NCBI GenBank assembly: GCA_021299265.1
Contig: JAJTGP010000036.1
Location: forward strand, 1-42,648
Length of the DNA: 42,648 bases
Direction: 5' to 3'
From: Hyphomonadaceae bacterium
GTDB lineage: Bacteria; Pseudomonadota; Alphaproteobacteria; Caulobacterales; Aquidulcibacteraceae
In this document: piece by piece, positions 1 through 42,648 of the stretch
Layout of the letters: each line of letters begins with the position of its first letter
How positions within the stretch are numbered: the first letter of the stretch is position 1
Position numbers and translations under genes: made by a program
The notes under the pieces: generated by a model
Seen by the model: the letters and a program-made list of their open reading frames with translations, nothing else
Database searches by the model: none
What the model was told of the DNA's origin: nothing

Positions 1-105
1 ATTATCATCGCGGTCGCCAGAAAACTCCTCACACACCTCAACGCCATGATCCGCTCAGGACAGCCTTGGAGCAATCAAATCAACGCTGAATTGACACCCG
101 CATGA
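1..105 (+). CDS. IS110-family transposase, C-terminal fragment (5' end outside window)
   Basis: Frame 1 gives 34 residues ending in a TGA stop. They include the stretch VARKLLTHLNAMIRSGQPW, which is typical of the extreme C terminus of IS110-family DEDD/serine recombinase-like transposases. The catalytic domains would lie upstream and are not visible. The reading frame is open to the left edge, so it cannot be told whether the gene is intact. Confidence 0.7.
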   Translation: MIIAVARKLLTHLNAMIRSGQPWSNQINAELTPA

Positions 106-120
106 CCTTGGTCAAGACAG
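1..120 (+). mobile_element. 3' end of an IS110-family insertion sequence
   Basis: The window opens inside the last 34 codons of an IS110-type transposase (stop at 103-105). The short sequence after it, with a TTGGTCAAGACAGTTGCTA stretch, resembles what commonly follows the transposase in this family. IS110 elements have no terminal inverted repeats, so the exact edge cannot be fixed from one side. Only about 80 nt separate the transposase stop from the sigma-factor gene, so the element ends within that gap. Family assignment rests on the C-terminal peptide alone. Whether the element is complete lies outside the window. Confidence 0.7.
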
Positions 121-185
121 TTGCTACCGCGCGGAGCTCATTTCTGCGGCCTGAAGCAGGTCCGAGTCAATCGACCAATAGTCCC

Positions 186-1439
186 TCATCCCTCCCGCTG
201 GCTTAACAAAAACGCGCGCACCTTTGGATTTTCCGTCAGACCGATCGCGCGCTCCATCGCTGCCGCTGCGGCGTCGCCTTCCTCGCAGGCGCGATGGGCG
301 GCGGCTAAGGTCACCCAATAGGGTTGATAGGTGCTGACATCGCCTGCATCGAGGCTGAACAGAACGTCGAGGGCCGAACGCCCTTGCCCCATGGCTTGCA
401 GGACGGCGGCATAGCTAACGAAGGCGCCAATGCTGGGCCGATGGGTGAGCAAGAGCTCATGGAAAGAGCGCAGCGCCGCCCAATTGGTCGTGCCTGTGAT
501 CGGGGCTTGGATATGGATGGATTGGATGGCCGCTTCGATCTGAAACCGACCGAGCCGGTTCAGCTTGGAGGCGCGGACGAGAAGGTCTTCAGCTTCGATG
601 ATCTTGGCGCGTTCCCATAAGGTCGCATCTTGATCCTTGAGGGGCACAAAATCGCCATCCGGCCCCCAGCGCGCCGCCTTGCGCGCATCGACATACAGCA
701 TCAACGCCAACAGGCCCAAGGCCTCCGGCTCTTGCGGCATGAGAGACACCAGCAGGCGGGCGAGAAAGATGGCTTCTTCGGCCAGTGAGATATTGCGGTC
801 ATCCGAGCCTGCCACCGCGTCAAAAGACGTGCCGAACGCGGCATAGATCGCCGACAGCACATCTTCCAAACGGGCTGGCAACGCGTCGAGATCGGGGATT
901 TTAAAGCCGATGCCGGCAGCCTTAATCTTGGCTTTGGCGCGCACCAAACGCTGGCCCATCGTCGTGGGAGAGACCAAGAAGGCAGAGGCAATCTGGGCGG
1001 CATCAAGGCCTAGGATCGTTTGGAGCATCAAAGGCGTTCGAACATCTTCTTGAATGGCTGGGTGGGCGCAGACAAACATGAGGGCCAAGCGTTGATCTGG
1101 AATAGGCTCTTGCGCGGCAGACGGGGCGTCCATCCTTCGCAAAATCTCGTCCATACCGCGAAGCTTTACAGCTTCATGCCGATGGGCATTGATCAAGCGA
1201 TTGCGCGCAGTGGTCAAAAGCCAAGCATCAGGATTGGTGGGGATGCCGCGCTTGGGCCACGTCTCTAAGGCTGCTGCAAAGGCCTCTGACAAGGCATCTT
1301 CGCTGGCAGCCAAATCCCCATCGCGCGCGGCCAAGAGCGCCACAAGGCGACCATAGGAGGCGCGCGCCGCGCCCACCACCGTCTCGACAATTTTGTCCTT
1401 GCCGGGAGGCGTGGCCGAAGAGACGCGCGCATCGGCCAT
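186..1439 (-). CDS. ECF42-type RNA polymerase sigma factor with C-terminal TPR-like domain
   Basis: A 417-residue extracytoplasmic-function sigma factor. Region 2 lies at about residues 25-90 (A-RNRLIN core-binding helix) and region 4 at about 120-180 (Q-ILGL-AAQIA helix-turn-helix). The remaining ~230 residues form the alpha-helical TPR-like extension with the family pattern EPEALGLLALML...DQD...W. In the ECF42 group this extension replaces a conventional anti-sigma factor, and the partner is a DGPF/YciI protein. Exactly such a gene lies 2 nt upstream on the same strand. The start is the ATG at 1439. No anti-sigma gene is present, which fits the group. The target regulon is unknown; members usually control their own DGPF neighbours. 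Confidence 0.9.
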   Translation of the reverse strand: MADARVSSATPPGKDKIVETVVGAARASYGRLVALLAARDGDLAASEDALSEAFAAALETWPKRGIPTNPDAWLLTTARNRLINAHRHEAVKLRGMDEILRRMDAPSAAQEPIPDQRLALMFVCAHPAIQEDVRTPLMLQTILGLDAAQIASAFLVSPTTMGQRLVRAKAKIKAAGIGFKIPDLDALPARLEDVLSAIYAAFGTSFDAVAGSDDRNISLAEEAIFLARLLVSLMPQEPEALGLLALMLYVDARKAARWGPDGDFVPLKDQDATLWERAKIIEAEDLLVRASKLNRLGRFQIEAAIQSIHIQAPITGTTNWAALRSFHELLLTHRPSIGAFVSYAAVLQAMGQGRSALDVLFSLDAGDVSTYQPYWVTLAAAHRACEEGDAAAAAMERAIGLTENPKVRAFLLSQREG

Positions 1440-1441
1440 GG

Positions 1442-1804
1442 TTAGCCTTGGGGTGGAGGTGGCATCACGGGGCGGATTTCAATTGACCCTGCGCTTGCCG
1501 CTGGGGATTTTGCGGCCCAGTCGAGCGCGGCATCCAGATCAGCTACCTCAATGATGAAATAGCCACCTAATTGCTCTTTCGTATCGGCAAATGGACCATC
1601 TTGAACCACGCGCTTGCCGTCGCGGATTCTCAGCGTCGTTGCCGTGTGAGGCGGTTGCAACCCATCGCCATTAATGACGATGCCAGATTGATGCATGGCG
1701 CCGATAAAGGCAGACCAGCCACCCCAATAGGCTGCCGCCTGTGCTGGATCGTCCCGCTTGGACCGTTCGGCTTCGGTTTCGTTCATAATCAACATGAATT
1801 GCAT
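1442..1804 (-). CDS. YciI-family DGPF-domain protein
   Basis: A 120-residue cytosolic ferredoxin-like alpha+beta protein of the YCII/DGPF family. It starts MQFMLIMNETE and carries the defining motif DGPFADTKEQLGGY at about residues 69-82. Family members are small dimers whose biochemical role is mostly unproven. Next to ECF42 sigma factors they are the usual co-transcribed target or partner. The stop lies 2 nt before the sigma-factor start, so the two genes are almost certainly one transcript. A TGGAGA ribosome-binding site precedes the ATG at 1804. Confidence 0.9.
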   Translation of the reverse strand: MQFMLIMNETEAERSKRDDPAQAAAYWGGWSAFIGAMHQSGIVINGDGLQPPHTATTLRIRDGKRVVQDGPFADTKEQLGGYFIIEVADLDAALDWAAKSPAASAGSIEIRPVMPPPPQG

Positions 1805-1869
1805 GGTAAGTCTCCATTGGTTTTATGACTCAGTCGCTCGGTCTGGTCGAGGGGGGTGATGATTTGAGA

Positions 1870-2313
1870 TCAGGCTGCAAGCCGCTGTTTGTCGGAAAAT
1901 CGGGCGACCCACAGCAAGGCTGCTGCGATGGCTACCACAACGGTCAGGACGATCACTTGGGGCGGGCCCAAAGCCGCAAACACGCCATGGACAATGTCGC
2001 CAATATAGAGGACGACATAAGCAACCAGTGAGGCCAGCAACACGGGCTGAGCGCCCTTATTTTTGACGGCCATCAAGATCGAGCCAATCAGCCCGCCAAT
2101 GACGCCAACGCCAAAGGCAAAATTCATCCAGAACGGAATCGACAGATAGACATCAATTTGTTCCGGCGTCATGCCCTTGGCCGCCAGACTTGCGGAGGTT
2201 GCTGTGACCGCGCCCATAAACTGGACGAGGCCAAAGATATTCCACGCAATGCCTAGGACTGCGACCGCCCAGAACCAGGGCGGCAACTTTCGCTGTATGC
2301 CAGCTTCAACCAT
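1870..2313 (-). CDS. small four-helix membrane protein of the ECF42 operon
   Basis: A 147-residue integral membrane protein with about four hydrophobic segments (roughly residues 12-32, 60-82, 90-108, 118-137). The sequence shows no enzymatic motif. Relatives beside DGPF genes are often labelled sugar transporter without evidence. The open frame runs further upstream, but the ATG at 2313 is preceded by a clear AAGGAG seven bases away, so that start was chosen. It is first in a minus-strand cluster with the DGPF and sigma-factor genes (65-nt gap to the next gene). Co-regulation by the ECF sigma factor is inferred from position. Confidence 0.75.
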   Translation of the reverse strand: MVEAGIQRKLPPWFWAVAVLGIAWNIFGLVQFMGAVTATSASLAAKGMTPEQIDVYLSIPFWMNFAFGVGVIGGLIGSILMAVKNKGAQPVLLASLVAYVVLYIGDIVHGVFAALGPPQVIVLTVVVAIAAALLWVARFSDKQRLAA

Positions 2314-2379
2314 TTTCTGCTCCTTCAAACATCTCAGAGACGGGGAAGCAGCTCTCGCTTCTCGCGTTCTCACAAGCAT

Positions 2380-2407
2380 GACACCTGAGCAGACAGCGAT
2401 TTCGACA
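2380..2407 (-). promoter_or_regulatory. candidate ECF-type promoter of the sigma-factor operon
   Basis: On the minus strand TGTCGAA (2407-2401) is followed about 17 nt later by GTGTCATG (TGTC at 2383-2380). It resembles the TGTCGA -35 element, as I recall it, for ECF42 promoters, with a degenerate -10. A second TGTCGAA faces the other way at 2445-2451. This is pattern matching only. Confidence 0.35.
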
Positions 2408-2497
2408 GCAGTCAGAAAAAAGTGCAGCGACGTGTCAGAATAGTTGTCGAAACAGGCTATGGGTGATGCCCTGCCCTCAAGGACGCCCAAAACGCTC

Positions 2498-3001
2498 ATG
2501 CTGACCGACCTCATCCTGTTTCGCCATGGCAAAGCCGTTCGCCCGCATGAGGCAGGCGATGACTTCAGTCGTGGCTTGACCCCGCGCGGGCGGTTGCAAG
2601 CCGCAGCCCAAGCGAGCCGTTTGAAAGAGGCGGGTTGTGACCTCCAGCTCGCATTGGTCTCCACAGCCTTACGCGCCGCCGAGACCTGGGATGCCTGCCG
2701 ACCCGCTTTCCCCGATGCGCAAGTTCACTTGTCGCGCCCGCTTTATTTGGCAGCACCCAGCATTTATCTGAACGCTGCGAAGACGGCCAAGGCCAGCCGC
2801 GTGATGATCATTGCGCATGATCCGGGCCTCCACGAACTGGCACGCAGCCTGATGAAGGGCGATACGGGCCAAGACCGAGGGCAAACTTCTTTGCGCGAGC
2901 ACCTGCCGACCAGCGGTGTCGCTTGGTTCTATGCTGACCCAGAAGCCAGCTCCGGGTTTAAGTTGAAGCAATTTTGGCCCCCTGAACCCGTGTCGGCCTA
3001 G
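2498..3001 (+). CDS. SixA-like histidine phosphatase
   Basis: A 167-residue member of the histidine phosphatase superfamily. It begins MLTDLILFRHGKAV, where RHG carries the catalytic phospho-accepting histidine (about residue 9). A second catalytic histidine lies in the IIAHDPGLHEL segment (about 107-117), and the STALRAAET stretch matches the family's conserved S-R-ET motif. The size is that of SixA-type phosphohistidine phosphatases, which dephosphorylate phosphotransfer proteins. The substrate here is unknown. The frame is open to a TTG at 2444 and an ATG at 2459; 2498 was chosen because homologues begin just before the RHG strand. It lies 75 nt upstream of glnD. Confidence 0.8.
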   Translation: MLTDLILFRHGKAVRPHEAGDDFSRGLTPRGRLQAAAQASRLKEAGCDLQLALVSTALRAAETWDACRPAFPDAQVHLSRPLYLAAPSIYLNAAKTAKASRVMIIAHDPGLHELARSLMKGDTGQDRGQTSLREHLPTSGVAWFYADPEASSGFKLKQFWPPEPVSA

Positions 3002-3076
3002 GTGCTGGCGCGGGATTGGCAGTTCCGCCGCACGCTTCCTAATGACAAATCAACCCCTGTGCGTGCATGAAGTTGC

Positions 3077-5929
3077 ATGAGCAAACCAAAGCGCACCCCT
3101 TTAAAGCCCTGGACGATAGAAGCCGTAGTCGATGGCAACCGCTTGCGCGTGCAATTATCCGCCGCCGCACTGGACCATTTGGGTGATGAAAAGGCGGCCA
3201 GAGCCCGGGCTCTGGACCTGCTCAAAGGGGCTTTGTTTCGCGGCCGCCTGATTGCGCAAGAGCGGTTAGAAAGCGGCGCCGGCGGGCTTGATTGCGCGCA
3301 CCTGTTGGCAGCCGTGCAAGATCAAGTGATCTCAGCCCTCTATGATTTCACGATCACTCACGTGTTCCGCGCACGCAATCCGACGGCGGCAGAGCGGTTG
3401 AGCGTGTGTGCCACGGGCGGCTATGGCCGCAATTCCATGGCGCCATCGTCGGATGTCGATTTAATGTTCGTCCGCCCAATCAAGGATGCGTCTTGGGCCG
3501 AGAGCGTGATTGAATATATGCTCTATATGCTGTGGGACATGGGCCTGAAAGTCGGCCATGCCTCGCGCACGATTTCTGAGTGTTTGCGCGCTGCCCGCGA
3601 AGACATGACGATCCGAACCTCGGTACTGGAAACCCGCTTTGTCTGCGGCGATAAGCTATTGTTCCGGGAGTTGGAAATCCGCCTGCGCAAGGACTTGTTT
3701 GACGGCACGGCAGCAGACTTTGTCGCGGCGAAACTGGCCGAGCGCGACAATCGCCACCGCCGCACGGGCGAAAGCCGCTATATGGTCGAGCCCAATATCA
3801 AGGACGGCAAAGGCGGCCTACGCGATCTACATACCCTCTTCTGGATCGCTAAATATATTCACGGCACCGATGAGGTCGGCCAATTTGTCGAAAAAGGCAT
3901 TTTCAGCCGCGAGGATATGAAGCACTTTAATCAGGCAGCTGAATTCCTATGGACCGTCCGCTGTCACCTCCATTTCCTAACGGGGCGGGCGGAAGAGCGC
4001 CTGACCTTTGACTTACAGCCTGAAATGGCCCGCCGCATGGGCTATGGCGATAGGGCCGATAATCCAGCGGTAGAGCGCTTTATGAAGCGCTATTTTCTCG
4101 TCACCAAGCAAGTGGGTTCCTTGACGCGCATCTTGTCGGCGCGGCTGGAGTTAGACCGGCAAAAAGCGGCGCCGCGCGGGATATCGCGCTTCTTTGCCAG
4201 CCCGCAAAAGGCCAAACAGCTGGATGACCCCCGCTTTATTGAGGATCGGGGTCGCATCGGGTTTGCGCATCCAGAACAGGTCGCCGACGATTTGTCGGCC
4301 CTGATCGATATCTTCAAAATGGCAGATAGCTTAGACCTTGATATCGATCCCTCCGCACTGGCGCGCGTCACCAGCATGGCGGCGAAGGGCCGGATTATGC
4401 GAGACGATCCAAAGTCCGTTGCCAGCTTCTTAGACCTTGCCACCTCAACGAAAGACCCTGCCCGTGCGTTGGGGCTTTTGAATGAGGCTGGTCTCTTAGG
4501 TAAGTTCGTCCCCGAATTTGGGCGGATTGTCGGCCAAACCCAGTTCAATATGTATCATCACTTCACTGTGGATGAGCATACTTTGCGCGGTATCGCCAAT
4601 ATCTCCGATATTGAGCACGGTCGGTTGAGCAAGGAATTGCCAGTCTCGACAGAGCTTTTCCCGCGCATTGCCAACCGCCGCGCGCTCTATTTGGCCATGT
4701 TGCTGCACGATGTCGGCAAGGGCGAAGGCGATCAACAGATTGAAGGGGCAAAGGCTGCCAATATTGCCTGTCGCCGTCTGGGCCTTGATGCTGAAGAGGT
4801 TGAACTGGTTGCTTGGCTGGTCGGGCACCATTTGATCATGAGCGAAGTGGCCCAGCGCCGCGATATTGGCGACCCGAAAACCATCACAGACTTTGCAGCT
4901 AATGTCGGGACGTTGGAGCGGTTGCGCTTGCTGCTGGTTTTGACCGTGGCTGACATTCGCGCTGTGGGTCCAGGTGTTTGGAATGATTGGAAAGCGCAGC
5001 TCCTGCGCGACCTATATAAGCTGACCGAGGCCACGCTGCGGGGTGGCCGGTCCGATGAAGGCTTTGTGCGCCGTCAATTGCGGGCTCAGGCGGATGAGCG
5101 CCGAGCGCAGGCCTTGATTGACCCCATTCTCGCGGAATTCTTTACCAGCCTCGAAGACGCTTATTGGCTCGGATTTGATACCGATCAACAGAAATGGCAT
5201 GGAGCCGAAGTGGCGAAAGCGCTGCGGCAGCAATCGCCCTTTTGGCTCGCCTCGCGGCTAGCACCCAGTCGCGGTGCCACAGAGGTCTTGGTCCTATCAC
5301 CCGATCAACCGGGCCTCTTTGCAGCCCTGTCGGCCGTATTTGCGCAAGCAGGCGCCAATGTCATTGATGCGCGAATCCATACCTCCAAAAGTGGCCAAGC
5401 CTTCGACGTCTTTGCCCTACAGGATCAGTCCGGGGCGGCCTTTGGCGAAGGCCGGCAAGACGCCATCGACCGCCTGTTTACCCGCCTAGAAACGGCACTG
5501 GATGCGCAACGCAAAGCGGAGCGAGAGCGTCTGGTTGCAGCCACGGCTGGCACCGTTAAAAAGCCGACCAATCGCACTGCCGCGTTTGCGATTGAGCCCG
5601 TCATCATGATCGACAATGAAGGCGCGGCCTTTGATACGATTGTGGAGGTCTCGGGTCGGGATCGCACAGGCCTCTTGGCCGATCTGGCGCAAGTCTTTGA
5701 GGACGAGGGCCTAAACGTGACCTCTGCTCATATTGATAGCGTGGGCGAGCGGGCAACAGATGCGTTTTATTTACGCGATCGCGGTGGCTTTAAATTGTTG
5801 GAAGCGCGGCGGATCACGACTTTGAAGGAGCGTCTGATGGGCGTTCTGGCAGAAGCAGATACGTCGGAGGGGCCAAGCCTTTTGCCCCGCCGGAAACTCG
5901 CACGCGCACGCGCCAGCAGCCGCCGCTAA
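3077..5929 (+). CDS. glnD: bifunctional PII uridylyltransferase/uridylyl-removing enzyme
   Basis: A 950-residue GlnD of full length. The nucleotidyltransferase core GGYGRNSMAPSSDVDLM is at residues 114-130, with the two metal-binding aspartates. A GlnD-type linker follows, then an HD phosphohydrolase domain at about 490-620 (HHFTVDEHT, LLHDVGKG near 544). Two ACT domains close the protein at about 735-800 and 855-930. It senses glutamine and attaches or removes UMP on PII proteins, setting glutamine synthetase activity and nitrogen-gene expression. All catalytic motifs look intact. The start is the ATG at 3077. It converges with the GH84 gene, leaving 4 nt between stops. Confidence 0.97.
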   Translation: MSKPKRTPLKPWTIEAVVDGNRLRVQLSAAALDHLGDEKAARARALDLLKGALFRGRLIAQERLESGAGGLDCAHLLAAVQDQVISALYDFTITHVFRARNPTAAERLSVCATGGYGRNSMAPSSDVDLMFVRPIKDASWAESVIEYMLYMLWDMGLKVGHASRTISECLRAAREDMTIRTSVLETRFVCGDKLLFRELEIRLRKDLFDGTAADFVAAKLAERDNRHRRTGESRYMVEPNIKDGKGGLRDLHTLFWIAKYIHGTDEVGQFVEKGIFSREDMKHFNQAAEFLWTVRCHLHFLTGRAEERLTFDLQPEMARRMGYGDRADNPAVERFMKRYFLVTKQVGSLTRILSARLELDRQKAAPRGISRFFASPQKAKQLDDPRFIEDRGRIGFAHPEQVADDLSALIDIFKMADSLDLDIDPSALARVTSMAAKGRIMRDDPKSVASFLDLATSTKDPARALGLLNEAGLLGKFVPEFGRIVGQTQFNMYHHFTVDEHTLRGIANISDIEHGRLSKELPVSTELFPRIANRRALYLAMLLHDVGKGEGDQQIEGAKAANIACRRLGLDAEEVELVAWLVGHHLIMSEVAQRRDIGDPKTITDFAANVGTLERLRLLLVLTVADIRAVGPGVWNDWKAQLLRDLYKLTEATLRGGRSDEGFVRRQLRAQADERRAQALIDPILAEFFTSLEDAYWLGFDTDQQKWHGAEVAKALRQQSPFWLASRLAPSRGATEVLVLSPDQPGLFAALSAVFAQAGANVIDARIHTSKSGQAFDVFALQDQSGAAFGEGRQDAIDRLFTRLETALDAQRKAERERLVAATAGTVKKPTNRTAAFAIEPVIMIDNEGAAFDTIVEVSGRDRTGLLADLAQVFEDEGLNVTSAHIDSVGERATDAFYLRDRGGFKLLEARRITTLKERLMGVLAEADTSEGPSLLPRRKLARARASSRR

Positions 5930-5933
5930 GACC

Positions 5934-7001
5934 CTATTGCGTTTGGACCATCTCGGTTGTCGCCGCATATTCATCTTGCAGCCAAGCCAGAATTTCGCGC
6001 GCCGCCGGGTGATTAATCGACTGATAGCGCTCAACTAAGGCTTCGCGCCGCTTACCAAGCTTGGTAAGCCCTAGGTCCTGGAAACTCATGATGTCGGCGC
6101 GCACCTTATCGGCCAATTCTGAGCCTAAGACTTTCACCGCTGCAGCATGGCCACTCGCGCCATAGCAATATTCATCACCTTGTTGGTAGGCGATGGCGAG
6201 CGAAATCGCGGGTATGCAGGTGAGAAGGGGCTGCAAGGCCGGATTGAGGGCGTGGCCGGACACCCAATCCGCTAAACGGTGGGAGCGGCCGGTAAAACCG
6301 CGTAGGTGCAGGAATTGGCTCATCCGAGGGCCATCATTGACGGGATAATTATCCCATAACAGAGGCTTGCGCTTTAACAAGGCTCCAATTTCACGCACAT
6401 GGCCGACCGAAATCTCACGCGCGCAGACCTCTTCACCCGTCCAATAAATATCGATTTCCGGATCAAGGCTTAAGCCTAACTCCCGCAGATAATGTTCGGG
6501 GCGGCGGCCAAAAACGCGGTCCAGCACAGGATCGTTGGAATAATAAGTCGGAGTCATGGACAGCTTCAACTGGGGTGCGGTGTCACGCGCAAGATGCATG
6601 ATCTCAATTTGCCGCTGTGCGAGATCTGGCAGGCTGGAGTGCATGTCGTCGAAGAAAATGCCGAGATCTTGAATACCGTGAGAGGCCAAATCCTCAACGC
6701 GGTTGATGAAGGTATTGCGCACGCTACCATTGAAATCATTGAAGGCTTCATAGGGGCTGAGGCCAATCCCGACCCGGACGCCAAAGCCTTTGCAGAAAGC
6801 GACAAATTGCGAAATCTGCGCGGCTTCTTGCAAAGAATGCGGCTCTACCCACCGGCGTCGCAAGAAAGGGTCACCTTTGGGCGCATAATGGAAAAAGCGA
6901 TAGCCATAAGGGGCTAACATCTCAACCACAGCACGGCGGTCATCCCATGACCATGGTTGACCGAAATAACCTTCAATAATACCTAAATTAGGGGTCGACA
7001 T
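5934..7001 (-). CDS. GH84-family beta-N-acetylglucosaminidase (O-GlcNAcase-like)
   Basis: A 355-residue single-domain protein of the NAGidase (GH84) fold. Family hallmarks are EGYFGQPW at 10-17, the catalytic aspartate pair in IFFDDMHSS (D118-D119), WTGEEV near 205 and LWDNYPVND near 235. GH84 enzymes remove N-acetylglucosamine by substrate-assisted catalysis. In animals they act on O-GlcNAc proteins; bacterial substrates are mostly unclear. There is no signal peptide, so a cytosolic role is likely. The ATG at 7001 has AGGTG upstream and leaves an 8-nt gap after the PodJ-like gene, so it is probably its operon partner. A longer open frame upstream overlaps that gene and was rejected. Confidence 0.88.
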   Translation of the reverse strand: MSTPNLGIIEGYFGQPWSWDDRRAVVEMLAPYGYRFFHYAPKGDPFLRRRWVEPHSLQEAAQISQFVAFCKGFGVRVGIGLSPYEAFNDFNGSVRNTFINRVEDLASHGIQDLGIFFDDMHSSLPDLAQRQIEIMHLARDTAPQLKLSMTPTYYSNDPVLDRVFGRRPEHYLRELGLSLDPEIDIYWTGEEVCAREISVGHVREIGALLKRKPLLWDNYPVNDGPRMSQFLHLRGFTGRSHRLADWVSGHALNPALQPLLTCIPAISLAIAYQQGDEYCYGASGHAAAVKVLGSELADKVRADIMSFQDLGLTKLGKRREALVERYQSINHPAAREILAWLQDEYAATTEMVQTQ

Positions 7002-7009
7002 AGGGGCAC

Positions 7010-10000
7010 CTAGTCTTGTGATCCACTCTCGGGACGGAATTTTGCGACTAATTGATCTTGTGAGGCCCGTTGCTCTGGCGTCAAACGGGCACCAATTTCT
7101 CGAACTTTTGCCGACGCGTCCTGATCCCCGCCACGGGCAGCCAAAGCAAACCAATAATAGGCTTGCACGTCAGACTTTGGACCGCCAAGGCCTTGCTCTG
7201 CCATAGCACCCAAATTGAACTGAGAGTCGGTGACACCGCGCTGCGCCGCAAGACGGAAGCTTTCGGCTGCACGCGCCATGTTTTGTGGCACGCCATCGCC
7301 ATTGGCGTAATAGACGCCCAGATTATGCATCGCTTGGCGGCTACCGCGCGCTGCAGCGCGTTCGGTCAAAGCACGTGCTTGCGACAAATCCTTGGGAACG
7401 CCATCGCCATTCTCAAATTTTCTCGCCAAGCGGTTCATCGCGCGTGTATCGCCACTGTCTGAAGCGCGGCGCAGAAGCGCAACGCTGCCTGCGCCATCAC
7501 CAGCTTGTTCACGCGCCATGGCTTGTTCGAACAGGGAACCGCTGGCAGGTGTTGCGCCAGATGCGACGACAGGTGGGACAGCGCGCGGCTGATTTGGTGT
7601 TGCTGCCACAGCGGCGGCAGGCGCGGCGGCGGTTGGGGTTGCTGGCACGCGGGTTGGCGCTGCGGCTGCGGCGGTGGCGGTGGCTGCGAGTGCAGGTGCG
7701 GCGACCGAAGCCACCCGGGGTGGGGCTGCCGAACTGGCGGTTGGCGCTTTCGCGACTGTAGCAACGCGCGGTGCCGGCTGCGCGATTGGGCGCTGAGACG
7801 GCCGCGGCGTTGCGTCGGGACGAGCGGCGTTAAAAGTGGAGGTGCGCAGGCGCGCACGCTGAGCTTCGGCACGAGCTTTAGCGGCGCGAGCTTGTGCATC
7901 TGCAGAAGCCATGATGCGCGCTGCTTCTACTTGCTGAGCCGTCGGTGCCGGCTTAGCGGCGGGTGGCGTGGCAGCAGGGGGTGTCGCAACCTTTGTCGCT
8001 GGCGGCACCAATTGCGCCTTTGGCAATTGTGGCGGTGGGTTTGCGATGCTTGGCGTCGTCGTTGCACCTGCGGCACTTGGGGAAGCTGGGGCTGCAGCTG
8101 GCGCCGCGGCGGCGGGTGGAGTGCCTGCTGGGCCTGCAGCGACGGGTGCCGCTGGTGGTTGAGTGGCGTCCGCTCCGGGGGCAGGCACCGCGCCTGCAAC
8201 GGGTGCAGGCGTGGCCATTTGCGTCGCAAGCTCTGGCGGCAAGGGCACGTTTTCTTGCTTGAGAGCGGCTGGCTTTTCGTCAGCATTGGCCGACGGCCGT
8301 AATTGGCTATAGACCGCAAAACCACCGGTAGCGACCAAAGCGGCGGCGGCGGCGATGCCAACCGGGGACAAGGGCCCCTTCGGCTTAGCCCCGTCCTTAC
8401 CGGGATCTTTGCCGGCCTGAGGCGCTTGTGCCTTGGCAACAGGCTTCGTCTTTGCGTTTTGGGCTTTTGCGTTTTGGGCATCCGCCTTTTTGTCTTTGCC
8501 GCCAGGTGCCTTTAAGGACAGGGCTGGCTTCTTCTTGCTTTGGGCAGCTTCCCGCGCAGCGGCAGCCTGATTCGCGGCCCGGCGGGCAGCGACCAAATAG
8601 TCTGGCGCTGTGCCGGCACTCGTGCTGGGCTCATCCCAGTCATGGTCCAAGACACCGAGGCCATCATCGAAATCAGCGTCGAGCGGTGCGGTCGCGTCCA
8701 GCGCCATCGGCTCCAACTCGGCACCAAAAGGATCGTGGCTGCCTGCCAACGGGTCTGGCACATCATGGCGCAGATCAGCGAAATCGCTCAGGGGTTCGAC
8801 ATCATCGCCGTCTGGAAACGGCGAGCCGAAACTGCCACGCCGCGCCGGACTGGCACCGGTTGCTGCGGCCGCAGGTTTTGCATTTGGACTATCCATGAAG
8901 AATGGATCGTCAAACTGCGGTTTCTCCAGCGAATTCAAGCGTGTTTCAAAGCTGAAGCCATCGTCATCGGGCAATTCAGCCGGATTGACAAAGCCCAATT
9001 CTTCACGCGCCGGCCCACCGACATCAACTGCATGATTGGGATCATAAATCGGCTCAGCATAGGCTGCGACACTTCCCTGCTCCGCCTTTTCCAAACGCAC
9101 ACCAAAAGCAGCAAAGTCGCGCTGCAGCGGCGCAATCATCGACTGAACGCGCGCGTCAACCGATTGAATTTCCGTGCGCACTTGGCCTAGGGCTTCATCG
9201 AGCATTTCGCGTGTCTTGTCGTCTTTGCCACCGACACTGGAAGCAAGGCTTTGAAGCGCATTGTCATGATTGGCCGCGAGACGATCCGCCAATTCCTGCA
9301 CTTGCTTACTGATCGTAGCGATGGATTCTGCGGACTGACGCTCGGACGTATCGAGGCGGTCACCCAGGTTTTGCGCCAAACGTTGGATATGTTGGCCCGC
9401 CTGCTCCATAACGGAGGCATCATGCCGCTCAATCGACGACAGACGCTCATCAACGGCACGTGTGATGCGCGCCAGCTCCAGCTTCATCGCTATAGAGCCC
9501 GTTTGATCTGGGCCAGCCTCACGGCTTTCCACTTCAGCCAAGCGCGCATCGAGAGCGTGCGTGGCTTCTGCCAGTTTGGCACTGACGCGATCAAACGCCT
9601 CGTGACTGCGCTGTTCACTGGCGTCGAGACGGCTCGCGAGGGCTTGAGCCACTTCCGTCATCTGGCCACCGACACCGCCAGAAACAGCCGCTTCAACCTG
9701 CCCCTGCAGGTCAGCACGGGTCGCCTCAATCTTGGCATTCAAATCATGGAGGCGCGCGGAAAGCTCGTTGGTCTTGGCCTCAAGCGCATCCACGGCCGTC
9801 AGCGTATCGCCGGTCTTTCCTGCCCCTTCAAGTTGGGTCAGGCGCGCGGAAAGCTCCACCAAGGCCTCGACCATGCGCGACGCATTATCCTGCGCATGGG
9901 CTTCAATGCTGTTCACCCGCTCTGTCACCAGATTGATGCCTTGGTTAGCACCTTCAATGGTTTGGGTGGTGATATCTTCCAATTGACCCAAGCGGCCCTC

Positions 10001-10714
10001 GAGGACCGAAACATCGCCCCCTGCAGGCCGATCACCAACCTCTTCAAGGCCGGTCAGCCGCGCTGAAAGGTCAATCATAGCATCGGCAAAGCGGGAATTG
10101 GTTTCTTGGGCCAAAGCCTCTGTCGTGGCCAAACGCTCAGCGACCAAGCCCAAGCTTTGGTCAACAGTTTGGATGGCCTCTTGCGTGACTTTCTCAATCT
10201 GGCCGACGCGGGTATCGGTCTCAAACACTTGGGTGGACAAGCGGGCCAGCGCCGATTCCAGCGACTTCAAGGCCGCCAAGGATGCATGCGATGGGTCTTG
10301 CGATTCAATGCGGCGTAAGCGCTCGCTCAAGACCACTTGAGTTTCGCGCAGATCGTTTAGATGGGTCTCAACACGCCCCATGGCGGTGTCGCCGCTTGGT
10401 GCGGCTTTTTCAAACTTTTGCGACAAGCGATCATCGACAGTGGAAGGCTGTGCTGGCGCTGCCATTTCCACACCACCGGACTCTAAGCGACGGGTGAGCT
10501 GTTCAAGCGCCGCTGTCAGGCGGCCGGCTTCTTGACCGAAACTCCCACCAGATTTTGCACTGGGAACTGGCTTTGGCGCGGGTTCATCTGTCTCTGCGAT
10601 CAGTCGGTTCAGCAATTCGCCCAGCGTGAGACCTTCGCGGCGCGCGAGATCCTTCGCAGCCTCGCGTGTCTTAGGCTCTACGCCTTTCACACTCCATGGC
10701 GACTGTCCGCTCAT
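7010..10714 (-). CDS. podJ: PodJ-like polar localization factor (coiled coil, one membrane span, Sel1 repeats)
   Basis: A 1234-residue protein with the layout of PodJ. It has an N-terminal SPWSVKGVEPKTREAAKDLA segment typical of the family and a long coiled coil at about 50-560 with repeated SARLTQLE-like heptads. An acidic stretch, a Lys/Ala-rich region and one membrane helix near 785-810 follow. Next comes a Pro/Ala-rich periplasmic linker (about 815-1060), and then Sel1-type repeats (about 1065-1215) with GDGVPKDLSQA and GDGVPQNMARA. PodJ organises the new pole in Caulobacter for pili, holdfast and division signalling. The ATG at 10714 is chosen over a GTG nine bases upstream because GGAAGAG sits 8 nt before it. 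The gene symbol is by architecture, not measured similarity. Confidence 0.8.
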   Translation of the reverse strand: MSGQSPWSVKGVEPKTREAAKDLARREGLTLGELLNRLIAETDEPAPKPVPSAKSGGSFGQEAGRLTAALEQLTRRLESGGVEMAAPAQPSTVDDRLSQKFEKAAPSGDTAMGRVETHLNDLRETQVVLSERLRRIESQDPSHASLAALKSLESALARLSTQVFETDTRVGQIEKVTQEAIQTVDQSLGLVAERLATTEALAQETNSRFADAMIDLSARLTGLEEVGDRPAGGDVSVLEGRLGQLEDITTQTIEGANQGINLVTERVNSIEAHAQDNASRMVEALVELSARLTQLEGAGKTGDTLTAVDALEAKTNELSARLHDLNAKIEATRADLQGQVEAAVSGGVGGQMTEVAQALASRLDASEQRSHEAFDRVSAKLAEATHALDARLAEVESREAGPDQTGSIAMKLELARITRAVDERLSSIERHDASVMEQAGQHIQRLAQNLGDRLDTSERQSAESIATISKQVQELADRLAANHDNALQSLASSVGGKDDKTREMLDEALGQVRTEIQSVDARVQSMIAPLQRDFAAFGVRLEKAEQGSVAAYAEPIYDPNHAVDVGGPAREELGFVNPAELPDDDGFSFETRLNSLEKPQFDDPFFMDSPNAKPAAAATGASPARRGSFGSPFPDGDDVEPLSDFADLRHDVPDPLAGSHDPFGAELEPMALDATAPLDADFDDGLGVLDHDWDEPSTSAGTAPDYLVAARRAANQAAAAREAAQSKKKPALSLKAPGGKDKKADAQNAKAQNAKTKPVAKAQAPQAGKDPGKDGAKPKGPLSPVGIAAAAALVATGGFAVYSQLRPSANADEKPAALKQENVPLPPELATQMATPAPVAGAVPAPGADATQPPAAPVAAGPAGTPPAAAAPAAAPASPSAAGATTTPSIANPPPQLPKAQLVPPATKVATPPAATPPAAKPAPTAQQVEAARIMASADAQARAAKARAEAQRARLRTSTFNAARPDATPRPSQRPIAQPAPRVATVAKAPTASSAAPPRVASVAAPALAATATAAAAAPTRVPATPTAAAPAAAVAATPNQPRAVPPVVASGATPASGSLFEQAMAREQAGDGAGSVALLRRASDSGDTRAMNRLARKFENGDGVPKDLSQARALTERAAARGSRQAMHNLGVYYANGDGVPQNMARAAESFRLAAQRGVTDSQFNLGAMAEQGLGGPKSDVQAYYWFALAARGGDQDASAKVREIGARLTPEQRASQDQLVAKFRPESGSQD

Positions 10715-11007
10715 TCGAATCACTCTTCCGCCAAGTTCTGCGGTCCCACAAGAAATTTCCGAAGAAATTCAGCTACCCCGACTGTTCATTTACTGCTTCG
10801 CAGAATTTGAACAGTCTAAATTGTGGTTTCGACTTTCTTCGTACTGCTCGACTTGTAGGTGTTACGGTAAATGAGCGGTTAATAAGGATTAACAAAGACA
10901 GCCCCTCAAGCCGTAACTTGGGCAAGTCGGCACTTTGTCCTGAATCACACATCATCATAGAAAGGGCTGGGCTGAGCGGACCAAGCGCCTTTCGTCGCAA
11001 AAACAAA
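10715..11007. other. intergenic region upstream of the PodJ-like gene
   Basis: About 290 nt with no convincing gene. It holds the promoter region of the minus-strand PodJ-like gene, a perfect inverted repeat at 10878-10893 and two GANTC (CcrM-type methylation) sites, one at 10717-10721 between the ribosome-binding site and the start codon. Its composition is more AT-rich than the coding flanks. Confidence 0.6.
10878..10893. promoter_or_regulatory. perfect inverted repeat GTTAAT-AAGG-ATTAAC, candidate regulator site
   Basis: Six-base arms with a 4-nt spacer, about 165 nt upstream of the PodJ-like start. The TTAA...TTAAC content resembles CtrA-type sites, but the spacing between TTAA halves is 6 rather than the usual 7, so identity is uncertain. 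Confidence 0.35.
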
Positions 11008-11036
11008 AAGCCCCGCCAGGATAACCAGCGGGGCTT
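11008..11036 (-). terminator. rho-independent terminator of the ferritin-like gene
   Basis: Stem AAGCCCCGC (11008-11016) pairs with GCGGGGCTT (11028-11036). Reading the minus strand it is followed by TTTTTGTTTTTG. It sits 24 nt after the stop of the ferritin-like gene. Confidence 0.85.
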
Positions 11037-11060
11037 ATGCCTTAAAGCTTCGACAAATAC

Positions 11061-12197
11061 CTATTCAGCAGCGATCTTCACTTGCTTCAAAGCATCGGCA
11101 TTTACGCCGAAATTGACTGCTTGCAGGAAGCGAATGCCATCTTCGGCAATGTCATCGCCGACCATATGCTCACCTTCAGCCTCAAACTCCGCGAAGTCGA
11201 CATACATGGCGTAGAAGGCCTTGGTACGATCGGTGATGATATTTGCATTCCACAAGGTCTTCACCAGAACGCGGAAGATGTTGGTAGCTTCCTTCATCCG
11301 CTCACGACGGTCTTCATCGGTTACCATTTCTTGGAACTGGACCATGATGATATCTGGATCGAGGCCGAATTGGTCATAGATGGCGCGCATTTGATGCGGT
11401 GCGACCAAATTGAACAACAAGGTCTGGAAGCAATGCGCGGCCCAGTCTTCAACAATCGCATGTTCTGCGGCATCGAGCTTTGGAATGGTGCGGTCGGCCC
11501 AAATCTTCCCAAACTTGTGGTGGAAGGCCTCGTCGGTCATGACCAATTGCGTCAGCTTTCGCGCCAGCGGGTCATTCCATTCCTTGTATATCATCGCAAA
11601 GGCACCCATGGCGAGGCCTTCGATCAACATTTGCATGCCGACGATTTTCTTATAAACTTCAGGCGCGTGAACGATATCGACCAGCAAAGTCTTCAGCACG
11701 TCGCCGCAAGGCAGAGGGCTTCCCCAACGGGCTTTGATATAGGCTGCGAAAGCGGCAACATGGCGGGCTTCTTCGCGGGCTTGGTTCGCCGCATATTCCT
11801 GCGCACCAGCATCGCGCAACACGTGGCAGAGCGAAGCGGAAAGGTTCAGCGCGCCCTGTTCGCCATGCAAAATGGCCGACAATTGCCAACGGGCCATTTC
11901 ATTCTTGAAGCGAATAAGCTCTTTCGGCTTATCCTTGAAGAATTCTTGGACATAAGGGGTCTCCAGCGCAGGAACCATATGGTCTGGCAAGAGCGCTTGG
12001 TTTTCCATATCAAACGGCTCGTCAAAGTCGATATAGCGCTTGTCCGTCGGGTCCCAGAAGTGATCATGCGTGGCAGAGATGATTTTGTCGAAAGCTGTCG
12101 AACGGCCCGTGTGCCGGTCGATTTCCAACATGGCAGCAAAATCTGTTGGCGCGACCGCGTCATACAGAGCGTCTTTGGTAATGTGCGACGTTGTCAT
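11061..12197 (-). CDS. ferritin-like diiron protein (function unknown)
   Basis: A 378-residue soluble helical protein with a complete set of diiron ligands for a ferritin-like/ribonucleotide-reductase-like bundle: E113 (HGEQGA), E143-x-x-H146 (EEARH), E193 (LIEGLA) and E223-x-x-H226 (DEAFHH). This pattern belongs to carboxylate-bridged diiron oxygenases and oxidases, including N-oxygenase-like proteins. The substrate cannot be read from sequence. There is no signal peptide. The frame extends 44 codons further upstream, but the ATG at 12197 (MTTSHITKD) has GGGAGAG before it and begins the conserved part. It appears monocistronic, with a strong terminator directly downstream. Confidence 0.75.
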   Translation of the reverse strand: MTTSHITKDALYDAVAPTDFAAMLEIDRHTGRSTAFDKIISATHDHFWDPTDKRYIDFDEPFDMENQALLPDHMVPALETPYVQEFFKDKPKELIRFKNEMARWQLSAILHGEQGALNLSASLCHVLRDAGAQEYAANQAREEARHVAAFAAYIKARWGSPLPCGDVLKTLLVDIVHAPEVYKKIVGMQMLIEGLAMGAFAMIYKEWNDPLARKLTQLVMTDEAFHHKFGKIWADRTIPKLDAAEHAIVEDWAAHCFQTLLFNLVAPHQMRAIYDQFGLDPDIIMVQFQEMVTDEDRRERMKEATNIFRVLVKTLWNANIITDRTKAFYAMYVDFAEFEAEGEHMVGDDIAEDGIRFLQAVNFGVNADALKQVKIAAE

Positions 12198-12381
12198 GCT
12201 TTCAATCTCTCCCATTTTGTTCGATGACCGGGTCTTTGGAACCTCGGCTTTGGTCCATGAGCTTAGAGCGACATCTAAGCGTGTCGCTTCTAGGCCTAAC
12301 ATGACACAAATTTCTAAAGGATCAATCAAAAAATGACGGGTGCGTCAGCTTCACCCATCAAAGGGTTGTGATGAGCTTACC

Positions 12382-14055
12382 CTACAGATCATGAATCGAG
12401 CGGTCCTTCGTCTCAGGCAGGAAGATCAAGGCCACCACGACGCTAATGGCCGTGATAATCACCGGATACCAAAGCCCCGAATACATATTCCCTGTCGTCG
12501 CGACGATGGCGACAGCTGTTGCCGGCATAAAGCCCCCAAAGAAACCGGTGCCAATATGATAGGGTACCGACAAAGCCGTATAGCGGATGCGGGTTGGGAA
12601 CATCTCCACCAAGGCCGCTGCCAAGGGTCCATAGAGCGCTGTTGCAGCGACCACAAACACCATCAAATAGGCCAAAACGGTCAGATGATCGATCTTAGCA
12701 GGGTCTGCCTTGTCTGGATAATTTGCGGCCTTCAAAGCCGTCTTCAGCTTAGCCCCAAAGGCGTCCTTGGCGGCTTTTTGCGCTTTGGCATCGAGGGCGG
12801 AAATATCCACGCTATCGAGAATGACCGTGCCGATTTTGACTTGCGCCACGGCACCCGCAGGGGCCACTTCATTGTCATACGAGATGCCTGAATTGGTCAG
12901 ATAGCTCTTGGCCACATCACAGCTGGACGAGAAGGCATCGCGCCCGTCTGGCGTTTTACCAACCGGGTTGAATTGCACCGAACAGGTTTCAGGGTCTGCC
13001 CGAACAACAATCGGCGTTGCGGTTTGGGCAGCAACAAGATCAGGATTGGCCGCTTTGGCCAATTGATGGAAGGCTGGGAAGAAGCTCACCACTGCCAAGA
13101 TCATGCCCGCGAGCATGACGGGCTTGCGGCCCAATTTGTCGGACAGCCAGCCAAAGAAGACATACAGAACGGCCGAGAATGTGGTGATGATCAATAGCCA
13201 GATATTGATGGTCTGGGGGTCGACCTTCAGCTGGCGCTCCAAGAAGACTTGGACATAGAAGAAGCCCGTGTACCAAACCACCCCTTGCGCCATCATCAGA
13301 CCAAATAAGGCTAGCAAGATCAGCTTCAGATTGCGCCATTGACCAAAGGCATCCGACAAGGGGGCTTTAGAGGCTGCGCCTTCTTCCTTGAGTTGCTTGA
13401 ACATCGGGCTTTCTTCCAATTGCAAGCGGATCCACAAAGCAATCGCGAGCAAGAAAACCGACAGCAAAAAGGGCAAGCGCCAACCCCAAGATTGGAAGGC
13501 TTCTTCACCCAAAATGACGCGGGTCAAAAAGACCACCATTAAGGCCAAAAGCAAACCACCAGCAGCCGATGTCTGTACCCAAGAGGTGTTCCAACCGCGC
13601 TTATGGGCGGGCGAATGCTCCGCCACATAGATCACAGCACCGCCATATTCACCGCCTAAGGCAAAGCCCTGTGCAATCCGTAAAGCAACCAATAGGATTG
13701 GTGCCCAAATGCCGATCTGGTCATAATCTGGCAGCAGGCCAACGGCAAAGGTTGAGGCACCCATCATCACGATCGTGACCAAGAAGGCACCCTTACGGCC
13801 CTTGGTGTCGCCAATCGCGCCAAAGACCAAAGCCCCAAGGGGCCGCGCGGCAAAGCCGACGCCAAACGTCAAAAGCGCAAAGATGAATTGAGCAGCCGGG
13901 GGCGAACCCGCAAAGAAGTGCTGGCCCATCACCGAGGCCAGAAGGCCAAAGATGAAAAAGTCATACCACTCAAAGACAGTCCCGGCCGCAGAAGCGGCGA
14001 CAACGGTCTTCAGTTTTTGCGGTTCAACAGGCGACGAAGCAGCAGGTTTTGTCAC
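12382..14055 (-). CDS. MFS transporter of the metabolite:H+ symporter (MHS) type
   Basis: A 557-residue major-facilitator protein with twelve predicted membrane segments. Its N terminus is typical of the MHS family: ASAAGTVFEWYDFFIFG, then GFAARPLGALVFGAIGD with the conserved GD-(G)RK loop, then RIAQGFALGGEYGGA. Proton-coupled uptake of an organic acid or amino-acid-like compound is expected; the substrate is unknown. Between helices 9 and 10 there is an extra-cytoplasmic insert of roughly 110 residues with two cysteines (PETCSVQ and SSSCDVA) that could form a disulfide. The start is a GTG at 14055 whose AGGGG ribosome-binding site lies in a strong hairpin. The TPR gene lies 92 nt upstream on the same strand. 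Confidence 0.88.
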   Translation of the reverse strand: MTKPAASSPVEPQKLKTVVAASAAGTVFEWYDFFIFGLLASVMGQHFFAGSPPAAQFIFALLTFGVGFAARPLGALVFGAIGDTKGRKGAFLVTIVMMGASTFAVGLLPDYDQIGIWAPILLVALRIAQGFALGGEYGGAVIYVAEHSPAHKRGWNTSWVQTSAAGGLLLALMVVFLTRVILGEEAFQSWGWRLPFLLSVFLLAIALWIRLQLEESPMFKQLKEEGAASKAPLSDAFGQWRNLKLILLALFGLMMAQGVVWYTGFFYVQVFLERQLKVDPQTINIWLLIITTFSAVLYVFFGWLSDKLGRKPVMLAGMILAVVSFFPAFHQLAKAANPDLVAAQTATPIVVRADPETCSVQFNPVGKTPDGRDAFSSSCDVAKSYLTNSGISYDNEVAPAGAVAQVKIGTVILDSVDISALDAKAQKAAKDAFGAKLKTALKAANYPDKADPAKIDHLTVLAYLMVFVVAATALYGPLAAALVEMFPTRIRYTALSVPYHIGTGFFGGFMPATAVAIVATTGNMYSGLWYPVIITAISVVVALIFLPETKDRSIHDL

Positions 14056-14058
14056 GAT

Positions 14059-14087
14059 TAGCCCCTAAATCATGGTTTAGCGGGCTA
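14059..14087 (-). promoter_or_regulatory. hairpin covering the ribosome-binding site of the transporter gene
   Basis: TAGCCC-CTAAA (14059-14069) pairs with TTTAG-C-GGGCTA (14076-14087): 11 pairs with one bulged base and a 6-nt loop. The AGGGG ribosome-binding site of the GTG start at 14055 lies inside the stem. It could restrict translation or terminate the preceding TPR transcript; it has no T-tract. Confidence 0.5.
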
Positions 14088-14147
14088 TCCTTGGACGTAG
14101 TTCAAGCTGCGATCAAGTAACAAGCCGGCGGCGGTTACAGACCGGCC

Positions 14148-14840
14148 TTAGTCTGGAGCCCGCCCTAAGCGGCGCGCTTCTTGAATTCGCCCGCGCACCA
14201 ACCAATTGTCGACGTCTTTTGGGGCGAGGCGAAGGGCTTGGGCGATGTCGAGCTCTGCTGCGTCATAGGATTTTTGCTGCAACAGGGTTTCGGCGCGCAA
14301 GCGCAGCGCCAGCACATCTAATGGGCGGGTCGACAGGCACGATGTCAGATCGGCTTGCGCCTCGGCCCATTTGCCTTGACCTGCCTTGGCGCGAGCCCGG
14401 TCGAGCAAAAGGTCCGGCTCGCCGGGCTTGAGCTTCAAAGCGGCATCCAGCACTTTTTGAGCGGCGGCAAAATCTTCAATCATCAGCCACGCATTGGCGG
14501 CACGTGCCATGATCAAGACGCGCTGATCGATGTCGCCCGCGTCGGGGGCCGAGGCCAAAGCCGTTAAGCGCTCTGCTCCGCCGCCAATGTCCCCACTTTC
14601 AATGCGGGCGATGGCGATACATTGCTCAGCAAAGATGCCCCCGCTTTGGCTGCGCCAGACAAAACCGTCTTCGAGTGCTTCCTCAGGTTTGGTCTCTGCT
14701 TTGGTCATACAGGCCTGAAGCCGCGCCTCGTCACGCGGATCGGGGGCAGCGTGTGCCTGCGTGCCAAGCGCTAAGGCCAATAGCGCAAATGGGATCAGGG
14801 TCGTAAAAAGGGTGGAGCGATGGGTCACAGAACGGGTCAT
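14148..14840 (-). CDS. exported TPR-repeat protein
   Basis: A 230-residue protein with an N-terminal signal peptide (hydrophobic FALLALALGTQAHA, cleavage likely near residue 31), then about four tetratricopeptide-like helix pairs between residues 40 and 225. Examples are NAWLMIEDFAAAQKVLDAALKLKPGEPDLLLDRARA and a last repeat ending LAPKDVDNWLVRGRIQEA. TPR proteins are protein-binding scaffolds, and the partner here is unknown. The location should be the periplasm. The start is the ATG at 14840. It precedes the transporter gene on the same strand, but the intervening hairpin makes co-transcription uncertain. Confidence 0.75.
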   Translation of the reverse strand: MTRSVTHRSTLFTTLIPFALLALALGTQAHAAPDPRDEARLQACMTKAETKPEEALEDGFVWRSQSGGIFAEQCIAIARIESGDIGGGAERLTALASAPDAGDIDQRVLIMARAANAWLMIEDFAAAQKVLDAALKLKPGEPDLLLDRARAKAGQGKWAEAQADLTSCLSTRPLDVLALRLRAETLLQQKSYDAAELDIAQALRLAPKDVDNWLVRGRIQEARRLGRAPD

Positions 14841-14893
14841 GCTGATCTTCTTATGCGGTTAAACGGCAAAACTGAGGCAAAGGGTTGGAACAG

Positions 14894-15757
14894 ATGCGCG
14901 TTTTAGTTTTGGGCTGTGGCTATGTCGGCAAAGCTTTCGCCCAAACCTTGGCCGAACAAGGGGCCTTTGTGCAAGGCACGTGTCGAAGTGCGGCTAGCGC
15001 GGAAGAGCTGCGCCAAGCAAGTATCACCCCCATCCTGTTTGACGGGACTTTAAGTGCCGAACTGGCCGAGGCGGCCCAACAAGCTACCCACGTGCTTGCC
15101 TCCATCCCTCCGGGCCCTGACGGGGACCCGGCCCTTCTGGCCTTGTCGCCTGTTTGGACTCCCAAAGTAGGGACTTGGATCGCCTATCTATCGACCACCG
15201 GGGTTTATGGTGATCGGGCGGGTGGTTGGGCGTTTGAAGATGATGTACCGACGCCCTTATCCATCGAGGCTAAGCGGCGGGCCGAGGCCGAAGCCGGGTG
15301 GCGCGGCATAACAAGCCCAGCCCACGTGTTTCGCCTGCCCGGCATTTATGGCCACGGCCGCAGTGCGTTAGAGCAAGTCTTATCCGGCACGGCACGACGG
15401 ATCGATAAGCCCGGCCAAGTATTTTCGCGCGCCCACCGCACCGACATTGTAGCCGCCCTGACAGCCAGCCTCGCCAATCCCAATCCCGGGCGCATTTATA
15501 ATATCTGCGATGACCACCCTTGCGCCTCTGGCGACGTGATTGTGGAAGCCTGCAAGTTACTCGGGCGGGAGCCACCGCCCTTGATCCCGTTTGAGGCTGC
15601 AGGCCTGTCTGAAATGGGCAAGCGCTTTTATAGCGAGTGCAAGCGGGTTTCGAATGTGCGGGCTAAGGAAGAATTGGGCTGGAAATTGGCTTTTCCAACG
15701 TTTGTTGAAGGCCTCGCCGATTGCTATGAGGACTTGCAGACCCGCCAGCCGAGCTGA
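14894..15757 (+). CDS. NAD-dependent epimerase/dehydratase-family protein (YeeZ-like)
   Basis: A 287-residue atypical short-chain dehydrogenase. The N-terminal Rossmann motif MRVLVLGCGYVGKAFA (GxGxxG) binds a dinucleotide. SIPPGPDGDPAL, the STTGVYGDRAGGWAFED segment with the YGD-type active-site region, and VFRLPGIYGHGRS follow. This matches the YeeZ/epimerase-like group, whose substrate is unknown. A TTG lies three codons further upstream; the ATG at 14894 was chosen because it directly precedes the first beta strand. It stands alone on the plus strand and meets the ABC permease gene end to end. Confidence 0.8.
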   Translation: MRVLVLGCGYVGKAFAQTLAEQGAFVQGTCRSAASAEELRQASITPILFDGTLSAELAEAAQQATHVLASIPPGPDGDPALLALSPVWTPKVGTWIAYLSTTGVYGDRAGGWAFEDDVPTPLSIEAKRRAEAEAGWRGITSPAHVFRLPGIYGHGRSALEQVLSGTARRIDKPGQVFSRAHRTDIVAALTASLANPNPGRIYNICDDHPCASGDVIVEACKLLGREPPPLIPFEAAGLSEMGKRFYSECKRVSNVRAKEELGWKLAFPTFVEGLADCYEDLQTRQPS

Positions 15758-16504
15758 CTAGGTTCGCATCTGCCGTTCAATCAGACTGAGCACGGCATGC
15801 AAGGCCAGCCCCATCAGGGCCAGCAGAAAGAGAGCTGCAAACATGGTTGCGGTCTCAAGCCGATTACCCGCCTCCACCAAACGCCACGACAAGCCGCCCG
15901 TGGCCCCGGTTCCGGCTACAAACTCTGCCACCACGACCCCGACAAGGGATAGGCCAGCCGCCGTCTTGATTCCGGCCAGCAGAAAGGGCGCAGCCGTTGG
16001 CAATTCCAAGCGCAGGAAGCGCTGCGTACTGCTGGCTTTATGCAGGCGAAACAAACGGTCCAGACCCGGGTCGACCGCCTTCAGGCCCGCCAAGGCAGAC
16101 GTCAGGACAGGAAAGACTGCCACAATAACGGCAAGGATCAGAATCGCCCGACGCGGGTTTTCAATGCCCGTCCAAATGATCACCAAGGGTGCGATGGCCA
16201 CAATAGGGGTGGCCTGCAGTACCAAGGCATAAGGCCCCAGACTGCGCTCCAGCAGGGGTATACGAGCAAAAATCAAAGCGACCAAAGTTCCAAGCCCGAT
16301 GGAGATGGCTAAAGCTGTCAGCGCCAATCCCATGGTGACGCCAGCTGCGGGCAACAGCAGGGGTCCGCGCTCAACCAACGCCGCACCAATCGCGCTAGGT
16401 GGCGGCAAAATAACGCTTGGGACTTGGAAGAAACGGGTCAGGCCTTCCCACAGGGCGAGCATCAACAAGCCTGCTAGGATGGGGGCGAAGTCTATGCTTT
16501 TCAT
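15758..16504 (-). CDS. ABC transporter permease (SsuC/TauC/ThiX type)
   Basis: A 248-residue inner-membrane permease with about six hydrophobic helices and the BPD_transp_1 EAA-type loop (residues ~145-175, ASSTQRFLRLELPTAAPFLLAGIKTA). It is last in a three-gene operon for a binding-protein-dependent importer. Its ATG at 16504 overlaps the ATPase stop by 4 nt (ATGA), so translation is probably coupled. The family imports sulfonates, taurine, nitrate or thiamine-related pyrimidines. The substrate is best judged from the binding protein and stays open. Confidence 0.88.
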   Translation of the reverse strand: MKSIDFAPILAGLLMLALWEGLTRFFQVPSVILPPPSAIGAALVERGPLLLPAAGVTMGLALTALAISIGLGTLVALIFARIPLLERSLGPYALVLQATPIVAIAPLVIIWTGIENPRRAILILAVIVAVFPVLTSALAGLKAVDPGLDRLFRLHKASSTQRFLRLELPTAAPFLLAGIKTAAGLSLVGVVVAEFVAGTGATGGLSWRLVEAGNRLETATMFAALFLLALMGLALHAVLSLIERQMRT

Positions 16505-17259
16505 GCCGCCACCAATTGTGCGCTCAACACGCGCCTTGCGGCTGCAGCGGCATCTGCAAAGGCGGGTGAGGTTAAAAAGGCTGGATCGCGCGGCACATTG
16601 GGGACCGCAATTTCCGCCATAATGCGTCCAGGTCGAGGGCTTAGAACCAAAATTCGATCGGCCAGATAGACCGCCTCATCGACTGAGTGCGTGACAAACA
16701 AGACAGCCAAATGGTGATCGCGCTTGGCCTCTAGAACCAAGTCGTCCAGCGCACGCCGCCCTAATTCATCTATGGCCGCAAAGGGCTCGTCGAGCAAAAG
16801 GGACGATGGATCATTGACCAAAGCCCGCGCCAAAGCCACCCGCATCCGCATGCCACCAGAGAGAGTCCTCGGGTAGGCGCTCGCAAAACTCGCTAAGCCC
16901 ACGCGCTTCAAAGCGGCCTGCGCGCGCTCAAGCCGCGCATCCTTATCGACACCCAAAAGCGCCAGCGGCAAGGCGACATTATCTTCCGCTGTCGCCCAAT
17001 TCATCAGATTAGGCTCTTGAAATACCACCCCTGGAATATCTAACCCGCCCGTAGCATCGGCTTGCACCTTGCCACTCGCCACGGCTTGCAAACCTGCGAG
17101 GGCAGCTAAGAGCGTGCTCTTCCCGCAGCCTGAAGGCCCCAGCAGAACCACGCATTCGCCAGCCCGCACACTCAGATCGATCGGACCCAGCGCGTCCAAA
17201 CGACCAAAGCGCACACAAGCCTGCTCCGCGCTCAAACGAATAGGGGACTCACTAGGCAT
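16501..17259 (-). CDS. ABC transporter ATP-binding protein (SsuB/TauB/ThiZ type)
   Basis: A 252-residue ATPase with Walker A GPSGCGKST (about residues 40-48), the Q-loop in FQEPNLMNW, signature LSGGMRMR (about 135-142), Walker B LLLDEPFAAID and the switch histidine in LFVTHSVDEA. It powers the permease encoded downstream. The ATG at 17259 overlaps the binding-protein stop (TGATG), indicating coupled translation. An upstream in-frame start inside the binding-protein gene was rejected for that reason. Confidence 0.92.
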   Translation of the reverse strand: MPSESPIRLSAEQACVRFGRLDALGPIDLSVRAGECVVLLGPSGCGKSTLLAALAGLQAVASGKVQADATGGLDIPGVVFQEPNLMNWATAEDNVALPLALLGVDKDARLERAQAALKRVGLASFASAYPRTLSGGMRMRVALARALVNDPSSLLLDEPFAAIDELGRRALDDLVLEAKRDHHLAVLFVTHSVDEAVYLADRILVLSPRPGRIMAEIAVPNVPRDPAFLTSPAFADAAAAARRVLSAQLVAA

Positions 17260-18254
17260 CAAGATTTCTGAGGCAGAAAGCTGAGGTCGACGCCCGACGC
17301 CCAATTGAGGTCCGCTGGATAAACGCCTGCGCCCGTCATGATGTCGAAGAAGCTCTTCCAGCGGTCGAGGCTCATGGTGCCAATCTCGCCAGTTGGAGTC
17401 TCAACAATGCCATAGGACAAGAGCTTCTCCCGGGCTTGAGCCAACAAATCGGCCGTCATGTCGGGATTGTCTTTGGTGATGAGCGCATCGCCGGGCGCAG
17501 GATCACCGCGCAAATAATCTTTCCAGCCCGCAATGGTGGCTTCGACAAAGCCTTTCACGGCCTCGGGATGGGCGGCGATGAAGGCATCCGATACCAAGGT
17601 CATGGCGGCATAGCCGGGATAGCCGGAATCGGCGAGCAGATAGACTTGCGGGTCGATTTTGCCTTGAGTCTTGAGCGTGTAGGGCTCGCTCGTCACATAG
17701 CCTTGTTGGATCGAAGTGGGATCGGCCAAGAAGGGTGCGGTGTTAAACGTGTACTTGCGTACCTGATCATCGGTGAAGCCATATTTGGCTTTCAACCATG
17801 GCCAGAACGCATTGATCGACGCATCGGCCAGCATGATGGGCTTACCCTTCATGTCTGCCAGCGACTTAATGTCGGTGCGCGGATGGGTGATCAGAACTTG
17901 CGGGTCCTTTTGGAACGACGCCATCACCGCTTTGGCCTTGGCACCGGCTTGCACCATGCTGAGTACGATGGGCGCATTGGAGCCCAAGCCCATTTCAATG
18001 GCATTGGCGGCGAGTAATTGCGGCACGTTCACGCTGGGACCGCCTTGGATCAAGGTCACATCCAAGCCCTTGTCCGCATAAAAGCCCCTTGCCACCGCCT
18101 GATAGAAGCCGCCCTGCTCGGCTTGCGCCCGCCAATCCGTGGCAAAGCGAATACGCACGCGACCGCCCGCCTCCTTAGGCTTTTCGGGGCCGCAGGCTGA
18201 TAGGGCAAAGGGTGAGGCCAAGCTGGCTGCAAGTAGGGTGCGACGCGAAATCAA
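17259..18254 (-). CDS. ABC transporter substrate-binding lipoprotein, NMT1/THI5-like
   Basis: A 331-residue periplasmic binding protein. The N terminus MISRRTLLAASLASPFALSACG has a twin-arginine-like start and a lipobox (LSAC) with the lipid cysteine at residue 21. The mature part has the NMT1/THI5-like pattern: RFATDWRAQAEQGGFYQAVARGFYADKGLDV, then NAPIVLSMVQAG and the GYVTSEPY hinge region. Such proteins bind thiamine pyrimidine precursors, riboflavin or sulfonates. No TPP or FMN riboswitch is recognisable in the 90-nt leader, so the ligand is unassigned. The start codon is TTG at 18254, supported by AGGAG seven bases upstream. Confidence 0.87.
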   Translation of the reverse strand: MISRRTLLAASLASPFALSACGPEKPKEAGGRVRIRFATDWRAQAEQGGFYQAVARGFYADKGLDVTLIQGGPSVNVPQLLAANAIEMGLGSNAPIVLSMVQAGAKAKAVMASFQKDPQVLITHPRTDIKSLADMKGKPIMLADASINAFWPWLKAKYGFTDDQVRKYTFNTAPFLADPTSIQQGYVTSEPYTLKTQGKIDPQVYLLADSGYPGYAAMTLVSDAFIAAHPEAVKGFVEATIAGWKDYLRGDPAPGDALITKDNPDMTADLLAQAREKLLSYGIVETPTGEIGTMSLDRWKSFFDIMTGAGVYPADLNWASGVDLSFLPQKS

Positions 18255-18343
18255 GCCAAGTCTCCTATGACGATCTCTCTATCATAGTGCAGCAAGGCGA
18301 TCTGGCGAGACCTTTTACGGGAGCAAATGGAGATTGCACTGCC

Positions 18344-19024
18344 TTAAAAGGCGCAGTCGTCCCCACCGACGATAACTTTGACCGTTTTGACAAGAATGCG
18401 GGCTTCCATCGCCAAGGACCAACGCTCAATATAGGCGAGGTCCAGACGAATGCGGCGGCTCATTTTGTCGAGAGTCTCCGTGGGGCCGCGCGCGCCATTG
18501 CATTGGGCTAGGCCGGTGATGCCGGGCTTTGCGCGGAAACGATCGCGATACTCTGGCAGAAGTGCGCCATAATAATGGTCATGGGCCACAGCGTGCGGAC
18601 GTGGCCCAACAATCGACATGTCGCCAAGCAAGACATTCCACAATTGCGGCAATTCATCCAAGCTGGAGCGACGCAGGAAGGAGCCAATCCGTGTGATCCG
18701 GCAGTCGTTACGGCAGGCCTGCACAACGCGATCGCCATTTTCCAGGGTTGTCATCGTGCGAAACTTGTAGATGACGAAGGTTTTTCCGCCCAAGCCGGTG
18801 CGAAGCTGGGCAAACAAGACTGGCCCACGACTCGTCGCCTTAATCAGAACAGCAATCGTGACCAGAAGCGGCGCGAGGAAGATCAAACCAATAAACGAGC
18901 AGACGATGTCAAAAAATCGCTTCGAAACACTGCTCGCAGAATCCGATAAAGCTTTAGCCGGAATAGGCCGATATAGACTGATCTGCGCAAGATCGGCGTT
19001 GAGCCTTGCAGAAATATTGTTCAT
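18344..19024 (-). CDS. polyprenyl-phosphate sugar-1-phosphate transferase (exopolysaccharide initiation)
   Basis: A 226-residue bacterial sugar transferase of the PssY/HfsE/WcaJ-catalytic-domain type. A re-entrant membrane helix spans about residues 33-60 (FFDIVCSFIGLIFLAP). The catalytic domain has KFRTM near 93 and DELPQLWNVLLGDMSIVGPRP near 127-147, with the essential DE and PRP residues. It moves a hexose-1-phosphate from a nucleotide sugar to undecaprenyl phosphate at the inner membrane, starting a surface polysaccharide (in Caulobacter relatives, holdfast or capsule). No glycosyltransferase neighbours are present, so it is a detached initiator gene. The ATG is at 19024. Confidence 0.92.
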   Translation of the reverse strand: MNNISARLNADLAQISLYRPIPAKALSDSASSVSKRFFDIVCSFIGLIFLAPLLVTIAVLIKATSRGPVLFAQLRTGLGGKTFVIYKFRTMTTLENGDRVVQACRNDCRITRIGSFLRRSSLDELPQLWNVLLGDMSIVGPRPHAVAHDHYYGALLPEYRDRFRAKPGITGLAQCNGARGPTETLDKMSRRIRLDLAYIERWSLAMEARILVKTVKVIVGGDDCAF

Positions 19025-19341
19025 CTATTGTACCCTTGCCCCAAATTGAGACGCTTGGGGTTTCCCAATGCAAATCGCAGGCTCTAAAATATAATTCATG
19101 TGTCGGTGCAGCATGGCTTAGCTTTCGAAGGGCACAAGTCTTGTCCACTTGTGTAAAAATGGTTGGTGCCCTCGCCGAAACGCCGCTTGAAAGCGATCTT
19201 GCGGCGGGTCAATAAGTTAACGACACCTTTCTGTCCACCATAGAAGTCTTTTTAGGTGCGTTACCCGAGACTACACTCACGTTTCTGGCTATAAACGGCC
19301 GAAACCCTACCCTGAACGCGAGAAGCAAGGCGAACTGAGAC
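19025..19341. other. divergent intergenic region between sugar transferase and CobW-type GTPase
   Basis: 317 nt without a gene. It carries promoters for both divergent genes and several inverted repeats: CCCCAA/TTGGGG (19039-19044 and 19055-19060), CACAAGT/ACTTGTG (19133-19139 and 19147-19153), nested in AGGGCAC/GTGCCCT (19129-19135 and 19166-19172). I see no recognisable Zur box upstream of the GTPase gene. Confidence 0.6.
19133..19153. repeat. perfect 7-bp inverted repeat CACAAGT-N7-ACTTGTG
   Basis: Symmetric site in the middle of the divergent promoter region, with a 7-nt spacer (19140-19146) and an outer repeat around it. It could be an operator or an RNA hairpin; no regulator is assigned. 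Confidence 0.45.
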
Positions 19342-20376
19342 ATGCAAAGTGATTCGACAGCCAAGGTTCCAGTGACCGTGCTGACTGGTTATCTGGGAGC
19401 CGGTAAGACGACTCTCCTGAACCATATTTTAACAGCACCGCACGGAAAACGTTACGCGGTGATCGTCAATGAGTTTGGTGAAATTGGCATCGATCATGAC
19501 TTGATCGTCGATGTGGACGAAGAAATCTTTGAGCTGAACAATGGCTGTGTCTGTTGCTCGGTTCGGGGCGATCTCATCCGAATTCTTGGCGCCTTGTTTC
19601 GTCGGGGCCAGACCTTTGATGGGGTCATTATCGAGACGACGGGGCTCGCCGACCCTGCGCCCGTGGCCCAAACCTTCTTTGCGGATGACGAAATCAAGAA
19701 CCGCGCCTATTTGGATGCGGTGGTCAGCGTCGTCGACGCCGTCCATATCGCGGGCCAGATCGAACAGAGCCATGAGGCGGTTGAACAAATTGCGTTTGCC
19801 GATGTCATCGTGCTGAACAAGATGGATGCGGCGACGCCTGAACAACTCGCAGCCGCCCAAGCGATCATCCAACGGCTCAATCGCGGAGCAAAAGTGGTGA
19901 CGACGTCGCGGTCCAACGTGGATTTGGACGCGATCCTCGATCTCGGTGCTTTCTCGCTCGACCGCGCCGTGAGCCTCGACCCGCACTTCCTGCCTTCTAA
20001 TCATCACCATGATCATGACCATGGGCACGATCATCATCACCACCATGATCACGAACATAGCCATTATGAAGGGATCGACTCGATCGCGATGCGATTAGCC
20101 ACCCCTCTGTCCGAGGAGCTATTCGATGCCTGGCTGTCTGAGCTAGTCGGCACACGCGGCCTCGATATCTTGCGTCTCAAGGGGGTCCTACAGATGGGCG
20201 ATGACCCACGACGCTACATCATTCACGGTGTCCATATGATGTTGGAGGGTGATTATCAGGGGCCTTGGGCCGCTGATTCGGTTCCAGAAAGCCGATTCGT
20301 CTTGATCGGCCGGAACCTACATGATCCACTTGTTCGGGCAGAAATTGAGGCTGGATTCCGTGCTTGCGCGGCGTGA
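19342..20376 (+). CDS. CobW/COG0523-family metal-binding GTPase with His-rich loop
   Basis: A 344-residue G3E GTPase. Walker A is GYLGAGKTT (residues 16-24), the metal site C69-x-C71-C72 lies in [23 protein letters not shown] supplies the switch/Walker B region and NKMD the guanine-specificity motif. A histidine/aspartate-rich run of about 25 residues (~219-245) precedes the CobW C-terminal domain. Family members act as metallochaperones or metal-insertion GTPases, mostly for zinc, some for cobalt. The His-rich stretch favours zinc or nickel handling. Starved-metal regulation is common in the family, but no Zur site is seen here. The ATG is at 19342. Confidence 0.9.
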
Positions 20377-20398
20377 TCACCGATATTTGTCAGCTAAA

Positions 20399-20434
20399 CC
20401 CCATGATTCTCAGCAGAATCTGGGGCTTCGCCCC
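20399..20434 (+). terminator. hairpin pair after the CobW-type gene (possible terminator/attenuator)
   Basis: CCCCA-T-GATTCT (20399-20410) pairs with AGAATC-TGGGG (20415-20425), 11 pairs around a CAGC loop. The same GGGG can instead pair with CCCC in GGGGCTTCGCCCC (20422-20434). No T-tract follows, so intrinsic termination would be weak. Confidence 0.45.
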
Positions 20435-20565
20435 TCGGTGTGGCCTTGACCTTTTAGCCCGAAACGCCATTGCTTGCGGCCATTGCATCCCTTTGGTTAC
20501 GGACGGGTGCGCAACGCTGCCGCCATCCGCCCTGGGTGCGGCGGCCAATGACTAAGGAAACGACA

Positions 20566-20838
20566 ATGAGCAAAAAAGATTTGATCGACGCCGTCGCAGA
20601 AGCAGCTGACATCACCAAGGACAAGGCCAACACCGCGATCGACGCGCTGACCGCAGCGATTGTGAAAAGCTTGAAAGCTGGCGACGAAGTCACCTTGGCC
20701 CCTCTCGGCAAGTTTAAAGTCTCGAAGCGTGATGCACGCCAAGGCCGCAACCCATCGACCGGTGAAACCGTCGAAATCAAAGCGGCTACTGTTGCAAAAT
20801 TCCAAGCTTCCAAAGCGTTGAAAGATGCATTGAACTAA
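20566..20838 (+). CDS. HU-family nucleoid DNA-binding protein
   Basis: A 90-residue HU/IHF-family protein starting MSKKDLIDAVAEAADITK. It contains the conserved LAPLGKFKV and the DNA-binding arm motif ARQGRNPSTGETVEI, ending ASKALKDALN. As a homodimer HU bends and compacts DNA. The arm sequence GRNPSTGE is the HU type rather than an IHF subunit. The ATG at 20566 is preceded by AAGGA; a GC-rich hairpin (20519-20524 with 20540-20545) lies just upstream in the leader. It is likely transcribed alone and ends before a hairpin terminator. Confidence 0.95.
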   Translation: MSKKDLIDAVAEAADITKDKANTAIDALTAAIVKSLKAGDEVTLAPLGKFKVSKRDARQGRNPSTGETVEIKAATVAKFQASKALKDALN

Positions 20839-20905
20839 ACAGTTTTGGCTGGGGGCCGGTCGATCAGTCCGTACAGATCTGCCCCCTGCTAACTGGAAAC
20901 CCTAC

Positions 20906-20958
20906 AAGGCCCGACCTGTCTTGAGTTGCCGTTAGGCCTCCTGCCAGGTTCGGGCCTT
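20906..20958. terminator. bidirectional hairpin between HU and the NUDIX gene
   Basis: AAGGCCCGACCTG (20906-20918) pairs with CAGGT-T-CGGGCCTT (20945-20958), 13 pairs with one bulge. It lies between two convergent genes. The T-run is weak in either direction. Confidence 0.6.
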
Positions 20959-20984
20959 TGTCGTATCTGGTCTAAGCACTGCGC

Positions 20985-21536
20985 TTATTCCCCGACCACC
21001 TTTCTGGGATGGGTCATGTGTTCCATGCCCGCCGGGTTTGAGAATGGCACAAAAGCGGTTTGACCTTGGACTTTTGCCCAGTCCTTGAGCGCCCAAACGC
21101 CCGTTGGAAAAGCCATCTGATCCCAAGGGATATCCTCATAAGCAAACCAGGCGACCTCGAGGCTTTCAGGACCCGGCGCAAAACTGTCCTCGCTCAACGT
21201 GCCGCGATACATAAAATGGACTTGGCTGATGCGCGGCACCTCATAAATGCCCAATAGGGCATTGATGGAGACTTTGGCTTGGGCCTCCTCCCAAGCTTCG
21301 CGCGCGGCACCTTCTGCCGTGGTTTCGCGTTCTTCCATAAAGCCTGCAGGGACCGTCCAGAAGCCATGGCGCGGCTCAATCGCGCGCCGACACAAGAGAA
21401 TTCGGCCCTGCCCGTCATCGATCACGACACCTGCGACAATCTTTGGGTTCACATAATTGATGAAGCCACAGGTATCGCAGACTTGCCGCATGCGATCTTC
21501 TCCGGCGGGGATTTGTAACGAAAAATTGGTTGGCAT
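20985..21536 (-). CDS. NUDIX hydrolase with N-terminal zinc-ribbon half
   Basis: A 183-residue NUDIX protein. A CDTCG cysteine pair near residue 20 precedes INYVNPKIVAGVVI, a pattern of the subgroup with a short N-terminal zinc-binding segment. The Nudix box (GX5EX7REUXEE form) runs from GFMEERE to REAWEEAQA, about residues 67-89. These enzymes hydrolyse nucleoside diphosphate-linked compounds using Mg2+; the exact substrate is not predictable. The upstream TTG frame extension was rejected in favour of the ATG at 21536, although no strong ribosome-binding site precedes either. Confidence 0.88.
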   Translation of the reverse strand: MPTNFSLQIPAGEDRMRQVCDTCGFINYVNPKIVAGVVIDDGQGRILLCRRAIEPRHGFWTVPAGFMEERETTAEGAAREAWEEAQAKVSINALLGIYEVPRISQVHFMYRGTLSEDSFAPGPESLEVAWFAYEDIPWDQMAFPTGVWALKDWAKVQGQTAFVPFSNPAGMEHMTHPRKVVGE

Positions 21537-21664
21537 CCGGGGACTTATTCCTTGAAAGGACCATGTATAGTTTGAGAGGTGTCGCGCAGTCGTCAAAAAT
21601 CAATGATAGGACGCCGACGGAATGAAATGTACCCACATGTGGGGCTTAAAAGGCGAGTAGCGAG

Positions 21665-22252
21665 ATGACTGGTCAAGATCAAGAAGAAACCCGGGCTCAG
21701 ACAATAGTCAATTCCGCTGAGCGCTCCGCTTTACAAAGCGGCCCCGCGACCGCCTTCCTGCTGGATGCCTCACCCAGCCACCTCTTGCACCGGGCGCAAC
21801 AGGCCGCTGCTGACCTCCATGTTGCTGCCCTAGGTGCCAATGGCCTAACCCAGCGCCAATTTGCGGTTCTGGCTGTCTTGGCCGCGCAAGACGGTGTCTC
21901 GCAAAGTGAATTGGTGGTCCGCACGGGAATTGACCGGTCGACATTGGCCGAAATGGTGGCGCGGATGGAAGCCAAAGGGCTGACACAGCGCACCAAATCT
22001 GTGACCGACAGTCGGGCTAATTCGGTGACACTCACGGCAACCGGCCGCGCCATCTATGAAGAGGCGATGCCGAAACTGGCTGAAGTCGACGCCGCTGTGC
22101 TGGCGCGCTTGCCAGTTAATAAACGGGCGGGATTTGTTGACCTTCTAACTCGCTTGGCCCTGCCTCTCGCCGCAGTAGAGAATGCCAAGTCAGACGCCAA
22201 AAAGAAGAAAGACAAAAAGAAGAAAAAGAAGAAGGAAAAGAAGGCCAAGTAA
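21665..22252 (+). CDS. MarR-family transcriptional regulator with polylysine tail
   Basis: A 195-residue winged-helix regulator. The MarR core covers about residues 35-160: LTQRQFAVLAVLAAQDGVSQSELVVRTGIDRSTLAEMVARMEAKGL holds the recognition helix, followed by the wing TDSRANSVTLTATG. The last ~22 residues are almost entirely lysine (KKKKDKKKKKKKEKK), encoded by an AAG/AAA run at about 22197-22250. The tail is unusual for the family and may add nonspecific nucleic-acid binding. Its targets are unknown. It stands apart from the thioesterase gene by 60 nt. Confidence 0.85.
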   Translation: MTGQDQEETRAQTIVNSAERSALQSGPATAFLLDASPSHLLHRAQQAAADLHVAALGANGLTQRQFAVLAVLAAQDGVSQSELVVRTGIDRSTLAEMVARMEAKGLTQRTKSVTDSRANSVTLTATGRAIYEEAMPKLAEVDAAVLARLPVNKRAGFVDLLTRLALPLAAVENAKSDAKKKKDKKKKKKKEKKAK

Positions 22253-22276
22253 GTGCAATACTCGGCCCAAGCCCCC

Positions 22277-22294
22277 CTAGACCGTACGGTCTAG
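22277..22294. promoter_or_regulatory. perfect 18-bp palindrome, TetR-type operator
   Basis: CTAGACCGTACGGTCTAG is fully self-complementary and lies 18 nt before the thioesterase ATG. The same operon ends with a TetR gene, so autoregulation is very likely. A near copy occurs at 37336-37353. Confidence 0.8.
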
Positions 22295-22312
22295 CGTTGA
22301 TAACAAGGGCTT

Positions 22313-22759
22313 ATGTCAGACATTCCTTCAGGGTTTACCCCTCACACCCGCAAAAGTCCCGTCACCGACCCGTGGCAACCGCTGTATGCCAGAACCGATC
22401 ACGGCGTTTATGAATTAGGCTTTATCCTTGATACGTGCCATTGTAACGGGCGTGGCTTGTTGCATGGGGGTGTGATTGCTGCGCTCGCGGATAATGCGAT
22501 GGGCCTATCGCTCGGCATGGCGCGCCTGCAGGGCGGCGAGGCCGAGGAAGGAAAAGCACAAATAGTCTCAGGCATCGTGACAACATCCCTTCATGTCGAC
22601 TATGTCGACATCGCCCACATTGGCCAATGGATATCTATTGTGCCCCGCGTCGTCACCGCCTCACGACGAACAGGTCTCATCGATGCATTGATCTATGCTG
22701 ACGAAACACTCATTGCCCGGGCAAATGCCACGTTTAAAGTCCTCATTTCAGAAACCTAA
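22313..22759 (+). CDS. PaaI-type hotdog-fold thioesterase
   Basis: A 148-residue hotdog protein. The central helix motif GRGLLHGGVIAALADNAMG (about residues 45-64) matches the HGG...D pattern of PaaI/DUF4442-like acyl-CoA thioesterases. SLHVDYVDIAHIGQWI and RANATFKV form later strands. It should hydrolyse an acyl- or aryl-CoA in the cytosol. It is the first gene of a two-gene operon, 2 nt before the TetR gene and directly behind the palindromic operator, so it is probably induced by an acyl-CoA-like ligand of that regulator. Confidence 0.85.
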   Translation: MSDIPSGFTPHTRKSPVTDPWQPLYARTDHGVYELGFILDTCHCNGRGLLHGGVIAALADNAMGLSLGMARLQGGEAEEGKAQIVSGIVTTSLHVDYVDIAHIGQWISIVPRVVTASRRTGLIDALIYADETLIARANATFKVLISET

Positions 22760-22761
22760 CC

Positions 22762-23352
22762 ATGACAATTCACGACGTAGAATTCCCCCTGGCCCAGCCG
22801 GTCAGCCCCCTGGGCACAAAGGAACGTTTGATTGCGGCGGCCCTGTCGCTTTTTCAAGCCAAAGGCTATCACGGGGTTGCGATCTCCGACATTCTCGAAG
22901 CGACAGACCTGCCCAAAGGCTCGCTCTACCATCACTTTCCAGGTGGCAAAGAAGAGTTGGCGATTGCGGCGGTGGGTTTCATTGCTGACGAAGTCGATGC
23001 ACGTTTGGCGTCAGAGTTTGCGAAGAATAAGCGCGCGGGCGCGGTCCTGTTAGATTTGGCGCACGAATGTGTGAATTGGTTGCGCCGCAGCGACTATACC
23101 CAGACCCCGCTCTTGGGGCTATTGGCCGCCAGCCCCGGGGAAAGCGCTCTTACCCAAGCCATTTGTGACGCACAAAAGCGTTGGTTGGCGCGGTTCGAGG
23201 CGGCTTTGGGTGGAACGGAGGATGCGCACGACAAGGCATGCCTTGCTCTTGCAAGCCTAGAGGGCGGCATTAGCCTCGCCCGCATGGCACGCTCTAGCGA
23301 TTTATTGATTCGGTCGGTGACTTTAGCCGCGCTCCATATCAATCAACGCTGA
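22762..23352 (+). CDS. TetR/AcrR-family regulator (LmrA/YxaF-like)
   Basis: A 196-residue TetR-family repressor. The N-terminal helix-turn-helix spans about residues 20-65, with GYHGVAISDILEATDLPKGSLYHHFPGGKEEL. The LYHHFPGGKEEL ending is typical of the LmrA/YxaF subgroup, whose operators contain TAGACCG-like halves, as does the palindrome at 22277-22294. The C-terminal ligand domain is helical and unassigned. It is translated 2 nt after the thioesterase stop. A second, nearly identical operator 15 kb away suggests control of the 37406-39026 operon as well. Confidence 0.9.
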   Translation: MTIHDVEFPLAQPVSPLGTKERLIAAALSLFQAKGYHGVAISDILEATDLPKGSLYHHFPGGKEELAIAAVGFIADEVDARLASEFAKNKRAGAVLLDLAHECVNWLRRSDYTQTPLLGLLAASPGESALTQAICDAQKRWLARFEAALGGTEDAHDKACLALASLEGGISLARMARSSDLLIRSVTLAALHINQR

Positions 23353-23372
23353 TTGGGTGCGGCCAGTCTGAA

Positions 23373-23768
23373 TCAGGCTTGTTCAGAGGCCTGAAGGGCT
23401 GCTTCGCTTTGCCGCTCAATCTGGCTGGCCAAGCCCTGCATGATGGTGCGGTTGATGTCGATCAAAGGCTCAACATCTTCGCCCTTTTGCATCACTTCGC
23501 TGGAATAGCGGCCAACCCACAAGCTCAGCGAGATAATGGATGCGCGCAGGCTTTCTGGCAGGGCATTGTCGGAATTCGCGCAATCGGCAGCCATAAATGA
23601 CCAGACACGCCGGTTCCAATCCAGCGCGTCCATACGGCGGGCAATCTCATGACGCGGCAGGTCTTGAATATCCATCAGCGCGCGGGTGACTTGCCCGAAC
23701 AGCCGATACTCAATCTCACGCGGCGTTTCGACTCGTTGTTGCGCCTTCTGATACGCTCTGAGCGACAT
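23373..23768 (-). CDS. flaF: flagellin biosynthesis regulator FlaF
   Basis: A 131-residue FlaF. It begins [31 protein letters not shown] and includes [14 protein letters not shown] and a [16 protein letters not shown] helix, all family hallmarks. In Caulobacter FlaF promotes flagellin synthesis/secretion and counteracts FlbT. The frame overlaps the end of flbT by about 50 nt. An ATG two codons earlier (23774) is possible. Neither flagellin genes nor other flagellar structural genes are adjacent in this window. Confidence 0.93.
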
Positions 23769-24168
23769 GCTCAATCCCCTCCATAGTCAGCCGTTCGGCT
23801 TCATAATCCATGAGTTTCCGGCATCTGGACAATGCCTTGTAATACTCACCCGTCATCACTTCACGAGAAACGTTCACGCACTCTTCCAGAATAGCAGGAA
23901 CACGAACCACGCTCATGAACTCCGTCATGCGCAGCGCGAATTCATTATATTGGTCGGGTGATTCCTGACCCTGCAGATACATCAGCATGATCGGCAGATA
24001 GATGCGACGGACGGGCGTGTTCGCCTCTTCCAATTGCATGATATCTTTTTCGCGCAGGACCGACGCCTTGTTCTGTAGCAAAAGTGTGGTTCGACGATCT
24101 CCGTTTTGAACAACGGCACCATTCAGCACGATTTTTTCGTTCGGCTTCAGGGATAGTTTCAGCGGCAT
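23716..24168 (-). CDS. flbT: flagellin post-transcriptional repressor FlbT
   Basis: A 150-residue FlbT starting [20 protein letters not shown], with the conserved [10 protein letters not shown] segment near 56-66 and a helical C terminus. In Caulobacter FlbT binds the 5' leader of flagellin mRNA and represses its translation until the hook is complete. It is first in a flbT-flaF pair with overlapping frames. The upstream ~200 nt hold no clear sigma-54 promoter. An AGGAGCTTG-like ribosome-binding site precedes the ATG at 24168. Confidence 0.95.
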
Positions 24169-24300
24169 TTCAAGCTCCTGCGTGCCTTAGGCGCTGAGGG
24201 GATAACGTCGGTATGACGCAATCTTACAACGCAATTTCCTCAGACAAGCTAAACAAACGTGGTTAACGAATGCCTTCACACGTTGTAGGGCTGCTGCGCT

Positions 24301-24341
24301 TCACATTTTTGTGAGCTAGATACCGCTAGACCGCTTGACCG
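24301..24341. promoter_or_regulatory. inverted repeat and tandem operator-like halves before the TerC gene
   Basis: TCACA-TTTT-TGTGA (24301-24314) is a perfect short inverted repeat. It is followed by CTAGACCG (24326-24333) and CTTGACCG (24334-24341). Both 8-mers occur as halves of the TetR-type palindromes at 22277 and 37336, but here they point the same way. Confidence 0.35.
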
Positions 24342-24407
24342 CCACTGGCGTGGCAGGCAACCAAGGCAGGTGTGCGTGGCGGATCAACTGCGCGGGGAGA
24401 TAAAGAA

Positions 24408-25163
24408 TTGGCGGATTGGTTTGCATGGATGGCGACAGCGGATGGCTGGGCCTCATTGGCGACATTAACCCTGTTGGAAATCGTCCTCGGGATCGACAAT
24501 GTCATCTTTATCTCGATTGCCGCTTCTAAACTCCCGAAGGAACAACAAGCTACCGCGCGCCGCATGGGCTTGGCGCTTGCCCTCATCCTCCGCATCATCC
24601 TCTTGTCGATGCTGGTCTGGTTGGCTGGGCTAACAAAGCCACTCTTTGCCATTCTGGGTCATAGTTTTTCGGCCCGTGACCTCATCTTAATCGCTGGCGG
24701 CGGCTACTTACTTTATAAGGCCACGATCGAAATCGACGACATCGTGCGTTCGAAAAGCGTGGAGGAGCACGCCGGCCCAAAGACGAAGTCAACGAAGCTG
24801 ATGGTGGTGGTCGCTCAAATTGCCGTGATCGATGTCATTTTCGCCATCGATTCGATCGTCACCGCGATTGGCATGTCCAACAATCTCGCCATCATGGTCA
24901 CCGCGGTCGTGATTGCCATTGCCGTGATGATGTTTGCCAGCGAAGCCGTCTCCGCCTTTATAGACAAATATGAAACAACCAAGATGCTGGCGCTGGCTTT
25001 CCTCTTGATTGTGGGCATGGTTTTGGTCGCCGACGGCTTTGGCCAGCACATTGAACGCTCCTATCTCTATGCCGCCATTGCCTTTTCCGTCGCGGTGGAA
25101 GCGCTCAACATTGCGGTCAAACGCAAGAATGAGCGCGAAGGTCAGGATGGCGAGGGGATTTAG
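24408..25163 (+). CDS. TerC-family integral membrane protein
   Basis: A 251-residue membrane protein with about seven hydrophobic segments. TerC-family signatures are TLLEIVLGIDNVIFISI near the N terminus and VIDVIFAIDSIVTAIGMS in the middle, each with a conserved membrane aspartate. Family members are linked to tellurite resistance or, in better-studied cases, manganese export and metalation of exported proteins. The C terminus is charged and cytosolic. The likely start is TTG at 24408, because GGGGAGA lies about 6 nt before it; a GTG at 24372 and an ATG at 24429 are alternatives. Confidence 0.87.
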   Translation: MADWFAWMATADGWASLATLTLLEIVLGIDNVIFISIAASKLPKEQQATARRMGLALALILRIILLSMLVWLAGLTKPLFAILGHSFSARDLILIAGGGYLLYKATIEIDDIVRSKSVEEHAGPKTKSTKLMVVVAQIAVIDVIFAIDSIVTAIGMSNNLAIMVTAVVIAIAVMMFASEAVSAFIDKYETTKMLALAFLLIVGMVLVADGFGQHIERSYLYAAIAFSVAVEALNIAVKRKNEREGQDGEGI

Positions 25164-25192
25164 GTGCTTAGCCTCAGAGGTCTTCACATGTA

Positions 25193-25203
25193 ACACCTGG
25201 TGT
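25193..25203. promoter_or_regulatory. short inverted repeat ACACC-T-GGTGT, candidate HigA operator
   Basis: Located 19 nt before the toxin start codon, where HigA-type antitoxins usually bind their own promoter. Five-base arms only, so support is limited. Confidence 0.35.
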
Positions 25204-25221
25204 GATGCATAAGGACAAAAA

Positions 25222-25540
25222 TTGGGCTGGCGCGCACTACGAACTTATAAGAACGCTTGGTTTGCAAAATTCGCACTCAAAGAAAATATTCTCGACCATG
25301 CGCTTTATAATGCCGTCGCTCGCGCTCAGAACGGTCAAATTGACGTTAATTTAGGCGGCGGCTCGCTGAAGCAGCGGATTGCGCGAGAGGGCTTTGGCAA
25401 GTCAGGGGGGTTTGGAACTCTCTTATTCTTACGATCAGGTGACCGCGCTGTTTTTGCTTTCGGTTTTGCAAGTTGGGATCGATGCTTTGGTGGAAACCAA
25501 GCAATGGATGGAGGTTCGATATGACAGCAAAAACCTATAA
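25222..25540 (+). pseudogene. HigB-like (RelE/ParE superfamily) toxin, internally deleted and frameshifted
   Basis: The first ~82 codons match RelE-superfamily toxins of the HigB-2 type: YKNAWFAKFALKE, NGQIDVNLGGGSLKQRIAREGFGKSGG, LLFLRSGDRAVFAFGFA. The frame then runs into an unrelated tail and stops at 25524. In another frame, the bases from about 25477 to the TAA at 25540 encode IDALVETKQWMEVRYDSKNL, which looks like the normal C terminus of this family. The intervening ~20-25 residues are missing. The simplest reading is an out-of-frame deletion near 25470. The start is TTG at 25222 with AAGGA six bases upstream. The tail overlaps the antitoxin start as in intact pairs. Confidence 0.7.
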
Positions 25541-25841
25541 AAGCGAGGCTTTAGCGTCCATCCATCAAATGATGGAAGGTGCTCACGAGGTTGGTGCGAT
25601 CGATAAAAAAATAATGCAGAAGTTTGATGACAGTTGCCTGACTGACGCCCCGCTTTTACGCCCCGATGAGATAAAGGCATTGCGTGAAAGCGAAGCGCTC
25701 TCGCAACCCGTATTTGCGCGCTACCTCAACGTCTCGAAAAACCTTGTTTCGGACTGGGAGCGCGGCGTCAAAAAGCCGGGCGGACCGGCTTTGCGGCTGC
25801 TCTCCATTGTCAGTCACAAAGGGCTTGCGGGGATTGTTTAA
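25521..25841 (+). CDS. HigA-like XRE-family antitoxin
   Basis: A 106-residue antitoxin with an N-terminal region and a C-terminal helix-turn-helix: LLRPDEIKALRESEALSQPVFARYLNVSKNLVSDWERGVKKPGGPALRLL (about residues 42-92). The VSDWERGVKKPGGPALRLL end is characteristic of antitoxins paired with HigB-2/RelE-type toxins. The start ATG at 25521 lies inside the old toxin reading frame, the usual overlap in such operons. The antitoxin frame is intact although its toxin looks broken. It likely represses its own promoter. Confidence 0.85.
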   Translation: MTAKTYKSEALASIHQMMEGAHEVGAIDKKIMQKFDDSCLTDAPLLRPDEIKALRESEALSQPVFARYLNVSKNLVSDWERGVKKPGGPALRLLSIVSHKGLAGIV

Positions 25842-25882
25842 GGGGGCTAGTTCGTCCGAATATTTCTAGGAATTGATAGTCC

Positions 25883-26158
25883 ATGTGCGCCACAAACCTC
25901 GCCGTTCCAATTTTGATGCTGGCCTTTTTCTCTTTTCTTTTATGGTCTTTGAGGGACTCCTGGGTTGCTTGGGGACTGCTCCTTCCGTTTATCGTTCCTT
26001 TGGCTGTCTTCACGGCACACTTCTTTAGTGAAGGCTGTTACGGGGAAGGCGGCATCACATCCATGGTTCTCGCCTTCAATTCTTTTTGGGCGACAGTTGC
26101 CTTCAGTGTGTTGTTATCGGTGCTTATGGCTTTCAGAAACCGGCAGGAAAAAGAGTAA
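25883..26158 (+). CDS. small hypothetical membrane protein
   Basis: A 91-residue protein with two to three hydrophobic segments (about residues 7-22, 29-47, 62-84) and a charged RNRQEKE end. I do not recognise a family. The ATG at 25883 has AGGAA about 10 nt upstream. It follows the HigA-like gene by 41 nt and may be co-transcribed with it, but nothing ties it to toxin-antitoxin function. Confidence 0.45.
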   Translation: MCATNLAVPILMLAFFSFLLWSLRDSWVAWGLLLPFIVPLAVFTAHFFSEGCYGEGGITSMVLAFNSFWATVAFSVLLSVLMAFRNRQEKE

Positions 26159-26682
26159 GGCTTGACTCCAAGTTATAGCCAGCACGTCAGATTGCGGCTC
26201 AAAGAGCGCTAGGCCCCACCACATGATTCGAAGGACCACTCGGCAAACACTTCGGCCAGGCCATCAATGAAATAGAACTTGCTCACGTCAGTTTGATCAG
26301 GCCACGGACAGCGCTTGGAACAGGCGGGCTATCTGGCTCAAAAATGCGAGCGCCATGGCATTTGAGCCTTAAACAACCGCCTTTGGCCTGATTGTAAGCC
26401 TAGTTTTGGACGGTTGGTCCTAAACCTTTAGGATTGTTCCGACCTAGAAAGGCCAAATCCGGCGATTTATGACCACGCAATGGCCGTATTTATTGTAACT
26501 TCCTGCATTGTGTGTGCGCCCGTTATGTTGCGGTCGCGAGAGGCACATGCTAGAGGCCCCGTCACGCGAGACGAGGTTCTTGTTTCCCAACTGAGAACGA
26601 TCTGTTTTTGCTTTCATTAATCGAACGGGCACCGTCTGCCGCAGTCAAAGCGCGGGGCCTGTCATGCACGTGAGTAGACCCT
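26159..26682. other. 524-nt intergenic region upstream of atpH
   Basis: No convincing gene. On the minus strand a 38-codon stretch between stops (about 26215-26330) reads RCPWPDQTDVSKFY and ends EWSFESCGGA; it has no good start and may be a gene remnant. A perfect inverted repeat TCCTAAA-CC-TTTAGGA lies at 26418-26433. The promoter for the atp operon should be here, but no clear -35/-10 pair stands out. Confidence 0.5.
26418..26433. repeat. perfect inverted repeat TCCTAAA-CC-TTTAGGA upstream of atpH
   Basis: Seven-base arms with a 2-nt spacer, about 250 nt before the atpH start. It is an operator-like symmetric site; no regulator is assigned. Confidence 0.45.
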
Positions 26683-27243
26683 TTGAGTGGATCAAATCGC
26701 AGCGCCATCAGTGAAGCAGCCCAGCGCTATGGCGCGGCGCTGTTCGACCTGGCGACTGAATCCAAGAAGGTTGCTGCTGTGGAGCAAGACGCCAAGGCGC
26801 TCTTGGCCGCTTGGCAGACCAGCGCGGACCTGCGCGCGGCCTTGACCAGCCCGCTGTTCCCTGTGGAGCAAAAGGCAGCAGCACTTGGTGCCATCGCCAA
26901 AAAGATGAAGGCAAACGCCATCACGCAAAACTTTCTCGGCCTTGCAGCCCAAAACCGTCGTTCGGCGGACTTGGGCGGCATGCTGGCGGCATTCTTGAGC
27001 TTAGCAGCTCAGGCACGTGGCGCTGTTCTGGCCGAAGTCTCGACTGCAGAGCCCTTGAGTGAAGAACAACTCAAGAGCCTGACTGAAGCACTCGGCCGGG
27101 CCTTTAAGGCACCGGTTGATGTAGAAACCACGCTAAAGCCTGAACTTCTTGGCGGCCTCGTCGTCAAGGTTGGTTCCAGGCTGTTCGACGATTCTGTCAA
27201 ATCTAAACTCGACGCACTCAAAATTGCGATGAAGGGGGCCTGA
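26683..27243 (+). CDS. atpH: ATP synthase F1 subunit delta
   Basis: A 186-residue OSCP/delta subunit linking F1 to the peripheral stalk. It starts SGSNRSAISEAAQRYGAALFDLA, with the family's RYxxALF segment, and ends in the conserved GGLVVKVGSRLFDDSVKSKLDALK. The start codon is a TTG at 26683; no ATG or GTG is in frame nearby and the N terminus aligns with family members from here. It is first in the atpHAG cluster, 3 nt before atpA. Confidence 0.95.
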   Translation: MSGSNRSAISEAAQRYGAALFDLATESKKVAAVEQDAKALLAAWQTSADLRAALTSPLFPVEQKAAALGAIAKKMKANAITQNFLGLAAQNRRSADLGGMLAAFLSLAAQARGAVLAEVSTAEPLSEEQLKSLTEALGRAFKAPVDVETTLKPELLGGLVVKVGSRLFDDSVKSKLDALKIAMKGA

Positions 27244-27246
27244 GGC

Positions 27247-28788
27247 ATGGACATCCGCGCCGCAGAAATTTCCGCGATCCTGAAGGATCAAATCAAAAAC
27301 TTCGGCGCTGAGGCAGCTGTTGCTGACGTCGGCACCGTCTTGTCCGTTGGTGACGGTATCGCCCGGGTCTATGGCCTCGACAGCGTCCAAGCGGGCGAAA
27401 TGGTTGAGTTCCCAGGCGGCATCAAAGGCATGGCCTTGAACCTCGAGCGCGACAATGTCGGCGTCGTGATCTTCGGTGAAGACCGTGGGATCAAGGAAGG
27501 CGACACTGTTAAGCGTCTTGGCGAAATCGTGTCCGTTCCCGTCGGCAAAGGTTTGCTCGGTCGCGTGCTGAACCCATTGGGTGAACCCATCGACGGCAAA
27601 GGCCCACTGGTTGATATCGAAGCCGAGCGCAAGCAGGTGGACGTGAAAGCCCCCGGCATTATCCCTCGTAAGTCGGTGCATGAGCCGATGCAGACCGGGA
27701 TTAAGTCGATCGACGCGCTGATCCCAATCGGCCGCGGCCAACGCGAATTGATCATTGGCGACCGTCAAACCGGCAAGACCGCCATCGCCATCGACGCGAT
27801 CCTGTATCAGCGCGAAGCCCATGACAACAACGCACCGGAAAGCCAAAAGCTTTATTGCGTTTATGTCGTGATCGGCCAAAAGCGTTCGACCGTTGCCCAG
27901 TTGGTGAAAACCCTCGAAGAATCGGGTGCTTTGAAGTACTCGATCATCGTGGCCGCAACCGCTTCTGAGCCTGCACCGCTGCAGTTCTTGGCACCGTTCT
28001 CGGCTTGCGCCATGGGCGAATATTTCCGCGACAACGGCATGCATGCTTTGATGATCTATGACGATTTGTCCAAGCAAGCTGTGGCCTATCGCCAAATGTC
28101 CTTGTTGCTGCGTCGTCCACCAGGCCGTGAAGCCTATCCAGGTGACGTGTTCTATCTGCACTCGCGTCTGCTGGAACGCGCTGCAAAGCTGAACGAAGAC
28201 AATGGTTCTGGTTCGCTGACGGCTCTGCCAATCATCGAAACCCAAGCCAACGACGTGTCGGCCTATATCCCAACCAACGTGATCTCGATCACTGACGGCC
28301 AGATCTTCTTGGAAACCGACTTGTTCTATCAAGGCGTGCGTCCAGCTGTGAACGTCGGTCTGTCGGTGTCGCGCGTGGGTTCGTCGGCTCAAGTTAAGGC
28401 GATGAAGCAAGTGGCCGGTCCGATCAAGGGTGAATTGGCCCAGTATCGTGAAATGGCCGCCTTTGCGAAGTTCGGTTCGGACTTGGACGCTTCGACCCAG
28501 CGCTTGCTGGCTCGTGGTGCCCGCTTGACCGAAATGTTGAAGCAAGACCAGTTTGCGCCAGTGGCCGTCGAAGATCAGGTCGTCCTGATCTATGCCGGTA
28601 CCAAGGGCTATTTGGACAGCGTCGCCGTCAGCGACATCAAGCGCTATGAGGCCGAATTGAAGGCTGCTTTGCGCGGGAAGTACAAAGACCTGTCTGACGC
28701 GATCAAGACCAAGCTGGACATCAAGGCCGACAACATCGAAGCGCGCATTAAAGAAGCGCTTGATGATTTCGCCAAGACGTTTGCTTAA
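27247..28788 (+). CDS. atpA: ATP synthase F1 subunit alpha
   Basis: A 513-residue alpha subunit of full length. Walker A GDRQTGKT is at residues 171-178, and the ATP synthase alpha/beta signature region lies near 350-375 ([17 protein letters not shown]). It forms the noncatalytic nucleotide sites of F1 on the cytoplasmic face of the inner membrane. It is in one transcript with atpH upstream (3-nt gap) and atpG downstream (24-nt gap). Confidence 0.98.
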
Positions 28789-28812
28789 GAGCGGGGCTGA
28801 GGGAACCAATCC

Positions 28813-29694
28813 ATGGCCAGCTTAAAGGACTTTCGCACGCGTATTGCTTCGGTGAAGTCGACGCAGAAGATCACCAAAGCCATGCAAATGGTGGCGGCGG
28901 CAAAGCTGAAGCGTGCGCAAGAGGCAGCCGAAGCGGCGCGCCCCTATAGTGAAAAAGTCGCCGGCACCGTGGCCAATTTGGCAACGTCCGTGCAGGGCTC
29001 TGATGCGGCTCCCAAGCTGCTGCGAGGCTCTGGCAATGATCAGGTGCATCTGGTGGTGGTTGCCACCTCAGAGCGCGGCCTGTGCGGCGGGTTCAACACC
29101 AATATCGTCAAGAAGTCGCGTGAACTGATTGTCAGCCTGCAAGCGCAGGGCAAAACGGTCAAGATTTTGACCGTGGGCAAGAAGGGTCGCGACCAATTAA
29201 AGCGCCTCTATGCGTCTTTGTCGGTTGGCCATATTGAGTTTGCCGGTGTTCGCACCTTGGGTTCGGCCCAAAGCGCACAAGTCAGCCACAAATTGGTTGA
29301 GATGTTCGACGCCGGTGAGTTTGACGTCGCGCATCTGGTGTTCTCGCGCTTTAAGTCGGTCATCAGCCAAATTGCGACTGTCCAGCAACTCATACCCGTT
29401 GTCGCGCCTGAAGGCGCTGTAACGGCCGATACGGGCGGTGGCGTCTATAGCTATGAGCCAGGCGAGGAAGCGATCTTGGAAGCTTTGTTGCCACGCTATC
29501 TCGACAGCCAGATTTTGGGCGCTTTGCTGGAAAATGCCGCTGGTTTCTATGGGGCCCAAATGGGTGCCATGGATAACGCAACCCGCAACGCAGGCGACCT
29601 GATTAAGAAACTGACCTTGCAAATGAACCGCAAGCGTCAGGCCATGATTACCACCGAATTGACCGAAATTATCGCGGGTGCGCAGGCGGTGTAA
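28813..29694 (+). CDS. atpG: ATP synthase F1 subunit gamma
   Basis: A 293-residue gamma subunit, the central rotor shaft of F1. The N-terminal helix MASLKDFRTRIASVKSTQKITKAMQMVAAAKLKRAQ and the C-terminal ATRNAGDLIKKLTLQMNRKRQAMITTELTEIIAGAQAV are the conserved coiled-coil pair. SERGLCGGFNTNI lies in the middle domain. It follows atpA. The usual direct link to atpD is broken by a 298-nt insert carrying a small ORF. Confidence 0.97.
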   Translation: MASLKDFRTRIASVKSTQKITKAMQMVAAAKLKRAQEAAEAARPYSEKVAGTVANLATSVQGSDAAPKLLRGSGNDQVHLVVVATSERGLCGGFNTNIVKKSRELIVSLQAQGKTVKILTVGKKGRDQLKRLYASLSVGHIEFAGVRTLGSAQSAQVSHKLVEMFDAGEFDVAHLVFSRFKSVISQIATVQQLIPVVAPEGAVTADTGGGVYSYEPGEEAILEALLPRYLDSQILGALLENAAGFYGAQMGAMDNATRNAGDLIKKLTLQMNRKRQAMITTELTEIIAGAQAV

Positions 29695-29726
29695 ACTATG
29701 ATATAAGGGGTCGCTGGAGATCTGAG

Positions 29727-31437
<1,711 letters not shown>

Positions 31438-31461
31438 GCGCTGCTCGCATCCAACAAAAAT

Positions 31462-31490
31462 AAGGCCCCGTAGCGATGCTGCGGGGCCTT
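31462..31490. terminator. strong rho-independent terminator after atpD, probably bidirectional
   Basis: AAGGCCCCGTAGC (31462-31474) pairs with GCTGCGGGGCCTT (31478-31490): 13 pairs, one of them G-T, and a 3-nt loop. TTAGTTTTAG follows on the plus strand. On the minus strand the hairpin is followed by TATTTTTG, so it also serves the facing gene. Confidence 0.9.
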
Positions 31491-31521
31491 TTAGTTTTAG
31501 GACTTTGGAGGCTGTCCTAAA

Positions 31522-32310
31522 TCAGGGCGAGACTGGGCCAACTTGGCTCACCATGGCTTTCCACGCGCCATCGCGGCTTTGTTTCCAGACATCGAAGAAG
31601 GACAACACGGTGACCTTCCCGTCTTTTGCAGTCTCTGTCCAAACGCCTTGGGCAAAGGCATAGCCGCCATCAACCTTCACAGTGACATCGCTAATTTTGA
31701 CAGAGGCCGGGCGCTTTTTGGGATCGGCCGTACTGGCCAATAAATCCGCTTTGGTTTCGGGCTTCGCTTTTCCGTAGCTGATATAGCTGTCATCGAGGAG
31801 CGCGCCCAATCCAGCGGCATTGCCGGCGGCGGCTGTGTCCGCCCAAACCTGCTCAAACTTCTTGATCTCAGCCACAATCGTCGCCGTCTCGTCGATCGCG
31901 GGCGTGTAGCAGAACATTTGTTGGGCAGTAACGGTAGAATTGGCGTCAAATTGCGCCACAAAAGCTTTCCATGCGGGGTCATTGGTGTCGGCTCGACCAC
32001 TCGGTGGATTCACATGCGCAGTAGAGACCCGCTTGTCTGAGAAGGACCAAGTTCCGGTTGCCGCATCGCGAACCATGGCGCGACCGACCAATTGGACGTT
32101 CCGCGTGATGCCTTTGTCGCGATAATATTTCTGGTTGGCCACCGCAGCGGCATTGAAGCCGTCAAAGCTGCCAGCCGGTGTGAGCTCATTGAAGCGCACC
32201 GTAACAATCTCGCCTTTAGCGCATAAAGCATCCGCTGTAGGGGCCGTTTGGGCCATCGCAGAGCCTGCTGCCGCAATAGCGCCCAGCCCGATCATAAATT
32301 CCTTGAACAT
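31522..32310 (-). CDS. exported protein with C-terminal NTF2-like (SnoaL/DUF4440) domain
   Basis: A 262-residue protein with a signal peptide (MFKEFMIGLGAIAAAGSAMAQ, cleavage after about residue 20). The first mature half (about 25-135) begins GEIVTVRFNELTP and resembles a ferredoxin-like small domain, but I cannot assign it. The second half (about 145-262) has the NTF2-like pattern FEQVWADTAAAGNAAGLGALLDDSYISYG, ending VLSFFDVWKQSRDGAWKAMVSQ. NTF2-like domains bind small ligands or act as enzymes; the role is unknown. ATG 32310 is chosen over an upstream ATG because the signal peptide begins there and AGGGAG lies before it. It sits antisense between atpD and atpC. Confidence 0.7.
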   Translation of the reverse strand: MFKEFMIGLGAIAAAGSAMAQTAPTADALCAKGEIVTVRFNELTPAGSFDGFNAAAVANQKYYRDKGITRNVQLVGRAMVRDAATGTWSFSDKRVSTAHVNPPSGRADTNDPAWKAFVAQFDANSTVTAQQMFCYTPAIDETATIVAEIKKFEQVWADTAAAGNAAGLGALLDDSYISYGKAKPETKADLLASTADPKKRPASVKISDVTVKVDGGYAFAQGVWTETAKDGKVTVLSFFDVWKQSRDGAWKAMVSQVGPVSP

Positions 32311-32529
32311 CGCTCGATTGCTCCCTTTCAATCCATGAGCACGCTGAGCTCCGGTCAACATAACAGGGCGCGCTCATGACGCATGAGTAACAAGAAACAG
32401 CGACCGTCTGCACGGAACATTTTTGATCACGCTGAGGTGACGTATCGACTGTTGCAGTGCTTTGCATGCTGGGCGCTCAAATGCTAAACGCTCCGCAACA
32501 ATCCTTTCCCGCAATGAGCGAGCATAACC

Positions 32530-32931
32530 ATGGCCACCACCGGCAAACTTCACTTTTCTTTGGTCTCCCCTGAGCGTGCCCTGTATTCGGGTGAAGTCGA
32601 TCAGGTGGTGGTTCCCGGTGTGGATGGGCAGTTCGGCGTATTGAGCCAGCATGCCCCGTTCATGACGGTCATTCAGCAAGGCGCAATCCGCATTCTCGAC
32701 GGCGCGAATGAGCGTAAAATTTTCGTCGGCGGCGGCTTTGCCGACGTGACGCCCCAAGGCCTAACTATTCTGGCAGAAGACGCCGTGGACTTGGCAAACC
32801 TGGACGCAGCTGGCCTTGAAAAGGACCTGCAAAATGCGCGTGAAGACGTGCGCGATGCCAAGGATGCCGACCTGAAGGCCGCAGCAGAGCGCAAGCTCGC
32901 CCGCCTCGAAGCCATCCGCGCCGCAGCTTAA
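32530..32931 (+). CDS. atpC: ATP synthase F1 subunit epsilon
   Basis: A 133-residue epsilon subunit. The N-terminal beta sandwich runs from LHFSLVSPERALYSGEVDQVVVPGVDGQFGVLSQHAPFM through GGGFADVTPQGLTILAEDAV. A C-terminal helical pair rich in charged residues (about 90-133) follows. It couples the rotor to the c-ring and inhibits ATP hydrolysis. It is separated from atpD by about 1.1 kb with a terminator and an opposed gene, so it must have its own promoter within 32311-32529. Confidence 0.95.
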   Translation: MATTGKLHFSLVSPERALYSGEVDQVVVPGVDGQFGVLSQHAPFMTVIQQGAIRILDGANERKIFVGGGFADVTPQGLTILAEDAVDLANLDAAGLEKDLQNAREDVRDAKDADLKAAAERKLARLEAIRAAA

Positions 32932-32963
32932 GCTAGTTTCCAGATCGTTTTAAAGCCGCTTCC

Positions 32964-32998
32964 GTCCCATCGGGACAGAGCCAACCCACTCGCTGGGT
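32964..32998. other. hairpin cluster downstream of atpC
   Basis: GTCCC-ATC-GGGAC (32964-32976) and ACCCA-CTCGC-TGGGT (32984-32998) are adjacent small hairpins, and CGTCC (32963-32967) could instead close over both by pairing with GGACG (33000-33004). They may belong to the atpC 3' untranslated region or a small RNA. I recognise no RNA family. Confidence 0.35.
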
Positions 32999-33039
32999 AG
33001 GACGCGTGCGCGTGTGCCTAAAAAGGCGGTAGAAAGGTA

Positions 33040-33070
33040 ATCCCCCCGCCACAGAAGCGGCAGGGGGGAT
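33040..33070. terminator. hairpin between convergent atpC and hflC
   Basis: ATCCCCCC-GCC (33040-33050) pairs with GGC-A-GGGGGGAT (33059-33070): 11 pairs, one bulge, 8-nt loop. AGATTTTGCTT follows on the plus strand. It may stop both facing transcripts. Confidence 0.75.
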
Positions 33071-33084
33071 AGATTTTGCTTAAT

Positions 33085-33909
33085 TTACTGGCCACCCTCG
33101 CCACGGCGGCTCTTGAAGTAGCGGAAGAAGTCGCTGTCGGGTGTGGTCACAATGGTTGTGCCAGCTGGCAAGGACTTCTCATAGGCCTGCATCGAGCGAT
33201 AGAAGGCCGCAAAGTCTGGGTCTTGATTATAGCTGTCTGCAATAATCTTCGCCCGTTCCCGATCCGCACCACCGCGAATTTCTTGTGCTTGGCGATCACC
33301 GGCCGCACGCACGCTGGCAGCAGCCTGCTGACGCTCAGAACGCATACGTTCAAACACACGTTCCTGGTTAGCTGGCGGTAAGTCGGCTGCACGAATCTTC
33401 ACGTCAACCACTTGAATACCGAGCGCGGTTGCCTCGCGGTTCATTTCTGAGCGGATCGAATTCATCAGGGCCGAACGGCGACCGGAGATGATGTCCGTCG
33501 ATTGCGCGGAACCCAAAACGCGCCGAAGCGAGGCTTCCAGCAAGCTGGTCAGACGATCCCGGGCGCGGCCTTCGGTGCGAACGGCCTGATAGAAGCGCAA
33601 AGGATTGACGATCCGCCAGCGCGCAAAGCTATCGACTTCCAGACGTTCTTGGTCGGCGGTCACCACTTCGCTTTTGCCAGACGGCGCCAGATCCAAGATG
33701 CGTCGGTCATAGATTTCCCGTTGTTGGACGAAGGGGATCATCACCTTCAGGCCGGGGTCTGTGCCATCAATATTGAAGAAGTTTTTGGGTTGACCAAATT
33801 GTAGCGTGATCGCTTGTTGCGTCTCGCTGACGGTAAACAAGGATGCATTGGCTAGAATCATTACGCCAAGGGCCATGCCACCCAAAATCGGAAGGGTACG
33901 CGCGTTCAT
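33085..33909 (-). CDS. hflC: HflC, membrane protease regulator (SPFH/prohibitin family)
   Basis: A 274-residue SPFH protein with an N-terminal membrane helix (ILGGMALGVMILANASLFTV). The band-7 core follows: SETQQAITLQFGQPK, then DLAPSGKSEVVTADQERLEVDSFARWRI and RRSALMNSIRSEMNREATALGIQVVDVKIRAADLP. With HflK it forms a large periplasmic cage around FtsH and limits its protease activity. The start ATG at 33909 overlaps the hflK stop by 4 nt (ATGA), so the pair is translationally coupled. Confidence 0.96.
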   Translation of the reverse strand: MNARTLPILGGMALGVMILANASLFTVSETQQAITLQFGQPKNFFNIDGTDPGLKVMIPFVQQREIYDRRILDLAPSGKSEVVTADQERLEVDSFARWRIVNPLRFYQAVRTEGRARDRLTSLLEASLRRVLGSAQSTDIISGRRSALMNSIRSEMNREATALGIQVVDVKIRAADLPPANQERVFERMRSERQQAAASVRAAGDRQAQEIRGGADRERAKIIADSYNQDPDFAAFYRSMQAYEKSLPAGTTIVTTPDSDFFRYFKSRRGEGGQ

Positions 33910-35102
33910 CGGACAACTCCCTGTGGGTTCGCATTTTGCGCAGAGGGCGCGGATGGTGCGGCGGCAGGGGCCATCGCCCCCTTCAACAATTCAGGCGGCA
34001 GGACCACCATCGGGCTTGCACCCGAACGACCAGAGTCGAGCAACACTTTATTCGCGCCTTGATAGACGCGCTCCATGGTTTCCAAATACAGACGCTGGCG
34101 TGTCACTTCGGGGGCCAATTTGTATTCTTGATACAATTGGTTGAAGCGGGCCGCGTCACCTTGGGCCTGCGGTACCACCGCGTTGCGGTATGTACGGGCT
34201 TGGTTGATTTTGGTTTCAGCCTCTTGGCTTGCCGCCGCTACTTCGCGGAACGCATCATTCACCGCTGCTGGCGGCTCGGCTTTGGTCAAATTGACCTGTG
34301 TGATGCGAATACCGGCCTTATACTCATTCAGCGTGCGCTGGATAAGGTCGCGCGTTTGGGATTCCACTTGCGCCCGTCCGGTCGAAAGCACTTGCTCGCG
34401 CTGTGACTTACCAGCGACTTCGCGCATGGCTGATTCTGCTACGGCGCGCACGGTTTCTTCGGCATTGCCGCGACCTTCAGGGCCATGGGCAACTTGGAAC
34501 AAATAATCGCGGGAGTTTTCAACGCGCCACCAAACTTGGAAGCCAACATCGACAATGTTTTCGTCTGCTGTCAGCATCAAGCCGTCATTGGCCCCAGCTT
34601 CAGAGCCACCGCCGACCGTCAAAGAACGGGCATTTTGCACATCGACAATCTGGCGGGTCTCAATCGGCGCGGGCAGATGGAACTGCAAGCCCTGCTCGAC
34701 CGTATACACATACTTGCCAAAACGTTGGATCACGGCCTCTTCACCGGCGTCCACGACATAGACGCCCGTCGCAGCCCAGCCCAACAGGGCAACTAGGACA
34801 ATCGCACCGATGGTGCGCTTATCAAACTGAATAGGCTCACCGCCGCCACCGCCGCCCTTTAAGCCGCCGCCGCCATTGCCGCCGCCGCCCAAGACACTTT
34901 TCAAGCGATCCTCGACCCGCTTGGCCAATTCATCCAAATTGCCACTTTCGCCAGAATTGCCTGGACGCCGAGGTGGCTGGTTTGGACCACCGCCCCATGG
35001 ATTTTTTGGCCCAGAGCCACCGCCCTGCTGATTGCCATTCGAACCACCACTAGGGCCCCAAGGGCCGCCACCGCCGCCAGACGAGTTATCATTCCAAGGC
35101 AT
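33906..35102 (-). CDS. hflK: HflK, membrane protease regulator (SPFH/prohibitin family)
   Basis: A 398-residue partner of HflC. A Gly/Pro/Asn-rich cytosolic N terminus (about 1-95, starting MPWNDNSSGG) leads to one membrane helix near 100-120 (IGAIVLVALLGWAATGVYVV). The SPFH domain follows, with DAGEEAVIQRFGKYV, and a long helical stretch after it. The ATG at 35102 starts the family-typical PWN sequence; a frame extension upstream was rejected. It is the first gene of hflKC, divergent from the Mrp gene with about 110 nt between them. Confidence 0.95.
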   Translation of the reverse strand: MPWNDNSSGGGGGPWGPSGGSNGNQQGGGSGPKNPWGGGPNQPPRRPGNSGESGNLDELAKRVEDRLKSVLGGGGNGGGGLKGGGGGGEPIQFDKRTIGAIVLVALLGWAATGVYVVDAGEEAVIQRFGKYVYTVEQGLQFHLPAPIETRQIVDVQNARSLTVGGGSEAGANDGLMLTADENIVDVGFQVWWRVENSRDYLFQVAHGPEGRGNAEETVRAVAESAMREVAGKSQREQVLSTGRAQVESQTRDLIQRTLNEYKAGIRITQVNLTKAEPPAAVNDAFREVAAASQEAETKINQARTYRNAVVPQAQGDAARFNQLYQEYKLAPEVTRQRLYLETMERVYQGANKVLLDSGRSGASPMVVLPPELLKGAMAPAAAPSAPSAQNANPQGVVR

Positions 35103-35215
35103 ATAGACGTGTTTCCATTCCAGAGCCGCTAAACCTAGGCAAAGGCACATGCCAAAGACTTGCAAGCGGGCGTTACAGTCCCTTATGTGCGTGCTCAGCT
35201 AAAGGGATCAAGAAG

Positions 35216-36415
35216 GTGTTTGGAATCAAACGATCACTCAAACGCGAGGATGTGTTAAAAATTCTCGATACCATGCGCGCCTCAGACGGCTTAAGCCTTG
35301 TTCATAAAGGACTTATTGAAGACGTACGCGTCTCCGAGGGGGGCGATGTGCTGGCAACAATTTCAGTGCCAAAAGGTGAAGAAAGTGCAGCTAGCCAGTG
35401 GCAACAGGCCGCGACAGCCGCCATCAAGGGTCTACCCGGTGCCGGAAAGGTTACTGTGGTGATGACAGCCCATGTCGGACCTACGCAAAACCCACCAACG
35501 ACCGACGCGCCGCCAGCTGGCCAACAGCGCGTTCGCAAGGGTGCTAAACTAACCGAGGCAGCCCTCGCCCAAGGCGTCGCCCAAGCGCCGCCCGTGAAAG
35601 CTGGCATTCCCGGCATTACAGCCATATTGGCGGTCGCGTCAGCCAAGGGCGGGGTCGGCAAATCCACCGTGGCGGTCAATTTAGCGGCAGCCCTGTCCGC
35701 TTTGGGTCTGCGCGTTGGCTTGCTGGATGTCGACATTTACGGTCCCTCCATTCCCACCATGATGGGCACCGTCTCGGCTGAGCCAGAAGTAGGCGAGGAC
35801 AAGAAGCTTCTGCCTGTTATGGCTTACGGTCTCAAGACCATGTCGATTGGCTATTTGGTTGATGGTGATTCGCCGATGATCTGGCGTGGTCCAATCGTCA
35901 CCAGCGCGATCCGGCAATTGCTGGAAGACGTGACCTGGGGCACTGCGGAGGAACCGTTGGACGTTCTGGTGATGGACACCCCGCCGGGCACCGGCGACGC
36001 ACAATTGGCTTTGGCACAACGCGTACCCTTGAATGCGGCCGTCATCGTCTCGACGCCGCAGGAAGTAGCCTTGGCCGATGTACGACGCGGCGCGGGCATG
36101 TTCGCGAAGACCCATGTCCCAGTTCTGGGAGTTATTGAGAATATGGCGTGGTTAACCCAACAGGACGGCAGTCGCCTGTATGTGTTTGGGGAAGGCGGCG
36201 CGAAGCGCACGGCAGAGGCTTTGGGCTTGCCGTTTTTGGGCGAGATTCCTTTAGAAATGGGCATACGGGAAAGCGGCGATGGCGGCGTACCCTATGTGGT
36301 TGCTGCCCCCGGTAGTGAGACAGCCAATGCCTTCCTCTCGATTGCCGCCCATATTTATGATGGCCTGCTGCATCAAGAGATTAAGCCACCCCCAGCCATC
36401 AGCTTTGTGGCCTAA
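35216..36415 (+). CDS. Mrp/ApbC-family P-loop ATPase (cysteine-free)
   Basis: A 399-residue protein with an N-terminal MIP18-like (DUF59) domain at about 8-90, then a linker rich in Pro/Ala, then the Mrp ATPase from about 138. It has the deviant Walker A SAKGGVGKST, DVDIYGPSIPTMMG and VMDTPPGTGDAQL. Family members carry and transfer [4Fe-4S] clusters, usually bridged by a C-terminal CxxC. Here the corresponding stretch reads ENMAWLTQQDGSRLYVFG and the whole protein contains no cysteine. Start is GTG at 35216. It converges with the LysR gene, overlapping 4 nt at the stops. Confidence 0.88.
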   Translation: MFGIKRSLKREDVLKILDTMRASDGLSLVHKGLIEDVRVSEGGDVLATISVPKGEESAASQWQQAATAAIKGLPGAGKVTVVMTAHVGPTQNPPTTDAPPAGQQRVRKGAKLTEAALAQGVAQAPPVKAGIPGITAILAVASAKGGVGKSTVAVNLAAALSALGLRVGLLDVDIYGPSIPTMMGTVSAEPEVGEDKKLLPVMAYGLKTMSIGYLVDGDSPMIWRGPIVTSAIRQLLEDVTWGTAEEPLDVLVMDTPPGTGDAQLALAQRVPLNAAVIVSTPQEVALADVRRGAGMFAKTHVPVLGVIENMAWLTQQDGSRLYVFGEGGAKRTAEALGLPFLGEIPLEMGIRESGDGGVPYVVAAPGSETANAFLSIAAHIYDGLLHQEIKPPPAISFVA

Positions 36416-37323
36416 GGGTCGAGGATTTCTTCTTTGAAGCAGGTGACGATCCAATCGCGGACGAGTTGCAAGCGCGGATTGGTCTTGGTGTCGCGATGAA
36501 ACACCAGCCATGGCTGGCGCTCCGGCATAGCCCGATGCGGGACCTCTATCAGTCCGGCCTTGCGCGCGGCAAAAGCTGGCAAGGGCGCAATGCCAACGCC
36601 CTCAACCGCCGCATTGAGGAGCGCGCGCACGCTGGATGAGGAAAGGCGGATGCTTGCTTCTAAGCCTTGCGCTTTCAACCAAGTGTTTTCGGCAATCTCG
36701 CCATACTGACGGTCCAGCCAAACGAGATACTCATCCGACAAGACCAAGCGGTCTAAGTCCCTTCCTTTCAGATAGTCGGGCGACGCAAACAGGCCCAACC
36801 GGATCACGGGCAAGCGGCGCGCGATGAGTGTTTCTTCTGCCGGTCGTACCATCCGGATCGCCACATCTGTGCGCCCTGCATTCAGATTGGCAATGTCGTT
36901 TGAGACTTCCAAATCAATGCTGATCGACGGGTCTTGCGCACGAAGACGGTCCAATCGCGGGGCCAAGACATCCGCAATAACGGACTCGGTCGCTGAGATG
37001 CGCACCGCCGGCAGATTGGGTCCCTCCTGCAAAGCGCGCGCACGACGGGCAATTTGGCTCAACTGGCGGGCCCCCGGTTCGGCCACTTGCAAGATCGCGT
37101 GCCCGGCCTCTGTCAAACGTGCGCCGCGCGGACCACGTTGCAGCAGTTTCAAGGCCAGCTGCGTCTCCAGCCCGTCGATCCGGCGGCTGATCGTTGGGAT
37201 CGACATGCCCAATTCGTCAGCGGCTTCCGACAGAGAGCCGCGCCGCGCCACCGCCACAAAACAACGGATCGCGTCCCAATCTATCGCCTGCTCATTTATC
37301 ATTTTTGAAAATCCATTTTCCAT
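36412..37323 (-). CDS. LysR-family transcriptional regulator
   Basis: A 303-residue LysR regulator. The winged helix-turn-helix covers about residues 14-72 (WDAIRCFVAVARRGSLSEAADELGMSIPTISRRIDGLE). The effector domain begins near 100 and resembles that of regulators in the subgroup with RLPVIRLGLFASPDYL. The ATG at 37323 lies 12 nt from the TetR-type operator at 37336-37353; an ATG at 37302 is an alternative start. LysR proteins usually control the divergent gene, here the YdhR-like/hydrolase operon. Confidence 0.9.
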   Translation of the reverse strand: MENGFSKMINEQAIDWDAIRCFVAVARRGSLSEAADELGMSIPTISRRIDGLETQLALKLLQRGPRGARLTEAGHAILQVAEPGARQLSQIARRARALQEGPNLPAVRISATESVIADVLAPRLDRLRAQDPSISIDLEVSNDIANLNAGRTDVAIRMVRPAEETLIARRLPVIRLGLFASPDYLKGRDLDRLVLSDEYLVWLDRQYGEIAENTWLKAQGLEASIRLSSSSVRALLNAAVEGVGIAPLPAFAARKAGLIEVPHRAMPERQPWLVFHRDTKTNPRLQLVRDWIVTCFKEEILDP

Positions 37324-37335
37324 TTTTAGGTCTAG

Positions 37336-37353
37336 CTAGACCGATCGGTCAAG
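37336..37353. promoter_or_regulatory. TetR-type operator, near copy of the palindrome at 22277
   Basis: CTAGACCGATCGGTCAAG matches the 22277-22294 palindrome at 15 of 18 positions and has a perfect 12-bp core (GACCGATCGGTC). An extra half-site CGGTCTA lies at 37374-37380. It sits between the divergent LysR gene and the YdhR-like operon. Confidence 0.7.
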
Positions 37354-37405
37354 CCCTATTTGGGGCCAACGGGCGGTCTATTCCCCCGGGAAGAGGAAAC
37401 TGAAG

Positions 37406-38119
37406 ATGAAACTATTTCTCTCATTGCTCGCACTCAGTGCGTTGATCGGACTGGGGGCTTGGTTCGGGCTGGCCCCACAACGCGCCACCGCCAAAGCCGC
37501 CCAAACCAAAGTTGCGGTCTATGTATCCATTGCGCGCCCGGCAGGGGTGAGTGATGAAGCCCTAAATGCTGAATTCACCCGAGCCATCCCCATTTACGCT
37601 AAAGTCCCGGGCCTTGAGCGTAAGTATTTCACCTACAGCCAAACCGGTTTTGGCGGTCTTTATCTGTTCGATAGTGAGGCCTCGGCCAAAGCCCATTTCG
37701 ATGCTGCTTGGCTGCAACGGGTTGAAAAGACCTATGGCGTCAAGGCGAGCCCCGTCTATTTCTCCGTCCCCGAAGTCACCGCTGGTGCAGCGCAAGTCGC
37801 ACCATCAGCCGCCAATGTCGCGACGATTGTTGAGATCAAGACCCCTTGGTATGGCACGGACGGTCTGGTGAGGAAGGGTCTGAGAGACGCTATCCCAACT
37901 TATGCCGCCACACCGCACCTGATCTATAAATACTTCACCCAAGGTGCCGACCGCAGCTTTGGCGGCATTTATCTCTGGGAAGATCAGGCCAGTGCTGAGG
38001 CCCATTTCGGCCCAGCTTGGCACGCCCGCGTGACCAAAAAATACGGCCACGATGGCGTCGTCACCTTCCTCAAAGCCCCGGTCAGCATGATCCAACCAGC
38101 CAAAGCGGAGACGCCTTAA
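37406..38119 (+). CDS. membrane-anchored or exported protein with two YdhR-like domains
   Basis: A 237-residue protein with an N-terminal signal peptide or anchor (MKLFLSLLALSALIGLGAWF). Two tandem copies of a YdhR/dimeric alpha-beta barrel-like domain follow (about 36-118 and 135-225). The copies share the pattern IPIYAKVPGLERKYFTYSQTGFGGLYLFDSEASAKAHF versus IPTYAATPHLIYKYFTQGADRSFGGIYLWEDQASAEAHF. YdhR-type proteins are putative monooxygenases or ligand-binding proteins that normally work as dimers; the duplication would make an internal dimer. GAGGAAAC precedes the ATG. It is 1 nt from the hydrolase gene. Confidence 0.72.
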   Translation: MKLFLSLLALSALIGLGAWFGLAPQRATAKAAQTKVAVYVSIARPAGVSDEALNAEFTRAIPIYAKVPGLERKYFTYSQTGFGGLYLFDSEASAKAHFDAAWLQRVEKTYGVKASPVYFSVPEVTAGAAQVAPSAANVATIVEIKTPWYGTDGLVRKGLRDAIPTYAATPHLIYKYFTQGADRSFGGIYLWEDQASAEAHFGPAWHARVTKKYGHDGVVTFLKAPVSMIQPAKAETP

Positions 38120-38120
38120 C

Positions 38121-39026
38121 ATGAAAGCAATACGCGAACTTGGAACCAAGCTCGATACCTGGGGTGGCCGTCGCAAGATGGCCACCTTTAGAGCTGGATG
38201 GGCGGCCCATACCTCGCCCGAGATTGGCTTTTATACGACGCCGCTGACCCAGTATCGATACCGGGTGCGGGGTAGCGGTCCGACTTTGGTCTTCTCCGCT
38301 GACCCGCCGATGACCTTGGAAAACTACGATGCGCTGTTGGACGCCTTTAGCCCGCATTTCCGCGTCATCATCTTCGAACTGCCCGCCATGGGGTTCAGTG
38401 CGGTTGATCCGAGCTATCGGTTTGACTTTTACCAGACCAATGACGACGTCGCCCGCTTTTTGAAAGATATCGCAGGCGACGGCGCTATCCTCGCCTTTTC
38501 CTGCGTTGCAAGCCTATGTGCGATTGATCTGGCCTGCAGACGGCCTGAACTGGTGTCACGCCTCGCGCTGTTACAAGCGGGTGATGTGGCGGCCTTTGCC
38601 GCGTGGAAGGCTGGTCGTGACCCAAAGGGCATTTTGGCTCGCCCCTTCCTCGGCCAATGGGTGATGAAGCAGCTGGCACCCAAACGTATGCCAGACTGGT
38701 ATCGCCTGTCCGTTGGTCGCAAAGAGATGCAGGACGAGCTAGTCGCTTGTGCCTGCCGGTCGTTTGAGCATGGAGCGATGTGGTCGCTTGCCAGCGCCTA
38801 TCAGCTCTATATGGACCCATCGATCCGCCTCGACAAACCTAAGCAGCCCTTATTGGCTTTTTGGGGTGAGGCCGACAAAAGCCACCCCAAAAGCAATGCC
38901 GACAGTCCAAAGCGATTGGCCGATCACGTCGATTACATCAGCTATTCAGCCCTTGGCCACACGCCAGAGCTGGAAGACCCTGCGCGGGTTTGTCGCGATC
39001 TCTTGGCTTGGCTGAAACAGGATTAG
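38121..39026 (+). CDS. alpha/beta-hydrolase-fold protein
   Basis: A 301-residue alpha/beta hydrolase. The sequence shows YRVRGSGPTLVFSADPPMTLENYDALL, the oxyanion-side FELPAMGFS, an acid in FWGEADKSHP (near 250) and the catalytic histidine in ALGHTPELEDP (near 280). The nucleophile elbow reads AFSCVAS rather than GxSxG, so the serine is present but in an atypical setting. The substrate is unknown. It starts 1 nt after the YdhR-like stop and is therefore its operon partner, behind the TetR-type operator. Confidence 0.82.
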   Translation: MKAIRELGTKLDTWGGRRKMATFRAGWAAHTSPEIGFYTTPLTQYRYRVRGSGPTLVFSADPPMTLENYDALLDAFSPHFRVIIFELPAMGFSAVDPSYRFDFYQTNDDVARFLKDIAGDGAILAFSCVASLCAIDLACRRPELVSRLALLQAGDVAAFAAWKAGRDPKGILARPFLGQWVMKQLAPKRMPDWYRLSVGRKEMQDELVACACRSFEHGAMWSLASAYQLYMDPSIRLDKPKQPLLAFWGEADKSHPKSNADSPKRLADHVDYISYSALGHTPELEDPARVCRDLLAWLKQD

Positions 39027-39070
39027 CCGTTGGATTGGACGTCGCCCTTCCCATCCCGTCAAAGAGGGCC

Positions 39071-39076
39071 TATATT
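39071..39076 (+). promoter_or_regulatory. candidate -10 element of ssrA
   Basis: TATATT lies about 6 nt upstream of the likely 5' end of the acceptor piece. No good -35 hexamer is seen 17 nt upstream. Confidence 0.45.
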
Positions 39077-39081
39077 AGTCA

Positions 39082-39400
39082 GGTCCGGTTCGCCGGACTA
39101 TGGTGATAAACGTGCGTGAAATAAGCAGGCCGGACCGGGGTGCGATTCCCCGCGGCTCCACCAAGCTCTCTGCGTGTATCGACGCGAGTGTGGGGCCGAT
39201 CAGGATCGACGGATGTGTAAAGACGTTACTTTTACCCGCGTGGGCTTCGTCAACCGCCCATTTTCACAAATGCAAACGATAACTTTGCACAGGAAGTCCG
39301 TTTGGCTGCGTAATGCGGTCTGATTGACATCCGACTAAGTCCCAAGGCTTCGGCCGAAGGCGGGGCACGGAGGGGGGCCCGGCAACAGCAACCCCCTCCA
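39082..39400 (+). ncRNA. ssrA: transfer-messenger RNA, circularly permuted two-piece form
   Basis: Order is acceptor piece, spacer, coding piece, the permuted arrangement of alphaproteobacteria. The acceptor piece (about 39082-39163) ends with the T-arm GGGGTGCGATTCCCC and GCGGCTCCACCA. A 28-nt spacer (39164-39191) forms a small hairpin. The coding piece begins at 39192 with GGGGCCGATCAGGATCGACG, matching the canonical tmRNA 5' end, and its GGGGCCG pairs with CGGCTCC of the acceptor stem. The tag frame GCA at 39272 to TAA at 39311-39313 encodes ANDNFAQEVRLAA (plus the charged alanine). Pseudoknot-like hairpins follow. The 3' end near 39400 is approximate. It rescues stalled ribosomes. Confidence 0.95.
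39369..39399 (+). terminator. terminator-like hairpin at the 3' end of ssrA
   Basis: GGAGGGGG (39369-39376) pairs with CCCCCTCC (39392-39399), with a 15-nt loop, then ACTTTTC. It may be part of the coding piece's pseudoknot region and/or the terminator. Confidence 0.6.
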
Positions 39401-39438
39401 CTTTTCAAGCAAAACACAATCAAGTGACGCACTGCGGG

Positions 39439-40092
39439 TCATGCCGCTTGCTGCAACCGCTCATTCTGACAGGCTACTAGGCCATCCAGTAATATGCCCC
39501 GAAGTGCATCGGCCGCTTGTATCTTGGGCTGCCAGGTGCGCTCTAAGTCTTGCAGCAAGACACCGCTAATCGGGTCCTCGGCATGCAAGCGCATGTTGAC
39601 GTCGTCGAACTCAATTCCCGCGACGCCACGCTGCTTCTCCAGATAGGCGCGCTGCAGGGCAAATTGGGCTTGATAGGCCTCAATAAAAGCATTCAAGCGG
39701 GCGTCGCGGATCAAAGGTTCAAACTGCTGGATTTTGGCTGGGGGCCAAGACAGGTCATAATTTTGCTTTGGGTCTTCCAAGAACGTGGTGGTTCCCTGCC
39801 CCCAACCCGTTTGCATATGCGGCGTGATGTCTAGCAATTGACCATCCGCCTGCTGCCACACAGCGTGGTGCCACGCCAAGAGGGTTAGCGCTGCAATCTC
39901 GACCACCAGCCAGCCGAATCGAATTCGCCCGCCAGACTCGGCGACACAATCGCGCACGTTCCAATAACAGCGGCCAGGCCTTGCCCAGACAGCAGGGTGG
40001 CGTGGCACAAAGTGCAAATCGACGGCCGATAGCTTTGCCCTTAGAGCCTCTAGGCCATGCGTGCCTTGGACTGCATCTGCTTGGATCAACAT
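39439..40092 (-). CDS. hypothetical protein with a conserved Cys/His/Asp-type motif
   Basis: A 217-residue soluble protein of unknown function. The segment PGRCYWNVRDCVAESGGRIRFGWLVVE (about residues 39-65) and HHAVWQQADGQLLDITPHM shortly after form a pattern that I recall in uncharacterised bacterial proteins, with spaced Cys, His and Asp that could be a papain-like catalytic arrangement. This is a guess. The C-terminal half is helical (FIEAYQAQFALQRAYLEKQ). The start is uncertain: ATG 40092 has GGAG 13 nt upstream; a TTG at 40131 extends it by 13 residues. It lies between ssrA and sspB but faces away. Confidence 0.6.
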   Translation of the reverse strand: MLIQADAVQGTHGLEALRAKLSAVDLHFVPRHPAVWARPGRCYWNVRDCVAESGGRIRFGWLVVEIAALTLLAWHHAVWQQADGQLLDITPHMQTGWGQGTTTFLEDPKQNYDLSWPPAKIQQFEPLIRDARLNAFIEAYQAQFALQRAYLEKQRGVAGIEFDDVNMRLHAEDPISGVLLQDLERTWQPKIQAADALRGILLDGLVACQNERLQQAA

Positions 40093-40470
40093 AGAGCCAG
40101 CAATCTCCACAAAGGATTTACTCACAATCAATCACGCATACGGAGCATTATAAAATCTACCTAAACTGTAACCAAAGGGTAAATATCAAGGTATTGTTGA
40201 GCCCTAGATCGATAGATCATTCAATAAATATATATATTTTGTTGTATCGCTTTAAAAATTATCGGTGTTTCACTTTATGCTTCACGTCACCCCAAAAAAT
40301 TCTACCGGAACGATTGGTCCTCGGCTTCGTTCAACACGTAGATCATGACTCGCCCATTGGGTGCTAAGGTTCGCTTGGACACCGAAGTCGATTGCGCGCG
40401 GGCAAAAGCAGGATTAAGAAGACTGTCATAATCATAACGCCAGAAATGGCCAAAGCAGGAGACGGCCCCG
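40093..40470. other. AT-rich divergent intergenic region before sspB
   Basis: Strikingly AT-rich compared with its flanks, especially 40140-40260 (ATAAATATATATATTTTG). On the minus strand TTGGTT (40175-40170), a 17-nt spacer and TATAAT (40152-40147) form a good sigma-70-type promoter for the hypothetical gene. No gene is supported here. Confidence 0.6.
40147..40175 (-). promoter_or_regulatory. sigma-70-type promoter, TTGGTT-N17-TATAAT
   Basis: A perfect -10 hexamer with optimal spacing, pointing at the hypothetical gene ending at 39439. Transcription would start near 40140, only about 9 nt before the TTG candidate start, which favours the ATG at 40092. Confidence 0.6.
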
Positions 40471-40947
40471 ATGTCGGAAGACCTCATCGGCTATGCAAAG
40501 CTAACCCAAGACGCCCTGCGTGGCGTTGTGCGCGACGCAATTAAGGTTGCTTTGACGGGCCTGCCTGCTGACCACCATTTCTACATAAGCTTCCGTACCC
40601 GCGCTCGCGGCGTGCAAGTTGCCCAATATTTGGCGTCGAAATATCCTGACGAGATGACCATTGTAATCCAGCACCAATATGAAGGGCTGGAAGTGCGCGA
40701 TGACTGGTTTGCCATCACTTTGCACTTTGGCGGCGTGCCGCAACGCATTGTGATTCCCTTTGCCGCCATCACCCGTTTCTATGACCCATCGGTGCGCTTC
40801 GCTTTGCCATTTGACGTGGTCGACGATCTCTCGCCGGATGCTGACATGGACGATGATGTGTTGGAAACAGAAGTCGAAGATACAGTCGTCAAAACGCCAA
40901 CAACTGGGGCTGTCGTCAGCCTCGATGCCTTCCGGCGTAAGAAGTGA
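40471..40947 (+). CDS. sspB: SspB, ClpXP adaptor for ssrA-tagged proteins (alpha type)
   Basis: A 158-residue alpha-type SspB. It begins MSEDLIGYAKLTQDALRGVVRDAI, with the substrate-binding beta domain including HHFYISFRTRARGV, YPDEMTIVIQHQYEGLEV and FAITLHFGGVPQRIVIPFAAITRFYDPSV. An acidic linker leads to GAVVSLDAFRRKK, the ClpX-docking tail. It tethers tmRNA-tagged proteins to ClpXP. GGAGAC lies 8 nt upstream of the ATG at 40471. Its stop overlaps the thioesterase GTG by 4 nt. Confidence 0.95.
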   Translation: MSEDLIGYAKLTQDALRGVVRDAIKVALTGLPADHHFYISFRTRARGVQVAQYLASKYPDEMTIVIQHQYEGLEVRDDWFAITLHFGGVPQRIVIPFAAITRFYDPSVRFALPFDVVDDLSPDADMDDDVLETEVEDTVVKTPTTGAVVSLDAFRRKK

Positions 40948-41414
40948 GCGCAGAGACCAGCCCGGCCCGCACCGACGCGGAAGTTCTGGCCAAATTCACC
41001 CAAGCTAAATCTCGACCGGCCTGTTCCGACACGCTGGGACTTGAAGTTCTGTCGATTGACCAGGCTGCAGGGCGCATACGGATCAAAATGCTCGGTCAAG
41101 CCGCATGGTGTAATCCACGCGGCGCGTTGCAAGGTGGCTTTGTTACGGCCATGTTGGATGAAGCCATGGCCATTGCAGGTATCGTTGCCGGGCAAATGGC
41201 CTTTGCCGTCCCAACCTTAGAGCTGAAAACGACTTTCTTACGTCCCTGCCCGGCAGGTCCAGTCGAAGCTGAAGGCCGCGTCGTCAAATGGGGCAATAAA
41301 GCTGCCTTCTTAGAGGCTGATTTGTTTGATGCAGATGGCAAACTCGTCGCACGCGCTACCTCAACCGTCCTGCCGACGCCTTTGCCAGCCCGCCATCCAC
41401 GGGCCGATGGCTAG
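40944..41414 (+). CDS. PaaI-type hotdog-fold thioesterase
   Basis: A 156-residue hotdog protein with a 4_HBT/PaaI core: CNPRGALQGGFVTAMLDEAMAIAG (about residues 52-75, QGG and D in the positions of the catalytic helix), then VPTLELKTTFLRPCPAGPVEAEGRVVKWGNKAAFLEADLFDADGKLVARATSTVLPT. It should act on an acyl- or aryl-CoA. It starts with GTG overlapping the sspB stop (GTGA), so it is translationally coupled to sspB, though no functional link is known. It converges with hisG with a 4-nt overlap. Confidence 0.87.
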   Translation: MSAETSPARTDAEVLAKFTQAKSRPACSDTLGLEVLSIDQAAGRIRIKMLGQAAWCNPRGALQGGFVTAMLDEAMAIAGIVAGQMAFAVPTLELKTTFLRPCPAGPVEAEGRVVKWGNKAAFLEADLFDADGKLVARATSTVLPTPLPARHPRADG

Positions 41415-42109
41415 GCCAGCTCCAACCGCTTAAACAGATGCGCGGCACTTGCCCGCGTCGCCTCATTCCAATCGGCAAGCTTGGACTTCATCAGGCAAGA
41501 TTCGCTTTTCAAAATCACACCGTCATCCAAAATCTTCAATGCGTTGGCCGTCAGAGTTGCACCGGAGGTGGTGATATCGACGATGGCTTCGGCAATACCC
41601 GCAGCAGGTGCGCCTTCAGTGGCCCCGGCACTATCAACGATGCGGTGATCGGCAACATGATGGTCGCGCATGAATTGTGCCGTGAGGCGGGTAAATTTCG
41701 TGGCGATGCGGAACCGCCGCCCGGTCTGACGGCGCATGTCGGTGGCCACTTCGGCGAGGTCTGCCATGGTCTCCACATCGATCCAGCCATTGGGCACAGC
41801 AACCACCACATCTGCCCGACCAAAGCCTAAGCGGGCTTCGATGGTCAGGCGCGCATCCACATCGCCAGCGGCTTCGCGCACAATGTCTTCGCCCGTAATG
41901 CCAAGGTGAATATCCCCCGCCAACAAGGCTTTGCCGATTTCACTGGCTGAAGCCAAGCGGATCTGCACATCGTCAAACCCGTCCAGCGTCGCACTATAGC
42001 CGCGCTCACCCCCTGTTTGACGCACAACCAAGCCCTTCTTGGCCAGCCACGCTTCGCATTGTTCTTTCAATCGCCCTTTTGAAGGTAGCGCCAAGATCAA
42101 GCTTGCCAT
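41411..42109 (-). CDS. hisG: ATP phosphoribosyltransferase catalytic subunit, short form
   Basis: A 232-residue HisG starting MASLILALPSKGRLKEQCEAWL. It has the LGITGEDIVREA region and the PRPP-binding loop IVDSAGATEGAPAAGIAEAIVDITTSGATL. It joins ATP and PRPP in the first step of histidine synthesis. The length is that of the short HisG form, which lacks the C-terminal regulatory domain and needs HisZ. ATG 42109 is chosen over a TTG at 42124 because GGAGGG precedes it. It overlaps the hisZ end slightly on the same strand. Confidence 0.95.
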   Translation of the reverse strand: MASLILALPSKGRLKEQCEAWLAKKGLVVRQTGGERGYSATLDGFDDVQIRLASASEIGKALLAGDIHLGITGEDIVREAAGDVDARLTIEARLGFGRADVVVAVPNGWIDVETMADLAEVATDMRRQTGRRFRIATKFTRLTAQFMRDHHVADHRIVDSAGATEGAPAAGIAEAIVDITTSGATLTANALKILDDGVILKSESCLMKSKLADWNEATRASAAHLFKRLELA

Positions 42110-42110
42110 C

Positions 42111-42648
42111 TCATTGCCCTCCAAAGCGTGCCGGGCGGATCACACAGCCGACGGCACGGGCATGACGCGCCCCTGATGAAATCTCGCCTACCAAGGTGTC
42201 ATAGCGCCCGCCAGTCGCCACGGGTCGCGCAAAGCTTGGATCAACGGCTAGATCGAAGGCCATGCCATCATAATAGTCAAAAGCCTCTGGGCTGAGCGCT
42301 TCAAAATGGGCGTGCGCCAAAGCCTCTGGTGCCTCTTGCTGGATGCGGTCGAGCCGCAAGGTCCAAGCCTGCCGCCAATCCATCAAATCAACACCCAATT
42401 TCTCCGCCAATGTGACGCATTCATCCAAGCTTGCTGTCAGCGAGCCTTGGCTGCTGAGGTGAATGAGCTTGGACAAGGTCTCTGCCAGTTCTGGCGCGAG
42501 GGGTTTGGCGATGGCGCGTTTGGCGCGCGCAGCCAGACGATCGGCCACATGGCTCAATTGCCGGTTGCCGGGCAGCGATAGGTTCGCCAACGTCAAGACC
42601 TCTGCGACCGTGCTGCGGGCGCGTTCGGGGTCAAGTTCGGCAATCGTG
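42111..42648 (-). CDS. hisZ: ATP phosphoribosyltransferase regulatory subunit (5' end outside window)
   Basis: The C-terminal ~179 residues of HisZ, a class II aminoacyl-tRNA-synthetase-like protein. Visible parts include EALSPEAFDYYDGMAFDLAVDPSFARPVATGGRYDTLVG, equivalent to the HisRS motif 3 region but without catalytic function. HisZ makes a hetero-octamer with short HisG and gives histidine feedback. The frame is open to the right edge of the window with no stop, so the true start lies beyond 42648. It overlaps hisG's upstream region, consistent with one operon. Confidence 0.93.
   Translation of the reverse strand, partial: TIAELDPERARSTVAEVLTLANLSLPGNRQLSHVADRLAARAKRAIAKPLAPELAETLSKLIHLSSQGSLTASLDECVTLAEKLGVDLMDWRQAWTLRLDRIQQEAPEALAHAHFEALSPEAFDYYDGMAFDLAVDPSFARPVATGGRYDTLVGEISSGARHARAVGCVIRPARFGGQ

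Follow-up and report, generated by a model that had tools for sequence, protein, structure and literature searches.

A GH84 gene directly behind a podJ-like gene in a genus of Caulobacterales: a predicted cytosolic N-acetylglucosaminidase of peptidoglycan salvage

We have analysed by computational means two adjoining genes, coding for a PodJ-like polar scaffold and for a glycoside hydrolase of family GH84, in a 42,648-nt stretch of the genome of a Hyphomonadaceae bacterium (order Caulobacterales), hereafter called the window. As the initial annotation had it, the GH84 gene begins exactly 8 nt past the podJ-like stop and both genes are read from the minus strand (Table 1). A short AGGTG (7007-7011), made of gap letters and of the podJ-like stop codon, could be a candidate ribosome site for GH84, and the same letters are found at seven of the nine junctions available for the genus. 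The gap measures 8 nt in eight of these nine genomes and 7 nt in the other, and the GH84 start is ATG or GTG. Since the two genes are only 7-8 nt apart, they are probably co-transcribed. In one genome of the genus (G005) the pair is retained without either of its window neighbours, as neither GlnD nor the 422-aa gene found upstream in the window was detected in the sequence retrieved, which covers about 2.4 kb on the upstream side of podJ and about 8 kb downstream of GH84; glnD is thus placed outside the unit. A PADLOC search returned zero matches.

Table 1. Positions in the window of the podJ-like/GH84 pair, its features and its convergent neighbour
Feature	Positions	Strand	Remarks
glnD, convergent neighbour	3077..5929	+	PF08335, E 2.1e-47; 4 nt past the GH84 stop
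GH84 gene	5934..7001	-	355 aa, catalytic barrel and short helical tail; PF07555, E 1.1e-51
D223 codon (TtOGA D228)	6333..6335	-	offset from the 5diy alignment; invariant
Catalytic pair D118-D119 codons (TtOGA D119/D120)	6645..6650	-	aligned to 5diy; invariant
Gap from podJ-like stop to GH84 start	7002..7009	-	8 nt; junctions compared in 9 genomes
PodJ-like scaffold gene	7010..10714	-	1234 aa; Sel1 E 1.2e-21, hydropathy and composition, other-genus relatives matching at both ends
Sel1 repeats, about residues 1084-1200, predicted periplasmic	7115..7465	-	PF08238, three stretches; span from PDB Sel1 matches
Likely transmembrane segment, about residues 783-803	8306..8368	-	hydropathy peak starting at residues 782-787

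The PodJ-like protein carries an N-terminal WSVKG motif, followed by a coiled-coil-like part, an acidic linker, one likely transmembrane segment, a linker rich in proline and alanine, and Sel1 repeats; the coiled coil and the transmembrane segment were called from heptad counts and simple hydropathy. Its C-terminus is matched in 55 of the 61 genomes searched, with E values up to 1e-20.

The product of the second gene belongs to GH84 by its match to PF07555 (176.4 bits, cut-off 25), the only Pfam family that it matches; among the NCBIfam profiles only NF041654 was hit, below its cut-off, and by both sets of profiles the protein falls outside the GH3 sequence family of NagZ (NF003740). Its structure model (pLDDT 94.1) is a (beta/alpha)8 barrel like that of the solved GH84 enzymes. 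Foldseek gave as top match 5diy (E 1.7e-26), and VIA-align superposed the model on chain B of this entry, the O-GlcNAc hydrolase TtOGA of T. terrenum, with Z 37.3 and rmsd 2.8 over 328 aligned residues. The intact DD pair noted in the initial annotation corresponds to D118 and D119, which, like D223, are invariant in all 44 GH84 sequences aligned, a sample chosen from the loci analysed. In TtOGA, D119 and D120 are assigned the stabilisation of the acetamido group and the protonation of the bond, and D228 the binding of O4 and O6 of GlcNAc (PMC4683255). The model has its first barrel strand from residue 5 onwards, and hydropathy over 19-residue windows peaks in the one that starts at residue 254, so we read the enzyme as cytosolic; the non-hydrophobic N-terminus and the early barrel start of the model agree with the earlier remark that it has no signal peptide.

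Our searches show that the pair is a stable trait of the genus, beyond chance, since the junction is found in all nine genomes (the window's own and eight others) despite largely saturated synonymous divergence. Against the window gene, GH84 dS is 0.58 for the nearest member of the genus, 1.4-2.6 for five others and not estimable for two, while dN/dS is 0.03-0.05; across the 16 genus pairs with a value dN/dS is 0.02-0.06, with dS above 1.2 in 13 of them and two more pairs not estimable. GH84 is thus under purifying selection in the genus. Among the 61 genomes, GH84 is present in ten, namely the window's own, all eight others of its genus and G054, the last being the only one of 24 from other families of the order; none of the 28 genomes from other genera of the same family has it. 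The initial annotation had named a pair confined to this genome as a case against its idea; the pair occurs throughout the genus, yet it was not seen at any of 21 PodJ-type loci outside it, drawn from the 46 non-genus genomes with a match (L125-L145, flanks of about 1.5 kb, less in two), two of which (L132 and L135, with ORFs of 220 and 391 aa) may not be whole podJ genes. Nor was GlnD found beside podJ at any of these 21 loci within the same flanks. The closest named loci bearing the pair, among the best 80 of the 590 that encode a GH84 relative, belong to an Aquidulcibacter sp., an unclassified alphaproteobacterium and Candidatus Phycosocius bacilliformis, with GH84 proteins 88-75% identical to that of the window; NCBI taxonomy places both Aquidulcibacter and Phycosocius in the Caulobacterales.

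Behind podJ in five genomes of other genera (G029, G020, G013, G022 and G024) there are different ORFs, and behind GH84 in G005 there is again a different one; among these six genomes no certain example of an ancestral, GH84-empty podJ junction was recognised. By eye, the ORFs behind podJ in G029, G022 and G024 (302-305 aa) look similar. A second apparent link between GH84 and podJ, in Phenylobacterium (L049), where an N-terminal motif match lies 3 kb away, was discarded: this ORF is truncated where the contig ends, and nothing beyond the short WSVxG motif is shared.

What accompanies GH84 elsewhere? We compared 91 GH84 loci (L002-L092), whose flanks range from 1.5 to 8 kb, so that misses weigh unequally, with neighbours called by a codon-usage caller, as earlier neighbour clusters had been swamped by antisense shadow ORFs. 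At eight of them (L012, L047, L050, L054, L057, L069, L071 and L089) GH84 is accompanied by at least one of the genes for AnmK, NagA, NagB-II, NagK and MurQ, and within these flanks none of the five was found at the other 83. AnmK or MurQ is present at six of the eight (L012, L047, L050, L054, L069 and L089). In the Sphingopyxis locus (L069) a single strand carries genes for an SSS symporter, MurQ, GntR, NagX, NagB-II, NagA and GH84, with 4-nt overlaps at the NagB-II/NagA and NagA/GH84 junctions; on the other strand, and convergent, come NagK and AnmK, with a GlcD-like gene lying opposite in between. One member of the window's own genus (G007) has a second GH84, 49% identical to the window protein, surrounded by AnmK, NagA, NagB-II, MurQ, SSS and GntR genes.

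In a tree of 91 GH84 rows, seven of the eight nag-cluster rows, the G007 copy included, group with three further rows in a part of the tree made up mostly of Sphingomonadales, while the eighth, the long-branched L071, lies elsewhere. The nine podJ-linked rows make up a single clade with full support, borne on a long stem; it lies outside the Caulobacteraceae sequences and, save for the long branch of L071, is separate from the nag-cluster ones. From this placement, we infer that both the podJ-linked and the nag-cluster GH84 of the genus may have been gained horizontally. The long stem, which sets the clade apart from other Caulobacterales GH84, together with a pair found in one genus only (0 of 21 PodJ-type loci outside, and no GH84 in 28 other genomes of the family), would also fit a neighbourhood devoid of function, in which an acquired GH84 landed behind podJ in the ancestor of the genus and has since been carried solely by synteny and shared transcription. 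That the 7-8 nt junction has lasted while synonymous sites became largely saturated, and is kept in G005, whose retrieved flanks lack the window's neighbours, argues against this account, which on balance we find evenly poised between true and false. It concerns an axis separate from the activity of the enzyme and can be compatible with a role in salvage.

GH84 is known chiefly as a family of O-GlcNAcases. PMC4683255 agrees with this. On the reading suggested by the initial annotation, the enzyme would strip GlcNAc off proteins, be it the PodJ-like scaffold or others in the cytosol. The solved structures closest to the window protein are indeed O-GlcNAcases, and TtOGA is described as an active, cytoplasmic bacterial one (PMC4683255). 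The transferase OGT (GT41, PF13844), by whose presence such systems were selected in the same source, was found in none of the nine genomes of the genus. Among the 61 genomes, PF13844 occurs in seven, six of them without GH84 and G054 with both; six of the 28 other genomes of the family have GT41, all without GH84. Furthermore, the helical bundle proposed in PMC4683255 for protein recognition is much shorter in the window enzyme, which has 355 aa in total against 474 in the 5diy chain, and part of the GH84 subfamily adjoins muramic-acid genes. We therefore regard protein O-GlcNAc removal as very improbable, and an O-GlcNAc cycle served by a transferase of another family finds no support here. 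A literature search joining PodJ and GlcNAc gave mostly unrelated titles, although PMC9790009, taken up below, came out of it. Of the suggested sugar-based control of a polar or cell-wall process, the cell-wall half fits, as the subfamily tracks peptidoglycan recycling; the protein-sugar half does not, with no OGT in the nine genomes of the genus.

The relation between GH84 and the recycling enzyme NagZ was further explored in 121 genomes of the family of Marinobacter changyiensis (G062, locus L017), sampled evenly from a larger set. GH84 is present in 94 of them, NagZ over its cut-off in 30 and AnmK in all 121. With unlisted rows counted as misses, 90 genomes have GH84 only and 26 NagZ only; four have both (G099, G105, G125 and G136), and one, of 2.1 Mb (G121), has neither. 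GH20 occurs in six genomes, all NagZ-only, and in none of the 90 with GH84 only, in which GH84 is the sole candidate among the three enzyme families searched (GH84, NagZ and GH20). In one GH84-only genome (G138) a long frame matches GH3 weakly.

An AnmK tree was built for 60 of the 121 genomes (25 of the 26 NagZ-only ones, G118 being omitted for its split AnmK, all four with both, 30 of the 90 GH84-only ones, and the one with neither). In this single-gene tree, which carries a long-branch warning among the NagZ-only rows, all 30 sampled GH84-only genomes form one clade (97/93), separate from that of the genomes with both. Since they group in this way, the loss of NagZ in the Marinobacter family counts as one event, apparently kept since; several independent displacements of NagZ are unsupported. 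Of 46 GH84-bearing genomes searched with the NagZ profile (the window's own and 45 from the 77 loci L016-L092), 39 have a match, 28 of them over the cut-off, and the seven without one are four Marinobacter genomes and those of L037, L061 and L087. The salvage-gene loci of Sphingomonadales belong to genomes that keep NagZ. Judging by these profile matches, displacement of NagZ by GH84 is not general outside Marinobacter.

In the window's genus, all nine genomes have AnmK, which phosphorylates anhydro-MurNAc, a sugar that has first to be freed from GlcNAc. They also have a TIGR00901 permease, which we take to be of the AmpG type and which in G000 is split between contigs into two pieces, each below the cut-off. 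All nine encode a NagZ-like GH3 that preserves the DSH and DD residues. GH84 is thus not required there for a complete pathway, and a simple replacement of NagZ by GH84 is rejected for this genus. Only one of the nine NagZ-like proteins passes the 207-bit cut-off, the other eight scoring 196-206 bits. The low score by itself does not point to decay, because NagZ of two genomes of other genera (G012 and G040) also falls below; the cut-off is harsh for the group. The motif of the genus reads KHxPGQG in nine of nine genomes as against KHxPGHG in 27 of 27 others, E. coli included, and the histidine of PGHG is presumably part of the published NagZ signature. As the genus keeps NagZ, its GH84 is best read as a putative second or specialised NagZ-type activity and not as a proven replacement.

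What would be the role of GH84 in vivo? We propose that it serves peptidoglycan salvage as a cytosolic exo-beta-N-acetylglucosaminidase with a NagZ-type reaction, a reading that we hold to be probable and whose substrate is predicted. We favour it because of the company of AnmK, MurQ and Nag genes around GH84 relatives and of the complementarity with NagZ in the Marinobacter family. Muropeptide units would be imported, and in the cytosol GH84 would cut GlcNAc off GlcNAc-(anhydro)MurNAc, with or without the peptide, a reaction otherwise performed by NagZ; the products would pass to AnmK and to the enzymes of GlcNAc salvage. In the window's genus GH84 would work beside the retained NagZ. Muropeptides, the substrate predicted here from gene content, were an outcome that the initial annotation had counted as refuting its proposal. 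In Caulobacter, NagZ separates the two sugars, according to PMC13046382, and a role of NagZ in recycling is also described for Agrobacterium (PMC9790009).

A different diet might be imagined, with GH84 mainly splitting chitobiose or chito-oligosaccharides that the cell imports as nutrients, and feeding NagK, NagA and NagB. The Sphingopyxis cluster, with NagA, NagB-II, NagK, NagX and a sodium:solute symporter near GH84, would suit such a diet, as would L071 and L057, where, among the genes sought, there are only NagK plus a symporter and only NagK, respectively. At six of the eight salvage-gene loci, however, GH84 is accompanied by AnmK or MurQ, which act on muramic sugars and not on chitobiose, and the NagZ complementarity together with the universal AnmK of the Marinobacter family also speaks against feeding on chitin sugars, which we think unlikely.

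Is there a tie between muropeptide salvage by GH84 and the work of PodJ? In Agrobacterium tumefaciens, podJ is among the genes in which insertions are synthetically detrimental with the loss of the muropeptide importer YejABEF, as reported in PMC9790009, and polar scaffold and wall recycling thus do interact genetically in at least this alphaproteobacterium. The podJ/GH84 operon is thereby suggestive of a link between polarity and recycling, which does not imply that GH84 acts at the pole. A bolder proposal, which we put forward as doubtful, would have the horizontally spread GH84 subfamily as a second, NagZ-independent splitter of muropeptide sugars, wired in this genus into the podJ operon and made with, perhaps at, the PodJ-marked pole, so coupling recycling to polar growth; the change from H to Q in NagZ would then mark a load that is shared or has shifted.

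Among titles and abstract openings listed for GH84 and peptidoglycan recycling, a set in which subscription journals are thinly covered, none assigned GH84 a part in peptidoglycan metabolism. Should the NagZ step indeed be performed by a subfamily of bacterial GH84, lineages that lack NagZ and have an intact AnmK would be explained, and annotations of bacterial proteins as 'hyaluronidase' or 'O-GlcNAcase' would need revising. The podJ operon would, moreover, connect polarity with recycling of the wall in a way open to testing, and a genetic interaction of this kind is already reported in Agrobacterium (PMC9790009).

How does the pair compare with known systems? The layout of the PodJ-like protein resembles, by description, that of the Caulobacter and Agrobacterium PodJ proteins, with coiled coils, a disordered linker, one transmembrane segment and Sel1 repeats (PMC9926476); what differs is that GH84 follows its gene, whereas other ORFs follow podJ in the five genomes of other genera. 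The bacterial O-GlcNAcase homologues TtOGA (5diy), OgOGA (2xsa/2xsb), CpOGA/NagJ and BtGH84 have in common with the window enzyme the GH84 barrel, the DD pair and D223 (Z 33-37). In the structural alignments, however, they are only about 22-28% identical to it; the window enzyme has a shorter helical C-terminus and a genome without the OGT partner, and some of its relatives adjoin muramic-sugar genes. The mucin-degrading GH84 of Bifidobacterium bifidum is likewise a beta-N-acetylglucosaminidase outside O-GlcNAc cycling, although described for host mucin glycans, and is likened here by description (PMC10245121). Clusters for MurNAc and GlcNAc salvage, with MurQ, AnmK, NagA, NagB-II, NagK and NagX, are found near GH84 relatives (8 of 91 loci, one of these being the second copy in the window's genus), whereas the window copy lies behind podJ instead. 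Finally, NagZ (GH3) shares with the window GH84 the proposed cytosolic reaction and position in the pathway, and its presence is complementary to that of GH84 in the Marinobacter family, but it belongs to an unrelated family and is also encoded in the window's genome.

An additional GH84 copy (L149) is present in G007, a genome of the window's genus, where it is surrounded by genes of a MurNAc/GlcNAc salvage cluster. In the GH84 tree this copy groups with Sphingomonadales sequences, and it was likely acquired by horizontal gain. The contig of L057, another GH84 locus, is labelled Arthrobacter sp. TPD3018 and clusters with Sphingomonas both in the GH84 tree and by gene order; this record is probably mislabelled or contaminated.

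The product of the gene upstream of podJ matches the aldehyde decarbonylase and AurF families, both weakly. The transporter-like protein, inspected by eye in translation, has an apparent soluble insert of ~100 residues amid its membrane segments.

Features discussed, with their locations
Feature	Location	Strand
422-aa protein gene, podJ-upstream	window 11061-12329	(-)
Transporter-like protein, 557 aa	window 12382-14055	(-)
Locus L149, with the additional GH84 copy	G007:C167:5000-20831	
Genus NagZ loci	L146, L169-L176	

The NagZ motif reads KHxPGQG in the genus (9/9 genomes) and KHxPGHG in all 27 of the others looked at.
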